This document shows, in pieces, positions 1 to 64,000 of a stretch of 64,000 nucleotides of DNA (position 1 is its first letter; each line of letters opens with the position of its first letter). The notes beneath the pieces were generated by a model. That model was not told the origin of the DNA, searched no databases, and was given only the letters and a program-made list of their open reading frames with translations. A program made the translations under genes and the position numbers. The stretch spans positions 4,911,001 through 4,975,000 of the forward strand of contig NZ_CP008852.1 in the NCBI RefSeq assembly GCF_000725345.1, written 5' to 3'. The DNA is from Pelosinus sp. UFO1 (GTDB taxonomy: Bacteria > Bacillota > Negativicutes > DSM-13327).

Positions 1-2
1 CA

Positions 3-803
3 TATTTGAGTGGGCCTATAATTGTAGATATTTCACAACAGTTTGGGTTATCAGCTACATATGGATGGAGTGGTGGAGCACAAAGCAGATGGGCTTACTT
101 GGATGACCTTATTGTTCATTGTATTGCTAACAATAGGGGTGGTGACCTATTGTCATATCTGTTTTTCAAACAACAATTTGAAGAAAAGCTAAGAGGGAAA
201 TCCCCTGAGCAGATAGATGATATTTACAACCATATTACTAACACTATAATAGAGCAGATTAATGGTGCCCTTTATTTTGGTGGTAATAAGCTTGTCATCA
301 GCAATAAAAAGTTTTTCATTGTACCTATAAATGGTACCGTAGAGATTACAGCGCCTGCAGTAAAAAACATCGACCGAGATTATATAAAAGACATATCTGA
401 TAGAGCCATGCAAGATGTCGTAAGTAAAAATTATGATAGTGCAATTACAAAATCCAGAACATTGTTGGAAGAAGTATTTTGCTATGTCATTGAAAAGAAA
501 AATGAAACACCATCAGGCTCTGGAGATATTGGAAAATTGTATAAACAAGTTAAGGATTTATACAATATGCATACAGATAAAGATATTGATAGAAGAATTA
601 ATTCCCTGCTCTCTGGTTTGGAAAAAATTGTTTTATCTATTGCGGAAATGCGTAATTCAAACAGTGATGCCCATGGTGTAGGAAATCGAAGAATAAACAT
701 TGCCGAGCATCATGCAAGACTTCTTGTAAACTCGGCAATGACAATGGCTGAATTTGTTCTATCCATTGGAAGCAAAACCCAACAAAATGATGCATTAAGC
801 TAG
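3..803 (+). CDS. Abi_C-domain protein, possibly 5'-truncated by window edge
   Basis: The C-terminal third resembles the abortive-infection C-terminal domain (Abi_C, PF14355): a helical segment with LYKQVKDLYN, then AEMRNSNSDAHGVG and HHARLLVNSA. In that family the R-N-x-x-x-D-A-H-G pattern is the signature. The N-terminal half is not recognised. The frame stays open to the left edge and the first possible start, a TTG at base 6, has no visible ribosome binding site, so the gene probably begins outside the window. A defence role is suggested by the domain name only; many Abi_C proteins have no tested function. An XRE regulator pair follows downstream. Confidence 0.6.
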   Translation, partial: YLSGPIIVDISQQFGLSATYGWSGGAQSRWAYLDDLIVHCIANNRGGDLLSYLFFKQQFEEKLRGKSPEQIDDIYNHITNTIIEQINGALYFGGNKLVISNKKFFIVPINGTVEITAPAVKNIDRDYIKDISDRAMQDVVSKNYDSAITKSRTLLEEVFCYVIEKKNETPSGSGDIGKLYKQVKDLYNMHTDKDIDRRINSLLSGLEKIVLSIAEMRNSNSDAHGVGNRRINIAEHHARLLVNSAMTMAEFVLSIGSKTQQNDALS

Positions 804-897
804 TCTTTTAATGTACATAATCTTTACCTAACCATTGATACCCTCTTTCCTATTTACAGAAAAATTTTCGAATTATAAAAGAAGCAGGAAAATCGAT

Positions 898-1278
898 TCA
901 CGATTCTTCCTGCTTCTTTTTTTGTTTTATATCCCAAAAGATAATGTCAAGCGATGCTTTAATTTTGGCTTTATCTTCTTTGGTCAGCAACATACCGTCT
1001 AGTGAGACTTCTGGCTGGTCAAGAAATTTAATTAAGTCCTTATGTGTCGTCGTTTCGTTAGTTGAAGAAAGAAGCGTAATGTTATCACGGCCTATTAAAT
1101 AATCAGTAGTTGTATTATAAAAATCTGCAAGACGCCGAAGTGTATCAGTATCTATATCACGTCTGTTTGTTTCATATAGAGCAATTCGTGAACGAGAAAT
1201 ATTTAGTAATTTTGCCGCTTCTTCTTGTGTTAAATCTTTTGCATTTCTCAGTTGTGATAAGCGCTCTCCTAGTGACAA
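898..1278 (-). CDS. XRE-family transcriptional regulator (phage-repressor-like)
   Basis: A 126-residue protein with an N-terminal lambda-repressor-like helix-turn-helix (about residues 4-58: GERLSQLR, then LTQEEAAKLLNISRSRIALYE, ending DYLIG). The C-terminal 60 residues are charged and helical and may dimerise. I start at the TTG at 1278, because GAGAGGTG (1285-1292) lies six bases upstream; the alternative GTG at 1287 would fall inside that ribosome binding site. It is divergent from the second XRE gene at 1431, and the intervening DNA holds TTTCA/TGAAA palindromes that either protein could bind. Such divergent XRE pairs are typical of prophage or toxin-antitoxin remnants, but no other phage gene is present. 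Confidence 0.85.
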   Translation of the reverse strand: MSLGERLSQLRNAKDLTQEEAAKLLNISRSRIALYETNRRDIDTDTLRRLADFYNTTTDYLIGRDNITLLSSTNETTTHKDLIKFLDQPEVSLDGMLLTKEDKAKIKASLDIIFWDIKQKKKQEES

Positions 1279-1357
1279 ATAAATCACCTCTCTAAGAAAT
1301 ATTATATGTTACAAGAAGAAACAATTGTATATTTGTTTCAGAAAGTAATAATTATTA

Positions 1358-1413
1358 TTGACAGTTTCAAAATGAAACTTTATAATGGAGTTGCAAATGT
1401 TTCAAAGTGAAAT
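1358..1413 (+). promoter_or_regulatory. Strong promoter with operator palindrome filling its spacer
   Basis: TTGACA (1358-1363) and TATAAT (1381-1386) are separated by exactly 17 bases, a consensus sigma-A promoter. The palindrome AGTTTCA-AAA-TGAAACT (1363-1379) occupies that spacer. A second imperfect copy, GTTTCA-AAG-TGAAAT, lies at 1399-1413 downstream of the -10. Repressor occupancy would block both RNA polymerase binding and escape. The likely ligand is one of the two flanking XRE proteins. Confidence 0.85.
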
Positions 1414-1430
1414 AATTGGGGGGCGTGCAT

Positions 1431-1766
1431 ATGCGCAAATCATTAGTTATGCTAAGAAAAAGTAAAGGCATTACTCAAGCGGAAGTTGCTGAATCTATTG
1501 GTATTTCTCGGAGTTTTTATGCATTAATAGAATCAGGTTTCCGGTGTCCTACTTATCGAATAGCAAAGCAATTAGCAATAATATTTGATCATGAAGTAGA
1601 AGAACTTTTTTTTGACATTGATGATTTCAAAATGAAACAAATTGATTATGAATTATTAAAATCAAAGTCAATTAGGGAGGTGAAGAATTGTTCTCTAACG
1701 CTCAATCATGCCAAGAAAGAAAAGCAACAATTAGAAGTCCTTCCAGTTGAAATCGAAAAGAGATAA
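1431..1766 (+). CDS. XRE-family regulator, short HTH protein
   Basis: A 111-residue protein. Residues 1-60 form an XRE/Cro-type HTH (MLRKSKGITQAEVAESIGISRSFYALIE), of the class ending ELFF seen in small Firmicute regulators; the tail is lysine-rich and uncharacterised. ATG 1431 is chosen because TTGGGGGGC (1416-1424) is its ribosome binding site; the longer reading from TTG 1416 would start inside it. A third TTTCAAAATGAAA palindrome lies inside the gene at 1624-1638, matching the promoter operator. Autoregulation is inferred from the operator in its own promoter. Confidence 0.85.
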   Translation: MRKSLVMLRKSKGITQAEVAESIGISRSFYALIESGFRCPTYRIAKQLAIIFDHEVEELFFDIDDFKMKQIDYELLKSKSIREVKNCSLTLNHAKKEKQQLEVLPVEIEKR

Positions 1767-1901
1767 CTTCATCAAATCTCGTTACCTAGATTATACCAGT
1801 AATATTTGTAAAATTCTGCATTTAATTCTCGGAAAGGAGGCTCGCATTTTAGCCACGGTACATATCATCTAGATCTTACATCAAAAAGGAGACGACAAAC
1901 C

Positions 1902-2921
1902 ATGAAAGTCATAACCCTGGAATCACCGCTAAAAATTGGTATCAAAAAAAACATCCCTATGCCAGAACGCAAGAATGACAATGAAGTTCTCATCAAAGTC
2001 CGTGCCTTAGGAATTTGCGGATCAGACATTGGTGCCTATCGGGGTGTTAATCCCACAGTGAGCTATCCCCGGATTATCGGTCATGAGATCGGCGGGGAAG
2101 TCGTGGAGATTGGGGAGAACAGTAAGGGGATTGTAGTAGGGGACAGAGTGGTATTAGAACCCTATTTGCCTTGCTATCAGTGCTATCCTTGCAGTATTGG
2201 CAGAACCAATTGCTGCGAACAGTTAAAAGTATTAGGAGTGCAGACGGATGGAGGTATGGCGGAGTATGTGTCCCACCCCTTAAATCTGGTGCATGTAGTA
2301 CCTGCCGAAATGGAATGGCAAGAGGTTGCCATGATTGAGCCCTTGACCATCGCTCTCCATGCCAATCATCGGGCGAGAGTGAAGGAAGGGGAACATGTTC
2401 TCATCATCGGGGCGGGAGCCATTGGTTTGTTAGCGGCCCAGGTAGCCATGGTCTATGGAGCGGTTCCCATAGTGTTGGATGTGGAAGAAAAACGTTTAAC
2501 ACTGGCTAAAGAGATTGGCATACCCCATACCCTGCATCCAGCCCAGGGGAATGTGATCCAGCAACTCAGCATCATTACGAAGGGGCGTATGGCAGAAGTT
2601 GTGATTGAAGTTTCAGGAGCCAAAGGGGCTATCTTTGGCATGTTTGACTATGTATCTGCCGCAGGAAGAATTGCCTTGGTGGGCTGGCCCAATGGGGAAA
2701 CTCCCTTGCCTACGGCTGTGATTACCAAGAAGGAACTGGATATCGTAGGCTCCCTCACCAGTGTCAATGAATTCCCCGAGGCCATTGCCTTACTGCAAAA
2801 AAAGCGGGTCAAGGTGCATGAGATCATCAGCCGCGTAGTGACCTTCGACGAAATTCCCGATGCCGTCATGAATATGGCTGGCTTTCCCGACAAGTTTGTG
2901 AAAGTGGTAGCGGTGCTATAA
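1902..2921 (+). CDS. Zinc-dependent medium-chain alcohol/sugar dehydrogenase
   Basis: A 339-residue MDR-superfamily dehydrogenase. Catalytic zinc ligands C39, H61 and E62 are visible (GICGSD; GHEIGGEV). The structural zinc lobe has C91, C94, C97 and C105. The Rossmann motif GAGAIG spans 170-175, and an aspartate near 193 at the end of the second strand predicts NAD rather than NADP. Length and motifs fit the L-threonine, L-idonate, galactitol and L-galactonate dehydrogenase group; the substrate cannot be settled from sequence. The remnant of a GntP gluconate/idonate permease directly downstream points to a sugar acid such as idonate or galactonate. A good AAAGGAG site precedes the ATG. Confidence 0.88.
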   Translation: MKVITLESPLKIGIKKNIPMPERKNDNEVLIKVRALGICGSDIGAYRGVNPTVSYPRIIGHEIGGEVVEIGENSKGIVVGDRVVLEPYLPCYQCYPCSIGRTNCCEQLKVLGVQTDGGMAEYVSHPLNLVHVVPAEMEWQEVAMIEPLTIALHANHRARVKEGEHVLIIGAGAIGLLAAQVAMVYGAVPIVLDVEEKRLTLAKEIGIPHTLHPAQGNVIQQLSIITKGRMAEVVIEVSGAKGAIFGMFDYVSAAGRIALVGWPNGETPLPTAVITKKELDIVGSLTSVNEFPEAIALLQKKRVKVHEIISRVVTFDEIPDAVMNMAGFPDKFVKVVAVL

Positions 2922-2976
2922 AGGAAACGGTGAAAGTAGCGAATTGAAAATCAAAGAATCATAGGAGGTTATTAGT

Positions 2977-3306
2977 ATGAAAAAGTTTAACTTTTCAGCC
3001 ACGAAAGATATCGATGCCGCTGTTCTTCGCCTTGCAGTAGGTTCCGCAACGGTGGCTGCCTTGACCACAGGGGGAATGGTACTGCCTCTCATCGCGGCAA
3101 CGGGAGTCAGTCCAGAACTCATGGTTCTGGCTACTGGGGCGGGCAGTGTCATGGCGGGGCCACCAAATGACCCAGGATTTTGGATGTTCAAAGAATTCTT
3201 CAATCTTTCCGTGCGGGAGACGGTACGATCCTGGTGCGTAATGGAAACCGCCATTTCCTTCATGGGCTTGGCTGGCGTACTCTTGATTAATGCCTTTATC
3301 TCGTAA
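2977..3306 (+). pseudogene. GntP-family permease remnant: C-terminus fused to a short N-terminus
   Basis: This 109-residue ORF matches only the last part of GntP/GntT gluconate permeases: LRLAVGSATVA, then LVLATGAGSVMAGPPNDPGFW (slightly varied in the family) and LSVRETVRSWCVMET. Full-length members have about 440 residues and 12-14 membrane spans; here at most three remain. The reading frame has its own strong AGGAGG site and begins MKKFNFSATKDID, which then joins the C-terminal module. That looks like an in-frame internal deletion rather than a simple 5' truncation. It follows the sugar dehydrogenase in the same orientation and precedes a strong terminator, so it was probably the transporter of that operon. 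It is unlikely to transport anything now. Confidence 0.75.
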
Positions 3307-3331
3307 TGAATGGATCACAGTAAATTAAATG

Positions 3332-3380
3332 TACCCTATAGAGTAGACTCTTAAAAAAGTCTACTCTATAGGGTATTTTT
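3332..3380 (+). terminator. Rho-independent terminator after the GntP remnant
   Basis: A perfect 18-bp stem (3332-3349 with 3358-3375) around an eight-base loop is followed by TTTTT. Confidence 0.95.
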
Positions 3381-3466
3381 ATGCATAGTTAGGTTTTGCC
3401 CCTTTTGTTTCTTTTCAATTTAAAATGCTGTATTATTATTGTAATGACAATTTTTAGGAGGAGCAT

Positions 3467-3883
3467 ATGAAATTTACAATGACGGATAACCCAAAGGAAC
3501 AGGATATTCAAGAAATATTGAATCATCTTCGTGAATACAATCTCAGTCGCCTTGAATGCAAATTCGTCAAGCCCATCGCAATCTTTGTTACTGATGAAAA
3601 TGGTAGTAAAATCGGGGGAATTACCGGCGAAACACATGGTAATTGGCTGGAAATCGATTATTTATGGGTGGATGAGAAAGCAAGAGGAGCAAGGGTGGGC
3701 TCAAAATTGGTCCGGGATGTTGAAACCGAAGCCCAAAAAAGAGGCTGTACCTATGTATTTCTAAATACATTTAGTTTTCAAGCTAAAGATTTTTATATAA
3801 AACTAGGTTACGACGAAGTATTTACCTTGGAGAAATATCCGATCACAGGAAAACGTCATTACTTTGTAAAGCAATTAGCATAA
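3467..3883 (+). CDS. GNAT-family N-acetyltransferase
   Basis: A 138-residue GNAT protein. The acetyl-CoA binding motif A is VDEKARGARVGSKLV (about residues 66-80, the R-G-x-x-x-G loop), followed by the helix EAQKRGC and the FYIKLGYDEV end of the fold, all typical. The N-terminus is 20-25 residues from the first strand as in single-domain GNATs. AGGAGG lies just upstream of the ATG. It stands alone between two terminator-bounded units, so its substrate (small molecule, antibiotic or protein N-terminus) cannot be inferred. Confidence 0.88.
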   Translation: MKFTMTDNPKEQDIQEILNHLREYNLSRLECKFVKPIAIFVTDENGSKIGGITGETHGNWLEIDYLWVDEKARGARVGSKLVRDVETEAQKRGCTYVFLNTFSFQAKDFYIKLGYDEVFTLEKYPITGKRHYFVKQLA

Positions 3884-4094
3884 TGATACAATTGGATTAT
3901 ACAAAATCTAGAGTACGTTTATATTTGCTATAATGAATATAAACGTTTGATAAGAAGAGGCCGTAACTCTTGTTATAACGTATTTTTTAGTAACGAGATC
4001 TAAAGAAAAACTGCCTATATTCAGAACAATATAGGATAATGAGTTGAGTGATAGTACTCTGACTCATTAAAAGGTGAAGGCAAGAGGTGGAAAT

Positions 4095-5564
4095 ATGAGC
4101 CGTACTAAAATAATTGGTGGAAAAGAGTCTGATATAGAGCAGCTTGCACTCATTTCACTACCCTTGGACCGCGAGTCGAAACCTCGAAAGACTCGAATGA
4201 AACCAATCAAAGAAACGAAAAAAGAAGCAGAAGAAGAGTTTGCTCCCGATATCGTATCGAATGAAGACATTCTCACCCTTCGTAGCAATCCCATAACCTA
4301 TACCGCACAGCAAGAAATCGCTCTAAAGGAAATCGACGCCTTCTTATGCAGTCAAAAAGAATCCAGCTATATTCTTTCTGGTTATGCTGGCACAGGCAAA
4401 ACAACGATAGCTGAGAACATCGTCAAATATGGGCTATCCCTTAAATACGAATGTATCATCACAGCTCCTACGAACCAAGCGGTTAAGGTCTTGAAGGAAA
4501 AATTCGGTGATATCAAAGTCGTTTTTAAGACTCTTCACTCCATCCTCTATGGTTCTCCGGATCCTGATACTGGCGATTGGGTGCCGAGTGTTACCTTTAA
4601 GTCTTATCATCTCATTCTCGTAGACGAGGCCTCCATGATTAGCAGAAGTGTTTATAGTGATCTTATCAACGAAATTCGATCCGCGAAGGCAAAAGTCATT
4701 TTCTTTGGCGACAGTTTTCAATTAGAACCCGTTGGTGATGATCCAGAAATCCTCCATAACAAAAATTTTGAACTCACCGAGGTAAAACGTCAAGGTGCCA
4801 GCAGTGAGATTCTTCTGTATGCAACCTGCCTTAGAAATCTTAAACAGATCATTGTTCCGAACGAGTCCCGGGGAGCAGTGCGAATACTGGGTAAGCAAGC
4901 CACGGCCAGAGCCTTTCTCCAGTCAGTCGTTCAAAACGAAGATAGTATCTTCATCATTGGCACGAACAAAGCAAGACTTATCCTCAATCAAAAAGCTCGT
5001 CAAGTCAAATTTGGCGAAAATAGCACGGATGAACCCCAAAATGGTGATCGAATCCTCTTTATTGGCAATGGTACACGTTTTATCAATGGCGATCGATTGA
5101 TACTGGATGAAGTCACCATCATCACCGCCAAGATTTTGCCGATTCGAGGAAACGCTGAGGAGTCTCCTAGCACAGTTCGGGCGTATCTGATTACAAACAA
5201 TAATCACAAAATCCTTCTCCTCCCCGCCATCGAGAAGTCTTCCGTCTATCATGCCCAGTTCATCGATGTGAAGGAACACTTTCCTGTTGGCTGGTATGAT
5301 AAAAACGCCATTAGCCGAAAAAATGAACTTTCAAAAGAAGTATCTATCGCCACCTATGGCTATGTGATTACCGCTCATAAAAGCCAAGGCAGTCAATGGG
5401 AAAAAGTCTTCGTCCATCAAGACGCTTTTCGCAGTAATCCTAGATGGCTTTACACCGCAGTCACTCGTGCCGAAAAAGAGCTCACACTTACGAGTGAGTC
5501 CAGCTCTTATAGAAGAACATGGGATCAGATCACGCAAATAGCCAATCATGTGTACCGGGAGTAG
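4095..5564 (+). CDS. SF1B DNA helicase, RecD/Dda-like
   Basis: A 489-residue superfamily 1B helicase. Walker A GYAGTGKT is near residues 96-103, Walker B LVDEAS near 175-180, a GD-Q motif (FFGDSFQLEPVG) follows, and the C-terminal UvrD_C_2-type core has ITAHKSQGSQWEKVFV and LYTAVTRAEKEL. The fold resembles phage T4 Dda and RecD2 without the long N-terminal RecD2 domain; the first 65 residues are charged and probably disordered. SF1B members move 5'-3' on single-stranded DNA. The start is ATG 4095, behind AGAGGTGG; the longer GTG start at 4074 would include that site. It overlaps nothing downstream, but cutC begins 53 bases later. Role inferred: repair or accessory helicase, possibly phage-derived. 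Confidence 0.85.
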   Translation: MSRTKIIGGKESDIEQLALISLPLDRESKPRKTRMKPIKETKKEAEEEFAPDIVSNEDILTLRSNPITYTAQQEIALKEIDAFLCSQKESSYILSGYAGTGKTTIAENIVKYGLSLKYECIITAPTNQAVKVLKEKFGDIKVVFKTLHSILYGSPDPDTGDWVPSVTFKSYHLILVDEASMISRSVYSDLINEIRSAKAKVIFFGDSFQLEPVGDDPEILHNKNFELTEVKRQGASSEILLYATCLRNLKQIIVPNESRGAVRILGKQATARAFLQSVVQNEDSIFIIGTNKARLILNQKARQVKFGENSTDEPQNGDRILFIGNGTRFINGDRLILDEVTIITAKILPIRGNAEESPSTVRAYLITNNNHKILLLPAIEKSSVYHAQFIDVKEHFPVGWYDKNAISRKNELSKEVSIATYGYVITAHKSQGSQWEKVFVHQDAFRSNPRWLYTAVTRAEKELTLTSESSSYRRTWDQITQIANHVYRE

Positions 5565-5616
5565 CATGAGTGTGAAAATTGCTATTAACAATGCTGCTGC
5601 ATTAAGGGAGGAAGAA

Positions 5617-6306
5617 ATGATTGAGATCATCGCAACCACTGTAGAAGATGCAAAAAGAATAGAAGCTTCTGGTGCAGACCGAATCGAGTTGGTCAGTGCG
5701 CTAACGGAAGGTGGTCTTACACCGAGTTATGGGCTGATAAAAAAAGTGATAGAAAGTGTAAGGATACCCGTTAATGTAATGATTCGACCCCACGCGAAAT
5801 CATTCGTATATACAAATGATGAATTGAATGTAATGAAAGAAGATATCTTGATCGCCAAGGACTTAAAGGCAAATGGAGTAGTTCTAGGTACATTGGATAA
5901 AAATAATAGAATCTGTGAGAGCTCTCTAGCTAAACTGCTAGAAGTAAGCGGGGATATGGAAGTTACTTTTCATAGAGCCATTGATGAACTGGCTGACCCT
6001 GAAAAGGGTGTTATCGTGTTGGCTAAGTATTCACAGATAAAAAGGGTTCTTACTTCAGGCGGTAAAGGAGATATCTTGGATAATCTGCCCAGAATCAAAC
6101 AAATGATTGCCAATGGGGGATCGCTCCGAGTTTTGGTAGGCGGCGGGTTGAATTTAAGAAATATTGAACAAATTATTACCGAAACTAGGGCTCCAGAGTA
6201 TCATTTTGGCACAGCCATCCGTGAGAATACTTCTTCTTTTGGGGAAATCAACGCAGAAAAACTGGCATCATTAGTTACGATCGTCAATCAGTTTGGTTGT
6301 CATTAG
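5617..6306 (+). CDS. cutC: CutC-family copper homeostasis protein
   Basis: A 229-residue TIM-barrel protein of the CutC family. Signature segments are SGADRIELVSALTEGGLTPSYG, VMIRPHAKSFVY, TFHRAIDEL, VLTSGGKGD and VLVGGGLN, all at family-typical spacing. The start is ATG 5617 behind GGGAGG (5606-5611); the frame is open 23 codons further up but the family begins at this point. Members were linked to copper tolerance in E. coli, but the biochemical activity is not established. The gene follows the helicase closely and ends in a bidirectional hairpin shared with the convergent tRNA gene. Confidence 0.9.
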   Translation: MIEIIATTVEDAKRIEASGADRIELVSALTEGGLTPSYGLIKKVIESVRIPVNVMIRPHAKSFVYTNDELNVMKEDILIAKDLKANGVVLGTLDKNNRICESSLAKLLEVSGDMEVTFHRAIDELADPEKGVIVLAKYSQIKRVLTSGGKGDILDNLPRIKQMIANGGSLRVLVGGGLNLRNIEQIITETRAPEYHFGTAIRENTSSFGEINAEKLASLVTIVNQFGCH

Positions 6307-6307
6307 A

Positions 6308-6338
6308 AAAGGCTTCGCAGGTATACTGCGAAGCCTTT
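6308..6338. terminator. Hairpin between cutC and tRNA-Ala
   Basis: AAAGGCTTCGCAG (6308-6320) pairs with 6326-6338 around GTATA. Runs of A and T on either side let it act in both directions, for cutC and for the convergent tRNA transcript. Confidence 0.85.
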
Positions 6339-6347
6339 CATTTCTTA

Positions 6348-6423
6348 TGGTGGAGACGGTGGGATTCGAACCCATGACCTCTTGAATGCGAACCAAGCGC
6401 TCTCCCAACTGAGCTACGCCCCC
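6348..6423 (-). tRNA. tRNA-Ala (anticodon CGC)
   Basis: Reading the minus strand from 6423, a 76-base cloverleaf is visible including an encoded CCA end (6348-6350). The anticodon stem CTTGG/TCAAG encloses loop TTCGCAT, giving anticodon CGC for GCG codons. The acceptor stem GGGGGCG/CGTCTCC contains a G3-U70 wobble, the identity element of alanine tRNA. The T arm has TTCGAAT. One A-C mismatch lies at the base of the T stem. Confidence 0.9.
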
Positions 6424-6517
6424 AATGATAGTACTATTATACCATATAATTGGAAATATTTGATCAAATAAAATCAATAATTTTCCAATTTATATAATAA
6501 TGCATTTCAGTCCCAGG

Positions 6518-8098
6518 TCAAATGATAACGGTTGTTCCGTCAAACTTGGTAATGGCAAAGCCACTAAAATCTTCATTGTAGGTGTTCCTGTAATCCTGCA
6601 GGATCCTGATAGCCACCGTCTCACCAAGCTTCATGCCCGCACTGTTGTCAGTACGCCAGTGGATACCGGCAAAATTCCGCCCCATGGCAATATTGACGGC
6701 CAGCTTGTTCAATTCCTCACCTACCGTTAAAGGCGACCCTGAATAAGGAAGTAATGTGACTCCGTCAGAACTGGCAACAACTGGAGCGGGGAGCACAAAG
6801 CATTCTTTGAAGAACGCCTTCAGTATCGTCACACCTGCCCCGGCAATGGTCGCGTGGCCTGATGGATAGGCAGGATGGGTAGGGCATCCTTCCGGGTAAG
6901 CCTGGGGTAACAGGTAGGTGCCGTATTTGTTGAAGACATCGATAACCACCGGGGAATTAAGCAACTCAGGGTTGATCGGATAGTCGGCGGCGCCTGTCTG
7001 GCGATTTTGCACACAACCGCCAAACTCCTCAGGGCGGAGCCGACGATGAACCAAGAATTTTTGGAACCAGGCTGCCTCCAGTGCAACCCGCGCTGACCGG
7101 ACAACAAAATCCAAAATGTGCGGTGAGCCGAAGGTCGCAAAACCAATCTGTGTGGCTGAGTGCAAGTAAGGGTTGCTTAGGGCCAGAGCTTCCGTTCCAA
7201 AACTTAGTAGAATCAAACAGGCATTAAGAACAGCCTGGAAGGAAAAGTCCCTATGAACATATTCGCCCAAAGCGCGTCCGTTGTAAATATAGTGTGGCTC
7301 AGCACTATATTGAAGTGCATTTGTGGGAACGAATCCGTTTTGGATGTTCAACCATTCTGCATATTCGGTCATGAAGTCGATGCCCGCCACCGGTGTACGG
7401 TAACGTTGGGTAATGGTGGTTGCCCCAAAGGGAATATCTTTCCACAGAAACTGGGACATATAGGGTCCCCTCAGGTCTCCTGGGACGTCCAGGCGGAACA
7501 AGGTCTTCGGGGTGACCTTTTTGTCTATTTTTGGCCCTCGAAAGCAAGAAAAAGACGTGAGATCAGTAGCAGCAGCCTGGATTAGCGCATTGGTGTCATA
7601 TTCGCTGAAGGGAACATCCCGGCATAGGGACTGCCAGTATAACTCCGCCATTTCACTGGCAAGGCAAGCGCTGCTGAAGTCAGGCGGCGCGATCATGCCC
7701 AAATGATGGCTATCAGGACCCGCCATCTCAAAAGCATAAGCGGCCTGGGGATCAGAGAGCTTGACAATGCCACCCAAAGGTATGACTTCAAATTTTTCTG
7801 GGTCACCAGTGGTTAATGCATCAGTCATAGCTTGGTAAGCGCAGAGATCAACCTGGGCGAGTTGATCGTGGGGCAAAGCCTTGGAATAGTTAGCAATCTT
7901 AGCAGGAAATAAGCATTCATCGTAGTTACAATGCTGCTCTGGAAGCGGAATGTTTTTTTCGAAACATGCTGCTTCCTGCCGCTTTTGAAATGCTTCTTGA
8001 CAGCGCTTTTGTGGACTTACAGATTCGATATCACAGGATGCCTCTGAATTTAAGTCTAAACTTGTAGGCATACTACTATTACCATCCATTTTGTACAC
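6518..8098 (-). CDS. Vanadium-dependent haloperoxidase (PAP2 superfamily)
   Basis: A 526-residue protein with the vanadate/phosphate pocket of the PAP2/vanadium haloperoxidase superfamily: K347 with HRRLRPEEFGG (R355), PSGHAT (S413, G414, H415), and R474-x5-H480-x3-D484. The long N-terminal helical half and the HRRLRPEEF motif match haloperoxidases of bacteria and cyanobacteria rather than short lipid phosphatases. Known members oxidise halides with hydrogen peroxide; some bacterial ones act as phosphatases. No signal peptide is evident, so it is predicted cytoplasmic. It is monocistronic, convergent with tRNA-Ala, with a 289-base upstream gap. In a presumed strict anaerobe the peroxide-using function is unexpected. 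Confidence 0.8.
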   Translation of the reverse strand: MYKMDGNSSMPTSLDLNSEASCDIESVSPQKRCQEAFQKRQEAACFEKNIPLPEQHCNYDECLFPAKIANYSKALPHDQLAQVDLCAYQAMTDALTTGDPEKFEVIPLGGIVKLSDPQAAYAFEMAGPDSHHLGMIAPPDFSSACLASEMAELYWQSLCRDVPFSEYDTNALIQAAATDLTSFSCFRGPKIDKKVTPKTLFRLDVPGDLRGPYMSQFLWKDIPFGATTITQRYRTPVAGIDFMTEYAEWLNIQNGFVPTNALQYSAEPHYIYNGRALGEYVHRDFSFQAVLNACLILLSFGTEALALSNPYLHSATQIGFATFGSPHILDFVVRSARVALEAAWFQKFLVHRRLRPEEFGGCVQNRQTGAADYPINPELLNSPVVIDVFNKYGTYLLPQAYPEGCPTHPAYPSGHATIAGAGVTILKAFFKECFVLPAPVVASSDGVTLLPYSGSPLTVGEELNKLAVNIAMGRNFAGIHWRTDNSAGMKLGETVAIRILQDYRNTYNEDFSGFAITKFDGTTVII

Positions 8099-8387
8099 TC
8101 CTCAATCTATAATTTATTTAGTTGGCTATTTTATATTATGAAAAGTAAAGTAACCTGTTCTCACACTGTGGCATATTTTCTTTGCAACATCATTTTTAAA
8201 AAACACTTTTTCAGTGGGTTCCTATTGTCTCCTTGTCCTCTTAAAAACGGAATCAACGAAGAATTTGAGGAACGACTCCTGAAAGAAAAAAGGAGGCATT
8301 TATAACCTATTCAATAATCTCTTTTTAGTTCTAGGGAAAAAATGGTACAATCTACTTGAAGTTAAGATCACAAACAGGAGGTATAGT

Positions 8388-8843
8388 ATGCAAATCAAAG
8401 AAAAAGTTTATAAGGTTCTTACGAGTCACAATTTAATGTACCTTAGCACAGTCGATGAAAAGGGATTCCCCAAGTGTCGCTCCGTTGATTTTGCAATTGG
8501 CGAAGATGAGTCAGCTCTTTACTTCGTAACTCATAAAATGTCCAGCAAAGTACAGCAAATTCGGCATAATAGCAATGTGTTTGTAGTTGTTGACCATGAT
8601 TGTCACTCGATGGGAGAAATGCAAGAACTCGTTTATATACGATCCACTGGCAAAGCATACATTGTGGATACCCCGGAAGAAGCGCAAACAGCTTTTGGCC
8701 TTATCATGCAAAAATTTCCGTATCTAAAAGATTTACCTAGTGATCCAAGTGACTTTCTTGTCATTAGGGTTGAGCTAAGTCAGGTCACTGTGTCTGACAA
8801 TACTGTTCACTTTGGATATACCGAGGAAGTATCGTATAGATAA
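8388..8843 (+). CDS. Pyridoxamine 5'-phosphate oxidase-like FMN-binding protein
   Basis: A 151-residue split-barrel flavoprotein of the PNPOx-like class: HNLMYLSTVDEKGFPKCRSVDFAI, then ALYFVTHKMSSKVQQIRHNSNVFVVV, a common pattern where the second strand and the K-x-x-Q segment line the FMN site. It is shorter than true PdxH (about 210 residues) and lacks its C-terminal substrate motif, so it is more likely a general FMN reductase or nitroimidazole/stress protein of anaerobes. A clear AGGAGG site and a TACAAT -10-like box precede it. It is transcribed alone. Confidence 0.8.
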   Translation: MQIKEKVYKVLTSHNLMYLSTVDEKGFPKCRSVDFAIGEDESALYFVTHKMSSKVQQIRHNSNVFVVVDHDCHSMGEMQELVYIRSTGKAYIVDTPEEAQTAFGLIMQKFPYLKDLPSDPSDFLVIRVELSQVTVSDNTVHFGYTEEVSYR

Positions 8844-8959
8844 CGCAAATATTAATTCCATCTACTAGGGCTGAATAGTAATACTTTATTTTTGGACTGT
8901 CGGATAAGCGAAAATAGTAGACATAACCCTAGCAGTTCTATATGCTGGAGGTGCTTATA

Positions 8960-9128
8960 ATGAGAAAAGTCCGACTGGTAGGTGGGATTGGTTGAGCATC
9001 CACGCTGGATTACTACAAAGATCATCGAAAACTTAAATCTCGCCGAAATGTATTTCTATGCCACAATAATTTGGATGATAAGACACAACCAACGTCCCTT
9101 GTAAGATGTATGCAACAGCCATATAAGA
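8960..9128 (+). pseudogene. Aspartate/glutamate racemase 5' fragment
   Basis: With a good GGAGGTG site, ATG 8960 encodes MRKVRLVGGIG, then an in-frame TGA, then ASTLDYYKDHRK. This matches the start of the aspartate/glutamate racemase family (G-G-x-x-x-x-ST-x-x-Y-Y). The TGA sits where many members have tryptophan (SWEST) or proline. After about 25 codons homology stops; the final 50 bases match another locus at 12885. It is a dead fragment ending at a strong terminator. Confidence 0.6.
9077..9128 (+). repeat. Short dispersed repeat, copy 1
   Basis: About 50 bases beginning GATAAGACACAACCAACGT and ending CAACAGCCATATAA recur at 12885-12931 with a few changes and a three-base gap. Confidence 0.7.
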
Positions 9129-9131
9129 ATA

Positions 9132-9186
9132 AAATCCGTCTATAGCCTAGCAAAAGTAAAAGGCTGTAGACGGATTTATTTATTTC
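9132..9186 (+). terminator. Terminator after racemase fragment
   Basis: AAATCCGTCTATAGCCT (9132-9148) pairs with 9161-9177 with a single G-T type wobble, followed by a T-rich tract. Confidence 0.85.
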
Positions 9187-9296
9187 CTATAAAAAATTAA
9201 TCCTATATTAATGTTTTTCTGCGATGATTAATAAAGAAATGTTAAATAAATAGGGCAACAAAACAATGACCAGTACTATTAGATGAGGTGCACCGT

Positions 9297-9869
9297 ATGA
9301 AAGTAATAGCTGTTGATATTGACAATGTATTGAATAATTTTTCAGATACCTTAGGGCGTGCTACGTTTGTATATAATGATTCCTATGGCTTATCTCGTGA
9401 GGAATTTGATACATATCTTGATCTGGTAAAACGTGATGTTTTCCCTGAAAGCAAATTTTTGACGAGTAAGTTTTCCGATTTTCGTTATCGTATACATGAG
9501 CAGTGTTATGGCTTGGCACAGGCTAACCCGGACGGAGTAGAGTTTATGCATTGGCTAAAAGAGAATGGTTGGAAAGTCGTTATTTGTACAAAGCGAAATT
9601 TGCGTTTGACAGGGGAATGTACGAAAAAGTGGCTGCAAGACAATCACATTCCCTATGATTATTTTTTTATGGCCCTAAATAAAATTGTATTTTGTAAACT
9701 ATGGGATATACCCCATTTAATTGATGATGATATTTTAAATATTATTCATGGTGAGCAATATGGTATTAAGGTGTATTATCCTATTATGGACAAGCATAGT
9801 TCAGTTTTTTCCCATGCAGCAAAAGGATTTACCATATTTGAGGAGATTAAACAATGGATACAAGAGTAG
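9297..9869 (+). CDS. HAD-family 5'(3')-nucleotidase-like phosphatase
   Basis: A 190-residue HAD-superfamily hydrolase of the small NT5C/deoxyribonucleotidase-like class. Motif I is VDIDNVLNNF (nucleophile D7, acid D9), motif II the threonine in VICTKRN, and motif IV LIDDDI (metal-binding aspartates). A helical cap of about 70 residues separates motifs I and II, as in 5'-nucleotidases. The start is ATG 9297, six bases after GAGGTG; the GTG at 9288 overlaps that site. The stop lies 16 bases inside the next gene, which encodes a primase-like protein, so the two are almost certainly translationally coupled. That pairing suggests a role in nucleotide or nucleic-acid metabolism. Substrate not determinable. 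Confidence 0.75.
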   Translation: MKVIAVDIDNVLNNFSDTLGRATFVYNDSYGLSREEFDTYLDLVKRDVFPESKFLTSKFSDFRYRIHEQCYGLAQANPDGVEFMHWLKENGWKVVICTKRNLRLTGECTKKWLQDNHIPYDYFFMALNKIVFCKLWDIPHLIDDDILNIIHGEQYGIKVYYPIMDKHSSVFSHAAKGFTIFEEIKQWIQE

Positions 9870-10612
9870 AGCTGCTAGACGTATTTTATCAAACCATGCG
9901 TAAGGATAAAGTGAAAATAGAAAATAAGAAGTACGGCTTTGATTTTATCGATGAACTCATTGCCGATGATGTAACGCTGGATTATGGACAGATGGAAAGC
10001 AATTTTATCCACAAATACAGGTTGCTCAATGTCTCAGAGTCCCGCAGAAAGAAATTACTGCAAGGACATGTAAATCAAGATTATAATGTTTGCCTATATT
10101 TTGATGATACGGCAAATAACACGTTGTGTTTTAATTTGGACAATAACTTTAAAGCCAATAATAATGCGATCATACCGGAGATAGAGCTTGCCGTAGACTA
10201 CTTACAGCAGCATCTTGGAAAATACGGCATGGAGACGGTTAGTATTAAAAGTGGCCGGGGCTATCACCTGTGGTGTCGTTTTGAAACGCCGATTGCCAAT
10301 CAGCTGTTATTGGACTTTATGATTCGAATCGCCTCCAAGACATTGGCTTCATTACAGTATAGTAATCATGATTACCGTACCATTAAAATTAATATGAGTC
10401 CCAACCCAAAGTTTGTAAAGGTTTTATCACTACGTGCCTTCGGATCAAGGCATATCAGAACCGGTAGTTTTTCGCAGATTCGGACCAAAGACGGTGTCTT
10501 ACATGAAGAGGATTCCTGGAAGCACTTTAGCGACTATATTAAGAATAAAACCATTTCAGAACAACAATTTATGCGGGCATATAATGAACTGGCAAAAGAA
10601 ATCCCTTGGTGA
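9854..10612 (+). CDS. Putative archaeo-eukaryotic primase (AEP)-like protein
   Basis: A 252-residue protein I cannot assign to a named family. A segment resembles the AEP/PolDom catalytic core: TLCFNLDNN (residues 90-98, the position of hhDhD motif I, with the first acid replaced by Asn), a helix, then SIKSGRGYHLWCRFE (130-144), which matches motif II of TOTE- and LigD-type primases (SGxGxHxW). Further on, FVKVLSLRAFGSRHIRTG may correspond to the strand carrying motif III and the basic nucleotide-binding patch. The N-terminal 75 residues are helical and basic (SRRKKLLQGH). Overlap of 16 bases with the upstream HAD gene indicates a two-gene operon. If the acid loss is real, it may bind rather than polymerise nucleotides. 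Confidence 0.5.
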   Translation: MDTRVELLDVFYQTMRKDKVKIENKKYGFDFIDELIADDVTLDYGQMESNFIHKYRLLNVSESRRKKLLQGHVNQDYNVCLYFDDTANNTLCFNLDNNFKANNNAIIPEIELAVDYLQQHLGKYGMETVSIKSGRGYHLWCRFETPIANQLLLDFMIRIASKTLASLQYSNHDYRTIKINMSPNPKFVKVLSLRAFGSRHIRTGSFSQIRTKDGVLHEEDSWKHFSDYIKNKTISEQQFMRAYNELAKEIPW

Positions 10613-10830
10613 TTTATAGTATTGCATAGCACTAAGGATGCAAAGACACTTAGTATTCAGAGAGCTGTTTATAAGTTTTGACTCTAGTCTATTTACGTCA
10701 GAAAGCAAATTATTACAGTACTAATTGTTTGCAAGACATCAGTCGCCAATTGATGTAGCAATTCATTAATACCCAGTTGCCAACACGAAATCTTCATCGT
10801 TTATAAGATAATGGTGCATTGATCCTAAAA

Positions 10831-10924
10831 TGTTTGCCAACGTCGGTAAATAGTCTCTTTAATTATAACGTTTAAGATTAATCGGGGGGAAGGTCATCAC
10901 CGTATCACGTCTATCTGCGAAAAG
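10831..10924 (+). repeat. Dispersed leader-like repeat, copy 1
   Basis: TGTTTGCCAACGTC to ATCACC at 10831-10901, plus a weaker tail, matches 20059-20144. Shared core: TTATAAC, AAGATTAATCGGGGGGAA. In this copy the hairpin arms present in copy 2 are degraded. The rest of the gap 10613-10938 shows no gene. Confidence 0.65.
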
Positions 10925-10938
10925 TGCTCGAAATAGTT

Positions 10939-10980
10939 AAAGAATCAACAACCCAAGGAAGGTTGTTGATTCTTTTTATT
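10939..10980 (+). terminator. Terminator hairpin upstream of nitroreductase fragment
   Basis: AAAGAATCAACAACC (10939-10953) pairs perfectly with 10961-10975 around a seven-base loop, followed by TTTTTATTT. Confidence 0.9.
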
Positions 10981-10982
10981 TA

Positions 10983-11353
10983 GTTATTACGGATGAAGAA
11001 AAAAAGAACAACTGCAAAACGCGGCCTTTAAGCAGTACAAGGTGCATAGTGCTTCTGCTGCTATATTAGTCTTAGGCGATAAATTAGCATACAAAAATGC
11101 AGAGAATATTTATTCAGGAATGCTCAGTTTAGGTATTATGGATAAATTAGAGTATGATAGCACAATTCAAGGCATAAACAATCTTTACGAAAGCGGGGGT
11201 GAAGAGTTTCAACGTACTGAGGCTATAAGAAATGCTTCTCTTTCGGCTATGATGTTTATGCTAATCGCAAAAGATGAGGGATGGGACACTTGTCCCATGA
11301 TTGGGTTTGATCCAGAGGAGGTTCGGCGGATTTTTAATATCCCTGAAAAGTAG
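10983..11353 (+). pseudogene. Nitroreductase-family protein, truncated and frameshifted
   Basis: From about 10997 the frame reads RKKEQLQNAAFKQYKVHSASAAILVLGD and ends DEGWDTCPMIGFDPEEVRRIFNIPEK, which is the middle and C-terminal half of a nitroreductase (FMN-dependent NAD(P)H oxidoreductase). The preceding codons TDEE are in another frame, so one base is gained or lost in the A-run at 10998-11005. The N-terminal 50-60 residues carrying the phosphate-binding SxRxF motif are missing, replaced by a terminator hairpin. A GTG at 11042 could start a 103-residue product, but it would lack half of the fold. Confidence 0.65.
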
Positions 11354-11552
11354 GAAATGGCTCTCCTTATAACAATGGGGAAAGAGAACACATCAAAACG
11401 AAGAATGCGGGGATATAGAAAGCCTATTGGGGAGTTTGTACCTACGATAGCTTTTAACGCCGTTCTAGAAATAACTAACTTTACAGCCTTCGCATAATGG
11501 TAGAACATGCGAGGAAATCTAACTGTTAGGTAGATATAAGGGAGGGAAATAT

Positions 11553-12251
11553 ATGTTAAACAAATATCCATCGGGGAATCATGGTAAAGCTAACCATGGT
11601 TGGTTGAAAAGTCTGTTTCATTTTTCGTTTGCTGAATACTATAACCCAGAGCGCATGAACTTTGGCGTTTTACGGGTGGTTAATGATGATTTAGTCGCGA
11701 CAAATACGGGATTTGCTATGCATCCCCATCGCGATATGGAAATCGTTTCTTACGTAATCGATGGTGAACTAACCCATGAAGATAGTATGGGTAATAAAAA
11801 TAACATTTCGCGCGGACATATCCAGTATATGAGTGCGGGAACAGGCGTTGTGCATAGCGAACATAATTTTGGAATCGATCCACTTCGTTTCTTACAGATT
11901 TGGATAAATCCTAATCAAACAGGTCTCGAACCATATTATGGCGACTACAAGTTCGACTGGAACTTAAGGAAGAACCGTCTATTGCACATGGTGTCGCCAA
12001 AAGCAGGAGGAGCTTCAGTTAAGATTCACTCCGATGCGAGCCTCTATGCTCTCGAATTGGATAAGGGATTGTATATGGACTTCAATGTAGGGGTAGATCG
12101 TCAGGTCTATCTGATTCAGATTGAAGGAGCGTCTGACGTAAATGGATTGGTATTAAACGCAAAAGATGCTGCAGAGAGCGTGGAGGAGTCCCTCGTTATC
12201 AAGGCGTTAGAAACATCCCATTTGCTAATTGTCGAAATGAAAAAAGCCTAG
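11553..12251 (+). CDS. Pirin-family bicupin protein (YhhW-like)
   Basis: A 232-residue bicupin of the pirin family. Residues 12-32 give the family start (NHGWLKSLFHFSFAEYYNP). The metal-binding histidines lie in FAMHPHRDMEIVSYVIDGELTHEDS and in the GTGVVHSEHN segment, corresponding to the His-His-His-Glu set of quercetin 2,3-dioxygenase-like pirins. The length matches the short YhhW class. Known members oxidise quercetin in vitro or respond to redox stress; the physiological substrate here is unknown. GGGAGGG precedes the ATG. The CDGSH gene follows 95 bases later and could be co-transcribed, which would fit an oxidative-stress theme. Confidence 0.88.
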   Translation: MLNKYPSGNHGKANHGWLKSLFHFSFAEYYNPERMNFGVLRVVNDDLVATNTGFAMHPHRDMEIVSYVIDGELTHEDSMGNKNNISRGHIQYMSAGTGVVHSEHNFGIDPLRFLQIWINPNQTGLEPYYGDYKFDWNLRKNRLLHMVSPKAGGASVKIHSDASLYALELDKGLYMDFNVGVDRQVYLIQIEGASDVNGLVLNAKDAAESVEESLVIKALETSHLLIVEMKKA

Positions 12252-12346
12252 CGAAATTGTCTCGCTGACATGTACGCATTCGGAAGTAATTTAATTTGCA
12301 TAGAAAACTTTTATAATTTACATACTAACCTAGAAAGGAGTAGTGA

Positions 12347-12580
12347 TTGTATATGGGAATGTATGATAGGAAGAGTCCGTATATGTTGCCAGAAGAACCT
12401 AAGACACAAGCTGTTTGCACCTGCGGTAAGACAGGAAATCCGCCATACTGCGACGGCTCCCACCAAGGAACTGGTAAGGAACCAGCAATTATTCAAATGG
12501 AGAAGGGCAAAACTGTTGCTATTTGTGGGTGTGGTAAGTCTGCGAATATTCCTTATTGCGATGGCAGTTGTAGCCGATAG
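12347..12580 (+). CDS. CDGSH-type iron-sulfur protein with two motifs
   Basis: A 77-residue protein (75 if ATG 12353 is used) with two CDGSH-type [2Fe-2S] motifs. The first, C-T-C-x9-C-D-G-S-H, is complete. The second, C-G-C-x9-C-D-G-S-C, has cysteine instead of the usual histidine ligand. AAAGGAG at 12334-12340 favours the TTG at 12347 by spacing (six bases), but ATG 12353 is also possible. Related tandem CDGSH proteins (MitoNEET/Miner2 class) carry labile clusters and take part in redox or cluster transfer. It lies directly behind the pirin gene. Confidence 0.85.
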   Translation: MYMGMYDRKSPYMLPEEPKTQAVCTCGKTGNPPYCDGSHQGTGKEPAIIQMEKGKTVAICGCGKSANIPYCDGSCSR

Positions 12581-12641
12581 GACTATCTCTTTGGTTTGTG
12601 GATTTCAGGTAAGAGTGTACCCGATGGCTTAAGTAATATGA

Positions 12642-12683
12642 CCTCAACCTTTGCGTAATGCGGGGTTGAGGCTTTGTTTTTTT
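12642..12683 (+). terminator. Terminator after CDGSH gene
   Basis: CCTCAACC (12642-12649) pairs with GGTTGAGG (12664-12671), followed by CTTTGTTTTTTT. A diverged relative of the same hairpin is at 12942-12985. Confidence 0.85.
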
Positions 12684-13025
12684 ATGTGTCCCTAGGGCAG
12701 TGCTTGTTGACTGTCCTGCCCTTATAGCCCTGCAAGTTCGTACATGCAGGTAATAGTGATAGCTTTGGGGGTATTGTCCTATGGCGCTATGGGACAGGTA
12801 GGTTCCTTTATTTTTGAATAAATGCAATAAAAAGAGCCATCTCACCCTTGAAAGGTGAGATGGCATAGGCGGCTGCTTTAGACAGATAAGACAGAAACAA
12901 CGTCCCCTTGTAAGATGCAACAGCCATATAACGGCGCAAAAGAGCCTCAACCTTTGCAAAATGCGAGGGCTGAGACTCTTTTTCTTTTATCCTTTGCACT
13001 ATGAATTTAGCTATGTCAATATGGC
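12684..13025. other. Non-coding gap with hairpins and repeat copy 2
   Basis: No credible gene is seen. A perfect 11-bp stem GCCATCTCACC (12836-12846 with 12854-12864) followed on the minus strand by TCTTTTTATT is a terminator for the minus-strand regulator. GAGCCTCAACC near 12942 forms an imperfect plus-strand terminator related to 12642. The repeat at 12885-12931 matches 9077-9128. Confidence 0.7.
12885..12931 (+). repeat. Short dispersed repeat, copy 2
   Basis: GATAAGACAGAAACAACGTC to CAACAGCCATATAA; see copy 1 at 9077. Both copies sit in decayed intergenic DNA. Confidence 0.7.
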
Positions 13026-13574
13026 TCAAGAATAATAGAGGATAGTTTGAAACTTCACGATTTTATCGGAAGGGTTTCTATACGTATGTGTTTGGTCAGA
13101 TTTGAAACGAATTGCGTCACCTGCAGCCAGCGTATAGGTCTCCGATTCCAAGGTTATCTCGAGATCTCCTTCGAAGGACAATACGTATTCTTCAGATCCC
13201 CCCACATGACCGGCGGCTTCATGTACGGAATGTGGTGCCATGGTAATCGAAAATATTTCAAAGCCCTTATCGTTATCAAAAGAGAACAACGGAACTAAGG
13301 TCATTCCGTCAGTATCTGTTATTGGAGTAATATCGTTTAGCCGTACTAACTCAGTTGCAGGTTGATTTGTATCAATCAGTTTACCAAAGGATACGCGAAG
13401 CCCGGAAGCAATCTTCCATAGGGTATTAACAGTCGGATTTGATTCTCCTCGCTCTATCTGTCCAATCATTGCCTTGCTGATTCCCGAAAGTTCGGATAGT
13501 TTATCAAGACTAAGTCTCTTTTTACGGCGAAGCTTGGCAAGATTTTCTCCGATTATCGGCGTCAAATCATACAT
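13026..13574 (-). CDS. XRE-cupin transcriptional regulator
   Basis: A 182-residue one-component regulator. Residues 8-62 are an XRE HTH (NLAKLRRKKRLSLDKLSELSGISKAMIGQIERGESNPT); residues 105-180 are a cupin (HSVHEAAGHVGGSEEYVLSFEGDLEI, then DQTHTYRNPS) that would bind a small effector. The start is ATG 13574 behind GAGAGGG; the upstream TTG at 13610 would run into the operator. It is divergent from the ATC hydrolase/cysteine desulfidase operon, and two perfect palindromes lie between them, so it most likely controls that operon and itself. Cupin-HTH regulators of this architecture commonly govern amino-acid or polyamine catabolism. Confidence 0.88.
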   Translation of the reverse strand: MYDLTPIIGENLAKLRRKKRLSLDKLSELSGISKAMIGQIERGESNPTVNTLWKIASGLRVSFGKLIDTNQPATELVRLNDITPITDTDGMTLVPLFSFDNDKGFEIFSITMAPHSVHEAAGHVGGSEEYVLSFEGDLEITLESETYTLAAGDAIRFKSDQTHTYRNPSDKIVKFQTILYYS

Positions 13575-13604
13575 AATAGATCCCTCTCTCTTGTGCGTTA
13601 TTGT

Positions 13605-13665
13605 ATACAAAAATATGCTATTGCATATTTTTGTATGTTATAATATACTTTTTGTATATTATAAC
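13605..13665. promoter_or_regulatory. Two adjacent perfect palindromes in divergent promoter
   Basis: ATACAAAAATATGC (13605-13618) is repeated inverted at 13623-13636 with a four-base centre. GTTATAATATAC (13637-13648) is repeated inverted at 13654-13665 with a TTTTT centre. They touch each other, contain TATAAT-like boxes for both directions, and lie 31 bases upstream of the XRE-cupin gene. Predicted operators. Confidence 0.8.
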
Positions 13666-13779
13666 ATACTTAATTAAAAGTGAAAATAGGGAGGCGATGT
13701 CGGGTTTTAATAAGCTAGATTCAAATTAATTGAATTTTCGTTAAACAGCTAGAATTAAGAAGAAAAGGAGAAAAAGAAT

Positions 13780-14289
13780 ATGATTGATAACAAAATTAGT
13801 ATCAAAGGTGACCCAATAGTAGACATTCAGAGAGGTGCAATGGGACATCGTGCAACCTGGACCGGTTTAACATACACAAAGGCCAGAGAAGCAGGGAAGG
13901 CAGAAGAAGCAGAAAAATTCATTCGTGAAGCAATTTCTGAAACTGGTAAGGTCCAAGGCGCCGAAATCAAAGCCAAATGCCAGGAACCGGAAAACGTTTC
14001 CTGCTTTGCAGAAACTTTCCTAACTCCGAATGTCGTCAAGACTTTTGAACTTGAATTCAAGACAAAAACTGAGGAAAGAGTGGATGTGGAATTCCATCAC
14101 TGCCCACTGGTGAAAGCATGGCAGGATTTAGGCTTTGATGATGCAACCTGCGAGAAATTATGCGACATGGCTATGGATGGTGACAGGCGTATTGCTAAGG
14201 CCATGGGATTTGGATTCCACTTGGGAGATACCATTGCTAAAGGATGCAAGACTTGTCAGGTATCTTTTTTTAAAAAGGGTAATAAGTAA
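13780..14289 (+). CDS. L-2-amino-thiazoline-4-carboxylate (ATC) hydrolase family protein
   Basis: A 169-residue protein of the ATC_hydrolase family (PF14196). Visible family features are FHHCPLVKAWQDLGFDD, followed by CEKLCDMAMDGDRRIAKAMGF and a C-terminal GCKTCQVSF. Family members in pseudomonads open the thiazoline ring of ATC on the way to L-cysteine; most firmicute members are untested. The cysteine desulfidase gene starts 23 bases after its stop, so the two are in one operon: one enzyme could generate cysteine and the next degrade it. No signal peptide. A GGAG site precedes the ATG. The divergent XRE-cupin gene is its likely regulator. Confidence 0.8.
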   Translation: MIDNKISIKGDPIVDIQRGAMGHRATWTGLTYTKAREAGKAEEAEKFIREAISETGKVQGAEIKAKCQEPENVSCFAETFLTPNVVKTFELEFKTKTEERVDVEFHHCPLVKAWQDLGFDDATCEKLCDMAMDGDRRIAKAMGFGFHLGDTIAKGCKTCQVSFFKKGNK

Positions 14290-14312
14290 GCAATGGCTAT
14301 AGGAGAAAGCTC

Positions 14313-15578
14313 ATGGATAAGATTCAATATGATAATTTTGTTAGGATATTAAAAGAAGAGTTGATTCCAGCTATGGGCTGTACGGAACCGATTGCCATTG
14401 CGTTTACAGCCGCGAAGGCAAGAGAGGTCCTTGGACAGATGCCGGAACGGATGGTTATCCGCTGCAGCGGCAATATAATTAAAAATGTTAAGGGCGTTGT
14501 CGTACCTAATTCCGGCGGTCAGAAAGGCGTCGAAGTGGCAGGCATTTTAGGCGTTGTCGCAGGAAAGACAGAACTGGAGCTTCAGGTCATCAGCCAGGTA
14601 AAACAGGAAGACATCGATAAGGCCAAAATGTTATACAGCCAGGGAATCTGCAGCTGTGAGCTGGAAGAAGGAGAAGAAAATCTTTACATCCGCGCAGAAT
14701 TGACAGCCGGACAGGAAATGGCAGCTGTGGAAGTCAGAAGCAAGCACAATCACATTGCCAGAATTGAAAAAAATGGTCAGTTGGTATTTGAACAGAATGA
14801 TATTGCAACTCAAAAGTCTGGGGATAGGTCAAAGCTCAATATTAGGGACATACTCCAGTTTGCCAATGAAGTAAAATTGGATGATGTAAGAGAGATCATC
14901 GGTAGACAGATTAGGTACAATTCCGCCATATCAGAAGAAGGCTTAACCAATAAATGGGGGGCCCAGGTGGGACAGACTTTCCTGAAACTTGGCGGTAATG
15001 ATGTGCGGATCAGGGCAAGAGCGGCAGCGGCGGCAGGCTCTGATGCGAGAATGAATGGTTGTGCCCTCCCGGTAGTCATCAACTCAGGAAGCGGAAACCA
15101 GGGGATCACCTGTACGATGCCGGTTGTCGTTTATGCTGAAGATATGGGAGCAGATGTGGATACCCTTTATAGGGCTCTTGTTCTGACAAACCTTTTATCC
15201 CTTCATCAGAAACGTTATATTGGAAACCTGTCTGCTTACTGTGGAGCCGTATCAGCCGGAGCATCTGCAGCTTGCGGCATTGCTTATCTGAATGGTGCGG
15301 ATTATGATGTCATCGGAAAGACCATCATCAATGCTCTGGGGAATGTGGGCGGCATTGTGTGCGATGGGGCCAAGGCTTCGTGCGCAGCAAAAATTTCCAG
15401 CGCAGTAGATGCGGGTATCATGGGCTATGAAATGGCAAAAAGCAATCTGGTCTTTCCATTCGGAGAAGGACTTGTGGAAAAAGATTATGAACATACAATC
15501 CAGAATATCGGCCGTATGGGCCGCTATGGCATGAAATCCACTGATGTAGAAATCCTTAATATTATGATTGGAAGGTAA
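14313..15578 (+). CDS. L-cysteine desulfidase / UPF0597 (CyuA, YhaM) family
   Basis: A 421-residue protein of the serine-dehydratase-alpha-like UPF0597 family that includes archaeal L-cysteine desulfidase and E. coli CyuA. PAMGCTEPIAIA places C23 where the family's first iron-sulfur cysteine is; C310/C321 (AYCGAVSAGASAACG) and C350/C357 (IVCDGAKASC) supply the others expected for a [4Fe-4S] cluster. The G-S-G-N-Q-G loop near 259-264 is the substrate-binding signature. The reaction is L-cysteine to pyruvate, ammonia and hydrogen sulfide. It is coupled to the ATC hydrolase gene, making cysteine catabolism the predicted function of the operon. Confidence 0.88.
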   Translation: MDKIQYDNFVRILKEELIPAMGCTEPIAIAFTAAKAREVLGQMPERMVIRCSGNIIKNVKGVVVPNSGGQKGVEVAGILGVVAGKTELELQVISQVKQEDIDKAKMLYSQGICSCELEEGEENLYIRAELTAGQEMAAVEVRSKHNHIARIEKNGQLVFEQNDIATQKSGDRSKLNIRDILQFANEVKLDDVREIIGRQIRYNSAISEEGLTNKWGAQVGQTFLKLGGNDVRIRARAAAAAGSDARMNGCALPVVINSGSGNQGITCTMPVVVYAEDMGADVDTLYRALVLTNLLSLHQKRYIGNLSAYCGAVSAGASAACGIAYLNGADYDVIGKTIINALGNVGGIVCDGAKASCAAKISSAVDAGIMGYEMAKSNLVFPFGEGLVEKDYEHTIQNIGRMGRYGMKSTDVEILNIMIGR

Positions 15579-15808
15579 TTTTCAGATCATAAAACGAGGG
15601 TGTTCCAAAAGCATATAAATATAACATATGTTATTGAAAATGCAAGTAGATGGGAGTTCAATGTCAGACGTAGTTGCTTTGGATTTGAACAGTGATGGAT
15701 TTGAGTAATAGTCAACCTTGTCTAGGGATACGTGCTTAATGTAAGGGGATTTTGGTATTGGAATTTTAACGTAACTAAACCAATGCAATTAATAGGAGGA
15801 AGGATCAT

Positions 15809-17068
15809 ATGAAAAAACGTTGGGTAGTTTTAGCGGTATCATGGATCGTATTTTTCGTGGCATTTCTCGATCGGGTAAATTTGTCGGTAGCTATGCCCCT
15901 CATCTCCAAGGAATTTTCACTATCCCCAGAACAAGTCGGATATCTTTTTAGTGCATTTTTTATTACATACACCATCTTTCAGATACCAGGTGGCTATCTG
16001 AGCGACAAAGTCGGGCCAAAAAAAGTGTTGCTTGTCGCCTTAGTATGGTGGTCGATTATGACAATGGCTACAGGGGTAGCTCGTTCATTTTCCCAATTTT
16101 TTATCGTACGTGTTCTCTTTGGTATTGGCGAAGGTCTTCAGCCTCCTTGCGCCTTCAAGCTAAATAGTAATTGGTTTCCCAATCAGGAACGGGCAACTGC
16201 GAATGCAATATTTACCTCAGCATGTTCCTTCGGTCCTGCTATTGCACCGTCAATCGCTGTGGCTATTATTGGTCTCTGGGGCTGGCATGCGCTCTTTTAT
16301 ATTTTTGGTGGATTAGGCTTTGTAATTCTTCCCTTGTTACATTTTCTGGTGAAAAATTCTCCGGAAGAGGATCCTACTATCTCGAAAGAGGAATTTGAGT
16401 ATATAAAAAATGGACAAGTAGAAATAGCCCAGTCAACGTCAGATGAAACGAGTGTAGGACTCATGAGCGTACTGAAAAATCGGAATATCTGTTTATTAGC
16501 CCTTACTTATTTCGGATTTATGTGTGCATTCTTTGGTTTATTATCCTGGCTCCCCAGTTATTTAGTGAAAGCACGTGGTTTTGAATTGGTGAAAATGGGT
16601 ATCTTCTCGGGATTGCCATTTTTAGCACTGGGAATTGCCCAACCATTTGGTGGATGGCTTTCCGATAAGGTGTTTAGCGGCCACCGCAAAACCCAGGCAA
16701 TTCTTGTGAATTTAGCAGCTGGGCCAGTGCTTTATGGTGTGGTTGCAGCCCCAACAGAAAATATTGCTATGGGACTTCTGGTTTGCACAGGTTTTCTTGT
16801 AGGTATGGCGTTTGGTCCCTTATGGGCTATGCCGATGGAATCGGTTAAACGCAGTTATGTAGGTATGGCGACCGGCGTTATGAATGCAGGTGGTAGTATA
16901 GGTGGTATTTTATCTCCGATTATCATTGGATATTTGGTTGGCATGTCAGGTTATAATGCTGCATTCGTCTTTATGGGTGGTGCATTAGTCTTCACCGCTT
17001 TAGTTGTATCTTTAGTAAAATTACCTCAGAAAGTTGATGTGCATCTTACACCAACGACTGAAATTTAA
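15809..17068 (+). CDS. MFS transporter, anion:cation symporter (ACS) family
   Basis: A 419-residue, 12-span permease. The N-terminus has the ACS signature FLDRVNLSVAMPLI, and the loop after span 2 has GGYLSDKVGPKKVL; the sixth-span region reads VRVLFGIGEGLQPP. Relatives import hexuronates, glucarate, tartrate or other organic anions by proton symport. It may continue the ATC hydrolase/cysteine desulfidase transcription unit, since no hairpin separates them in the 230-base gap, or be independent. GGAGGAAGG precedes the ATG and a strong terminator follows. A cytoplasmic MCP gene lies next, so substrate transport and taxis may be linked. Substrate unknown. Confidence 0.85.
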   Translation: MKKRWVVLAVSWIVFFVAFLDRVNLSVAMPLISKEFSLSPEQVGYLFSAFFITYTIFQIPGGYLSDKVGPKKVLLVALVWWSIMTMATGVARSFSQFFIVRVLFGIGEGLQPPCAFKLNSNWFPNQERATANAIFTSACSFGPAIAPSIAVAIIGLWGWHALFYIFGGLGFVILPLLHFLVKNSPEEDPTISKEEFEYIKNGQVEIAQSTSDETSVGLMSVLKNRNICLLALTYFGFMCAFFGLLSWLPSYLVKARGFELVKMGIFSGLPFLALGIAQPFGGWLSDKVFSGHRKTQAILVNLAAGPVLYGVVAAPTENIAMGLLVCTGFLVGMAFGPLWAMPMESVKRSYVGMATGVMNAGGSIGGILSPIIIGYLVGMSGYNAAFVFMGGALVFTALVVSLVKLPQKVDVHLTPTTEI

Positions 17069-17091
17069 TTAAAACTACCAAAGATTTAAGT

Positions 17092-17150
17092 GATATTCAA
17101 TAGGAGGGTCTGGGCTACGTAATTTGTAAACCAGACCCTCCTAGAATATC
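17092..17150 (+). terminator. Large hairpin after the MFS gene
   Basis: TAGGAGGGTCTGG (17101-17113) pairs with 17131-17143, and GATATTC (17092) with GAATATC (17144) extends the stem. The T-rich tract is short and offset, so termination strength is uncertain. Confidence 0.7.
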
Positions 17151-17198
17151 AGCGTTTTGTCATTTTTGTGCACTACAACGAAAGGAATGGTTACTATT

Positions 17199-18038
17199 AT
17201 GGAAAAACAGGAAAATGAAAAAATCCCCATATTAGAGGCATTTAAATTAGTATTGCCATATTTGAATCAAATCGCACGGGAAGACATGGCAGTCGGATTA
17301 ACTGATTTAAATGAGTATTTAGGATCTCACCAAGCGAAAGGTTTTGAAATTAATTTGCCAGTAGGCAAGCCGATTAAGGGCATAGGGCGAATTGAAGAAT
17401 GTATAAAAACAGGCAAAGCCAATTATGCAGATATACCGAAAGAGATTTATGGCCGTCAACTTAAAACAATCTTCGTCCCTATCTATCAAAATAGTAAGGT
17501 TGTGGGTACGCTAAGTTCTGGTATAGATGCTCAGAACACCATGGATATGATTGATATCGTTGAGAAATTGACAGAGGCCACTGGTTATGCTACCAACAAT
17601 GTTGAACAAGTGGCGCAGGGGGCATCTGATCTAGCGGAATCTGGACAAAATAGTATTAAGTTGGCTCAGGAAATGAGCGATAAAACCCGTCAGACTACCG
17701 AACTATTGGAATTTATAAAAGCCATTGCTGCTCAAACGAATCTCCTAGGTTTAAATGCTGCCATTGAGGCAGCTAGGGCGGGAGAACATGGTCGTGGCTT
17801 TGCTGTAGTGGCAGAAGAGGTTCGCAAACTGTCTGATCAGTCACAAGAGGCAATGAAAAAAATTCAAAAAACATTACAAGAAATGAATACGGCTGTGATG
17901 CAAATGGGTAAAGCAACGGAGATAACTGGGACAGTAAGTCAACAGCAGGCGGCATCTACCCAGGAAATAATGTCTACTCTTGAGGAGATTAATAGTACAG
18001 CAAAGCGATTAGAGTTAGTTATCAATCGGTATCGATGA
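17199..18038 (+). CDS. Soluble methyl-accepting chemotaxis-type protein
   Basis: A 279-residue cytoplasmic receptor. Residues 1-125 form a small sensory domain ([27 protein letters not shown], with slight variation across relatives, and [19 protein letters not shown]). Residues 130-279 carry a short MCP signalling region with the conserved hairpin tip [21 protein letters not shown] and [17 protein letters not shown]. No membrane span is found. Such short receptors are abundant in Negativicutes and Clostridia. ATG 17199 is chosen over GTG/ATG codons upstream because AAAGGAA lies 11 bases away. Its place just after an ACS permease suggests it may sense the transported compound. Confidence 0.85.
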
Positions 18039-18121
18039 ACTAAAGCGTGTAGATATAAAGATAGAATGGGTGGATTTGGACTGGTTCGGATTGCCTCTAC
18101 CAGGAATGTCCCGATTACTTA

Positions 18122-18150
18122 TGAAGCCATGAATTTCGTGGCTTTTTTTG
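18122..18150 (+). terminator. Terminator after soluble MCP
   Basis: GAAGCCA and TGGCTTTTTTTG around TGAATTTCG form a short stem followed by a seven-T run. Confidence 0.75.
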
Positions 18151-18333
18151 TTTTATATGGGTTTAAATAAAGAGTTAGTTACCTCCACAAAATAAGAGGG
18201 TGGTATATATTTCTCAAAAAGGTAAATTACTACAAGGGATTCATTCATATGATGAAGAAATCCCTTAACCTAATAGATGAAGAGTAGATCAATCCGCCAT
18301 AAATTGAAATAGATTCATTGGGAGAGGATTGTA

Positions 18334-19191
18334 ATGTGTGGGATTAAACCACAAGAGGAAGTGAAATTTTGGGTACTGCCACATTTGAATAACATTGAAT
18401 TACTTCGTGCCACATATATTACCCACTCTTTTACAAGACACACCCATGAAGGATTTGGGATTGGCGTTATTGAAGGTGGTGCCCTTGAGTTCTTTTATCG
18501 AGGTGAAAAGCTGATTGCTCCTTCCGGGCACATCAATTTAGTGATTCCTGGAGAAGCTCATGACGGGCACGCTGCATCAGAGATAGGTTGGTCCTACCGG
18601 ATGTTTTATCTTAAACCAGAACTGCTGCAACAAGCCGCTTTTGAGATCGCTGGTAAAGCAACTGGCATCCCCTTCTTTCGTGATGGCATTATAAAAGATG
18701 CTTATCTGGCTGCCCTTATAAGAAATTTCCATCTGATGCTGGAAGGGTCTGATATGCCCGTGATTGAACAAGAATCATATCTTTTAACAATGCTTACTCT
18801 GTGTATTTTACGTCATGCGAACGAACCTTTACTATTGCGAAGTGTAGGTAAACAGAAAAAAGAAGTGAATCGGGCAAGAGAATATATTGAGGATAATTAT
18901 AAAGAGAATATTTCCATTCAACAGCTATCTACTATTTCTGGTCTCAGCCCGTTTCATTTAATACGTGTTTTTGGAGATAGCATTGGAGTTCCCCCACATC
19001 TATATCTGAAACAGGTGAAAATTAAGCGAGCCAAGGAGCTTCTAGCTAAGGGCGTTTCTCCGCTTTTTGTTGCCCACGAATTAGGATTTGTAGATCAAAG
19101 TCACTTTTCTAAACAATTCAAGCAAATTACCGGGATTACGCCTAGTAAATATAGCAATTTTATACAAGGATTCTCTCCGAAAAAAGTCTAA
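18334..19191 (+). CDS. AraC-family regulator with N-terminal cupin
   Basis: A 285-residue regulator. The N-terminal AraC-binding cupin (about 20-160) includes SFTRHTHEGFGIGVIEGG and INLVIPGEAHDGH. The C-terminal double HTH (185-280) begins REYIEDNYKENISIQQLSTISGLSPFHLIRVF and ends LGFVDQSHFSKQFKQITGITPSKYS, the AraC signature. A GGGAG site precedes the ATG. The next gene, a B3/B4-domain protein, starts 79 bases after the stop in the same direction and may be cotranscribed or be the target. Related regulators next to amino-acid exporters or B3/B4 proteins respond to amino acids; that is inference here. Confidence 0.85.
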   Translation: MCGIKPQEEVKFWVLPHLNNIELLRATYITHSFTRHTHEGFGIGVIEGGALEFFYRGEKLIAPSGHINLVIPGEAHDGHAASEIGWSYRMFYLKPELLQQAAFEIAGKATGIPFFRDGIIKDAYLAALIRNFHLMLEGSDMPVIEQESYLLTMLTLCILRHANEPLLLRSVGKQKKEVNRAREYIEDNYKENISIQQLSTISGLSPFHLIRVFGDSIGVPPHLYLKQVKIKRAKELLAKGVSPLFVAHELGFVDQSHFSKQFKQITGITPSKYSNFIQGFSPKKV

Positions 19192-19270
19192 AATGGAGAA
19201 AAGCAATGGATTAAAAGTTAGGATTCCTATTGTTTTTTAAAAAACTTTAAAAAAGGGAGATGTCTATAAG

Positions 19271-19933
19271 TTGTATGTAACGGAATTATGGAGAAAAACA
19301 TATCCCGGAGCTTGTGTGGGATTTATGGTTCTCAGCAATGTATTTACTGCCGGGCAGTGTATAGAGCTTAAGAAGTGCAAACGTAATTTAGAAATCAATC
19401 TTCGAGAAAAATTTGTAAATGAGGAAGAGTTATCTGGTCATGAGGCAATCAAGGCCTATAACGCATATTATAAGAGATACTCTAAGACGTACCACGTATT
19501 GCAGCAGCTGAAATCAATTGTCTTTAAAGGCAAGTCCATTCCTGATGTTACGGGACTCGTTGAGGCCATGTTTATGGCAGAACTTAAAAATTGCCTTTTA
19601 ACTGCGGGGCATGATTATGAGATACTTAAGTTCCCTTTAAAGCTTGATGTAGGTATGGGGGATGAAAAATATATACTGATGAATGGTAAAGAACAAATTG
19701 TGAAACGTGATGATATGATGATTGCAGATACGGAAGGGATTATCTCAAGTGTTATACATGGTCCTGACTCACGTTCGCGAATTACAACTGAAACTCGAAA
19801 AGTTGTTTTTATAGTTTATGCCCCTTCAGGTATCTCGCAAGACGTAGTATTAGGTCATTTGTCCGACATCTACGCTTATGCAAAATTAGCAGCCCCTGAT
19901 GCCAAAATAGAGCAACAAGAAGTATATAGTTAA
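19271..19933 (+). CDS. B3/B4 (PheRS beta-like) domain protein
   Basis: A 220-residue protein of the stand-alone B3/B4 domain family, related to the tRNA-binding/editing module of phenylalanyl-tRNA synthetase beta. Recognisable stretches are PDVTGLVEAMFMAELKNCLLTAGHD and DTEGIISSVIHGPDSRSRIT, the typical G-P-D-x-R segment in which the family binds an amino acid or nucleotide. The start is TTG 19271, eleven bases after GGGAGA. Trans-editing of mischarged tRNA is proposed for some members, but no reaction is established for this subfamily. It follows an AraC regulator. Confidence 0.75.
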   Translation: MYVTELWRKTYPGACVGFMVLSNVFTAGQCIELKKCKRNLEINLREKFVNEEELSGHEAIKAYNAYYKRYSKTYHVLQQLKSIVFKGKSIPDVTGLVEAMFMAELKNCLLTAGHDYEILKFPLKLDVGMGDEKYILMNGKEQIVKRDDMMIADTEGIISSVIHGPDSRSRITTETRKVVFIVYAPSGISQDVVLGHLSDIYAYAKLAAPDAKIEQQEVYS

Positions 19934-20052
19934 AGCGTTTTGAGCTGTAAAATAAGGAATTTCAAATTGCAACCTATTATGAAACATAATGTAATTCTAA
20001 ACGTTCATACGTAGTAGATGTTGCGGATTTGGGGTTAATAAGTAACTAATAA

Positions 20053-20087
20053 AGAGACTGTTTGCCAATATCAGCAAACAGTCTCTT
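20053..20087 (+). terminator. Terminator after B3/B4 gene
   Basis: AGAGACTGTTTGC (20053-20065) pairs with 20073-20085, followed by TTTGTTT. It forms the first half of dispersed repeat copy 2. Confidence 0.9.
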
Positions 20088-20144
20088 TGTTTATAACATT
20101 AAAGATTAATCGGGGGGAACTGTACACTATAACCGCGAAAAAAG
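20059..20144 (+). repeat. Dispersed leader-like repeat, copy 2
   Basis: Matches 10831-10924; the common core is AAGATTAATCGGGGGGAA (20102-20119). Here the terminator half is intact and a second hairpin (AAAAAAGCCTT with AAGGCTTTTTG) follows at about 20140-20181. No gene is seen in 20145-20365. Confidence 0.65.
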
Positions 20145-20422
20145 CCTTTAAATTATTGTATAAATTTGGAAGGCTTTTTGTTTAATGCGTCAAAGATAGA
20201 TGTTATAGAATGTGATCTAAAAACTATTAAAAAATCAAAATTAGAAAGATGCGATTCAGAAGATCCATCCCTTTAATTATAACGAAATCCACGTTCCATA
20301 TGAATAAATTACTCAGGGGTAAGCAATGGTGAAATTATATATGGGGGAGGAGTAAGGCAAGACGATTGGTATCCGTCCGGAATACAAAGGTATTAGGTGA
20401 TATGAAAAGGGAGGCTAAAAAA

Positions 20423-21160
20423 TTGCGTAAATTACTTTTCATGATTTTTTTCCTTGGATGCCTAGCTTTTACGAATTCCTCTTTCGCTGAAGAGAAAAAG
20501 GATGAATGGGTTGATCATTCTTACAATTTTAAGCAGTTAAAGACTATTTTGGTTCAATATTCTTTCAGTGATAGCGTAAAGCTTGATGAATCAGAAAAAC
20601 AGAAACTAATTAATAAAATAAGTGAGATATTCTTTAATGGCAATCAAAAATCGAAGTTGCGATTCATACCATTATTGCAAGCGGAGGATACAATCGGGAA
20701 AATGGCTCAAACAAACATAACCGAACTCAAAGCCAGTGACTACGGGCAATATAATGACGTTATGGACAAAAACTTACCTAATATCGTTGATGCCATAGTT
20801 AAATTAAAAATCAATTCACAAGGATATACTACTTGGCATATCCCAGAAAGTACGGAACAAAAAATTGAGCATCATTACAGTTACGTAACTCGCTGGAATC
20901 AACAGCCACATGGTTTACCTTATGCGACTACGGAAACAATTGATAATCCGACTACTATCATAAAAATAATACCAGCCCACGATGTTCAAGTTGGTCATGC
21001 GGGTGTAGAAGTTGAGCTGTTATCAAATAATAATCCCCAAGTGGTATGGCATTTGACAGACATACGTGAAGCGGAAAGCAAGCAGCCTATCGATATGACG
21101 GGACGGATTTGCAAGCGAGCGATTGATAGACTAACAACATTAGCAAAAGGCAAAAGGTAA
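20423..21160 (+). CDS. Exported protein of unknown function
   Basis: A 245-residue protein when begun at TTG 20423, which lies eight bases after GGGAGG (20409-20414). This start gives a clean signal peptide, MRKLLFMIFFLGCLAFTNSSFA, cleaved before EEKKDE; the upstream ATG 20402 overlaps the ribosome binding site. The mature part has alternating strands and a region VKLKINSQGYTTWHIPEST and a C-terminal helix CKRAIDRLTTLAKG; the overall pattern recalls DUF4136-like periplasmic proteins of diderms, but I do not recognise the family with confidence. It heads a four-gene operon of exported proteins. Confidence 0.7.
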   Translation: MRKLLFMIFFLGCLAFTNSSFAEEKKDEWVDHSYNFKQLKTILVQYSFSDSVKLDESEKQKLINKISEIFFNGNQKSKLRFIPLLQAEDTIGKMAQTNITELKASDYGQYNDVMDKNLPNIVDAIVKLKINSQGYTTWHIPESTEQKIEHHYSYVTRWNQQPHGLPYATTETIDNPTTIIKIIPAHDVQVGHAGVEVELLSNNNPQVVWHLTDIREAESKQPIDMTGRICKRAIDRLTTLAKGKR

Positions 21161-21186
21161 CGCTCCTTATTACGGAGGGATGGCAT

Positions 21187-21702
21187 ATGAAAAAGCTAGT
21201 TCTCATAGTGACAATTCTATGGTTGACTTTTATCGGTATAAATCAAGGCAGTGCTGCTTGGGCTGCTGAAAGTTATCAAGTGACAAAGAACAACGAAAAG
21301 TTCGAAGTCGACTCTGTGACCCCTAAACTTGTAATGGAAGAAGTCAAACAGGGAGAAACGCTTCAGTCTATGGGGATATTTACAAGCGTGGCGGAAGAAA
21401 ACGAGTTTATTTCTTTAGTAGGAAGGGACTACGATAAATTTCTAACGTCTTTTGCACTGATTACCTCGAAGCAAGACCTTGATGGATTTAATGCCAAAGT
21501 TTTTGCAGGTAATGTAAGGGGACTATTTACTATAAAAGAAGCAATTATAATGATTAATGGTAACGGTACAATATGGGCAGCAGTCATTGATGGAAACCAG
21601 GTCAAATTTTTTACGAACAGTAAAGGTGAGCAAGTCATTCCCAAGACTGTCGAAAAGTGGCGGGAGCGCTTTAAGGAAAAAGAAATCATTCTCATTCGAT
21701 AA
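21187..21702 (+). CDS. Exported protein of unknown function
   Basis: A 171-residue protein with signal peptide MKKLVLIVTILWLTFIGINQ, cleaved near AWA-AES. The mature 145 residues are soluble and mixed alpha/beta; ILITRKEKFREW-like charges are present at the C-terminus (VEKWRERFKEKEIILIR). No cysteines and no known domain. It starts 26 bases after the preceding exported-protein gene behind GGAGGG, and 24 bases before the OmpH-like gene, so it belongs to the same operon. Localisation to the periplasm or outer face is inferred from the signal peptide only. Confidence 0.7.
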   Translation: MKKLVLIVTILWLTFIGINQGSAAWAAESYQVTKNNEKFEVDSVTPKLVMEEVKQGETLQSMGIFTSVAEENEFISLVGRDYDKFLTSFALITSKQDLDGFNAKVFAGNVRGLFTIKEAIIMINGNGTIWAAVIDGNQVKFFTNSKGEQVIPKTVEKWRERFKEKEIILIR

Positions 21703-21726
21703 AATTGAAAAAGGAGTTAATCTAAT

Positions 21727-22232
21727 ATGAGTAAAATAAAGTGCTTGGCTATTATGCTAGCAGTTTGCATATTGACTTTATTTGTTTTTATTGGCAGTTC
21801 CAGCGCTGCCACGTCATTAGCGACAACAGAACAAATGCCAACGAAATCATCAAATAGCCTTTCTCAAAGTAAATCTATTGGGTTTGTGGACGTAAGCAGG
21901 ATAATGTCAGAAAGTCCTATAGTGAAGTCCTTTCAGAATGAGCTTAATCAGAAAGGGAAAGAGTTATCTGATCAATTGGTAATAGAGGAGTCTAATCTAC
22001 TGCTGAGCAATTCAAACAAAGGCAGAATGCACTTTACCAGGAGTTTCTTGAACTTAAAGATAATTTAGAAAAGCAGATAGATGAAAGTGTAAAACAAGCG
22101 GCGATTGTAGTTGTAAAAGAAAAAAAGCTGGATTTTGTTATTTATAAAAATAGTGATAATGAAAATCTACCTCCCGATAGTATAGATATTACTTCAGATG
22201 TTATAGATAAGATGCAAGTGATTAACCGGTAA
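21727..22232 (+). pseudogene. OmpH/Skp-like periplasmic chaperone, single frameshift
   Basis: The first frame gives a signal peptide and SIGFVDVSRIMSESPIVKSF, then ELNQKGKELSDQLVIEESN, matching OmpH/Skp chaperones. At about 21997-21999 one base appears lost, so the frame drifts to a stop at 22068. The next frame continues the family: AEQFKQRQNALYQEFLELKD, then VKQAAIVVVKEKKLDFVIYK, ending at the stop 22232. The rebuilt protein would have about 168 residues, the normal Skp length. A genuine mutation and an assembly error cannot be told apart here. Skp-like proteins mark diderm envelopes, which supports a Negativicutes origin. Confidence 0.75.
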
Positions 22233-22322
22233 AGAAGATTCGCCGTTTATTGATAACAATTGTAGGCAGATAATAAAAAAACAGGATGGTATCTCGATAT
22301 TTGAATCGTTAGGAGAGGGAAA

Positions 22323-24041
22323 ATGAATATTTTTATAAGAATAACCTGTTACTGCTGCACGATGTTGTTTATGCTACTTGTTTTTACAGGAGCAACATAT
22401 GCCGAAGGCAAACCGTTATTTTCAGACTTTACTCCCAGCACAACCTGGGTTATGGATTCAAATTCAGGTGTAAAACTACTGGTTTTAACTTCTAAACCAG
22501 AGGGAGATGAGGGAATTGTTTACGATTGGGTGGGAGGAAGTCTTAATGGTTATGCTCAGGGTGAGGGGATTGTTAAAGAGTACAAAAAAGGTATTGTTAC
22601 TTGCTTCTATAAGGGAAGCTTTGTCCGAGGTAAAATGCAAGGGCATTTTATTGGTAAAGTATTCGGGGCAAATGAGGGTAGTATTGAGTGGAACTGTATT
22701 GATGGAAATCTCACTGGAAAGCTTGCTCTGGTATCGGCAAAGATCAAAATGGAATTCAATATGGAGAATAACAAAATAAGTTCTGGTCTAATATCAATGC
22801 CAGATGAAAATAGTACGATAGAAATTAAATGTGCTAACGGGCAAGTCATTTCAGCCAAAATGAATTTTGCCAATGGTTCTTATGAAGGTGGCTTCAATCG
22901 AAATGGTATGAATGGAAGGGGTATTTTAAAAACAACTGACGGAACTATTTACGAAGGGGAGTTTTTGAACAATAATAAGCACGGAAAAGGAAAACTTATC
23001 TTTCCTAATGGTAAGGTCTACATCGGTGATTTTGTAGAAGGGGAGATTACAGGTGATGGGACCTTATATGATAGTGCTGGTAAAATTATTGGGCAAGGAA
23101 GATGGGAAAAAAGTAAGCTCGTCGAGTCAACACCCGCAGCAAACGATCCGGTGGCATACTATACCAGAGGGCTTACGTACGAACAAAATAGTAAAAATGA
23201 TTTAGCACTGGCTGATTATAATCATGCAATTGAAATGGATCCTAAATGTATAGAAGCCTATAAATATCGGGGGCGGCTTTATGAAAAAATAAAAAAATAT
23301 GATTTAGCGATTGCCGATTACAGCAGTATTCTCAAGAATGATCCCAATCATGGGAGTGCTTATGTTAGCCGTGGAGAGTGCTATAGAGTAACAGGACGAA
23401 TTGATTTGGCAATTGCTGATTTTAATCAGGCGTTAGCAATTAACCCTAATGATGTAAATGCATATATTAAGCGGGGAGAATTATTTGCAGCACATAAACA
23501 GAATGACGTAGCACTTGCTGATTTAAATCGTGCGGTGGAACTTGAAAAATCAAATATACCTTTTGCTTTATATTCCCGAGCTAAGTTGTTAAAGAATATG
23601 GGGAGATATGAGGACGCATTTGAAGATTACAAACATGCATTGAGGAATGCCCCTCATGATATAGTTGTTTATTTTGAGCGTGGAAACCTCTATGAAGAGA
23701 TGAGGCAATATGACTTAGCAATTGCTGATTATAGTAAGGGGATAGAGATATATCCGATTGTTGCCAATGGCTATCAAAAACGGGGAGCAGCCTATGGGAA
23801 AAGCGGGCAATATGATCTTGCTGCAGGCGATTATCGCAAAGCTTTACAATTGAAAATTGCCAGTTCTACACTTAATATGACATTTTTTAATTTGGCACAA
23901 GCTCTTGAATTAACTGAACAGCAAGAGGAAGCTGCTACATATTATCAAGAAGCACTAAAATACGGCTTACTAGATAAGTGGAAAGCAAAAGCTGAATCTA
24001 GGTTGAGCGGAGAATGGAATAGCTATAAAGAGTGGATGTAG
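22323..24041 (+). CDS. Exported MORN-repeat and TPR-repeat protein
   Basis: A 572-residue exported protein. Residues 1-28 form a signal peptide ending ATYA. Residues about 50-260 contain MORN-type repeats (YEGGFNRNGMNGRGILK, YEGEFLNNNKHGKGKLIFPNG with one residue spacing, YIGDFVEGEITGDGTLYD). Residues 275-550 contain about eight TPRs with the pattern YxxRGxxYxxxxxYDLAIADYxxAI (for example KYDLAIADYSSILKNDPNHG). MORN plus TPR proteins are scaffolds; partners here are likely the cotranscribed exported proteins. It begins 90 bases after the OmpH-like gene behind GGAGAGGG and ends at a terminator. Confidence 0.82.
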   Translation: MNIFIRITCYCCTMLFMLLVFTGATYAEGKPLFSDFTPSTTWVMDSNSGVKLLVLTSKPEGDEGIVYDWVGGSLNGYAQGEGIVKEYKKGIVTCFYKGSFVRGKMQGHFIGKVFGANEGSIEWNCIDGNLTGKLALVSAKIKMEFNMENNKISSGLISMPDENSTIEIKCANGQVISAKMNFANGSYEGGFNRNGMNGRGILKTTDGTIYEGEFLNNNKHGKGKLIFPNGKVYIGDFVEGEITGDGTLYDSAGKIIGQGRWEKSKLVESTPAANDPVAYYTRGLTYEQNSKNDLALADYNHAIEMDPKCIEAYKYRGRLYEKIKKYDLAIADYSSILKNDPNHGSAYVSRGECYRVTGRIDLAIADFNQALAINPNDVNAYIKRGELFAAHKQNDVALADLNRAVELEKSNIPFALYSRAKLLKNMGRYEDAFEDYKHALRNAPHDIVVYFERGNLYEEMRQYDLAIADYSKGIEIYPIVANGYQKRGAAYGKSGQYDLAAGDYRKALQLKIASSTLNMTFFNLAQALELTEQQEEAATYYQEALKYGLLDKWKAKAESRLSGEWNSYKEWM

Positions 24042-24088
24042 TATTCAATTGATTACTAATAAATTGAATGAATCAACTCCATAAAAAA

Positions 24089-24128
24089 ATCCTCGGCAAT
24101 ACGAATGTAGTATTGCCGAGGATCTTTT
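24089..24128 (+). terminator. Terminator after MORN-TPR gene
   Basis: ATCCTCGGCAATAC (24089-24102) pairs perfectly with 24110-24123, followed by CTTTTT. Confidence 0.9.
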
Positions 24129-24225
24129 TAATTTTATAAGGAATTTGAGGCATATAGTGCCTGTAGCCTGTCGTTAACTTGCACTATATTGACCATATTT
24201 TTTCGGCAATATGCCAACTGCTTTT
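24089..24225. repeat. Duplicated terminator plus AraC 3' end, left copy
   Basis: Aligns with 27522-27672 (roughly four fifths identical by eye): a CCTCGGCAATAC hairpin, a short spacer, GCATATAGTGCCTGTA and TTGCACTATATTGACCATAT. On the minus strand 24174-24225 still encodes KAVGILPKKYGQYSAS and a stop, the tail of an AraC-family protein whose remainder is gone. Confidence 0.85.
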
Positions 24226-24485
24226 ATACGGGACAAGGGACAGGAAGCTTGTCCCTCATCTTGACCGTCCAGTTTTTAATGGAGGCAAAATTAAAATGGG
24301 TGGATTTGCAAGGTCACAGCTCGTTTTTAAGACGCCTGTCATTTTTGATACTAAAAAGATTGCGAGTTTTTGATTAATAGATTACAATTTGTAAATAAGA
24401 ACATTCTTATTCATGAATGAATATTTTTTTAAAAAACTATGTAAGAGATTCTATAGTTATACAGTGACTATTTAATAGCAATAAG

Positions 24486-24516
24486 ATCCCACTCTTATGA
24501 ATGAGTGGGATTTTAA
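24486..24516 (+). promoter_or_regulatory. Hairpin just upstream of permease gene (possible attenuator)
   Basis: ATCCCACTC (24486-24494) pairs with GAGTGGGAT (24503-24511), followed by TTTTAAAC. It ends about 15 bases before the ribosome binding site of the permease gene. The preceding ATTCATGAATGAAT (about 24411-24424) is another palindrome. Attenuation or operator function is inferred. Confidence 0.5.
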
Positions 24517-24539
24517 ACATAAAGGCTAGGAGGATTAGT

Positions 24540-25502
24540 TTGGATATTTCCAGTTTAGTTTTAGAGTATATACAAAACGATGTAGACTTAATCACGTGGA
24601 AAATTATTCTTAACTTTAAAACAATATTCTTAGGAATCATTATTGAAGCATTGCCTTTTATTTTAATCAGTGTAATCGTTTCGTCATTATTACATAATTT
24701 CGTTTCCGAGGAATTGATTCGTAGAGTGTTGCCTAAAAATAAAACATATAGCATTATGCTAGCGTGTTTTTTGGGAATGATTTTTCCAGCATGTGATTGT
24801 GGAATGGTACCAATTGTTAGACGGTTAGTAATGAAGGGTGTACCGTTATATTCTGCAGTGGCATTTATGCTTTCTGCCCCTATTATTAATCCAGTAGTAG
24901 CTACTGCTACGACATATGCTTTTAATAGCAGTGAAATGGCCTTAACTAGGATAAGTGTTGCTTTTTTAATAGCCTTTACCACAGGATGGTTAATCAGTAA
25001 GTTGTTTAAAGGTACGGAGTTAAAAGATATGGAACATAGCCATAATCATAGTTGCGGTTGTACATGTCATTCGCATAGTGAACATAAAGTGCTGTTGCGC
25101 GAAAAATTCTTGAATGTTCTAGATGATGCGTGTAATGAGTTTTTTGAAATGGGAAAGTATTTAATACTTGGATCATTTATAGGTGCGGCTGTACAGACCT
25201 TTATACCTCGAGGACTTCTTCTGAATATTGGTCATGAACCACTACTATCAATCATCGTAATGATGTTATTTGCATTTGCAATTTCGGTCTGTTCCTCTGC
25301 CGATGCATTTATTGCTTCATCATTTAGCACTAGTTTTACGACTGGATCACTTGTTGCTTTTATGGTTTTCGGTCCAATGATAGATATAAAGAATACGTTA
25401 ATGCTTTTACATACTTTTCGTTTACGGTTCGTGATTTTCTTGGTGGCGATAGTTTCGTTATTATGCGTATTAGAAACATATCTATTGATTAATATATTAT
25501 AG
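24540..25502 (+). CDS. UPF0718/DUF318-type permease (YcgR/YraQ-like)
   Basis: A 320-residue integral membrane protein with about eight spans. Family marks are FLGMIFPACDCGMVPIVRRL, LSAPIINPVVATATTYAF and SVCSSADAFIASSF. A cytoplasmic loop is rich in histidine and cysteine (HSHNHSCGCTCHSHSEH), suggesting metal binding. The start is TTG 24540, behind CTAGGAGG; the longer reading from 24501 covers a hairpin. It forms an operon with a DUF1980 protein (19 bases on) and a YibE/F protein. In Bacillus the ycgR-ycgQ pair matches the first two genes and responds to zinc; a metal-linked role here is inferred. Confidence 0.85.
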   Translation: MDISSLVLEYIQNDVDLITWKIILNFKTIFLGIIIEALPFILISVIVSSLLHNFVSEELIRRVLPKNKTYSIMLACFLGMIFPACDCGMVPIVRRLVMKGVPLYSAVAFMLSAPIINPVVATATTYAFNSSEMALTRISVAFLIAFTTGWLISKLFKGTELKDMEHSHNHSCGCTCHSHSEHKVLLREKFLNVLDDACNEFFEMGKYLILGSFIGAAVQTFIPRGLLLNIGHEPLLSIIVMMLFAFAISVCSSADAFIASSFSTSFTTGSLVAFMVFGPMIDIKNTLMLLHTFRLRFVIFLVAIVSLLCVLETYLLINIL

Positions 25503-25521
25503 AAGTGAGGTCACGTTAGAA

Positions 25522-26274
25522 ATGCCACAATTAAACAGGGATATTTTCGTAAGAGTTGTACTATTATTGGGATTTATTATACTGTTATTTTCAATAATCA
25601 CTACTAGCCAGTTAACTTTATATGTTCATCCCAGAGTTACGAGTTTAATCAAAATATCCGGATATATACTCTTTATGATGTTTCTAAGACAGTGTTGGAA
25701 TTTAAAGAAGGCATGGAATCAGTCTGTATGCGGATCTCATAGTCATAGAACATATTGGAAATATTCCCCGTTCGTTCTGACCTTGTTAATCGCTTTTATA
25801 TTACCGAATTCATCTCTTAACGCAAGCTTAGTTAATAATAAAGGCTTGAATAGTCAGATTTCCAATGAAGTTTCTAACAGAGAATACCGGCCATTGGCAG
25901 ATGAACTTCGACAAACAAACTTTATTAAAGTTTCGGATCAAAACTTTCTTGGAGTTATGTCTGAAATTAATCGTTATCCTAAAGAGTATGCAGGGAAAGA
26001 GATTGAGATGAAGGGATTTATTTTTAAAGGTTCAGCAACATCTCCCAATCGGTTCTCTTTAGTTAGATATGTTATTGGATGTTGTGTGGCAGATGCTTCT
26101 CCTTATGGTCTCTTGTGCGAAATTAAAGATGCAGCGAATTACACTGATGGAAATTGGTATCAAATTCAAGGAATTATAGAAACCAATGAGTATCAAGGAA
26201 AAGAATTTCCTATTATTAAAATTACATGGGTCAAGCAAATCGATGCGTTGTTTTCTCCTTATGTTTTCCCTTAA
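25522..26274 (+). CDS. DUF1980 / TIGR03943-family putative permease partner (YcgQ-like)
   Basis: A 250-residue protein with two N-terminal spans (about 8-28 and 36-54), a third near 82-100, and an extracytoplasmic C-terminal domain. The family signature is RYVIGCCVADASPYGLLCE (about residues 183-201) with paired cysteines, followed by WYQIQGIIE. TIGR03943 proteins are nearly always encoded next to a UPF0718 permease, as here, and are taken as its partner subunit. Start ATG with GAAGTGAGG upstream, 19 bases from the permease stop. Confidence 0.85.
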   Translation: MPQLNRDIFVRVVLLLGFIILLFSIITTSQLTLYVHPRVTSLIKISGYILFMMFLRQCWNLKKAWNQSVCGSHSHRTYWKYSPFVLTLLIAFILPNSSLNASLVNNKGLNSQISNEVSNREYRPLADELRQTNFIKVSDQNFLGVMSEINRYPKEYAGKEIEMKGFIFKGSATSPNRFSLVRYVIGCCVADASPYGLLCEIKDAANYTDGNWYQIQGIIETNEYQGKEFPIIKITWVKQIDALFSPYVFP

Positions 26275-26358
26275 GGTTAACACTAACTGAGTTTGCTTAG
26301 CTAGCATTTAGGAAGTATATGTTATAGTTTACTATTTTACATTAATGGGGGGAATCTG

Positions 26359-27489
26359 TTGAAACAGAGATGGTATACGATTTGTTATTCTTTAATATTC
26401 TTAGGTTTGATGGCTTTTCTATTTACTTATTTTGAGTTAGATACACAAACAAAAAACATTGTTGACTCTAGTTCTTCTCATTATGAAAATGCAATCGTAT
26501 TATCAAAGAGTATGCTTATAGATGAACACCCAGATTATTATCAAGAGGAATTGGTTAAAGTACGGTTAGAGACTGGGGCAAATAAAGGTCAAATCGTAGA
26601 AATTAGACATTCTATTGCTGCGAAGCAACAGATTTTTGATTTAGTTGTAAACCCCGGAGATCGTTTGGTTATCGAAATTCTCAATGAAAATGGAATAGAA
26701 GGCTATTATATAGGTGATTTTTATCGAATTCCATATTTCATATTATTATTAGGTATATTATTATTAGGATTATTTATTTTTGGACGAATTACAGGTGTTA
26801 AGTCATTAATAGGCATTGGACTTGTTTTGTTTTTGCTTTGGCATGGTTTTTTAGCGCATACCATGCACTCACAGTTAAATATCTATTTGCTGACTCTATT
26901 GTATTGTGGATTTATAAGCCTACTTGTACTTATGTTAGTTGGTGGTTTTAGAAAAAAAACATGGGCAGCTTTGCTTGGTACTTGGGGCGGTGTTTTTATT
27001 GCAGGCTTATTATCCTATATGACAATACAACTCATGCATTTGACGGGTATTGATACAGAAGAGGCTGTTACTCTAAAAGCGGGTATACCTTCAATCGATT
27101 TTCAAGGCATATTGTTCGCGAGTATAATCATTGGTGCGTTAGGGGCTATTATAGATGTAACAATTTCTATAGCTTCAGCTCAATATGAAATATGGGCTGC
27201 AAATCCGAAAATTGACTGGAGAGATCTGTATAAACGCGGTATGAATGTTGGCAGAGACATGATGGGTGCTATGGTTAATACTCTAATTTTGGCATATGTT
27301 GGTGGTTTTATGCCATCATTACTATTGCTAGCTAGCTATAATGGTGTGTCTTTTACCCATATAATCAATACACAAAGTATTATGACCGAATTAATTAGGG
27401 CGATAATAGGAAGTATTGGTTTGATTTATGCAATACCTCTCACGGCCATCATTTCGTCTATGCTTTTGTGTTGCAAGAAACCACAGTAA
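26359..27489 (+). CDS. YibE/F-family membrane protein
   Basis: A 376-residue YibE/F-like protein: one N-terminal span, an extracytoplasmic segment (about 35-125, VRLETGANKGQIVEI), then seven or so spans. Conserved parts include GALGAIIDVTISIASAQYEI and RGMNVGRDMMGAMVNTLILAYVGG. The function of the family is unknown. The 84-base gap from the DUF1980 gene has no terminator, and the start (TTG 26359) follows GGGGGGAA, so it is probably in the same operon. The unit ends at a hairpin duplicated from 24089. Confidence 0.85.
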   Translation: MKQRWYTICYSLIFLGLMAFLFTYFELDTQTKNIVDSSSSHYENAIVLSKSMLIDEHPDYYQEELVKVRLETGANKGQIVEIRHSIAAKQQIFDLVVNPGDRLVIEILNENGIEGYYIGDFYRIPYFILLLGILLLGLFIFGRITGVKSLIGIGLVLFLLWHGFLAHTMHSQLNIYLLTLLYCGFISLLVLMLVGGFRKKTWAALLGTWGGVFIAGLLSYMTIQLMHLTGIDTEEAVTLKAGIPSIDFQGILFASIIIGALGAIIDVTISIASAQYEIWAANPKIDWRDLYKRGMNVGRDMMGAMVNTLILAYVGGFMPSLLLLASYNGVSFTHIINTQSIMTELIRAIIGSIGLIYAIPLTAIISSMLLCCKKPQ

Positions 27490-27521
27490 ATCACTGGTTC
27501 AGCTCGTCTCCACAACAAAAA

Positions 27522-27672
27522 AGCCTCGGCAATACTACTAATGTAGTGTTGTCGAGGATTTTTTGTTTTATAAGGTTTTATAATGATCTTTTTGGGGCAT
27601 ATAGTGCCTGTATCCAGTCGTTAGCTTGCACTATATTGACCATATTTTTTCGGCGATATGCCAACTGCTTTT
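27522..27672. repeat. Duplicated terminator plus AraC 3' end, right copy
   Basis: Counterpart of 24089-24225. Its minus strand from 27672 to 27621 is the genuine C-terminal coding end of the AraC gene. The hairpin CCTCGGCAATACTAC (27524-27538) with 27543-27557 terminates the YibE/F operon and is followed by TTTTTTG. Confidence 0.85.
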
Positions 27673-28481
27673 GTAAACGCTTTTAAGAAGTTGCTGTAAT
27701 CATTAAAGCCACACTTCTCACAGACTTCACCGACTCCGTGCCCCATAGTTAATAAAGATTTTGCGATGGTAATACGCCGGGCATTAATGTACTTGTTAAT
27801 CGTGGTGCCTGTAGTTGCCTTGAAAATCCTGCAGATATAAGAGGTACTGATGTAGAACTGTTCTGCCAGCTGTTCTACAGTAATCACCTCGGTAATATGT
27901 TGATTGATGTAGGTCAGGATTTCTTGCACCTGTTGATTGTACTGAAAGTTGGAATCCGCTATTTCTGAGCTATGGTTGTTGATAAATAAACTATTGATCA
28001 TAACCATCATTTCCATAAAAGCTACCCGTTCAAGAATATCACTGCCAAATTCATTTAATGTAGTTATTTTGCCAATATAATAAAGAAAGCGATGCTGCTG
28101 CTCTTTGTTTAATGAAATACGATGGTTAAATAGCTGATTACGCTCGGTAAAACAATAGTTCAGGTCTGTTTTTGTCGTCGAAATTTCCTTTAAAAAATCA
28201 GGGTGGATCGAGATAATAATACGTTCATGAACCATGTTATTGATTTGGGTTAGATAATGGCTCTCAAATTGATTGATAATAAATAAATCTCCTGGATTAA
28301 TATCATAAAAACGGTTATCGATAAGAAACTGTCTCCCGCCTGAAATGGAATAATAGATTTCATAACAATCATGGATATGCATATCCATGATTTTCTCTTC
28401 TTTGTGCAAATGTGCGATTGCATAATATTTGTTTTTCAGGCATTCCAAGATTGCTAACTTGCAAGATGTGAATTTCTCCAT
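27621..28481 (-). CDS. AraC-family transcriptional regulator
   Basis: A 286-residue regulator. The N-terminal cupin includes HIHDCYEIYYSISGGRQFLI and DLFIINQFESHYL. The C-terminal HTH pair (about 190-285) reads YINQHITEVITVEQLAEQFYISTSYICRIF and CGFNDYSNFLKAFTKAVGISPKKYG. ATG 28481 lies nine bases after AAAGGA; further upstream ATG codons lack spacing. It is divergent from the dhuD/dhuI-like pair, which it probably controls in response to a uronate-derived ligand. Its last codons are duplicated at 24174-24225. Confidence 0.85.
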   Translation of the reverse strand: MEKFTSCKLAILECLKNKYYAIAHLHKEEKIMDMHIHDCYEIYYSISGGRQFLIDNRFYDINPGDLFIINQFESHYLTQINNMVHERIIISIHPDFLKEISTTKTDLNYCFTERNQLFNHRISLNKEQQHRFLYYIGKITTLNEFGSDILERVAFMEMMVMINSLFINNHSSEIADSNFQYNQQVQEILTYINQHITEVITVEQLAEQFYISTSYICRIFKATTGTTINKYINARRITIAKSLLTMGHGVGEVCEKCGFNDYSNFLKAFTKAVGISPKKYGQYSAS

Positions 28482-28648
28482 AGTACACATCCTTTCTATG
28501 CTAATTATAATGGGCTTGTTCAAGATATGCAATATTTATAAGAAAGAATGACAAGATTATGAAATATTAGTATGATATACTGCTTTCATAGGTAAGATAA
28601 GCAAGAATCTAGCAACAGGGGTTTTAAATAAAAAGGAGGTAAAATAGA

Positions 28649-29434
28649 ATGGATATTTTGAAAAAGTTTTCCCTGGAGGGAAAAGTTGCATTAGTAACTG
28701 GCGGATCGTATGGAATAGGTTTTGCAATTGGGAGTGCTTATGCCCAAGCAGGTGCAAAGATTGTTTTTAATGATATAAATCAAGATTTGGTGGATAAAGG
28801 AATCAAAGCTTATAAAGAAGCTGGAATCAATGCTTTTGGCTATGTATCTGACGTAACTAAGGAAGAGGAAGTACAAGCCATGGTAGCAAAAGTGGAACAA
28901 GAGGTTGGTATCATTGATATTCTTGTAAACAACGCTGGTATTATTAAACGTATTCCGATGCATGAAATGTCAGCAGCAGAATTTCGTCAGGTAATCGATA
29001 TCGATTTAAATGGACCATTTATCGTGGCAAAAGCAGTAATACCTTCAATGATTAAAAAAGGTCATGGGAAAATTATCAACATCTGTTCGATGATGAGTGA
29101 ACTTGGACGTGAAACAGTATCTGCGTATGCAGCCGCTAAAGGCGGATTGAAGATGTTAACAAGAAATATTGCATCAGAATATGGACAGTATAATATCCAA
29201 TGTAATGGCCTTGGACCTGGTTATATTGCAACCCCACAAACAGCACCTCTAAGAGAAGAAGGACATCCATTCAATAGCTTTATTATTGCAAAAACACCGG
29301 CTGCTCGCTGGGGAACACCTGAAGATTTACAGAGCCCTGCAGTATTTTTAGCATCCGATGCTTCTGATTTTGTTAACGGACATATCCTTTATGTAGATGG
29401 CGGTATCTTAGCTTATATTGGAAAACAACCGTAA
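28649..29434 (+). CDS. SDR dehydrogenase, KduD/DhuD or gluconate 5-dehydrogenase type
   Basis: A 261-residue short-chain dehydrogenase: TGGSYGIG (18-25) for the cofactor, NNAGI, catalytic Ser in ICSMMSE, and YAAAKGG (Tyr-x-x-x-Lys). The sequence fits the gluconate 5-dehydrogenase/KduD/DhuD branch. The next gene encodes an RpiB-like isomerase; in streptococci such a pair (DhuI, DhuD) converts the 4-deoxy-5-ketouronate made from unsaturated uronic acids to 2-keto-3-deoxygluconate. That is the favoured assignment on context. AAAGGAGG precedes the ATG. A 32-base gap separates the two genes. Confidence 0.85.
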   Translation: MDILKKFSLEGKVALVTGGSYGIGFAIGSAYAQAGAKIVFNDINQDLVDKGIKAYKEAGINAFGYVSDVTKEEEVQAMVAKVEQEVGIIDILVNNAGIIKRIPMHEMSAAEFRQVIDIDLNGPFIVAKAVIPSMIKKGHGKIINICSMMSELGRETVSAYAAAKGGLKMLTRNIASEYGQYNIQCNGLGPGYIATPQTAPLREEGHPFNSFIIAKTPAARWGTPEDLQSPAVFLASDASDFVNGHILYVDGGILAYIGKQP

Positions 29435-29466
29435 CTTTAGAATTGGATTATAGGAGGCGTAAAAAT

Positions 29467-30105
29467 ATGAAAATTGCATTAATCAATGAAAATAGCCAAG
29501 CGGCTAAAAATGAAATGATTTGTTCCGCTTTGAAAAAAGTGGTAGAACCTATGGGCCATGAAGTATTTAACTACGGAATGTATGGTGCTGAGGATAAAGA
29601 GCAATTGACTTATGTACAGAATGGAATTCTGGCAGCGATCTTGTTAAACTCAAAAGCAGTAGATTATGTTATAACAGGATGTGGCACAGGAGAAGGTGCT
29701 ATGTTATCGTGCAATTCCTTTCCAGGAGTGTTATGCGGACATGTGGTGGATCCATCCGATGCCTATATGTTTGCTCAAATCAATGACGGAAATGCAATTG
29801 CGTTACCCTTTGCCAAAGGATTTGGCTGGGGTGCTGAATTAAACCTTGAATACATTTTTGAAAAATTATTTCTAGGCGAAAGCGGGCAAGGTTATCCAAA
29901 AGATAGAGTAATCCCAGAACAACGCAACAAGAAAATCTTAGATGAAGTTAAAAAAGTAACTCATCAAGATATGCTGACGATATTAAAAAATATTGATCAA
30001 GAGTTATTAAAAGGTGCAGTAAGTGGAGAGAAATTCCAAGAGTATTTCTTCGCAAATTGCAAAAATGACGAAATTGCCGCTTATATCAAACGTGTATTAG
30101 CTTAA
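29467..30105 (+). CDS. RpiB/LacAB-family sugar isomerase (DhuI-like)
   Basis: A 212-residue protein of the RpiB/LacA/LacB family. The N-terminus (MKIALINENSQAAKNEMI) and VDYVITGCGTGEGAMLSCNSFPGVLCG-like core (GCGTGxG; catalytic cysteine region) are present. It is about 60 residues longer than RpiB (150), in line with the DhuI subgroup that isomerises 4-deoxy-L-threo-5-hexosulose-uronate. ATG 29467 follows TAGGAGG. It is the second gene of the operon under the divergent AraC regulator and is followed by a terminator. No unsaturated-uronyl hydrolase or lyase lies in the window. Confidence 0.82.
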   Translation: MKIALINENSQAAKNEMICSALKKVVEPMGHEVFNYGMYGAEDKEQLTYVQNGILAAILLNSKAVDYVITGCGTGEGAMLSCNSFPGVLCGHVVDPSDAYMFAQINDGNAIALPFAKGFGWGAELNLEYIFEKLFLGESGQGYPKDRVIPEQRNKKILDEVKKVTHQDMLTILKNIDQELLKGAVSGEKFQEYFFANCKNDEIAAYIKRVLA

Positions 30106-30115
30106 CTGCACAAAA

Positions 30116-30156
30116 AAATGCCCTAAAGTTCAGAGCGAATGAACTTTAGGGCATTT
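30116..30156. terminator. Terminator between dhuI-like and nhaC-like genes
   Basis: AAATGCCCTAAAGTTCA (30116-30132) pairs perfectly with 30140-30156; A-run upstream and T-rich downstream allow action on both strands. Confidence 0.9.
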
Positions 30157-30261
30157 GTCGTTTGGAAGCACTCGAAGTGTAATTTGAACTAGGGGTTGTA
30201 TGTAAGATTTGAACATCCTTTTAATTAGATGAATAAGGGGGGATGCAGAGTCTTGGAGTCC

Positions 30262-31617
30262 CTATTCGCTTGTAGTGTTGGAATCGGTTGAATGATTCAA
30301 TTTGTATGAAAAAAATAAATTAACTAGGGGTACAAGGAAAAGATAAAAGGCATAAGGGATAAAGGCTGAATCTGTTGCGAGTGCAGCGGCAGGAACAGCT
30401 CCTGCAATATTCCAGGGGATGATAGCGGAGAGTACGATGACCGTATTTTCCATGTCGAGGGCCAATTGGTACTTGGTACGTTGTTTTTTCTCATAGATTT
30501 TATAGGCAAATTGATGGGTGAGCATGACTGCCAATGTTTGGTTGCAGCTAAAAGCAGCGGTAGCGATGCTGGATAGTATTGTAGTAGGATAGACACTGAT
30601 TTTTTCGCTAAGTCGCTCGAAGAAAAGTTCAATTGGCTGTAATAAACCAGTTCCCTCAAAAATGCCGGAGTAGGAAGAGGAAATTAAAACAATTAGAGCA
30701 ACTTTCAGCATAGAATATAGGCCGCCACCCTGAATGATATTGGCAAAGAAGCCGCCCTGTTCCATGGTGTAGCCTGTCATAATGTATGTTGCCATTTGTG
30801 AAATGGATATGTGTTGAACATAAACGCCAATCAGGATACCAGAAAGTATGCTGATACCCATTGATAATTTTACATCAATCCGAAAGGCTGCTAACAGGAG
30901 TATAATGGCAGCGGGAAATAAGGTAATTATGCCTATATCAAAAGATTTCAATATCTCGTCTGTCATTTGCGTGTTATAAAAGGACAGAGGATTCGCATTT
31001 GATAAGTAGGTATATCCTATAATTGAAAAGATAAATGGCAGGATCGAAGTTTTCATCATATTATTTATATTTATATACAGCTTGGTATCTGTCAAAGACG
31101 CTATAAGATTAGCACTCGAAGACATAGGGGAGCAGCGATCACCAAAATAGGCTCCTGCGATGATGGCACCTGCCGTCATATTGATATCAACATTACCCCC
31201 TTTGGCTAGTACCATAAGTACTACACCAATGGTTCCCACGGTGCCAAAAGAGGTTCCGAGTAAAAAGGATACTAGGCAGCAGAGTAAAAAGGCGGATAGT
31301 ATGAAGTACTTTGCACTGACAAAGGCAATTGCATAATACACTATAAAGGAGATCGTTCCACTGGCTCGCCAAACAGCTGTTATTGCGCCGATCAGGACAA
31401 AAATCTTGATGACAATAAGGGACTTTTTTGAGCCGATCATCATCATGTGAAGTAAATTTGTTACAGTATAACCTCGACGTAACGAGAGTAAAGAGAAGCA
31501 GATAAGCCCTAAAAGCAGAGAGTAAATAATGGAAATATCATGATAAATGCTAAAAAGCAGAGAAATAAAAAAAAGAATAAAGACGATTATAGTGTCCAAA
31601 GTCATCACTTCTTCCAT
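30262..31617 (-). CDS. Na+/H+ antiporter, NhaC family
   Basis: A 451-residue, roughly 12-span carrier. Family features include LGTSFGTVGTIGVVLMVLAKG, AGAIIAGAYFGDRCSPMSSS (the conserved acidic G-D-R-x-S-P-x-S motif) and SCNQTLAVMLTHQFA. NhaC members exchange Na+ for protons, and some exchange malate/lactate or other anions. Start codon uncertain: ATG 31617 lacks a clear site, while the methionine four codons in has GGAAG five bases before it. It is convergent with the uronate operon and may share its physiology, though no direct evidence shows this. Confidence 0.82.
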   Translation of the reverse strand: MEEVMTLDTIIVFILFFISLLFSIYHDISIIYSLLLGLICFSLLSLRRGYTVTNLLHMMMIGSKKSLIVIKIFVLIGAITAVWRASGTISFIVYYAIAFVSAKYFILSAFLLCCLVSFLLGTSFGTVGTIGVVLMVLAKGGNVDINMTAGAIIAGAYFGDRCSPMSSSANLIASLTDTKLYININNMMKTSILPFIFSIIGYTYLSNANPLSFYNTQMTDEILKSFDIGIITLFPAAIILLLAAFRIDVKLSMGISILSGILIGVYVQHISISQMATYIMTGYTMEQGGFFANIIQGGGLYSMLKVALIVLISSSYSGIFEGTGLLQPIELFFERLSEKISVYPTTILSSIATAAFSCNQTLAVMLTHQFAYKIYEKKQRTKYQLALDMENTVIVLSAIIPWNIAGAVPAAALATDSAFIPYAFYLFLVPLVNLFFSYKLNHSTDSNTTSE

Positions 31618-31775
31618 AATTATTTAATAAGATTGATTAGATACTAAGACACTTCAAATCTTATAGTGTATGTGCACTCCAAGTCAAGGCTGAAAAATGA
31701 CTCTTAACGTTGCATTTTGGCACTATTTGACGAATTTGGCTATTGGGTGTACAATGAACAATATTAAAAAGAAAA

Positions 31776-31852
31776 TTTTGGCAAACCAATTGAAAAATTG
31801 GGACGCAAAGCTATGGGTCTAAAGACAAGTTGTCTATGATTGCCAGGTTGCT
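31776..31852 (+). promoter_or_regulatory. c-di-GMP-I (GEMM) riboswitch aptamer
   Basis: The strand matches the class I c-di-GMP aptamer: GGCAAACC, the P2 stem CCAATTGAAAAATTGG, GGACGCAAAGCTATGGGTCT, a P3 stem (AGACAAGTTGTCT) and ATTGCCAGGTTGCT. The invariant GACGCAAAGC and GCCAGGTTGC elements are intact. It lies upstream of a terminator and an MCP gene, so c-di-GMP is predicted to control read-through. Confidence 0.93.
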
Positions 31853-31887
31853 AGTGAATCATAAATATTAATTATGATAAGTTAATT

Positions 31888-31918
31888 AGCACTTGCCTTG
31901 GGCAGGTGCTATTTTTGT
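31888..31918 (+). terminator. Riboswitch-controlled terminator
   Basis: AGCACTTGCC (31888-31897), TTG loop, GGCAGGTGCT (31901-31910), then ATTTTTG. It starts 36 bases after the aptamer and 81 bases before the MCP ribosome binding region, as in transcriptional GEMM platforms. Confidence 0.88.
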
Positions 31919-31998
31919 TGGGAGATAGGTAGGCCTTCAGGGTGGCTAGCTGGCAATTTGGGCAAGTAGTGAAAAATGAAGTTGGAGGAGAATTTTTT

Positions 31999-34020
31999 AT
32001 GAATTTGCTTAAATGGATGGGAAAAAGTATTCAGGTAAAGGTTACAGCTGTTTTAGTGATTGGGTTATTACTTACATTAAGTATTCTAGGAGTATGTAAT
32101 TTCTATAATGCAAAAAGCATATTAGTTTCAGATGTTGAGGAGGATCTTGTCCACCGAGCAAATGCCTATGCTGAAGACATTGGAACGTGGAAAGGCACTC
32201 GAGAAATCGAAGTTTCAATATTGGCAACGAACCAAAGTGTTGTTAATGGAGATACGGCGGGCGCACTTGCTTACTTAAAAGAAGAGATCAAGCGCAATCC
32301 GATTTATTCACGGTTTTGGCTTGTAGATGCTAAGGGGCAATCCATTCATACATCGGGTGATAGAACGAATATCGCTGATCGTGACTATTTTAAACAGGTC
32401 ATGTCAACTGGCAAAGTGGTAACTACCGATCCTATTATTTCTAAGGCGGATGGCAAAATGGTAGTATCTGTTGTTGCTCCGATCAAAAAGAACAACCAGA
32501 TTATAGGTGCTCTCGGCGGTACAGTCCCTATTGATGCTCTCATTTCACGTGTTAATGAAATTAAGGTTGCACAAAGTGGTTATGCCTATGTCATTCAAGG
32601 TGATGGATTAATCATTATACATCCTGATAAAGAACAAGTCATGAAGACCAATATACTAAAGGATCCTGATGGAAATAATCAGCTTAAAACGGTAATGAAT
32701 AAAATGGTAAATGGGGAAACTGGAACTGGTAATTACGTAGATGGGGGCATTACAAAGTATGTAGCTTACGCTCCTATTCCCGGAACTCACTGGAGTTTAG
32801 GGATTAATGCCCCAGAAAAAGAGATTTTTGTAAAATTAACACCGTTTCTAAGGTCCTCCCTTATTACAATTGGCTTGATTCTTATTGCTGCTTGTGGTTT
32901 TGGTATTCTAATTTCAAGGCGTTTAACGAAACCGATTATACGATTGAATCAAGCGATTGAAAAAATGGCAGAAGGTGACTTAACTTCTCAAGTGGCTGTT
33001 ATTGGTGGGGCGACAACGCAGAGTGTCGCGGGCAAGGACGAGTTAGAAGCAATGGGGATTTATTTTGATAGTATGGTGAAAAAAATACGCAGTTTGGTTC
33101 AACAAATTGCTACCTCAGCAGAGCAGGTAGCAGCATCTTCCGAGGAACTTACGGCAAGTGCAGAACAATCTTCTATAGCTGCCAATCAAGTAGCTGAAAC
33201 GATAACGGAAGTAGCTTCAGGCAGTGCTTCCCAAATGCAAGCAGTCGATGCTGCAACGGATGTTGTTGAGAAAATGTCTGCTAGTATACAGCAGGTAGCT
33301 GCTCATTCTGAAAATGTAGCAGCAACTGCCGAAAAGACCGCGCTTGCTGCCCGAAGTGGTGGTAAGGCAATCGAAGATACTACCAAACAGATGGAAAATA
33401 TCGAAAAAACAGTAACAAATTCAGCCCAGGTTGTTGAAAAACTTGGCGACCGTTCCAAAGAAATCGGCCAAATTGTTGATACGATTGCTGGAATTGCCGG
33501 TCAAACAAATCTCCTTGCATTAAATGCCGCTATCGAAGCAGCACGTGCTGGCGAGCAGGGCAGAGGGTTTGCTGTGGTAGCGGAAGAAGTTCGTAAACTA
33601 GCTGAACAATCCGAGGACGCAGCAAAGCATATTGCAGTACTCATTGGTGAAATTCAAGGGGATACAGAAATAGCGGTTAATGTGATGTCTGAAGGAACAA
33701 AAGAAGTCAAGCGAGGTTCAGAAGTAGTTCATACAGCAGGCAAGGCCTTCGGCGAAATCTTGAATTTAATAGAGCAAGTTTCTGATCAAATTCGGGATAT
33801 CTCTGCTGCCATTCAACAGGTAGCAGGTGGTAGTGAGCAAATTGTTTCCTCAATTAAGGAAATCGACAGAATAAGCGGCGCGACAGCAGGATATACGCAA
33901 ACTGTTTCGGCATCAACTGAGGAACAGTCTGCTTCGATGGAAGAGATCGCCGCTTCCAGTGAAGCCTTAGCCAAAATGTCTGAAGAACTTCGATCGATTA
34001 TAGCCCAATTTAAAGTATAA
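31999..34020 (+). CDS. Methyl-accepting chemotaxis protein, dCache type, under c-di-GMP riboswitch
   Basis: A 673-residue transmembrane receptor. Span 1 is near residues 14-36; a double-Cache ligand domain (about 40-285) has [32 protein letters not shown] and [15 protein letters not shown]; span 2 is near 290-312; HAMP follows; the signalling domain (380-673) has [21 protein letters not shown] with [15 protein letters not shown]. dCache_1 receptors bind amino acids, organic acids or similar. ATG 31999 is preceded by GGAGGAG at eight bases; the GTG 57 bases upstream is rejected. Expression is predicted to depend on c-di-GMP through the leader riboswitch. Confidence 0.92.
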
Positions 34021-34033
34021 ATATCTCTCGTTA

Positions 34034-34070
34034 AAAAGCCGCTTAAAACGATACGTTTTAAGCGGCTTTT
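34034..34070. terminator. Bidirectional terminator, MCP versus sigma-54 regulator
   Basis: AAAAGCCGCTTAAAACG (34034-34050) pairs with 34054-34070, three-base loop, with T/A runs on both sides. Confidence 0.93.
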
Positions 34071-34098
34071 GACTATCTAAAAGAAAATGCTATTTTCC

Positions 34099-36012
34099 CT
34101 AGTAGGTTTTCTTGACTTCGATTCTATAGTTTTTTAGTTTGCGATAAAGTGTACTTCGATCCATACCTAAGGATCTAGCTGTTTGGGTTATATTCGAATT
34201 ATATTGTGTTAATGCACAAATAATCCTATCTTCTTCTGATAGTAAAGGCACCTCGACTGTATCATTAGCAAGCTCTGGAGCGGATTCTCTGTCGTCCCAA
34301 TACTTTTGTAAAACAATCTCAGTAATCGTTTTTTCATTTGCTATTACGACGAGCCTTTCAATAAAAAACTTTAGTTCTCTAACATTTCCTGGCCAAAAGT
34401 AATTCGCTAGATAGTCGTATCCTGAAGGCGTAATTTCCAGATGTTTAAGGTACTTTCTTTGATAGTGGTGCAAAAAATGTTGTGCGAGATATTTTACATC
34501 GGTGCGGCGATTACGCAATGACGGTAACGTTATTGTTAACACTTTAAGTCTGTAAAAAAGATCTTGCCGGAAATGGCCTTCTTTAATAAGTTCCAGCAAG
34601 TTTTTATTGGTAGCGGCAATGATCCTTATGTCTACAGGAATATATTTGTCATCTCCTAGACGCATGACTTGCTTTTCTTGCAATACCCGCAGTAATCGGC
34701 TTTGCCCGTATTTGTCCATCTCAGAAATTTCATCAAGAAATATGGTGCCCCTATGAGCCATTTCAAATAAACCTGGTTTTCCCTTTTTGGTTGCACCCGT
34801 AAATGCTCCTTCGACATAACCGAAGAGTTCACTTTCAAGCAAATTTTGTGGTAAAGCGGCACAGTTGATGGCAACAAAAGGTCCATTCTTCCTAGGGCTT
34901 GCGTTGTGAATACTTTGGGCAAATAATTCCTTGCCCGTGCCTGATTCGCCAGAGATTAATACAGTGGCATTAATAGAAGACATTTCTTGGGCAATTCGCT
35001 TGCTTTCTATAATCTGAGGGGAGACTCCTAAGATATCACTAAAGTTATATTTTGCAACAAATTTCCTAGCGATCACTTCATTGCGGATTCTAAGTTCCAT
35101 TTCTTGAATACGTGTGACATCCTGGAAAGTAATGATTGCTCCAATGATAGATTGGTCAACAATGATAGGTGCAATGTTAAAGGTAATCCAAATAGCACCA
35201 AGTTGTATAACTTGGCCTATGGATTGCTGTCCTTCTATTAAACATGTTTCAACGTTTATAAAATTAAGCAGGGAGTCTATTCTTTTGCCGAGCATTTCTT
35301 TGGCAGAACGATTTAATAACCGCTCTGCTGCCCTATTAAAAACTTTAATAACCCGCTCTTGATTGATGCTAATAATACCTTCTAAGGAATAGTCCACTAA
35401 TGCTTTGAATTCTTGGGATCGTTCTTTTTCAAATTTTCGGCCTAAGGCTATTTTTTGCGCTTCTAGAAAAGCGGACCGAATGGAGAAATCTCCAGATCGG
35501 ATAAGGTGAGTTTGTAGGCCTTTTTCTGCAGCTAACAGTACTGTTTTGATTCCACCCACTACAATATTGGCATTTGTTGCTACTACTTCCGCTATTTTTG
35601 CAGGAATATCCTCGACGGTTTTCAGAGGATAAATGACTAACTCAATAGCAAGAATTTTTGAAAGTACTTCAATGTCGTTTACCATATTGCGGTAGGCTAG
35701 TATGGCAACTTTCGGATGAGGTAACCCTGTTAGCCTCTTTGATTCATGAAAAACTTGGGCCAAGTCTTGGCCAGTGATGGGGATTTCAACCACAGGGATT
35801 TTAACTTTTGATTCAATAATTAATTGAGCGGTTCCTCCTCTGGAAACAATCACATCAACATCTTCGTTTTGTAGTTTCTTAGCAAGGCGAATTCCGCGAT
35901 TCAGCCTTGCTAAATAAAGGTCAAATTTATGCTCTAAGCCAAGTTGCTGGATAATTTCTTTGCCTTGCAAAAACAATTGTTTGTCCGGAGCAATAAAGGC
36001 TATTTTAGACAA
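34099..36012 (-). CDS. Sigma-54-dependent activator with PrpR_N sensor
   Basis: A 637-residue enhancer-binding protein. Residues 1-190 form a PrpR_N-type sensory domain (VIVSRGGTAQLIIES, VVGGIKT); 195-310 a PAS domain (SLEGIISINQERVIKVFNRAAERL); 330-560 the AAA+ core with GESGTGKE, the sigma-54 contacting GAFTGA, FLDEISEM and LPSLRNRRTD; 595-637 a Fis-type HTH (NSNITQTARSLGMDRSTLYRKLKNY). It is divergent from the LarA-like/garD genes; a -24/-12 promoter and a perfect palindrome between them fit activation by this protein. The ligand is unknown; PrpR senses 2-methylcitrate, but here the neighbouring genes point to an aldarate or hydroxy acid. Confidence 0.92.
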   Translation of the reverse strand: MSKIAFIAPDKQLFLQGKEIIQQLGLEHKFDLYLARLNRGIRLAKKLQNEDVDVIVSRGGTAQLIIESKVKIPVVEIPITGQDLAQVFHESKRLTGLPHPKVAILAYRNMVNDIEVLSKILAIELVIYPLKTVEDIPAKIAEVVATNANIVVGGIKTVLLAAEKGLQTHLIRSGDFSIRSAFLEAQKIALGRKFEKERSQEFKALVDYSLEGIISINQERVIKVFNRAAERLLNRSAKEMLGKRIDSLLNFINVETCLIEGQQSIGQVIQLGAIWITFNIAPIIVDQSIIGAIITFQDVTRIQEMELRIRNEVIARKFVAKYNFSDILGVSPQIIESKRIAQEMSSINATVLISGESGTGKELFAQSIHNASPRKNGPFVAINCAALPQNLLESELFGYVEGAFTGATKKGKPGLFEMAHRGTIFLDEISEMDKYGQSRLLRVLQEKQVMRLGDDKYIPVDIRIIAATNKNLLELIKEGHFRQDLFYRLKVLTITLPSLRNRRTDVKYLAQHFLHHYQRKYLKHLEITPSGYDYLANYFWPGNVRELKFFIERLVVIANEKTITEIVLQKYWDDRESAPELANDTVEVPLLSEEDRIICALTQYNSNITQTARSLGMDRSTLYRKLKNYRIEVKKTY

Positions 36013-36154
36013 ATCGGATCACTCCCCTTAACTAAGTCTTTAGATTATATATTGTTAAAAAAGTGTAACTATAGTTTTTATGTAAGAACAGGAAAGAATT
36101 ACTTGTTCTTCTTTTTTATTATACACGCTTAGAGGTAGGCATGAAACAACATAT

Positions 36155-36192
36155 GTAGGAAAATCTGCAACAATTGTTGCAGATTTTCCTAC
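36155..36192. promoter_or_regulatory. Perfect 38-bp palindrome, probable enhancer (UAS)
   Basis: GTAGGAAAATCTGCAACAA (36155-36173) is followed at once by its exact inverted copy (36174-36192). Its centre lies about 85 bases upstream of the -12 element of the sigma-54 promoter, the usual distance for activator binding. It has no T-tract, so it is not a terminator. Confidence 0.85.
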
Positions 36193-36244
36193 AGCTATGG
36201 TGATAAATGAGGTATGAAGATAAGATTTACAACATTCTGACAAT

Positions 36245-36260
36245 TGGCATGGTATTTGCA
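36245..36260 (+). promoter_or_regulatory. Sigma-54 promoter of the LarA-like/garD operon
   Basis: TGGCATG-GTAT-TTGCA: GG at 36246-36247 and GC at 36258-36259 are separated by exactly ten bases, matching the -24/-12 consensus. The predicted start of transcription is about 60 bases before the gene. Confidence 0.9.
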
Positions 36261-36330
36261 ATAGTTGAAGTATGTGCGAGTCTAAAAAGCTTTATTAATA
36301 TAAGAAAGGTGTAAAAGTGAGGAGTAAACC

Positions 36331-37644
36331 GTGAAAATTAAAAAAGGTGGGGTTGTATCAGATTTATTAAAGGATGTACCTATCCCTAAAATGTTTTATG
36401 CAAAGCAAATATTCCCAAGACCAATTATTACGCCAAAAGAAATACCAGGAGTTGTTTTTGCCGAATTATCCAAAGAAAAATGTGCCGATCAAATTAAGCC
36501 GGGGATGAATATAGCCATTACTGCAGGAAGCAGGGGGATTGCAAACGTAGATGTTATTACGAAAGCAATCGTAGATTTTGTGAAAGCTCAAAATGCCAAG
36601 CCGTTCATTGTTCCAGCAATGGGAAGTCATGGCGGAGCAACAGCACAAGGACAGATAGAAATATTAGCAGGCTATAACATTACAGAAGAAAAAATGGGAT
36701 GTCCGATAAAATCCTGCATGGACACCGTAATGTTAGGTTATTCAGAATTAGGAAAGCCAGTTTATTTAGATAAAATAGCTTATGAATCAGATGGTATTAT
36801 TGTATCTTGTCGTCTAAAGCTTCATAACGCATTCCGCGGTGAATATGAGAGTGGGCCTTGTAAGATGATGGTAGTTGGTCTAGGGAAACAGCATGGTGCA
36901 GAGAGTGTCCATAGCGATGGTATGGGGAAGATTGCTGAGAATCTACCGGCCAATGCAAAAATAATCCTGGAAAAAGCGCCCATTTTACTAGCGATTCCCT
37001 GTATGGAAAATGCATATGATGAAACTTGTAAAATAGAAGCCATTCATAAAGATGATATTATGGCTAGAGAACCGGAATTATTAAAATGGGCGGCTGCTAA
37101 TATGCCTCAGTTAATTGTAGGCGAGGGAGACGTTCTCATTGTTGACGAAATTGGCAAAAACTATAGCGGTACTGGGGTAGACCCTAATATTACAGGCACA
37201 TTTTCTACCGATTATGCAACCGGTGGTTTGCAGGTTCAAAGAACGTGTATGTTGGATATTACAGATTGTTCTCATGGAAATGGATTAGGTACTGGCTTAG
37301 CTAGTGCAATTACAAAACGGTTATTTGATAAGTTGGATCCTGAAAAGATGTATCCTAATTGTTTGACAAGTACCGTACTAAAGTCAGCGGGAATTCCGAT
37401 TGTTGTAGCAACCGATAAAGAAGCCATTCAATTATGTATACGAACTTTAAATAATGTAAACAAAGGAAAGGCAAGAATCATTCGTATTCCGAATAGTCTT
37501 CATATTGGACAGATTATGTTATCAGAAGCATATTATGAGGATGTTAATCATGGAAAATATGAAGGGTTAGAAGCAGAAAGTGAGCCGCAATACATGGAAT
37601 TTGATGTGGAAGGAAATCTAATTACGTCTATTATCAGAGAGTAA
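36331..37644 (+). CDS. LarA-like nickel-pincer racemase/epimerase family protein
   Basis: A 437-residue member of the LarA-like superfamily (DUF2088 N-terminal domain). Conserved parts include AITAGSRGIANVDVITKA, FIVPAMGSHGGATAQGQ (histidine of the SHGG motif) and CRLKLHNAFRGEYESGPCKM with VGLGKQHGA, where the LarA active-site His and pincer-bearing Lys would fall. LarA uses a nickel-pincer nucleotide to racemise 2-hydroxy acids; homologues act on other alpha-hydroxy acids and sugar acids. Here, cotranscription with galactarate dehydratase suggests epimerisation of an aldarate or a related hydroxy acid. larB/C/E cofactor genes are not in the window. GTG start behind GAGGAG. Confidence 0.82.
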   Translation: MKIKKGGVVSDLLKDVPIPKMFYAKQIFPRPIITPKEIPGVVFAELSKEKCADQIKPGMNIAITAGSRGIANVDVITKAIVDFVKAQNAKPFIVPAMGSHGGATAQGQIEILAGYNITEEKMGCPIKSCMDTVMLGYSELGKPVYLDKIAYESDGIIVSCRLKLHNAFRGEYESGPCKMMVVGLGKQHGAESVHSDGMGKIAENLPANAKIILEKAPILLAIPCMENAYDETCKIEAIHKDDIMAREPELLKWAAANMPQLIVGEGDVLIVDEIGKNYSGTGVDPNITGTFSTDYATGGLQVQRTCMLDITDCSHGNGLGTGLASAITKRLFDKLDPEKMYPNCLTSTVLKSAGIPIVVATDKEAIQLCIRTLNNVNKGKARIIRIPNSLHIGQIMLSEAYYEDVNHGKYEGLEAESEPQYMEFDVEGNLITSIIRE

Positions 37645-37668
37645 GATGAAATAAAGGAGAGAATGACT

Positions 37669-39198
37669 TTGACTGACATTAAAAAAGAAGTGCCTCTTTA
37701 CATTAAGATTAACCCAATAGATAATGTTGCGATTGTTGTCAATGCTGGAGGATTGCCAGAAGGTACAGTGTTTCCTTGCGGTCTTGAGCTCAAAGAGCAT
37801 GTTCCACAAGGGCATAAAGTTGCCTTAATGGATTTAAAACAAGAAGAGGAGATTGTTCGCTATGGTGAAGTGATTGGATATGCAATTCGTCCCATTGCTA
37901 AAGGCAGTTGGATTGATGAATCATTAATGCGTATGCCGACTTCACCAAACTTAGACGATTTATCCATTGCGAGCAAGGTTCCCCCAAAACTTCCGCCTCT
38001 TGAAGGGTACACCTTTGAAGGATTTCGCAACGCAGATGGCAGTGCGGCAACAAAAAATATTCTTGGCATTAGTACCAGTGTTCAATGTGTTGCCGGTGTT
38101 CTTGATTATGCGGTAAAAAGAATCAAAGAAGAAATACTTCCGGAGTACCCTAATGTGGAAGATGTAGTGGCATTAAATCATAATTACGGCTGTGGTGTAG
38201 CGATCAATGCTCCTGAAGCGATTATTCCCATTCGTACTCTACAAAATATTGCCACTCATCCTAACTTTGGTGGAGAAATAATGATTGTTGGCTTGGGGTG
38301 TGAAAAGCTGATGCCAGAAAAAATGAGCCAAAACAGTGATGCTGCAGCAATCGTTGTATTACAAGAGCAACGTGGGTTTAGTAAAATGGTCGAGAAAATT
38401 ATGGAAGAGGCTACAGAACAGTTAAAAAGATTGAATGCTCGAAAACGGGTTACCTGTCCTATTTCGGATTTAGTGATTGGCATGCAGTGTGGCGGGAGTG
38501 ATGCTTTTTCAGGTGTTACCGCTAATCCAGCAGTGGGATATGCAGCTGATTTGTTAGTGCGCGCTGGAGCGACTGTATTATTTTCAGAAGTCACAGAGGT
38601 GAGAGATGGAATTCATTTATTAACGCCTCGTGCCGCGAATGAAGAAGTCGGTCGTAAACTCATTCAAGAAATGAAATGGTATGATCATTACTTAGATCTT
38701 GGCGAAGTGGATCGCAGTGCGAACACAACGCCGGGCAATAAAAGAGGCGGTCTGGCAAACATTGTGGAAAAGGCCCTTGGTTCGATTGTCAAATCCGGTA
38801 GCAGTGCTATTGTAGGAGTGTTATCTCCTGGTGAAAAGGCTAAGGAAAAAGGACTGATTTATGCAGCAACGCCAGCAAGTGATTTTGTCTGTGGTACCCT
38901 GCAATTGGCTTCTGGGATCCATGTGCAAGTGTTCACCACTGGGCGAGGAACGCCTTATGGATTGGCCATGGTGCCAGTTATCAAAGTCGGGACCCGGAAC
39001 GCGTTGGCAGAAGAGTGGCATGATCTCATTGATGTGAATGCAGGACAAATTGCAACTGGCGATGCAACGATTGAAGAAATTGGCTGGGAAATCTTTCGGC
39101 TCATTATCGAAGTTGCCAGCGGTCGTAAACAAACTTGGGCTCAGCACTGGGGGCTGCAGAATGCGTTATGCTTATTTAACCCTGCGCCAGTAACCTGA
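37669..39198 (+). CDS. garD: Galactarate dehydratase
   Basis: A 509-residue enzyme of the GarD/UxaA family. The N-terminal SAF-like domain (about 10-80: [36 protein letters not shown] split by one residue) is followed by the large catalytic domain with [44 protein letters not shown] and [16 protein letters not shown]. It removes water from galactarate to give 5-keto-4-deoxyglucarate. TTG 37669 has AAAGGAG at nine bases; ATG 37663 is only three bases from it and is less likely. It lies 24 bases after the LarA-like gene in the sigma-54 operon. Altronate dehydratase is a less likely alternative. Confidence 0.85.
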
Positions 39199-39282
39199 TA
39201 GTTCGTATTGAGTTAAACGAAATAAAAACAGTATATATTTTATTTATTAACGATCTAGAGGACGGATTCTGTTTTTGAAGAT

Positions 39283-39298
39283 TGGTACAATATTTGCA
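39283..39298 (+). promoter_or_regulatory. Sigma-54 promoter of the iron alcohol dehydrogenase gene
   Basis: TGGTACAATATTTGCA: GG (39284-39285), ten bases, GC (39296-39297). About 75 bases before the ATG. No copy of the 36155 palindrome is seen upstream, so the enhancer must be elsewhere or diverged. Confidence 0.82.
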
Positions 39299-39371
39299 AA
39301 ATAGTAGGTATAGCATAGTAACCTATCTATGAGCATAGGTACTAATTAAAAATGAAGGAGAGGAAATTTAC

Positions 39372-40454
39372 ATGAATACTCAATTGCCTTTCCCTGGGAA
39401 AATGTTTCGTGGTGCAGATGCCTTGCTGTGTATAGGAGAGTATTGTAACACATTGGGAAAAAGAGTTTATATTTTAGGTGGGAAGACAGCACTGGACAAA
39501 ACGCAGGAAATCATCCAAAAACAAATGGCGGACTTCAACATTGATGTAATTGCTACTGATTGGTATGGCGGTGAATGTTCACGAGCTAATATTGAGAATT
39601 TAGCTGATAGGGCTATGGCAGGTAAGGCGGATTTCATTTTAGCTGCTGGTGGTGGAAAGGCGCTTGATACAGGAAAGGCTGTAGCAGCTAAATGCCTTTT
39701 GCCTATAGTTACCGTTCCCACCATTGCTGCCACTTGTGCGGCGATAACACCCTTAACAGTACTGTACGATGAAAAGGGTCAATTTGCCGACAATCTTTTT
39801 CTAACAGAGTGTCCAGTGGCAACCATTATTGATACTACAGTCATTCTTGGTGCCCCATCTTCTTGGTTAGCTGCCGGTATCGGCGATACACTAGCAAAAA
39901 TGTATGAATTGCGTGCTGCAGCATCGCGCATGAAACCAACAAGTTTAACAATGGCAGCTGTTTCAAATGGTCAGATTTGTTACGATATAATAAAACATTT
40001 TGGTAAGGATGCACTGGAATCGGCAGAAAATAAGAGACATAGTACGGCGTTGGATGCAACAGTAGACGCTATTGTTTTATTTGCGGGCATGTCATCTATT
40101 TATGGCGGAGAAAAACTGCGTAATGCTGCGGCACATGCGATTTATAACGGATTCACTAAAGTGCCTAAATCCCATAGTGTTGCTCACGGACTCATTGTAG
40201 GATATGGGAACTTATGCCTCTTAGCACTAGAGGAGAAGTCGGATCAAGAAATACTGGAAGAAATAAAGCTGGCGAATCGCTGCAAAATCCCGACCACTTT
40301 AAGACAAATTGCTAGTTTATCAAAAGAGGAATTAGAAATTATAGCTGAAGCTTCCTCTAAAGCAACAGCTATGGCTTGTATGCCATTTGAAGTATCCAAA
40401 GAGATGGTAATTAATGCAATAAAGCGAGTTGATAGTTTGGCGGCTCAAGTTTGA
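39372..40454 (+). CDS. Iron-containing alcohol dehydrogenase, glycerol-dehydrogenase-like
   Basis: A 360-residue group III (GldA-like) dehydrogenase. The NAD-binding loop AAGGGKALDTGKAVA is near 91-105, and metal ligands D172, H255 and H272 match the Asp/His/His triad of glycerol dehydrogenase. The total length is typical. Substrate specificity is not clear: relatives oxidise glycerol, 1,2-propanediol or hydroxy acids. Its own sigma-54 promoter indicates it belongs to the regulon of the PrpR_N activator with the LarA-like and garD genes, so it may reduce or oxidise an intermediate of that pathway. GAAGGAGAGG precedes the ATG. Confidence 0.87.
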   Translation: MNTQLPFPGKMFRGADALLCIGEYCNTLGKRVYILGGKTALDKTQEIIQKQMADFNIDVIATDWYGGECSRANIENLADRAMAGKADFILAAGGGKALDTGKAVAAKCLLPIVTVPTIAATCAAITPLTVLYDEKGQFADNLFLTECPVATIIDTTVILGAPSSWLAAGIGDTLAKMYELRAAASRMKPTSLTMAAVSNGQICYDIIKHFGKDALESAENKRHSTALDATVDAIVLFAGMSSIYGGEKLRNAAAHAIYNGFTKVPKSHSVAHGLIVGYGNLCLLALEEKSDQEILEEIKLANRCKIPTTLRQIASLSKEELEIIAEASSKATAMACMPFEVSKEMVINAIKRVDSLAAQV

Positions 40455-40556
40455 AGTGTCATTAACTAAATATGATGTAAATATAGTATTATCACTCAGT
40501 AAAAAATGAAATGAAAACATATTATTTTTAGTTAACTACTTTTAGAATGCAGGATT

Positions 40557-40575
40557 ATTTCATATAATAATGAAT
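40557..40575. promoter_or_regulatory. ATTTCAT palindrome-like site upstream of iclR gene
   Basis: ATTTCATATAATAATGAAT is nearly symmetric and resembles the site at 41721. Candidate autoregulatory operator of the IclR protein. Confidence 0.4.
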
Positions 40576-40628
40576 TATATCGAAATAATGAATTACGTAG
40601 CTAACATGTGAAATTTGGAGTGATAATA

Positions 40629-41396
40629 ATGGCTGTTAATAAAGAATTGCTAAATAATAGCATTACAAAGGCAATTACAATACTGAATTGCTTTTCTTAT
40701 GAGAATCCGAGACTGCGCTTAAAAGATATTAGTGCAATCACGGGAATTAACCAACCAACTGCTTATCGTTTATTAAATACATTAAAAGAGTTTAATTTAA
40801 TTGAACAACACGAAGTAAGCTATTCTTTGGGGCGTGGTTTTCTAAAATATGAGGGTATTGTTCTCAACTCGATGGAAATTAGGCGAATTTGTCTCCCTTA
40901 TCTTGAAGAATTATCAAATAACCTAAAGTTGAATGTGAATTTAGCAGTGCTTGATGATAATGAGGTCATCTATGTTGCGAGAGCCGAGACGCCCTATTGC
41001 ACATATGGCTATTTTCATATTGGAATGCGTCGCCCTATTTACTGTACTGCCTTAGGAAAAGTCTTAGTTTGTAAGACCCCAGAAGTGGTAAGTGAAGTTT
41101 TTAAGCGCGATGTCAATCGCTATACGCTAAATACAATCACTGATGCTGATACTTTCTTAAAAGAAATTGAAAAAGTAAGCTTACAAGGGTATGCAGTGGA
41201 TCTAGAGGAGTGGAATAATGGGATTAACTGCATCGCTGCTCCCCTTTATGATGCAACAGGAAAAATCATTGCAGGTATCAGTATCTCGGGGCCTACCAGC
41301 ATGTATTCGGTAGAAAAACTAATGGAATACGTACCTATATTGATTGATTATGCCAACCGATTGTCAGCTAGAATGGGTTCAAGAGGCGGTTGGTGA
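40629..41396 (+). CDS. IclR-family transcriptional regulator
   Basis: A 255-residue IclR protein: N-terminal winged HTH (TKAITILNCFSYENPRLRLK and GINQPTAYRLLNTLKEFNLI) and C-terminal effector domain (about 80-250) with MRRPIYCTALGKVLV, GYAVDLEEWNNGINCIAAPLY and GISISGPTSM. Start ATG 40629 lies eight bases after TTGGAG. It stands immediately before the glucarate operon in the same direction, with a symmetrical ATTTCA/TGAAAT site in that operon's upstream region. Control of glucarate/galactarate catabolism is inferred from position. Confidence 0.88.
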   Translation: MAVNKELLNNSITKAITILNCFSYENPRLRLKDISAITGINQPTAYRLLNTLKEFNLIEQHEVSYSLGRGFLKYEGIVLNSMEIRRICLPYLEELSNNLKLNVNLAVLDDNEVIYVARAETPYCTYGYFHIGMRRPIYCTALGKVLVCKTPEVVSEVFKRDVNRYTLNTITDADTFLKEIEKVSLQGYAVDLEEWNNGINCIAAPLYDATGKIIAGISISGPTSMYSVEKLMEYVPILIDYANRLSARMGSRGGW

Positions 41397-41447
41397 CAGT
41401 AGGGGAAGCGAATGTTTCCGTTGTAATTTAAAAGTATGATTAAGAAC

Positions 41448-41490
41448 AAAGCACTCTTTGAAGATCTCAAAGAGTGCTTTATTTTCTTTT
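41448..41490 (+). terminator. Terminator after iclR gene
   Basis: AAAGCACTCTTTGA (41448-41461) pairs perfectly with 41467-41480, followed by ATTTTCTTTT. The structured repeat begins in this T-tract. Confidence 0.92.
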
Positions 41491-41590
41491 ACGGAATCAG
41501 AAAGTATAACACTTCCTTGATTCCAAGTAAGAACGACTAAGGCTTCTGCCTGCGTCTGAGGACTTGGCCTAAGCCAAGTCTTTTCTTATA
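41487..41590 (+). repeat. Structured dispersed repeat (about 105 bp), copy 1
   Basis: Consensus pieces: TTTTACGGAATCAGAAAGTA, TAACACTTCCTTGATTCCAA, GTAAGAACGACTAAGG, CTTCTGCCTGCGTCTGAGGA, CTTGGCNNAAGCCAAGTC, TTTTCTTATA. GGAATCA can pair with TGATTCC, and GACTTGGC (41561-41568) with GCCAAGTC (41573-41580), followed by TTTTCTT. Other copies: 49351, 55559, 60097. Confidence 0.9.
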
Positions 41591-41720
41591 TATATCATTG
41601 TGTCGAGATAAGAGTCAGATTTGTCGATATTATTATTTATATTTAGAAAAATAAATTTATTTGCGAAAAATAGAAGGAATATTAATATAATGAATAGAAT
41701 ACTATTAAAAAAGAAATACA

Positions 41721-41737
41721 ATTTCAATATATGAAAT
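41721..41737. promoter_or_regulatory. Palindrome upstream of glucarate operon, probable IclR operator
   Basis: ATTTCA-ATATA-TGAAAT is a perfect inverted repeat about 210 bases before the MFS gene. The remainder of 41591-41946 is very AT-rich with no gene. Confidence 0.6.
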
Positions 41738-41946
41738 AAAAATATCAAAAATGGAATGAAATGTGGTTGAGAAAATTTTATTGATGGTTATCTCCAATTG
41801 GGAAATATATGAAGAAACGTAAGAGAATGGGGGGGCAGACAGTTACCTTATTACTATTTTATCCGTTAGCGGAAGTTGTCTCTTAGATATCAAAATAAGC
41901 TTAATGGAAGCGCTACTAAGAAGTTAAATTATAAGGAGGATATATT

Positions 41947-43320
41947 ATGAAAGATTCTATAAAAAAAAGTAATGTCCGTTGGATCGTCGTAGCCGTTTTA
42001 TTCTTTATTACCATAATCAATTATGCCGATCGTGCCACTATTTCACTTGCTGGTCCAGCGATAGCAAAAGAATTAAACATGGATTCGATATCAATGGGTT
42101 ATATCTTTTCAGCTTTCGGTTGGTCCTATGTTGTTTTTCAGTTGCCTGGAGGATATTTCTTAGATCGCTTTGGCTCAAAAAAGGTATATGCATATAGCAT
42201 TTTTTTCTGGTCTTTATTTACCCTATTTCAAGGCTTCGTTGGTTTTCTTACTGGAGCCACAGCAATTATAACGTTGTTTGCGTTGCGGTTTATGGTTGGA
42301 GCTGCTGAGGCACCTTCTTTCCCGGCAAATAGCCGGATTGTTGCAGCTTGGTTTCCTGCATCAGAGCGTGGTACTGCTTCCGCTATTTTTAATTCGGCCC
42401 AATATGCGGCCACTGTATTTTTTGCACCGCTGATGGGATGGCTTATTCACAATTTTGGTTGGCATTATGTATTTGTAGTCATGGGCGGATTGGGAATCGC
42501 TTTTACGTTAGTATGGAATAAGTTGATTCATAACCCTAAGGATCATCCAATGATTAATAAGGCTGAGATTGAGTATATTGAACAAGGTGGCGGCTTGGTT
42601 GATATGGATCAATCCCAAAAAGATGTTTGTAAGCAAGAAGGGTCTAATATGCAGTGCGATGTAGATCAAGAGAAAAAGGATGTCGCTAAGCAAGAAGGAC
42701 CTAATATGCACTATATAAAAGAATTGCTGAGAAATCGTATGATGGTAGGCATCTATGTTGCTCAATATTGCATCAATGCCATTACCTATTTCTTCATTAC
42801 TTGGTTTCCAGTCTATCTAGTACAGGCTCGCGGAATGACAATCTTGAAAGCCGGTTTTGCTGCATCCGTACCAGCTATATTCGGTTTTTTAGGCGGTATT
42901 CTGGGTGGTGTTATATCTGATTTCTTGCTTAAAAAGGGTTATTCCCTTACGGTTGCAAGGAAGGTGCCCATCGTACTTGGTATGTTATTGTCCATGAGTA
43001 TGCTTGCTTGTAACTATGTAGATATTCATTGGATGATTATTGCTATCATGGCTTTAGCTTTCTTCGGAAAAGGTCTTGGTGCACTTGGCTGGGCGGTTAA
43101 CTCGGATACGGCGCCAAAACAAATTGCTGGCTTGAGTGGAGGACTCTTAAACACTTGCGGTAATCTCTCAAGTATCACGACGCCAATTGCTATTGGCTAT
43201 ATTATTCAATCAACAGGATCGTTTAATGGTGCGCTAATCTATGTTGTTGTACATGCTTTTATTGCCATAGTCAGCTACCTGTTTGTTGTTGGAGAAATAA
43301 AACGTGTTGAACTTAAATAA
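41947..43320 (+). CDS. MFS aldarate transporter (GudP/GarP-like)
   Basis: A 457-residue ACS-family symporter with 12 spans. N-terminal NYADRATISLAGPAIAKEL and GGYFLDRFGSKKVY match glucarate/galactarate permeases, and it heads the operon with glucarate dehydratases and garR. The central cytoplasmic loop is enlarged by a 19-residue direct repeat (DQSQKDVCKQEGSNM, DQEKKDVAKQEGPNM), so the protein is longer than GudP's usual 430-450. AAGGAGGA precedes the ATG. It imports D-glucarate and/or galactarate with protons by family analogy. Confidence 0.85.
   Translation: MKDSIKKSNVRWIVVAVLFFITIINYADRATISLAGPAIAKELNMDSISMGYIFSAFGWSYVVFQLPGGYFLDRFGSKKVYAYSIFFWSLFTLFQGFVGFLTGATAIITLFALRFMVGAAEAPSFPANSRIVAAWFPASERGTASAIFNSAQYAATVFFAPLMGWLIHNFGWHYVFVVMGGLGIAFTLVWNKLIHNPKDHPMINKAEIEYIEQGGGLVDMDQSQKDVCKQEGSNMQCDVDQEKKDVAKQEGPNMHYIKELLRNRMMVGIYVAQYCINAITYFFITWFPVYLVQARGMTILKAGFAASVPAIFGFLGGILGGVISDFLLKKGYSLTVARKVPIVLGMLLSMSMLACNYVDIHWMIIAIMALAFFGKGLGALGWAVNSDTAPKQIAGLSGGLLNTCGNLSSITTPIAIGYIIQSTGSFNGALIYVVVHAFIAIVSYLFVVGEIKRVELK
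42604..42717 (+). repeat. 57-bp tandem duplication inside MFS gene
   Basis: Two in-frame 57-base units (starting GATCAA at 42607 and 42664), about three quarters identical, encode two 19-residue copies in the loop between spans 6 and 7. Confidence 0.8.
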
Positions 43321-43339
43321 AAGGAGGCTCTTTTAAAAT

Positions 43340-44746
43340 ATGACTACTCAGGTAAACAACGGTGCTTATACAGGTACTCCGATTATTACAGAAATGAAAG
43401 TAATTCCTGTTGCAGGACATGATAGCATGCTACTAAATCTGTGCGGTGCACATGGCCCCTTTTTCACCAGAACAATAGTCATACTTAAAGATAGCCTAGG
43501 ACATACGGGCGTAGGTGAGGTTCCAGGAGGGGAAAGCATCCTTCGGACACTAGAAAAAGCCGAATCACTTGTAGTGGGGCAATCCATAGGTCTCTATAAC
43601 AATATTCTCAATAATATAAGGCAAAATTTATTAGGAAAAAGTACAGCCGGCCCCCAATCAACGGTGCATAAAGTAACCTCTGCAGCGGAAGAAGCGGTGT
43701 TAAAACAGCCACACGAAATCAATTTGCGTGCTGACAATGTGCTTACAGGAATAGAAGCTCCATTGCTGGATTTATTAGGACAGTTCCTAAATGTGCCAGT
43801 AGCAGCATTACTAGGTAGTGGACAGCAACGTGATGCTGTAAGAACTCTAGCTTATTTATTTTACGTCGGTGACCTTAAAAAAACAGATCTGCCTTACCTT
43901 AGTAATTCGAATGAAAAAGATGATTGGCTGCGTTTGCGTCATGAAGCAGCGCTAACGCCCGAAGCAGTTGTACGCCTTGCCGAAGCAACAACTGCACGCT
44001 ACGGTGTTAAAGATTTTAAATTAAAAGGCGGCGTAATGAGCGGTGCTGAGGAAATGGAAGCAGTGGCTGCACTTGCGAAACGTTTCCCTGAGGCACGGAT
44101 CACTCTTGATCCTAATGGTGCTTGGTCTTTAGAAGAATCGATCAACTTGTGCCGTAACAAGCACAATGTAATGGCATATGCGGAGGATCCTTGTGGTCCT
44201 GAAAATGGTTATTCCGGTCGGGAGATTATGGCAGAGTTTAGACGTGCGACTGGTATGCCTACTGCGACAAATATGATTGCTACTGATTGGCGGCAATTGG
44301 GACACTCAGCGAATCTGCATGCTGTCGATATTATCTTGGCTGATCCTCATTTTTGGACGATGCAGGGTTCAGTACGAGTTGCACAGCTATGTAATGAATG
44401 GGGCTTGACGTGGGGTTCCCACTCCAATAATCATTTTGATATTTCTCTAGCCATGTTTACCCATGTAGCAGCTGCTGCTCCAGGTAATATTACGGCGATT
44501 GATACCCACTGGATTTGGCAGGAAGGTCAGGAAAATTTGACGAAAGAACCTTTCCAAATTGTAGATGGATTGATAGAAGTACCGAAAAAACCAGGTCTTG
44601 GCGTAGAAATTGATATGGAGCAAATCGAGAAAGCAAATCAACTATATAACAAAATTGGTCAGGGCGCTCGGGATGATGCCATGGCTATGCAATATTTAAT
44701 ACCTGGTTGGAAGTATGATCCCAAACGTCCTAGTATGGTACGTTAA
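43340..44746 (+). CDS. gudD: Glucarate dehydratase (paralogue 1)
   Basis: A 468-residue enolase-superfamily glucarate dehydratase. Catalytic set: KLKG (K227/K229), D257 (TLDPNGAW), E282 (AYAEDPCG), N311 (TNMIATDW), D335 and H361 ([10 protein letters not shown]). It converts D-glucarate or L-idarate to 5-keto-4-deoxyglucarate, with magnesium. It is 14 residues longer than the second paralogue because of an insertion around 98-132 ([20 protein letters not shown]). It is the second gene of the operon, 19 bases after the MFS gene. All active-site residues are present, so activity is expected. Confidence 0.92.
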
Positions 44747-44771
44747 ATAGAACTAAGGAGAGGAAAAATAA

Positions 44772-45686
44772 ATGAAGATAACAGAAAATAAAGCAGGTTT
44801 TACACCAAAAGGAATTATACCAGCGGTGATAACTCCTCTTACGGCTGAAGAAAAATTTAACGAAAAAGCCATGCGTAAGTTGATTAATTATCTGATTGAC
44901 GGTGGTGTACACGGATTATTTGTCACAGGAACTACGGGAGAATTTTATGGGTTGACTCCTGAAGAAAAACGGGAAATTTTGCTGGTTACCATGGACGAGA
45001 CAAAAGGTAGGGTGCCAGTTTATGCAGGTACAAATGGGATCACTACCCGGGAGAGCATCATGCTTACTCAAATGGCAGAGGAATGCAAAGTAGATGCCGT
45101 GTCTGTTTTAACGCCCATGTTTGTCACTCCGAATCAAGATCAGTTATATAAACATTTTAAGGATATTGCGGCAAGTACGTCTCTTCCCGTAATTCTCTAT
45201 AACAATCCTCCTAAGACTGCAGTTAACCTTGCGCCTGCAACTGTAGCTAAGTTAGCTGAGATACCCAATATTGTGAGTATTAAGGATTCCAGTGGTGACT
45301 TGACCTTAACCGCTGAATATATACGTTTGACCCAAGGCAGGAAGGATTTCTCCGTGCTTATGGGGAGAGATACTCTTATCTATGGAGCCCTTTTATATGG
45401 TGCTACTGGTTCCATTGCATCTTGTGCAAACGTAGCGCCAAGGCTGTGTGCTGACATCTATGAAAAATATATGGCTGGCGATTTAGAAGGAGCTCTCAAA
45501 GCCCAGTTTGCTCTAGCGCCTCTCAGGATTGCCTTTACCATTGGGACCTTCCCGGCAGTGATTAAGGAGTCATTAACCTTACTGGGGATTGAAGCGGGAC
45601 CTTGTATGGACCCAGCAGGTCCCATGACCCATAGTGAAAGAGAGCAACTTTCTAAGGTGCTGATAGAAATGGGCTTGTTGAAATAA
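44772..45686 (+). CDS. DapA-family lyase/dehydratase of the glucarate operon
   Basis: A 304-residue DHDPS/NAL-family TIM-barrel enzyme: GTTGEF (53-58), YNNPPKTA with catalytic Y143, and the Schiff-base lysine K171 in SIKDSSGD. Related enzymes are 5-keto-4-deoxyglucarate dehydratase (to 2-ketoglutarate semialdehyde), KDG aldolase and dihydrodipicolinate synthase. Because garR lies downstream and no HpcH-type GarL is present, an aldolase splitting 5-keto-4-deoxyglucarate to pyruvate and tartronate semialdehyde is favoured; the dehydratase route would need a semialdehyde dehydrogenase, which is absent here. AAGGAGAGG precedes the ATG. Confidence 0.85.
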   Translation: MKITENKAGFTPKGIIPAVITPLTAEEKFNEKAMRKLINYLIDGGVHGLFVTGTTGEFYGLTPEEKREILLVTMDETKGRVPVYAGTNGITTRESIMLTQMAEECKVDAVSVLTPMFVTPNQDQLYKHFKDIAASTSLPVILYNNPPKTAVNLAPATVAKLAEIPNIVSIKDSSGDLTLTAEYIRLTQGRKDFSVLMGRDTLIYGALLYGATGSIASCANVAPRLCADIYEKYMAGDLEGALKAQFALAPLRIAFTIGTFPAVIKESLTLLGIEAGPCMDPAGPMTHSEREQLSKVLIEMGLLK

Positions 45687-45747
45687 TGCATAATTGTTAG
45701 GACAGAATAGTCCAAAGACAAGATTATGATAACTAGGAGTGAGTAAT

Positions 45748-47103
45748 ATGGAACTGAACAAAAAACAAGGTAGTTCGTCTACACCGATTATTACTGAAAT
45801 GCAGGTCATTCCTGTTGCAGGTCAAGATAGTATGCTCTTAAATCTCAGTGGTGCACATAGTCCCTTTTTTACCCGTAACATTGTAATTCTCAAAGACAAT
45901 GTAGGCAACACCGGCGTTGGTGAGATTCCTGGAGGAGAACGCATTCGTCAAACGCTGGAGGATGCAAGAGAATTGGTTCTTGGTAAATCCATTGGGAATT
46001 ACAACAACATCCTTAATGCGGTGCGGCAGAGTTTCGCAGAGAGAGATTCCGCTGGGCGGGGGCTGCAAACTTTCGATTTACGGATCACAATTCATGTTGT
46101 CACAGCACTAGAAGCTGCTTTACTCGATCTGCTTGGTAAGTTCCTTGAAGTTCCAGTAGCGGCATTGCTTGGTCAGGGCCAGCAACGTAAGGCTGTAGAA
46201 ATGCTGGGATACCTATTCTATGTTGGTGATCGTACCAAAACAGATTTACCATATTTAAGTAATCCAAATGCTGCAAATGACTGGTATCGTTTACGCCACG
46301 AAGAGGCGCTGGCTCCAGAAACTGTCGTGCGGTTGGCGGAAGCGGCTCACGAGCTCTACGGCTTTAACGACTTTAAACTAAAAGGTGGCGCGCTGCCAGG
46401 AGAAGAAGAAATAGCCGCGGTTACCGCTTTGGCCCAGCGTTTCCCTAATGCACGAATTACCATTGATCCGAATGGTGCATGGTCATTAGACGAAGCAATC
46501 AGATTGTGCAGTAACAAACAGCATGTATTAGCCTACGCTGAAGATCCATGTGGAGCCGAAAATGGTTATTCTGGGCGGGAAATCATGGCTGAATTCCGTC
46601 GGGCAACAGGATTGCCAACGGCCACGAATATGATCGCCACGGATTGGCGTCAGATGGGGCATACAATCCAGTTGCATTCAGTAGACATTCCTTTAGCCGA
46701 TCCTCACTTTTGGACCATGCAGGGTTCCGTACGTGTTGCCCAAATGTGTCATGAATGGGGATTGACCTGGGGATCCCACTCTAACAATCATTTTGACATT
46801 TCCTTAGCCATGTTTACTCATGTAGGAGCTGCCGCTCCAGGAAAAATTGCAGCGTTAGATACTCACTGGATCTGGCAAGAAGGTCAAGAACGTTTGACCA
46901 AAGAGCCGTTTAAAATAGTTGGTGGAATGGTAGCTGTTCCTGACAAGCCGGGCCTTGGGGTCGAAATAGATATGGTGCAGGTTGAGAAAGCGCACAAACT
47001 GTACGTAGAGAATTGCCTAGGTGCACGGGATGATGCAATGGCAATGCAGTACTTGATTCCAAACTGGAAGTTTGATAATAAACGCCCTTGTCTAGTTCGC
47101 TAG
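45748..47103 (+). CDS. Glucarate dehydratase (paralogue 2)
   Basis: A 451-residue second glucarate dehydratase, strongly similar to paralogue 1 from end to end ([21 protein letters not shown] at the start). It keeps the KLKG lysines, [29 protein letters not shown] and [10 protein letters not shown], so both copies look active, unlike E. coli GudX, which is a low-activity relative of GudD. ATG 45748 follows AGGAG by eight bases. It is placed between the DapA-family gene and garR. It may prefer another stereoisomer such as L-idarate or act in hetero-oligomers with copy 1. Confidence 0.9.
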
Positions 47104-47154
47104 GTATATGTAAAAGCATTTACAATTAAATTGAAATCAAAGGAGTAGATCAAG

Positions 47155-48039
47155 ATGAAAATTGGATTTATTGGACTTGGAATTATGGGAAAACCTATGA
47201 GCAAAAATTTATTGAAGGCTGGTTATGATCTCATTGTTGTAGATAGAAACCAAAGTGCAGTTGACGAAGTGGTAGCTGCAGGAGCTAAGAGTGCACCAAC
47301 AGCAAAAACTGTGGCAGAGCAAGCTGATATTATTATTACCATGTTACCCAACTCACCTCATGTAAAAGAAGTAGTATTAGGCGAAAATGGATTACTTGAG
47401 GGAGCAAAAGAAGGTACTGTTTTCATTGATATGAGTTCTATCGCTCCGTTGGTAAGTCGCGAACTCTCTGCAAAGCTTGCTGAAAAGGGTGTAGAAATGT
47501 TAGATGCTCCTGTAAGTGGTGGCGAACCTAAAGCCATTGATGGTACCATGTCTGTTATGGTTGGTGGCAAGCAAGAAGTGTTTGATAAATGCTATCCTGT
47601 TATGAAAGCCATGGCTGGTTCTGTTGTGCGCACCGGAGAAATAGGGGCAGGAAATGTCACTAAGCTTGCAAATCAAGTGATTGTTGCTCTGAATATTGCT
47701 GCTATGTCGGAAGCTTTGGTCCTAGCCAGCAAGGCTGGGGTAGAGCCAGAGTTAGTATACCAAGCAATCCGTGGTGGTTTGGCAGGAAGCACAGTGCTTG
47801 ATGCAAAAGCGCCACTGGTGATGGATCGTAAATTTGATCCTGGGTTCCGTGTTAACCTTCACATTAAAGATTTGAATAATGCCTTGGAAACTTCTCACGA
47901 TATGGGGGTTCCATTGCCTCTGACAGCAGCTGTCATGGAAATGATGCAAGCTCTCAAGGTGGACGATATGGGAGATGCAGATCATTGCAGTTTGGTTCGA
48001 TATTATGAAAAAATGGCTAAAGTGGAAGTTAAACGCTAA
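47155..48039 (+). CDS. garR: 2-hydroxy-3-oxopropionate (tartronate semialdehyde) reductase
   Basis: A 294-residue beta-hydroxyacid dehydrogenase. GLGIMGKPM (8-16) binds NAD(P)H, DAPVSGGEP is the substrate loop, and the catalytic lysine sits in GNVTKLANQ. Length and motifs match GarR/GlxR, which reduces tartronate semialdehyde to D-glycerate. It closes the operon, so the operon is predicted to turn glucarate into pyruvate and glycerate. AAAGGAG precedes the ATG. A 13-bp perfect hairpin follows at 48049-48078; on the plus strand it lacks a T-run. Confidence 0.9.
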   Translation: MKIGFIGLGIMGKPMSKNLLKAGYDLIVVDRNQSAVDEVVAAGAKSAPTAKTVAEQADIIITMLPNSPHVKEVVLGENGLLEGAKEGTVFIDMSSIAPLVSRELSAKLAEKGVEMLDAPVSGGEPKAIDGTMSVMVGGKQEVFDKCYPVMKAMAGSVVRTGEIGAGNVTKLANQVIVALNIAAMSEALVLASKAGVEPELVYQAIRGGLAGSTVLDAKAPLVMDRKFDPGFRVNLHIKDLNNALETSHDMGVPLPLTAAVMEMMQALKVDDMGDADHCSLVRYYEKMAKVEVKR

Positions 48040-48048
48040 TTTAGCAGT

Positions 48049-48085
48049 AGAACCTCTTATCGTAAGATAAGAGGTTCTAAAAAAT
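48049..48085. terminator. Hairpin after garR
   Basis: AGAACCTCTTATC (48049-48061) pairs with 48066-48078; plus strand continues AAAAAATTTAT and minus strand gives a weak T-tract. Possibly a processing or stability element rather than a strong terminator. Confidence 0.6.
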
Positions 48086-48186
48086 TTATAGAGATTGAAA
48101 TGATGCTAGAGAGTTTGTTGTAATATGTATAAGAATGCGAATACTCATGTAAAGTTTAACTTTCCTGGGGATTCGTTATTTTATCG

Positions 48187-48408
48187 TTAGGACCTTCGAT
48201 CTAAGGTTCCACATCTAGAATATGGATTTTTATTGGTTAAGGCAACGTCAGAATTGATAAGTCTATGATTAAGAAACTGAAGCATTATCGTTTCTAGTTC
48301 TTTAACTAAATCGGAAGTATCCAAATGGTTTAAATCAGCCTGTTTGAGCTGCTCTAAAATCCGATCAATGTTATCAGCCATAAGGGATGATTTTGTGGGC
48401 TCTTTCAT
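48187..48408 (-). CDS. Small hypothetical protein
   Basis: A 73-residue protein, mostly helical in its first 55 residues (DNIDRILEQLKQADLNHLD and ELETIMLQFLNHRL), with a basic C-terminal tail. No domain is recognised. It is reported as a real gene because AAGGAGG stands eight bases before its ATG on the minus strand, an excellent site. It is monocistronic and divergent from the BusR-like gene about 290 bases away; no conserved element is seen in that gap (48409-48700) apart from AT-rich promoter-like sequence. Confidence 0.6.
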   Translation of the reverse strand: MKEPTKSSLMADNIDRILEQLKQADLNHLDTSDLVKELETIMLQFLNHRLINSDVALTNKNPYSRCGTLDRRS

Positions 48409-48700
48409 GGTACGGTCCTCCTTGAAGCAGCTATACTAGCTCGCAGCCGCATCTTTTAGAAAAAATTCAACAACTAATTGTAGAATAACATGTTCCAGGA
48501 CTTTGTACCTCCATCTAAAGATATAGAAAACCCAAAAAAGTAAAAAAATAGTAAAGTTTGATTCTATCTTAAAAAAAACGGAGTTATGGGTAAACAACAT
48601 GACATTCTTTGATGCAAGAAAACCAGGGCAAGCAGTTGCTAATTCTGTTACTTTCGTCTAATATAAAAGAAATAATTGTAGCTGAATTTGGAGGAACATT

Positions 48701-49330
48701 ATGCCGTCTGCTTTCCCCATGTATCACTCTATAGCCCTTGATATAGCGCAAAGAATTGTAAATAACGAGTTTCCCGTAGGGTCAAGAATTTCTGGTCGGA
48801 CCTTACTGGCTAGTCACTATAATGTGTCATCTGAGACAATACGAAAGGCCATTGCTTTACTAAAGGATGCAAATATTGTTTCCGTTTCACAAGGGAAAGA
48901 AGTTGTCGTACTATCCATTGAGGAAGCCTATCCTTTCATTACACATCACAAAAGTATGCAATCTGTTTACTCTCTAAAACAAGAATTAGAAGCATTACTA
49001 ACGCAGAAGTTGGTAATTGATAAAAGGTTGCAAGAAATCTTTAGTGAAATTGTTGGCTATTCTGACCGATTGAAGAATCTAAATCCTTATAATCCAATCG
49101 AAATAAAAGTTCCCTTTGATTCTCATTTAGTGGGAAGATCCGTTGCGGATATAAAATTTTGGCAAAGTACTGGCGCGACCATTGTAGCGATTCGGCGTGA
49201 CCGAAAAATTGACATATCCCCTGGCCCAGCTGCCATTATTGAACCGGATGATCGCCTGATTATTGTAGGAAAAAGTAATATACTGCAGAAGGCGACGCAG
49301 TTCGTCGAGAGAAATAAAAAAATCACATGA
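48701..49330 (+). CDS. GntR-HTH plus RCK_C (TrkA-C) regulator, BusR-like
   Basis: A 209-residue protein: GntR-type winged HTH (about 8-75: SIALDIAQRIVNNEFPVGSR and SSETIRKAIALLKDANIV), a coiled coil (85-118) and a C-terminal RCK_C/TrkA_C domain (125-205: VPFDSHLVGRSVADIKFW, ending RLIIVGKSNIL). This is the architecture of BusR, which represses osmolyte uptake when its RCK_C domain binds c-di-AMP. A c-di-AMP ligand is therefore inferred. No osmolyte or potassium transporter is adjacent; targets may be distant. GGAGG precedes the ATG. Confidence 0.85.
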   Translation: MPSAFPMYHSIALDIAQRIVNNEFPVGSRISGRTLLASHYNVSSETIRKAIALLKDANIVSVSQGKEVVVLSIEEAYPFITHHKSMQSVYSLKQELEALLTQKLVIDKRLQEIFSEIVGYSDRLKNLNPYNPIEIKVPFDSHLVGRSVADIKFWQSTGATIVAIRRDRKIDISPGPAAIIEPDDRLIIVGKSNILQKATQFVERNKKIT

Positions 49331-49350
49331 TCAATTCATGTGATTTTCTA
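49317..49350 (+). terminator. Terminator after busR-like gene
   Basis: AAATCACATGA and TCATGTGATTTT around TCAAT, then a T-rich tract in which repeat copy 2 begins. The hairpin overlaps the last codons. Confidence 0.85.
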
Positions 49351-49454
49351 TTTTACGGAATCAGAAAGTATAACACTCTCTTGATTCCAAGTAAGAACGA
49401 CTAAGGCTTCTGCCTGCGTCTGAGGACTTGGCACAAGCCCAGTCTTTTCTTATA
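49351..49454 (+). repeat. Structured dispersed repeat, copy 2
   Basis: Nearly identical to copy 1, with CTCTCTTG for CTTCCTTG and GCACAAGCCC in the final hairpin, giving one mismatch. It lies between convergent genes (busR-like and dapB). Confidence 0.9.
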
Positions 49455-49457
49455 TAG

Positions 49458-50273
49458 TTACGCTAAGTTTAACCTAATATCTTCCTTGATTTTATGAGCA
49501 GCCAAGATGTGCCTTCTTTTCTCTTTTTCCTGCTCAAAAACATCGCTCATCTCATAAAAACCTGTTTTACCGAAAAGGAACAAAGCTACCTTATAAGCAC
49601 CTTGGGCAAATGCTTTTCTAGAGTAAGATTGGTGAGATACTTCGATTTGGTCAAACTCTCCAGAAACAATCACCTTATGCTTGCCGACAATGCCACCTGC
49701 TCGAATAGCGTGTATTGGAATTTTTTCATTAAGAACTAAGGTTTCTTGGATTTTATCTGCGATTTTTTTAGCAGTCCCTGACGGACTATCTTTTTTGTAT
49801 TTATGGTGTTCTTCATAAATATCGAAATCATAATCACTCATTAATTCCGCCATAATTTCTGTCATTGCAAGTAGTACATTTACTCCATAGGTAATGTTGG
49901 GGGCTACAACAATGCCGATATTACCTCTTTGGGCTACATTTTTGAGTTTCTCAAGCTCGATTGCTTCATAACCTGTTACCGCTGTAATTACACTTACGCC
50001 GCACTTTTCTATGATATGAATATTATCTGCCAAAAAACTAGTACAGGAAAAATCAATTAAGATATCTGGCTGGCACTGAAATAATTTACTTTCCAAATGG
50101 TCGCTTGTTTCTACGATAATTCCTGTATCTTTTAAATCTAGCAGTTCACCAATGTCTTTATGCGCATTAATACTATTTGGCCTACATAGTACCATGCTGA
50201 GCACGCCTTGCTGAAGTAGATATTCGGCCACTATTTTTCCCGTTCTACCCAATCCTACTAATGCAATCTTCAC
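49458..50273 (-). CDS. dapB: 4-hydroxy-tetrahydrodipicolinate reductase
   Basis: A 271-residue DapB. N-terminal GLGRTGK binds NAD(P)H; EEHHKYKKDSPSGTAKKIA (about 150-168) contains the catalytic His-His and the substrate-binding Lys and S-G-T. The C-terminus (RRHILAAHKIKED) is slightly longer than usual. It catalyses the second committed step of lysine and diaminopimelate synthesis. Start is a GTG behind GGAGG. It is alone, not in a dap operon; the sequence has diverged from well-known Bacillus DapB, so a paralogous role remains possible. Confidence 0.85.
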   Translation of the reverse strand: MKIALVGLGRTGKIVAEYLLQQGVLSMVLCRPNSINAHKDIGELLDLKDTGIIVETSDHLESKLFQCQPDILIDFSCTSFLADNIHIIEKCGVSVITAVTGYEAIELEKLKNVAQRGNIGIVVAPNITYGVNVLLAMTEIMAELMSDYDFDIYEEHHKYKKDSPSGTAKKIADKIQETLVLNEKIPIHAIRAGGIVGKHKVIVSGEFDQIEVSHQSYSRKAFAQGAYKVALFLFGKTGFYEMSDVFEQEKEKRRHILAAHKIKEDIRLNLA

Positions 50274-50423
50274 TTTGCCGCCTCCATTCCTCTACTAACA
50301 ATCTTATCTTAACATTGGGTTGTTAGATAGTCAATGAATATCCTTATAATTACCAAAAAATATAATTATTTCTAGTTTATGGTGGAAATAATAAAAATAT
50401 GCTACGTTTTTAAAAACGTACAA

Positions 50424-51398
50424 TCATTGCTTTGTAGCGGTTTCAATAAAGTCAGTTACGGTTTGCTGGTATTCTGTGCGGCGCTCAAAAATAGCCATAG
50501 CGTGTCCTACATTGGGAAAGGTATGAATTTCACGATAACCTTTTGTGGTAGCATAGAGTTGACGTGTCATGTTAACAGGTACGAGGGCATCTGCTTCCCC
50601 GTGCAAGTATAAGATGGGTGTAGTTACTGTTTGTATAGAGCGAATTGGCGATACTTGGCCATAACGAAAATGAGATTGCATGTACGCGACTACACTAGAG
50701 TACTTTAATAGGATTTTAACCCAAACAAAGTTGTTAGAATCTACGATGGAGCTGATTTGCTTTGTCAATAAATTTTCTAAGTCACTATAGGCACTATCAA
50801 CAACATAGAAGGCTACTTGCTTTGAAAATTCATTGAGTTCAGCATGCATGAGAGCAGTTGCCCCCCCCATGGATATTCCATGTACACCAATAATGCCATT
50901 CGGGTGCATGTGGGCTACAAAACGTACCCATTCATCAAGATCAAATTTTTCATAAAACCCCCAGGTTACAGAGTTACCGCCACTCTCTCCATGAGCCCGT
51001 GAATCATAAATGAGGATGTTATAACCCGCATCTAAATAAATATTGCTATACCATAAGCCCATTAAACGATTGGCAGCAATGCCATGTACAAGTATTATCG
51101 TTTTATCGGAGGGAACGGCATTAGGAATATACGTTCCTTTTAAATCATAACCGAAAGAGGAGGGAATGGTAACTTGTTGCCACTTTTTTGTTTTGAGTCC
51201 ATTCTCAAGTTTTGTTTTTAATGGATTAAAACGCTCTAAGCTAGTACGGGTATTTAACACGCAAAATTCATTGTAAAAGACAGCACCGGCAAATAAACCG
51301 GCAACGTTGATGACAAAAACCAGTATAATGCTAAGGATCAAGACCATTTGGCGATGAATTTTACGCTTATATATTTTTAATGTGATATCTTCATACAT
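50424..51398 (-). CDS. Membrane-anchored alpha/beta hydrolase
   Basis: A 324-residue alpha/beta hydrolase with one N-terminal span (about 18-42). The oxyanion segment is LVHGIAANR; the nucleophile elbow is GVHGISMGGA (GxSxG); the acid is in LHGEADALVP and the histidine in FPNVGHAM. The catalytic domain is probably extracytoplasmic or membrane-facing. Similar proteins in Bacillus (YqkD-like) are uncharacterised esterases/peptidases. Monocistronic, with a GGAGG-like site in GAGGCTCG upstream. Substrate not determinable. Confidence 0.85.
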   Translation of the reverse strand: MYEDITLKIYKRKIHRQMVLILSIILVFVINVAGLFAGAVFYNEFCVLNTRTSLERFNPLKTKLENGLKTKKWQQVTIPSSFGYDLKGTYIPNAVPSDKTIILVHGIAANRLMGLWYSNIYLDAGYNILIYDSRAHGESGGNSVTWGFYEKFDLDEWVRFVAHMHPNGIIGVHGISMGGATALMHAELNEFSKQVAFYVVDSAYSDLENLLTKQISSIVDSNNFVWVKILLKYSSVVAYMQSHFRYGQVSPIRSIQTVTTPILYLHGEADALVPVNMTRQLYATTKGYREIHTFPNVGHAMAIFERRTEYQQTVTDFIETATKQ

Positions 51399-51626
51399 GG
51401 AACGAGCCTCCGATAGTTGTTACATTTATTATATTGTAGAAAAAGGGAAAGGGCTATACTTCTGTCCTTTGAAAAAAATTGTAAGGAAGAAAACATCTCA
51501 ATGTATGGAGGTTTTTTTGTGTTATAAACAGAATAAAGTATATTTGGAAGAAAAAATTTGTAAAATTTAGATTTTATAAATAACCGATGCACAAAATGAG
51601 ATGTATAGAATAGGGGAGAAAAAGGA

Positions 51627-52352
51627 ATGGCTCAATTTTATAAAGGAAGAAATAATATAAGTAGTAAGGCCAACCGGAGTCTAATGGCTGGTGTTTTGAT
51701 GCTAGTGCTAGTATTTGTATCTCTATATTTGGTATTTGTGCATAAGGTACAAGTGATTAGTTGGTTTTACTTTGTACCCGTCACTATATTTATGATTCTA
51801 TCTAGTTATTATATAAGGCGAGGAGTTATTTTTCGTTTTGGTGCGCGGGGAGAACGTCTAGGGTTAGTAGAAGCATTACATCTGCCAGATGATTATCATG
51901 TATTTACGAATGTGAGTATTTCTTATCAGAATTACAGCCAAGAAACCGATCTCATTATCGTAGGAATGAAAGGAATCTATGTTGTAGAGGTTAAAAATCA
52001 TAATGGTAGTATCGTAGGGGATGCAGTAGATTCTGAATGGACACAGTATAAAGTAGGCCGAGGTGGCGGAAAGTATTCTAAAAAAATGGCGAATCCGGTA
52101 AAACAGGTAAAGGGTCAGGTCTATAAGCTTTCCAAATTTCTAAAAGAACAAGGCATTAACGTTTGGGTGGAAGGCATTGTTTTGTTTACTAACGATGCGG
52201 TACATGTGAAGGTGCATAACAGCAGTGTTCCCATATTACTTCCTGATAAACGGTTGACTCATCATATTTTGACCTATAAAAATCGTCAATATTTGAATAA
52301 AACCCTAATTAACAAAGTAGTAGAGATTATAACTACCTTACAGAATAAGTAG
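51627..52352 (+). CDS. NERD-domain membrane protein
   Basis: A 241-residue protein with two spans (about 20-40 and 47-65) and a NERD (nuclease-related) domain. RFGARGERLGLVEALHLPDD, TDLIIVGMKGIYVVEVKNHNG and the K-Q-V-K-G-Q helix are the domain marks; the D and E-x-K of the putative active site are present. NERD is related to restriction endonuclease-like folds, but activity is unproven. It leads an apparent group with citXG, 22 bases downstream. GGGGAG precedes the ATG. Confidence 0.82.
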   Translation: MAQFYKGRNNISSKANRSLMAGVLMLVLVFVSLYLVFVHKVQVISWFYFVPVTIFMILSSYYIRRGVIFRFGARGERLGLVEALHLPDDYHVFTNVSISYQNYSQETDLIIVGMKGIYVVEVKNHNGSIVGDAVDSEWTQYKVGRGGGKYSKKMANPVKQVKGQVYKLSKFLKEQGINVWVEGIVLFTNDAVHVKVHNSSVPILLPDKRLTHHILTYKNRQYLNKTLINKVVEIITTLQNK

Positions 52353-52374
52353 TTGGCTAAATGGAGTGTTATAA

Positions 52375-53742
52375 ATGACAAAGCAAGAGGTTACATTAGA
52401 AGATGTTCTAGCAGCAAAAGAAGCTCGCTATAGTAGGCAAAAAGCATTTACAGAAAAGCACGGTGGAATACTCGTTAGTATTACAATTAATATGCCCGGG
52501 GCAGTAAAGGACACGCCATTGCTCAGACGCCTTCGGGATTATGGACTGGAAGAAATAAAAAAAATGTTTACTATTGCGGCAGAGGAACGGGTGAATTTGA
52601 TTACCGGTCCCGAGGCTTTAATGGCAATTGATAAAGAAGGGCGGCTAGTTAAAAAGGCTGCCGTGAAGATAGAAGAGAGTCAACCATTTGCTAGATTGCT
52701 GGATATTGATGTGTTTGACGAAAAGGGTTCTTTATTATCACGTCGCGAAGCAGGGCAAAGTCGAGGTTGTTTCGTTTGCGGTGGAGAGTTTGTGGTATGT
52801 AGGCGGGAAGGAAGACATAGGCAGGAGGATTTACAGCAGGCGGTCACTAAAATGGAGAATCAATTCAAGGCTTATGAAAGCAGATTGATTAGTCCGATCG
52901 CCCAAAGTATAGGGGCCAAAGCTGTAGAGGCCATGCTATATGAGGTAACCTGTACACCATCTCCAGGTTTAGTGGATCGAGTGAATAGTGGTGCTCATCA
53001 GGATATGGATTTCTATAGCTTTATGGCAAGTTCGGCTGCTCTTGGTTTGCCTATGGCAAGATGTGCCCAGGCGGGTTTACTCCATGAAGGTCCAATCGAA
53101 GAATTATTGCCTGTACTAAGGATAATTGGCTTAGAAGGTGAGGAGGCCATGCTCTATGCCACGCAGGGGGTGAATACCCAAAAAGGGTTAATGTTCTTGC
53201 TTGGTATTATGACAGGGACAGTTGGCTGGATAATGGGGCGGGCTCGCTCAGTAACGACTGAGACGGTTTTATCAAGTGCAGCTATCATGGTAGCTGGGAT
53301 TGTAGAAAAAGAGCTAGAGAGTGCAGCGAATAAGAATCCTAATGAATTAACGGCAGGGGAACGGTTATATATTCACCATGGTATTACGGGAATTCGTGGA
53401 GAATTAGCAGAGGGGCTGCCATCTGTCAAAGAGAGAGGTTTACCTGCGCTAAGAGAAGCTTTGCAAAAAGGGTTATCGGTAAATGATGCCTTATTACACA
53501 CCTTGCTGGTACTTATGACTTGTGTAGAGGATACTACCGTTATGCATCGCCATCATCCCGATAAAATGAGAGTATGGGTACCTGAGCAGGCTCAAAGGGT
53601 CCTAGAGGCAGGAAGCCTAGCAACGATGGAAGGGAAGGCCATGTGTGCGGCTTTGGATAAAGAATTTATCTTACAAAATGTTAGTCCAGGTGGTGTAGCT
53701 GATTTACTGGCTGTGACCTGGTTCTTGCATTGTTTATCATGA
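52375..53742 (+). CDS. citXG: CitXG fusion: citrate lyase holo-ACP synthase / triphosphoribosyl-dephospho-CoA synthase
   Basis: A 455-residue fusion. Residues 1-165 match CitX (VTLEDVLAAKEARYSRQK; SRGCFVCGGEFVVCRREGRH), which loads the prosthetic group on the citrate lyase acyl carrier protein. Residues 175-455 match CitG (AMLYEVTCTPSPGLVDRVNSG; HHGITGIRGE), which makes the triphosphoribosyl-dephospho-CoA precursor. The fusion is known in several bacteria. No citC, citD, citE or citF gene is in the window, so it is an orphan here. It starts 22 bases after the NERD gene. Confidence 0.88.
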   Translation: MTKQEVTLEDVLAAKEARYSRQKAFTEKHGGILVSITINMPGAVKDTPLLRRLRDYGLEEIKKMFTIAAEERVNLITGPEALMAIDKEGRLVKKAAVKIEESQPFARLLDIDVFDEKGSLLSRREAGQSRGCFVCGGEFVVCRREGRHRQEDLQQAVTKMENQFKAYESRLISPIAQSIGAKAVEAMLYEVTCTPSPGLVDRVNSGAHQDMDFYSFMASSAALGLPMARCAQAGLLHEGPIEELLPVLRIIGLEGEEAMLYATQGVNTQKGLMFLLGIMTGTVGWIMGRARSVTTETVLSSAAIMVAGIVEKELESAANKNPNELTAGERLYIHHGITGIRGELAEGLPSVKERGLPALREALQKGLSVNDALLHTLLVLMTCVEDTTVMHRHHPDKMRVWVPEQAQRVLEAGSLATMEGKAMCAALDKEFILQNVSPGGVADLLAVTWFLHCLS

Positions 53743-53766
53743 GCGGGCTCAAAAGGGGGGAGAAGG

Positions 53767-54990
53767 ATGTTATATAATATCCACCCAATTAATTTATTCA
53801 GAGCCTTATCATTGGCGTTAGAACTGTCAAATGGAGGCTTGTCTCGTCACCACTGGCGGACAGCTATGATTAGTAATCGAATAGGGGAAGCCATAGGGAT
53901 GGATGAGTGGCAACGACAAATCTTGGTATATGCCGCTTTACTTCATGATCTAGGGGCTGCAGCTCGTTGGGAAGAAAAAGCAAAATTGCATCGGTTTGAA
54001 GTTGGTAAAGACATTTATGAGCATGCAGAGGTTGGCTATAACCTACTTAAAAATTCAAGCAAACTTGGTATGCTTGCCGAGCCAATTCGTCATCATCATG
54101 ATTTTTGGGATGGTTCTAGTCCATCAGGACTAGAGGGTGAGCAAATTCCTCTTATCAGTCGCATTATAAATTTAGCCGATCGAATTGAAATATTAATTCG
54201 TGATAAAGAATACATTCTTGGGCAACGAGCTGGCATCTTGAATGCAATACGAAACCTAAGTGGAATTTATTTTGATCCTGACTTAGTAAAGGCACTCAAT
54301 GATTTTTCAAAAAAAGAGAGCTTTTGGTTAGAACTGGCAGATCCTAATTACGCCCAGCATTTCTTTAATGATATAAATAGGTATGGGCATATGCGTTTTA
54401 ATATCGATGATATTTTGGAGATCGCTGAGATATTTGCCAATATCATCGATCATACTAGTTCTTTTACGGGTACCCATTCTCGTAATGTAGCTATGGTATC
54501 CTCATTTTTGTCCAAGGTTCGAGGTTATAGTGAAGAGGAAAGCAAAGCCATGCGTATTGCAGGCTTGCTTCATGACTTAGGTAAGTTGGCTGTGCCTAAT
54601 GAAATATTAGAAAAGCCTGGGCAGTTGACAAGTCAGGAGTTTTCTTTGATTAAGCAGCACACCTACTATACCTATCGTATCTTAGAACAGATTGATGGAT
54701 TTGAGACGATTGCTGAGTGGGCTGCCTATCACCATGAAACGCTAGATGGCTCAGGGTATCCCTTTCGGATTAAAGAGTCCCAGCTTAAAAATGGCTCACG
54801 TATCGTAGCAGTTGCAGATGTATTTGCAGCCCTTACCGAGAATCGTCCTTATCGTAAAATACTGCCTCCAAGTCAAGTAAAGAGCATTATGTATAGTATG
54901 GTAGATAATAAAAAAATAGATGGTAATCTTGTTCAAGACTTATTTACACATTTTGATTGTGTTTATGATATGGTGCAGATAAAGATTTAG
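53767..54990 (+). CDS. Tandem HD / HD-GYP domain protein
   Basis: A 407-residue protein with two HD-type domains. The first (about 15-180) has LSRHHWRTAMISNRIG, LLHDLG and the distal HH pair. The second (about 225-395) is a canonical HD-GYP: GTHSRNVAMVS, LLHDLGKLAVP, IKQHTYYTYRIL, AAYHHETLDGSGYPF. HD-GYP domains hydrolyse c-di-GMP. It lies 24 bases after citXG and may be coexpressed. No membrane span. It fits the c-di-GMP signalling implied by the riboswitch at 31776. Confidence 0.87.
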   Translation: MLYNIHPINLFRALSLALELSNGGLSRHHWRTAMISNRIGEAIGMDEWQRQILVYAALLHDLGAAARWEEKAKLHRFEVGKDIYEHAEVGYNLLKNSSKLGMLAEPIRHHHDFWDGSSPSGLEGEQIPLISRIINLADRIEILIRDKEYILGQRAGILNAIRNLSGIYFDPDLVKALNDFSKKESFWLELADPNYAQHFFNDINRYGHMRFNIDDILEIAEIFANIIDHTSSFTGTHSRNVAMVSSFLSKVRGYSEEESKAMRIAGLLHDLGKLAVPNEILEKPGQLTSQEFSLIKQHTYYTYRILEQIDGFETIAEWAAYHHETLDGSGYPFRIKESQLKNGSRIVAVADVFAALTENRPYRKILPPSQVKSIMYSMVDNKKIDGNLVQDLFTHFDCVYDMVQIKI

Positions 54991-55085
54991 TAAAGAAAAA
55001 GTAAGATTTTTAAAGTTTTTACAAAAGGTTGGCAGTTTGGACTTTTATAGTGTTATGTTTTGTGATAGAATAGATAATGAAGCAG

Positions 55086-55193
55086 CGGAGTTAATGATTA
55101 GTAAGTGTTGGGGTGGATGCTTGCTAGTCTTGGGGGAACTCCGTTGCCCCGAATAATCTAGGAAAAGTATTCTCGCGTAGGCGAGTTTTTTTT
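55086..55193 (+). ncRNA. Structured leader RNA of unknown class with terminator, upstream of SemiSWEET gene
   Basis: CGGAGTT (55086-55092) pairs with AACTCCG (55137-55143), enclosing the long stem GATTAGTAAG (55096-55105) with CTTGCTAGTC (55120-55129). The apical loop has GTTGGGGTGGATG; CCCC at 55147-55150 could pair with GGGG (loop or 55132-55136), a possible pseudoknot. A terminator follows: CTCGC-GTAG-GCGAG (55172-55185) and eight T. This layout suggests a riboswitch or other regulatory leader. I do not recognise it as a named class. Confidence 0.55.
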
Positions 55194-55220
55194 ATATATT
55201 TTGTTGAGGGGGTTTTTGTA

Positions 55221-55496
55221 CTGATTGAGCTGATTGGAATGTTAGCAGCAGTTTTAACGACTTTTGCATTTTTTCCTCAAGTAGTGAAAACGGTGAAAAC
55301 AAAATCAACAGATGACTTATCTTGGACTTGGCTGATCATGATGATTGCTGGAGTGTTTTTTTGGCTGGTTTACGGAGTCTTTATTGGAAGCCTTTCTTTA
55401 GTTTCTGCGAATGCAGTGACTTTTTGTTCTGTGGTAATACTCTTTTGGGTAAAGTATAGCAATCACCGCAATACGGAATTTAGTAGAGAAGAATAA
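55221..55496 (+). CDS. SemiSWEET-type sugar transporter (PQ-loop)
   Basis: A SemiSWEET of about 91 residues with three spans. PQ-loop motif FFPQVVKTVKTKSTDDLSW is followed by a second and third span. Family members usually begin with (M)ELIG-x-x-A-A, which here corresponds to the codons from CTG 55221 or ATT 55224, eight bases after GAGGGGG; the first ATG (55239) would remove part of span 1. So a non-AUG start is likely. SemiSWEETs work as dimers moving sugars. A structured leader and terminator lie just upstream, and a strong terminator follows. Confidence 0.85.
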   Translation: MIELIGMLAAVLTTFAFFPQVVKTVKTKSTDDLSWTWLIMMIAGVFFWLVYGVFIGSLSLVSANAVTFCSVVILFWVKYSNHRNTEFSREE

Positions 55497-55512
55497 GTCA
55501 AGAGAATAGATA

Positions 55513-55545
55513 AAAGCACTTGCAGAAAATTGCAAGTGCTTTTAT
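55513..55545 (+). terminator. Terminator after SemiSWEET gene
   Basis: AAAAGCACTTGCA pairs with TGCAAGTGCTTTT around GAAAAT, then T-rich sequence leading into repeat copy 3. Confidence 0.92.
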
Positions 55546-55558
55546 CTATTTCTCTATC

Positions 55559-55663
55559 TTTTTACGGAATCAGAAAGTATAACACTTTCTTGATTCCAAG
55601 TAAGAACGACTAAGGCTTCTGCCTGCGTCCGTGGACTTGTCACAAGTCAAGTCTTTTCTTATA
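55559..55663 (+). repeat. Structured dispersed repeat, copy 3
   Basis: As copy 1, with GTCCGTGGACTTGTCACAAGTCAAGTC at its end split over two arms: GACTTG pairs with CAAGTC, inner G-C lost. Its right end encodes the C-terminus of the minus-strand sirohaem reductase-like gene. Confidence 0.9.
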
Positions 55664-56317
55664 TTGACTGGGTATTGTTTCATTGATGAATTGCTCCCAG
55701 CCAATACGTGTAATGAGTTGTCCTAGGCGTTCTTTGGTTTTGCCGTGTTGTCGGTAGAACGTTAGTATGGATTGTATGATACTAGAGATTTCTTCAGCAG
55801 GAACTTTCTCTGCGACGACTGTGGCAATTTGAGCTGAAAATCCTGAGTTGCCGCCTACGGCTAAAGTGTAACCTTTGGCCGTTCCATACATGCCGATATC
55901 TTTGACTAAGGGTTCAATACAGCAATTAGGGCAACCACTCACACCAATTCGAAGTTTACCTGGCAGCTCTTGCCCAAAGAATTCTTTATCAAGGGCCAGT
56001 CCTAAGCTAGAGCTATCTTGCAGTGCTCTAGGGCAGTCGGGTTTACCAGGACAAAATGCAACGGACCGCACTGCTTTCGCAATAAAGGATTCCCCCTGAC
56101 AATTCAGTTCGGCGAGGGCTTTTTCTCCGTCACTCAAGTTAAGTCCGATAATGGTAATCGTATTTCCTACTATCTTTAAAGAGCCCTCATACTTATCAGC
56201 AATCTCTGCAATTTGTCTAAGTTGCGCAGAGGTGGTTAACCCGCCAGGAATATGAGGTGTAACAGGAAACTTGATTTTCTTATTCAAAAAAGGAATGTTA
56301 GCAAATGGAATTGTCAT
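55640..56317 (-). CDS. Small nitrite/sulfite reductase-like iron-sulfur sirohaem protein
   Basis: A 225-residue half-size member of the sulfite/nitrite reductase family: a ferredoxin-like half domain (residues about 15-75) and the 4Fe-4S/sirohaem domain with CPGKPDC (C-x5-C) and SGCPNCC (C-x3-C). Small proteins of this class occur in methanogens and clostridia; their substrate (sulfite, nitrite or none) is not established. A CRP/FNR-type palindrome lies 65 bases upstream. The last codons (YKKRLDL) are encoded in a copy of the dispersed repeat. Start ATG with AAGGAGG upstream. Confidence 0.85.
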   Translation of the reverse strand: MTIPFANIPFLNKKIKFPVTPHIPGGLTTSAQLRQIAEIADKYEGSLKIVGNTITIIGLNLSDGEKALAELNCQGESFIAKAVRSVAFCPGKPDCPRALQDSSSLGLALDKEFFGQELPGKLRIGVSGCPNCCIEPLVKDIGMYGTAKGYTLAVGGNSGFSAQIATVVAEKVPAEEISSIIQSILTFYRQHGKTKERLGQLITRIGWEQFINETIPSQYKKRLDL

Positions 56318-56381
56318 AATAAATCCTCCTTTAGAGACATGGTATGCTCCACTTTATTATAGATCGTTTAGAATTCTCGTC

Positions 56382-56397
56382 TGTGATCAATATCACA
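56382..56397. promoter_or_regulatory. CRP/FNR-family palindrome
   Basis: TGTGAT-CAAT-ATCACA is a perfect inverted repeat with the TGTGA-N6-TCACA pattern of CRP/FNR regulators, including HcpR. It lies 65 bases upstream of the minus-strand reductase gene and 170 bases upstream of the plus-strand HD-GYP gene. Confidence 0.75.
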
Positions 56398-56567
56398 TGG
56401 GTAGAATAGGCAGGGGCTTCCTATGTTGTCGTCGAATAATCAGATTGGAAAGTTTTTAAATAATAAGAAAGCTACTGTTTGTAGGATTCTACTTTACGAT
56501 AAGTTAGATTCATTATTTTATAAGATAACGGATAGATAGGTCTTATCCATATAGGAGGATAAAAATT

Positions 56568-58097
56568 GTGTCATTAGCAAGGAAGATAAGTACCATGACG
56601 CTAGGATTATTAATTTTGCTCCAACCTACCTGGGGATTTGCGAATCGAAATGATACATACAGAGCCTTCGGCGATAATGCACATCCTCCTTTGGTATTTG
56701 TTAATGAGATGGGACAGCAAGATGGTTATGATGTTGATTTTATCCATCTATTAGAAAATGAGGGCGCAGGCACCTTTGATATTATGTTACTAGATTGGGA
56801 CAATGCCAAAGCGAATGTGGCGCAAGGCAAGGGTGACATATTAATTGGTGTTGTGAATACGCCAGAACGAGAAAAACTATTTGATTTCACCGAGCCATAC
56901 TTGGAAACTCGACTCGTTATTTTTACAATGCGAAGTAATTTCCTGATCCGATCTGCAAATGATTTAGTGAATAACCGGGTTGGAGTACAGCGTGGAGATT
57001 TAGGCGAGGATTTCTTGAAAGGCCATCTTCCTAATCTGCACTTGCATCGGTATACAAACCAAAAAGATGCATTGAAGGCACTAGCAGAGGGTGAGTTAGA
57101 TGCTGTTGTAGGTAGTTACTTTATAGGTATGTACTGGATTAATCAACAAAATTTATATAGTAATATTAAGGTTGTTGGAACCCCGCTAGCTGTCAATGCT
57201 TATTCATTAGGCGTTCCAAAAGGAAATACTGCCCTACTATCAAGCTTAAATACTGGAATTGATCATTTAAAAAAAACAGGTAAACTCAAGCAATTGCAGG
57301 ATAAATGGTTTGGTGAAAATTATTTTCAACGAGAAATTCTTGGTAATCCTCGTCTTATGAAATTTATTACGTGGGGTGTTTTCGGAGCAATTGTTTTGAT
57401 TGGTATAGGTCTACTTTTTGTTTATTCTTTACGCCGAAAAGTAGAAGTTGCCACGAGTCGTTTAAGGGAGGCGAATCAGGAGCTAGTTCATGCTTATGAT
57501 GTTACTATTCGCGCCTTTTTTAGTGCACTAGAAAAAAGGGAAAGCGGTACTGCGAATCATTCTCTAGCTGTCAATAATATTGCCTTAGAGATTGGGCGAG
57601 AGATGAAGCTTTCTGAAAACGAACTTTTATATCTTCATTGGGGAACATTGCTTCACGACATTGGTAAGTTAGCGATTAGTGATGATATTTTACTTAAGGA
57701 AGGAAATTTAACAGCAGAAGAATATGAAAAGATAAAGCAGCATCCGATCATTGGATATGAAATTTTGCAAGGCGCCGAATATTTGCGAGAAGCAGCTCGG
57801 ATTGCCTTATATCATCAAGAACGGTTTGATGGTAAAGGGTATCCTAATGGCTTGAAGGGTGATGCGATTCCCTTATTGGCAAGGATATGCTCTGTTGCCG
57901 ATGCATTCGAAGCTATGATTAGTGATAGACCCTATCGTAAGGGCCGGCCGTACGAAGAGGCTATGGCTGAATTAGTAAGAAATAGTGGATCTCAATTTGA
58001 TCCTCAGGTAGTTCATGCCTTTTTACAAATAAACCACAGTGTACAAGAGAGCGTAATGTTGTATGAAAAGTTTGATAGCGAGATCGAGGGGGTTTAG
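56568..58097 (+). CDS. Periplasmic solute-binding domain fused to HD-GYP
   Basis: A 509-residue sensor-effector. Signal/anchor segment 1-24; SBP_bac_3 domain (about 30-250: AFGDNAHPPLVFVNEMGQQDGY with one break, DILIGVVNTPEREKLFDFTEPYLE, RVGVQRGD); one span (270-290); then HD-GYP (about 325-490) with LHDIGKLAISDDILLK, IKQHPIIGYEIL, ALYHQERFDGKGYP. The binding domain would sense an amino acid or similar ligand outside and regulate c-di-GMP hydrolysis inside. Start is GTG behind AGGAGG. Monocistronic. Confidence 0.9.
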   Translation: MSLARKISTMTLGLLILLQPTWGFANRNDTYRAFGDNAHPPLVFVNEMGQQDGYDVDFIHLLENEGAGTFDIMLLDWDNAKANVAQGKGDILIGVVNTPEREKLFDFTEPYLETRLVIFTMRSNFLIRSANDLVNNRVGVQRGDLGEDFLKGHLPNLHLHRYTNQKDALKALAEGELDAVVGSYFIGMYWINQQNLYSNIKVVGTPLAVNAYSLGVPKGNTALLSSLNTGIDHLKKTGKLKQLQDKWFGENYFQREILGNPRLMKFITWGVFGAIVLIGIGLLFVYSLRRKVEVATSRLREANQELVHAYDVTIRAFFSALEKRESGTANHSLAVNNIALEIGREMKLSENELLYLHWGTLLHDIGKLAISDDILLKEGNLTAEEYEKIKQHPIIGYEILQGAEYLREAARIALYHQERFDGKGYPNGLKGDAIPLLARICSVADAFEAMISDRPYRKGRPYEEAMAELVRNSGSQFDPQVVHAFLQINHSVQESVMLYEKFDSEIEGV

Positions 58098-58231
58098 GTT
58101 GGCGTATGCTGACCTTTTTTAACAATTCTTTTTAAAGGATAATTAATATAATCTGGGCAGGAAAATGGAAATAAATAGCGAAATAAATAGTAAATGATAA
58201 AATAGAAGATTATTACAATCTTGATGGGGTG

Positions 58232-60034
58232 ATGGTTATTAAAGGGACAGTTGTTGCTACATGGGTTGGCACTGCAAGAAATATGTGGGGTACGGAATTA
58301 GTTGGTAAGGCCATGCAAAGTGCAGGATGGGCAAAGGACCGGATTGTAGGGCCTACTGAAGATATTGAAGATAGTGAGGTTCGAAAGTTCATTGGGACTT
58401 TAGCCACATCTTCAGGAAAATCAGAGGATGAAATATGGTTAACAATTGGTAAGGACAATGTGAGAGCGTTCTTAGATGCCTATCCGGCATTTTTTCAGCA
58501 AGAAAACTTATATTCTTTTCTACGATCTATGTATGATGTACATGTTGTAGTGGTAAAGCGAATACCTGGTGCTAACCCACCAGAAATCTTAATTGAGCCG
58601 ATTTCTGAATATGAGGCCATTTTTAGTTATCGCTCCAAGAGGGGAATGTTTGGGTATCTTAATGGTCTTCTTGTCGGAGCTGCAGAGCATTTCAAAGAAG
58701 AGATCAAAACAGAAGTGCTTGAAAAGTCTACCGGTCATGTCAAAATAAAAATTTGCTTTGAAAGTCCGATTACTCAACATGAAACATACCGTTTTAACAA
58801 CCTATTATCCTTTGGATTTATCAAAAGCTTACCAGTTAAAATCGGTGTGGCCGCGACCTTGTTAACGGTTGTGGTCGATGCCATAATAGCTATGATGGGG
58901 GCATCGATTCCTCTGTGGTCGGCAATTATTAGCGGTGGGCTCGCAGCTTTTGCATCTGCTCTGCTTTTAAAACCGTTTACTTCGATTCAAAAAGAGATTG
59001 GGAACATACAAGAACGAAAGTACTTCATTGAAACAAAACTACATACAAATGATCAATTCGAAGATCTGATGCAAGGGCTTTCCTTGTATAAGAAACGTTT
59101 GAAACGGGAATTTGTAGGATTTAAAGGCACTGGAGATGAAATGAACCGCTTTGCGGATCTTTTCAACACCTTAGCTGATAAAATGTCAGAGACGTCTCAT
59201 AGTATTTCCGGTGTTGTCTATGATGTGGCAACAGCGGCTAGCAATCAGGCCGTGGAAACAACAGAGGCAGTTGGCATTTTAAGTGGCAATTTAGATACAT
59301 TGAAGAAGTTTGTTGTGGAGCAAAATCGTAATAAAGTACAACTCGAGGCAGCAGTATCGGAAATCAATCATGGTTTCGGGGAAGTACAGGCATCTGGTGC
59401 TAAATTAGAACATAGTTTAGAAAAATTTGCCGAGGTAAAGAAGTCGGCGGGAAATCTTCAATTACAAGCTACGAAGATTACGGAAATTACGGGCATGGTA
59501 GCTGCGATTGCTGGTCAGACCAATTTATTGGCACTAAATGCAGCCATTGAGGCAGCAAGGGCAGGAGAGCAGGGAAGAGGCTTTGCTGTTGTAGCAGAAG
59601 AAGTACGCAAATTAGCGGAACAGTCTCATCAACATTCCGATAGTATTACTAGTGATTTAAAGGTACTAATGGATATTATTAGCGGTGTTGTAGCTATGAT
59701 TGAAGAAGAATATGATGTATTGGCAGTAGAAAGTCATCAACTGAATGAAGTCGTGGCAAGCAATAGTCGTCACGTAGGTAATGTCCAGAATGTAGCTACG
59801 AATATTGTAGATATGATTGGAAAGTTAGAACATGAGATGACAGGGCTTGGACAGGTATATGGAAAGATTGAATCCTTAGCAGCTATTTCAGAAGAAAATT
59901 CTGCTGCGAGTGAGGAAGTCAGTGCATCGGTTCAGGTATACAATGATAAATTGCAAGATATGATGAGTAAAATTGGTGAATTTAAAGTGGTTATTCAGCA
60001 TTTTAGCGAAGACGTAAATCAATATCGTACTTGA
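58232..60034 (+). CDS. H-NOX (haem NO/O2-binding) chemotaxis receptor
   Basis: A 600-residue receptor starting with an H-NOX (HNOB) domain (1-180): [19 protein letters not shown], proximal haem ligand H104 in [10 protein letters not shown], and the Y-x-S-x-R propionate motif Y133-S135-R137. The distal tyrosine that stabilises O2 in the Caldanaerobacter H-NOX (Tyr140) aligns with Y142. Two spans (about 198-250) precede an MCP signalling domain with [24 protein letters not shown] 58232 is preferred to the overlapping GTG. Predicted role: haem-based sensing of oxygen or nitric oxide linked to taxis. Confidence 0.92.
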
Positions 60035-60059
60035 TCAATAGATAGTGATTTTGATTTGA

Positions 60060-60100
60060 TTGAGTAGGTTCGACAAATTGTCAACCTACTCAATTTTTTT
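60060..60100 (+). terminator. Terminator after H-NOX receptor
   Basis: TTGAGTAGGTT (60060-60070) pairs with 60083-60093, followed by seven T. Repeat copy 4 begins in the T-tract. Confidence 0.9.
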
Positions 60101-60199
60101 GCGGAATCAGAAAGTATAACACTTCCTTGATTCCAAGTAAGAGCGACAAAGGCTTCTGCCTGCGTCTGAGGACTTGGCACAAGCCAAGTCTTTTCTTAT
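60097..60199 (+). repeat. Structured dispersed repeat, copy 4
   Basis: As copy 1 with TTTTGCGGAATC at the start and GAGCGACAAAGG in the middle. Final hairpin GACTTGGC-ACAA-GCCAAGTC is perfect and followed by TTTTCTTAT. Confidence 0.9.
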
Positions 60200-60334
60200 G
60201 AAATAGGATAATGATCCTAAAAAACTAGGAAATGGAGACAATAATAGTAAGAATACTATGGTTTTTCTTAAATGTGTGATATTATTTTTCTATTATGTAC
60301 TATAAAAAAACACTCATCTACATTGTTGTTCCTG

Positions 60335-60353
60335 CGTGTTTTGAGTAAACACG
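60335..60353. promoter_or_regulatory. Palindrome upstream of activator gene
   Basis: CGTGTTT-TGAGT-AAACACG is a perfect inverted repeat 56 bases before the gene at 60409. Candidate operator, perhaps autoregulatory. Confidence 0.5.
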
Positions 60354-60408
60354 TTCTAACGTTGATGATTTAAGATGCTAAATATGATAAGACACATGGA
60401 GGATTTAT

Positions 60409-62310
60409 ATGATAAGAGAGCGGCGCAGTAAAGAAAAGCTTGAAACCTATTACGAAAAGTTTACTAGTACGGGTGTAATGGACCCCAATGTACACCCCTG
60501 GGTAGCCGATTCCTGGGAAAAAAGCCGGAAACAAGGTATTCCTTCAAAGGACTTACCTAAATTGATTAAGCTTAACAAGGAAGAATTAGCTAGAAGACAA
60601 CATTTACATCATGCAGCGATGGAATATCTAAATGGTTTGTACAATCAAACTAGGGAGCATTTCAATGTATATAACTTAAGTCTTTTGTTGTTAGACCAAG
60701 AGTGTTATGTAATGAAAAATTATGCGTTGCCATTTTTTCAAAAGAGTCCTGGAGAATTAGAAGGATCAAGATTGGCAGAAGAAGATATAGGAACATCAAG
60801 TATTAGTATTGTTCATGAACATAAGGTACCCTTCTTACTATTTGGTCCAGAAATGTGGATTAAGGAATGTCAGGATGGTGACGCCTGCTCTGTGCCAATT
60901 ATGGTAGATGGTCAGTTAGTATATATTGTAACAATCGTGTCAGTAGAGCAAGAATCATTACCCTACAGTGCAGTGGTATCTTTGCTACTCAGTATTAAAT
61001 ATTCTATGGAACAGCATTTAACTATCTTAGACCAGTTAGAGGCACGTCATGCGATTTTAGATTCCGTACCCTTTGCGGTGTATCACATTGTACCAGGCGG
61101 CGATGTTGTCTATAGTAATAAGTTAGGGAAAAGCCGTTTGGCGGGGATTGATGCTGTTAATAATGATATTGTAGCGAACCTAAATGATGTGGTCTTGAAT
61201 TATCGTCATACACCCTTGTATAAAGGTTTCAAAGGAATACCATCCTATAATAAAGAAGTGACATGGATTACCCAGCGAAAAACATACGAAGATATTACTA
61301 CGGTAATACCTCTAGAGCAGGAGAAGGCAGTAACCAGTGTTGTTGCCGTGTCTTTGCCAATTGAGGATTTGAGAACCCTAGTTGCTCATGCTGTTGGCTA
61401 CAAAGCCAGATATAGCCTTGCTAGTATGGTAGGAGAAACTCCTGTATTCATTACAATGCAAGAAAAGGCAGGAAGAGTAGCCCGTAATAACAATCACCTA
61501 TTATTGCAAGGGGAATCTGGTACTGGTAAGCAACGGATGGCCCATGCAATACATCAAGCAAGTGTCAGAGCTGCTGGTCCGCTCATTTCATTAAAGTGCG
61601 GTGATATACTGCCAGAAGTATTAGAGGAAGAATTGTTTGGTAGTGGTGAATATAAAGATGAAAGCCGCCCAGGGAAACTAGAGCTGGCTAATGGCGGTAC
61701 CTTATTCTTAGATGAAATTGAAAAGATGCCCCTGCATGTAGCTTCCCAATTAGCTGAATGTTTGAAAGAACGCCAGTTACGCCGTGTAGGTGAAGATGTG
61801 CAGCGTAGTTTTGATATTCGTATCATTGCAGCCTGCGATAGTGATTTGAAACGCTTAACAGAAAAGGGAGTTTTCTTTGCACCTCTATATGAGATCATCT
61901 CAAAAAGTATGATTCGCATTCCACCCCTGCGGGCGCGACGTGAAGACATCCCTTTGCTGGCAGAACATATTATTGAAGAATTGGCGGAGCAGCATAATAT
62001 GCCAGTAAAGGAACTACTGAGCGAGGCAAAAGAGCTTTTGATGTCATATGAATGGCCTGGTAACATTAAACAGTTACAAGGAGTGGTAGAGCAGGCCTTC
62101 TTTAATACAGAAGGAAGTAAAATTGCTTTGAAGGATATTAGCCTGCTTGGTGAGACGGGCATTAGTTCTGCTTGGAAAGAAGATAAAGAGATCTTTGTAG
62201 AGGCATGGAAGGTTGCCGGTGGTAACATTAGCCGTTTAGCGAATATGTTAGATGTTAGTCGTGTTACGTTGTACAGATATTTGAAAAAATTTGGTTTAGA
62301 TAAAGAATAG
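60409..62310 (+). CDS. AcoR/TyrR-like regulator with AAA+ domain lacking GAFTGA
   Basis: A 633-residue protein built like an NtrC-type activator: N-terminal sensor (about 20-205, AcoR-like VHPWVADSWEKSRKQGI), PAS-like region (210-320), AAA+ core (330-565) with GESGTGK, GTLFLDEIEKMPLHVASQL and RARREDIPLL, and Fis HTH (GGNISRLANMLDVSRVTLYRYLKKF). At the usual place of GAFTGA it reads EELFGSGEYKDESRPGKLE: the sigma-54 contact loop is missing. Like TyrR it probably acts with sigma-70 or as a repressor. trmB starts 20 bases after the stop. Confidence 0.88.
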   Translation: MIRERRSKEKLETYYEKFTSTGVMDPNVHPWVADSWEKSRKQGIPSKDLPKLIKLNKEELARRQHLHHAAMEYLNGLYNQTREHFNVYNLSLLLLDQECYVMKNYALPFFQKSPGELEGSRLAEEDIGTSSISIVHEHKVPFLLFGPEMWIKECQDGDACSVPIMVDGQLVYIVTIVSVEQESLPYSAVVSLLLSIKYSMEQHLTILDQLEARHAILDSVPFAVYHIVPGGDVVYSNKLGKSRLAGIDAVNNDIVANLNDVVLNYRHTPLYKGFKGIPSYNKEVTWITQRKTYEDITTVIPLEQEKAVTSVVAVSLPIEDLRTLVAHAVGYKARYSLASMVGETPVFITMQEKAGRVARNNNHLLLQGESGTGKQRMAHAIHQASVRAAGPLISLKCGDILPEVLEEELFGSGEYKDESRPGKLELANGGTLFLDEIEKMPLHVASQLAECLKERQLRRVGEDVQRSFDIRIIAACDSDLKRLTEKGVFFAPLYEIISKSMIRIPPLRARREDIPLLAEHIIEELAEQHNMPVKELLSEAKELLMSYEWPGNIKQLQGVVEQAFFNTEGSKIALKDISLLGETGISSAWKEDKEIFVEAWKVAGGNISRLANMLDVSRVTLYRYLKKFGLDKE

Positions 62311-62330
62311 AGGATATAGGTGGTATAGGA

Positions 62331-63020
62331 ATGCGACTAAGAAGAAAGCCGTGGGTAGACGCGGCCTTAGAAGAATATAAAGATATCGTAGTAATAAAAG
62401 AAATTCCCTATGGTACTTATGGAAAGCCAGATCAGGAGAGAACGAATGTTCATGAGCATAGAAAAGGGCATTGGCATGAAGTTTTTGGTCGAAATGCGCC
62501 TTTGCACGTTGAACTTGGAACAGGTAAGGGGAAGTTCATCACCCAGTTGGCAGAAGAAAATCCAGAAATTAATTTTATTGGAATTGAGGCCCAACAAGAT
62601 GTTTTATACTATGCGGCCCTAAAGGCAAGGGAAAAGAACCTTACTAATGTTCGGTTGCTTGTTTTTGATATTAACCAAGTATTAGATATTTTCGCTCCAG
62701 GTGAGGTAGATCGATTCTATATTAACTTTTGTGATCCATGGCCTAAGGCGCGGCATGCTAGACGACGTTTAACCCATGCCAACTTCCTGGACAAGTATCG
62801 CCTACTACTAGCAAAGGGCGGAGAAATATTCTTTAAGACCGATAATAGGCCTCTATTTGATTTTTCATTAGAGCAGTTTGCAGCTTGTAATTTAGAAGTA
62901 AACCAAGTAACTTTTGATTTGCATAAGAGTGATTATCAAGGAAATGTAATGACAGAATATGAGACGAAATTTAGTGGCATGGGTACAAGTATTAATCGGT
63001 GTGAGATAAAATTTCCATAG
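62331..63020 (+). CDS. trmB: tRNA (guanine-46-N7)-methyltransferase
   Basis: A 229-residue TrmB. MRLRRKPWVDAALEEYKDIV is the typical N-terminus; SAM motif I is VELGTGKGKFITQLA; the family motif FCDPWPKARHARRRLTHANFL binds the tRNA and catalyses; the end has TEYETKF. It methylates G46 in the variable loop. It follows the activator gene by 20 bases, so it may share its transcript, an odd pairing for a housekeeping enzyme. GTGG-type site (AGGTGG) upstream of ATG. Confidence 0.93.
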   Translation: MRLRRKPWVDAALEEYKDIVVIKEIPYGTYGKPDQERTNVHEHRKGHWHEVFGRNAPLHVELGTGKGKFITQLAEENPEINFIGIEAQQDVLYYAALKAREKNLTNVRLLVFDINQVLDIFAPGEVDRFYINFCDPWPKARHARRRLTHANFLDKYRLLLAKGGEIFFKTDNRPLFDFSLEQFAACNLEVNQVTFDLHKSDYQGNVMTEYETKFSGMGTSINRCEIKFP

Positions 63021-63112
63021 AAAATATTGTTTTTAAAAAATTTTTATAACAGAAATCAAAGTTGCGGCATAGAATGTAACAAATGTAGTGGGAGCAAAAA
63101 GGGAGTGTTGCT

Positions 63113-64000
63113 ATGCCGCGTCAAAACATGTCTTATATGGTTCCTGAGCCCTTGGAACCACTCAACGTAGAAGAAATGAAATTTTGGTTGCGAATCATGG
63201 AAGAGCATGCCATATTTATTAAGTCCGGTTTACCTAAAGATAATTCTGACTTAATCGATGAGGCCGAATCTTTTCAACGTGAATTCGAATCCTTGCGCGT
63301 ACGCGCGGAAAGAGTACAAAATGACAAGAAATTCATGGAGATCGTTACTGACGCTCAGGTTTTAGTAAAGGACTTTTATACTTATAAACGTGGTTTATTA
63401 CATCAGATGCTCGAGTGCAAATTAGCGGGTTGTAATTTTCCCCTGTTCTTAGATCATATGGCTCGTGAAGCAGAATATTTCCTGCGTCTATTAGAAAAAA
63501 TGAAAAATTGCAGAGTGGCTTTAAGCGGGGGAACAAAGGCACAAGAAAATGTATTTTGGCTTCGTATTATGGCGGATCATACTTATTTTATTAGTCATTT
63601 ATTAGATCCTTCTGAACGTAAATTAATTCAGACTGCAAATGAGTTTTCCCAAGAATTTGATGAATTATTTTTGCAAGGAAGAGATTTCTCTAGTATGTTG
63701 CAGGGGTATCCTGAGGTTCCTTCTTTCAAACGGTTTATTCAAGATGTTCGTGTTTCCGTTTTGCGTCTGAGAGATTTTAAACGTGCCGCACAAGATATGA
63801 TCGAAGAGTGCCGTTTAGTAGGATTAATTCCTGCCTTGCTGGCAGATCATTTTAGACGAGAAGCCGAGCATTTTCTATTAATCTTGACGATGATGGAAAA
63901 AGGCGTCGTGAAAAACATGGCGGTTGCATCCTTGGAGGATATTGGAGAGACCCCTTTAATGGAAACAATAATAGACACGAATGATAAGTGTAAGATACCG
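63113..64000 (+). CDS. DUF2935 protein, cut by right window edge
   Basis: At least 296 residues are encoded with no stop before the window end. Two tandem helical DUF2935 units are visible: EEMKFWLRIMEEHAIFIKSGL and, 127 residues on, ENVFWLRIMADHTYFISHLLD, each followed by a second helix pair (HMAREAEYFLRLLEKM; HFRREAEHFLLILTMM). Repeated H and E positions in these four-helix units could bind metal, like hemerythrin or ferritin-like folds, but that is inference. Function unknown; the family is common in spore-forming Firmicutes. Start ATG behind GGGAG. Confidence 0.85.
   Translation, partial: MPRQNMSYMVPEPLEPLNVEEMKFWLRIMEEHAIFIKSGLPKDNSDLIDEAESFQREFESLRVRAERVQNDKKFMEIVTDAQVLVKDFYTYKRGLLHQMLECKLAGCNFPLFLDHMAREAEYFLRLLEKMKNCRVALSGGTKAQENVFWLRIMADHTYFISHLLDPSERKLIQTANEFSQEFDELFLQGRDFSSMLQGYPEVPSFKRFIQDVRVSVLRLRDFKRAAQDMIEECRLVGLIPALLADHFRREAEHFLLILTMMEKGVVKNMAVASLEDIGETPLMETIIDTNDKCKIP

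Follow-up and report, generated by a model that had tools for sequence, protein, structure and literature searches.

An overlapping gene pair encoding a predicted NT5C-type nucleotidase and a primase-like protein with an altered active site

The gene pair and its surroundings

The pair lies in a 64,000-nt stretch (the window) of the 5.1-Mb genome of Pelosinus sp. UFO1 (G000), with both open reading frames on the + strand. The upstream gene (9297..9869, +) encodes a 190-aa HAD-superfamily protein, a predicted NT5C-type nucleotidase in which D7xD9, T98, K129 and D143-D144 are all present, while the downstream gene (9854..10612, +) encodes a 252-aa protein with a predicted AEP fold, a putative pseudo-Prim-Pol carrying N94-x-D96, S133-GRGY-H138 and N180. 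The frames overlap by 16 bases (9854..9869, +), within which the HAD codons for QWIQE and the stop double as the AEP codons for MDTRV, bearing out the coupling proposed in a preliminary description of this DNA. The HAD frame starts at ATG 9297 and stops at 9869; its ribosome-binding site GAGGTG and spacer (9284..9296, +) are conserved in G006, G046, and G020a, and a longer form starting at GTG 9288 is possible. The AEP gene's own ribosome-binding site, GAGGAG, sits within the HAD gene, and each frame is preceded by a good site. Upstream of the pair, a terminator-like inverted repeat is predicted to form a strong hairpin (9125..9184, +; RNA folding z-score -7.5). This hairpin and the leader to the HAD start are common to the window, G006, and G046, one of the latter two belonging to another family, and an Rfam search of the hairpin returned no credible RNA.

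At three loci from different families the HAD start codon is apparently ATA (L019:8646, L037:7131, and L038:11208-11210). In each of them ATG, GTG, and TTG are absent from the stretch between the upstream in-frame stop and motif I, and the ATA follows a ribosome-binding-like site. This arrangement suggests weak initiation, which would hold the HAD protein low relative to the AEP protein.

Genomic context indicates no single pathway for the pair. Most loci lie among ordinary housekeeping, flagellar, or signalling genes: the pair is found in the flgD/flgE operon (G046 and G020a), by a sulfotransferase gene (G712 and G713), by sugar-modification genes (G709), and by HD-domain signalling genes (G020b, G717, and G775a). 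At the inspected loci, no Cas1/Cas2 or CRISPR was recognised among the neighbours inspected and no ligase or Ku among those annotated or listed, and neither protein of the pair matched the PADLOC HMMs at E 0.01. One locus is of a different character. In G324, a PbeA-like helicase and two BrxD-like ATPases (L038:11286-16358) form a possible defence cluster, with a HepT/MntA-like pair across the HAD-AEP genes. The two G011 copies have mobile-element surroundings that include an integrase and a phage DnaC-like loader, and about 0.8 kb downstream of a G011 pair lies a second CAPP/TOTE-like primase gene (L021:831-2627, -; 598 aa, catalytic motifs intact), itself near the phage DnaC-like helicase loader. 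Recurrence near defence islands, which the preliminary description would have taken as support, therefore fails to appear as a general pattern, with one clear case (G324) and two mobile-element copies (G011) among 17 loci.

The window itself holds further features around the pair. A small open reading frame at 6271-6477 (-) is a tRNA-Ala (CGC) gene and codes for no protein. In G006 the pair is flanked by this tRNA too, and the window carries two extra genes, for a PAP2 phosphatase and a PNPOx, between the tRNA and the pair. Searching for the insertion site gave a full-length match to the cutC-tRNA flank only in G006; the other congeners gave tRNA-like matches and no empty site. Just 3′ of the pair, positions 11042-11353 hold the C-terminal fragment of a truncated nitroreductase gene, an instance of the gene debris reported earlier for this region.

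Distribution, coupling and selection

The two genes are inherited together. Homologues were collected from 17 loci, spread over 14 Bacillota genomes of two classes, with two copies each in G020, G775, and G011, and in 17/17 the HAD gene precedes the AEP gene on the same strand and overlaps it; no homologue lacking a HAD neighbour was found, and the recurrent pairing that the preliminary description would have taken as support is thus observed. The overlap is exactly 16 bases at 13 of the 17 loci, across families (in G770, one of the 13, the HAD gene contains an assembly gap and the overlap was read from the alignment), and measures 13, 19, 25, or 46 bases at the others. Among 100 relatives, HAD matches occur only where an AEP gene is present, in the same genomes and at the same places. 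The HAD and AEP gene trees are congruent in their well-supported groupings, and both genes are under purifying selection, with dN/dS of 0.07-0.23 for HAD and AEP genes alike.

Despite this linkage the pair is patchily spread, occurring in 10/380 genomes of the class and 2/8 of the genus. Single-sequence searches of genome contigs, viral contigs, phages, and plasmids gave no homologue, and searches of IMG/VR viral contigs, phages, and plasmids with profiles and divergent members gave no relative of the pair; matches in BFVD are ordinary viral primases with the same fold. No description of the pair was found in the literature searchable to us, mostly non-subscription papers.

The two encoded proteins

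Profile comparison and the predicted fold identify the first protein as a distant NT5C-type nucleotidase, in agreement with the nucleotidase assignment of the preliminary description. Its AlphaFold model (AF2 pLDDT 91.5) has a helical cap and a deoxyribonucleotidase-type fold; the best VIA match is the deoxyribonucleotidase-like 3bwv (Z 15.1), followed by human cdN (Z 13.5) with mdN nearby. Its nearest wider kin in profile alignment are stand-alone bacterial NT5C-family proteins (E 8.5e-20). The Pfam NT5C cut-off (PF06941, 24.8 bits) is not reached, the G793 partner scoring 17.5 bits and the window HAD protein giving no match. True HAD partners (E < 1e-20) are clearly separated from the stand-alone generic NT5C background (E 1e-14 or worse). 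Motifs I-IV (DxD, T/S, K, DD) are complete in G793 and in 13/13 members checked, and the catalytic residues are kept, where readable, at every locus except for two copies in G775. In 13/13 members the protein is also similar to phosphatases of the phage "polynucleotide kinase" families (phrog_415), so a 3′-phosphatase role is possible.

The two exceptional G775 copies (L091:7289-7819, +, and L092:7942-10239, -) have lost the catalytic nucleophile, in which D is changed to E or F, together with the DD/K motifs. The L092 copy makes up the C-terminal portion of a 765-aa protein whose N-terminal domain is a SAM methyltransferase. Because the nucleophile and DD/K are lost there, phosphatase activity would seem dispensable in some members, and the G775 pair may be a purely binding or regulatory unit.

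For the second protein, an AEP fold (two lobes with an RRM-like core) is well supported by modelling and by profile comparison. Its AlphaFold2 model, built with 13 homologues, is confident (pLDDT 92.3), and the fold search suggested in the preliminary description returned AEP structures and no non-AEP fold. Best Foldseek matches are CAPP structures (7nqe, E 1.5e-9), with LigD PolDom, Prim-PolC, and human PrimPol ranking next; in VIA-align the score against CAPP is Z 23.3 (rmsd 2.7 over 207 residues), and LigD PolDom (Z 13) and Pri1 score Z 12-14. A profile of catalytic AEPs, made from CAPP, TOTE, staphylococcal plasmid AEPs, and the G011 companion AEP, matches at 97% probability (E 1.6e-10). 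AEP-TOTE (PF22548) is the sole Pfam family matched, weakly, by 13/13 members tested (best E 4.5e-5). The window protein itself stays below curated cut-offs, scoring 20 bits against 27 for PF22548 (E 6e-4) and 13 bits against 200 for the CAPP equivalog NF040561, a model whose genome search returned chiefly weak hits on the N-terminal part, in what look like repeat proteins, and added little. A PDB sequence search gave a lone match, 4lnv, which we discarded as spurious.

Within this fold the active site is altered in every member. An intact AEP motif I normally reads DxD or DxE, and the NLD segment described earlier as standing at AEP-like spacing is indeed present, as FNLD at residues 93-96, but it is not an intact motif I: the first carboxylate is a fixed Asn, giving N94-x-D96 in 17/17 members. 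Motif II fares differently. The previously noted SGRGYHLW occupies residues 133-140, and the SxH-type nucleotide-binding motif S133-G-R/H-G-Y-H138 is found in 17/17. Motif III, whose acid in human Pri1 is D306, was placed by sequence alignment in two registers, N180 (ungapped) or K178 (gapped). In the ungapped register position 180 is N in 13 and T in 4 of the 17 members, and in the gapped one position 178 is K, F, Q, or N; an acid occurs in neither. D173 was considered as a third carboxylate and rejected, because the G775 copies have E or S there and the residue precedes the strand.

Comparison with characterized and catalytic enzymes places these changes at the catalytic centre. CAPP D177/D179/E260 align with N94/D96/N180 of the window protein, the sequence position of E260 being our own count from the alignment. 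In CAPP, D177 and D179 are essential metal-binding residues whose double mutant is inactive (PMC8211822), and E260 is a third catalytic residue that works with the A-site metal, motif I or III mutants being inactive (PMC10345425). A bridge to CAPP is provided by the G011 companion AEP, which matches CAPP at E 1e-15 and can be aligned closely to the family, reading CFDVD where the family has CFNLD or CFNID, SGGKGYHIW where it has SGRGYHIW, and HVEIRP where it has the IKINMSP strand.

Two of the three catalytic carboxylates being absent, the second protein is probably not an active primase. The preliminary label of primase-like protein thus stands for its fold and nucleotide-binding motif and falls short at the catalytic residues. 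S133, G136, H138, R194, and H200 are invariant in 17/17 members, and in human Pri1 the nucleotide triphosphate is held by the corresponding Ser, His, Lys, and His residues. A kept pocket with lost metal ligands is the pattern that would be expected of a nucleotide-binding pseudo-enzyme. Asn can on occasion help to bind metal, so residual catalysis by the AEP protein is possible.

Possible roles and related systems

The reading that we put forward, plausible though short of probable, is that a polymerase-dead pseudo-Prim-Pol binds a nucleotide or nucleic acid and controls its partner nucleotidase. The locus would then be a translationally coupled two-gene module of an NT5C-type (deoxy)nucleotidase and a pseudo-Prim-Pol which, having kept the primase fold and the nucleotide-holding residues and lost the carboxylates that place the metals, would no longer polymerise. 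Under this model the pseudo-Prim-Pol would bind either a nucleotide or the end of a nucleic acid and, complexed with the nucleotidase, would target or switch it, such that phosphate would be removed from (d)NMP or from nucleic-acid ends only under certain conditions. The new point is that the primase-like partner looks polymerase-dead, judging from its residues.

An alternative is that the AEP protein is an active if unusual Prim-Pol working with an end-cleaning phosphatase, the HAD protein removing 3′-phosphates and the AEP protein filling gaps, as in the LigD polymerase and phosphoesterase. The full AEP fold with its retained motif II, the LigD PolDom match, and the likeness of the HAD protein to phage polynucleotide-kinase phosphatases are all compatible with such a repair pair. 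However, the first and third catalytic carboxylates are missing in 17/17 members, the HAD profile is nearer to NT5C nucleotidases, and the neighbours annotated or listed showed no ligase or Ku, and we regard this explanation as very unlikely. Slightly less remote, though still quite unlikely, is a domesticated remnant of mobile-element replication that was kept as a DNA-binding regulator, with the HAD protein a structural partner or an unrelated metabolic step. In its favour, the replication modules of phages and plasmids often contain AEPs, the G011:C39 pair adjoins the catalytic CAPP/TOTE-like primase and the phage DnaC-like loader, and both G775 copies of the HAD protein are degenerate, one of them being fused to a methyltransferase. 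Such a remnant fits poorly with a strongly conserved nucleotide pocket and, in most members, a conserved HAD active site, and no relatives were found in the phages, plasmids, and IMG/VR contigs searched.

Among explanations that specify a purpose, the best is defence by nucleotide depletion, which we nonetheless consider unlikely. Here the pseudo-Prim-Pol would detect the replication of an invader or a change in dNTP pools, with the HAD protein depleting nucleotides or causing arrest, and so protect against phages or other elements. Consistent with defence are the patchy distribution, the varied places of the copies, and the occurrence of HAD proteins in known defence systems. So too are two contexts: in G324 the pair adjoins the PbeA-like helicase and the two BrxD-like ATPases, not far from the HepT/MntA-like pair, and in G011 an integrase and a DnaC-like loader lie near the copies. 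Most loci, however, are among housekeeping, flagellar, or signalling genes, PADLOC recognised neither protein, and the HAD protein is degenerate in two copies. The earlier idea of a defence module accordingly draws some weak support from the G324 and G011 contexts and none from the ordinary genes that surround most copies.

Returning to control of a nucleotidase by a polymerase-dead partner, its more specific form, that a primase fold has turned into a dedicated sensor of nucleotides or primer ends that switches a nucleotidase, making up an undescribed nucleotide-control or immune module, is doubtful at present. Primase-polymerases have been studied as enzymes. Were this form true, the Prim-Pol fold would have been reused for sensing or control, and the pair would offer an easily expressed two-gene test case for how cells police their nucleotide pools, a question that has come to the fore in phage defence with systems such as Clover and Chp.

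Several known systems resemble parts of the pair. CAPP from Marinitoga (PDB 7nqd/7nqe/7p9j) shares with the window protein the fold of the whole domain, motif II, and the basic and His residues that follow motif III, whereas the window protein is a stand-alone protein of 252 aa, paired with a HAD protein, and its family has N/D/N or N/D/T in place of D/D/E. With the AEP of TOTE conflict systems (PF22548) the family shares the weak Pfam match of all 13 members tested and the motif order, but the window protein lies under the curated cut-off, has Asn for the motif I Asp, and, compared with TOTE proteins of related genomes, is without the helicase part. NT5C 5′(3′)-deoxyribonucleotidases (PF06941; human cdN/mdN, 3bwv) have the same helical cap between motifs I and II and the same motif spacing as the HAD protein (Z 12.6-15.1), which differs in falling below the family cut-off and in always occurring in an overlapping pair with an AEP gene. 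Clover, which combines the dNTPase CloA with the regulatory nucleotidyltransferase CloB, follows a similar two-gene logic of a nucleotide hydrolase and a controlling polymerase-like partner (PMC12265719), although CloA is an HD-domain enzyme, CloB is active and of Pol-beta type, and neither is homologous to the pair. Finally, in the Chp CARF-HAD effectors of type III CRISPR, a nucleotide-binding sensor domain governs a HAD that cleaves ATP, dATP, and IMP (PMC12715507), in that case within one polypeptide with membrane helices and with a CARF sensor where the pair described here has an AEP fold.
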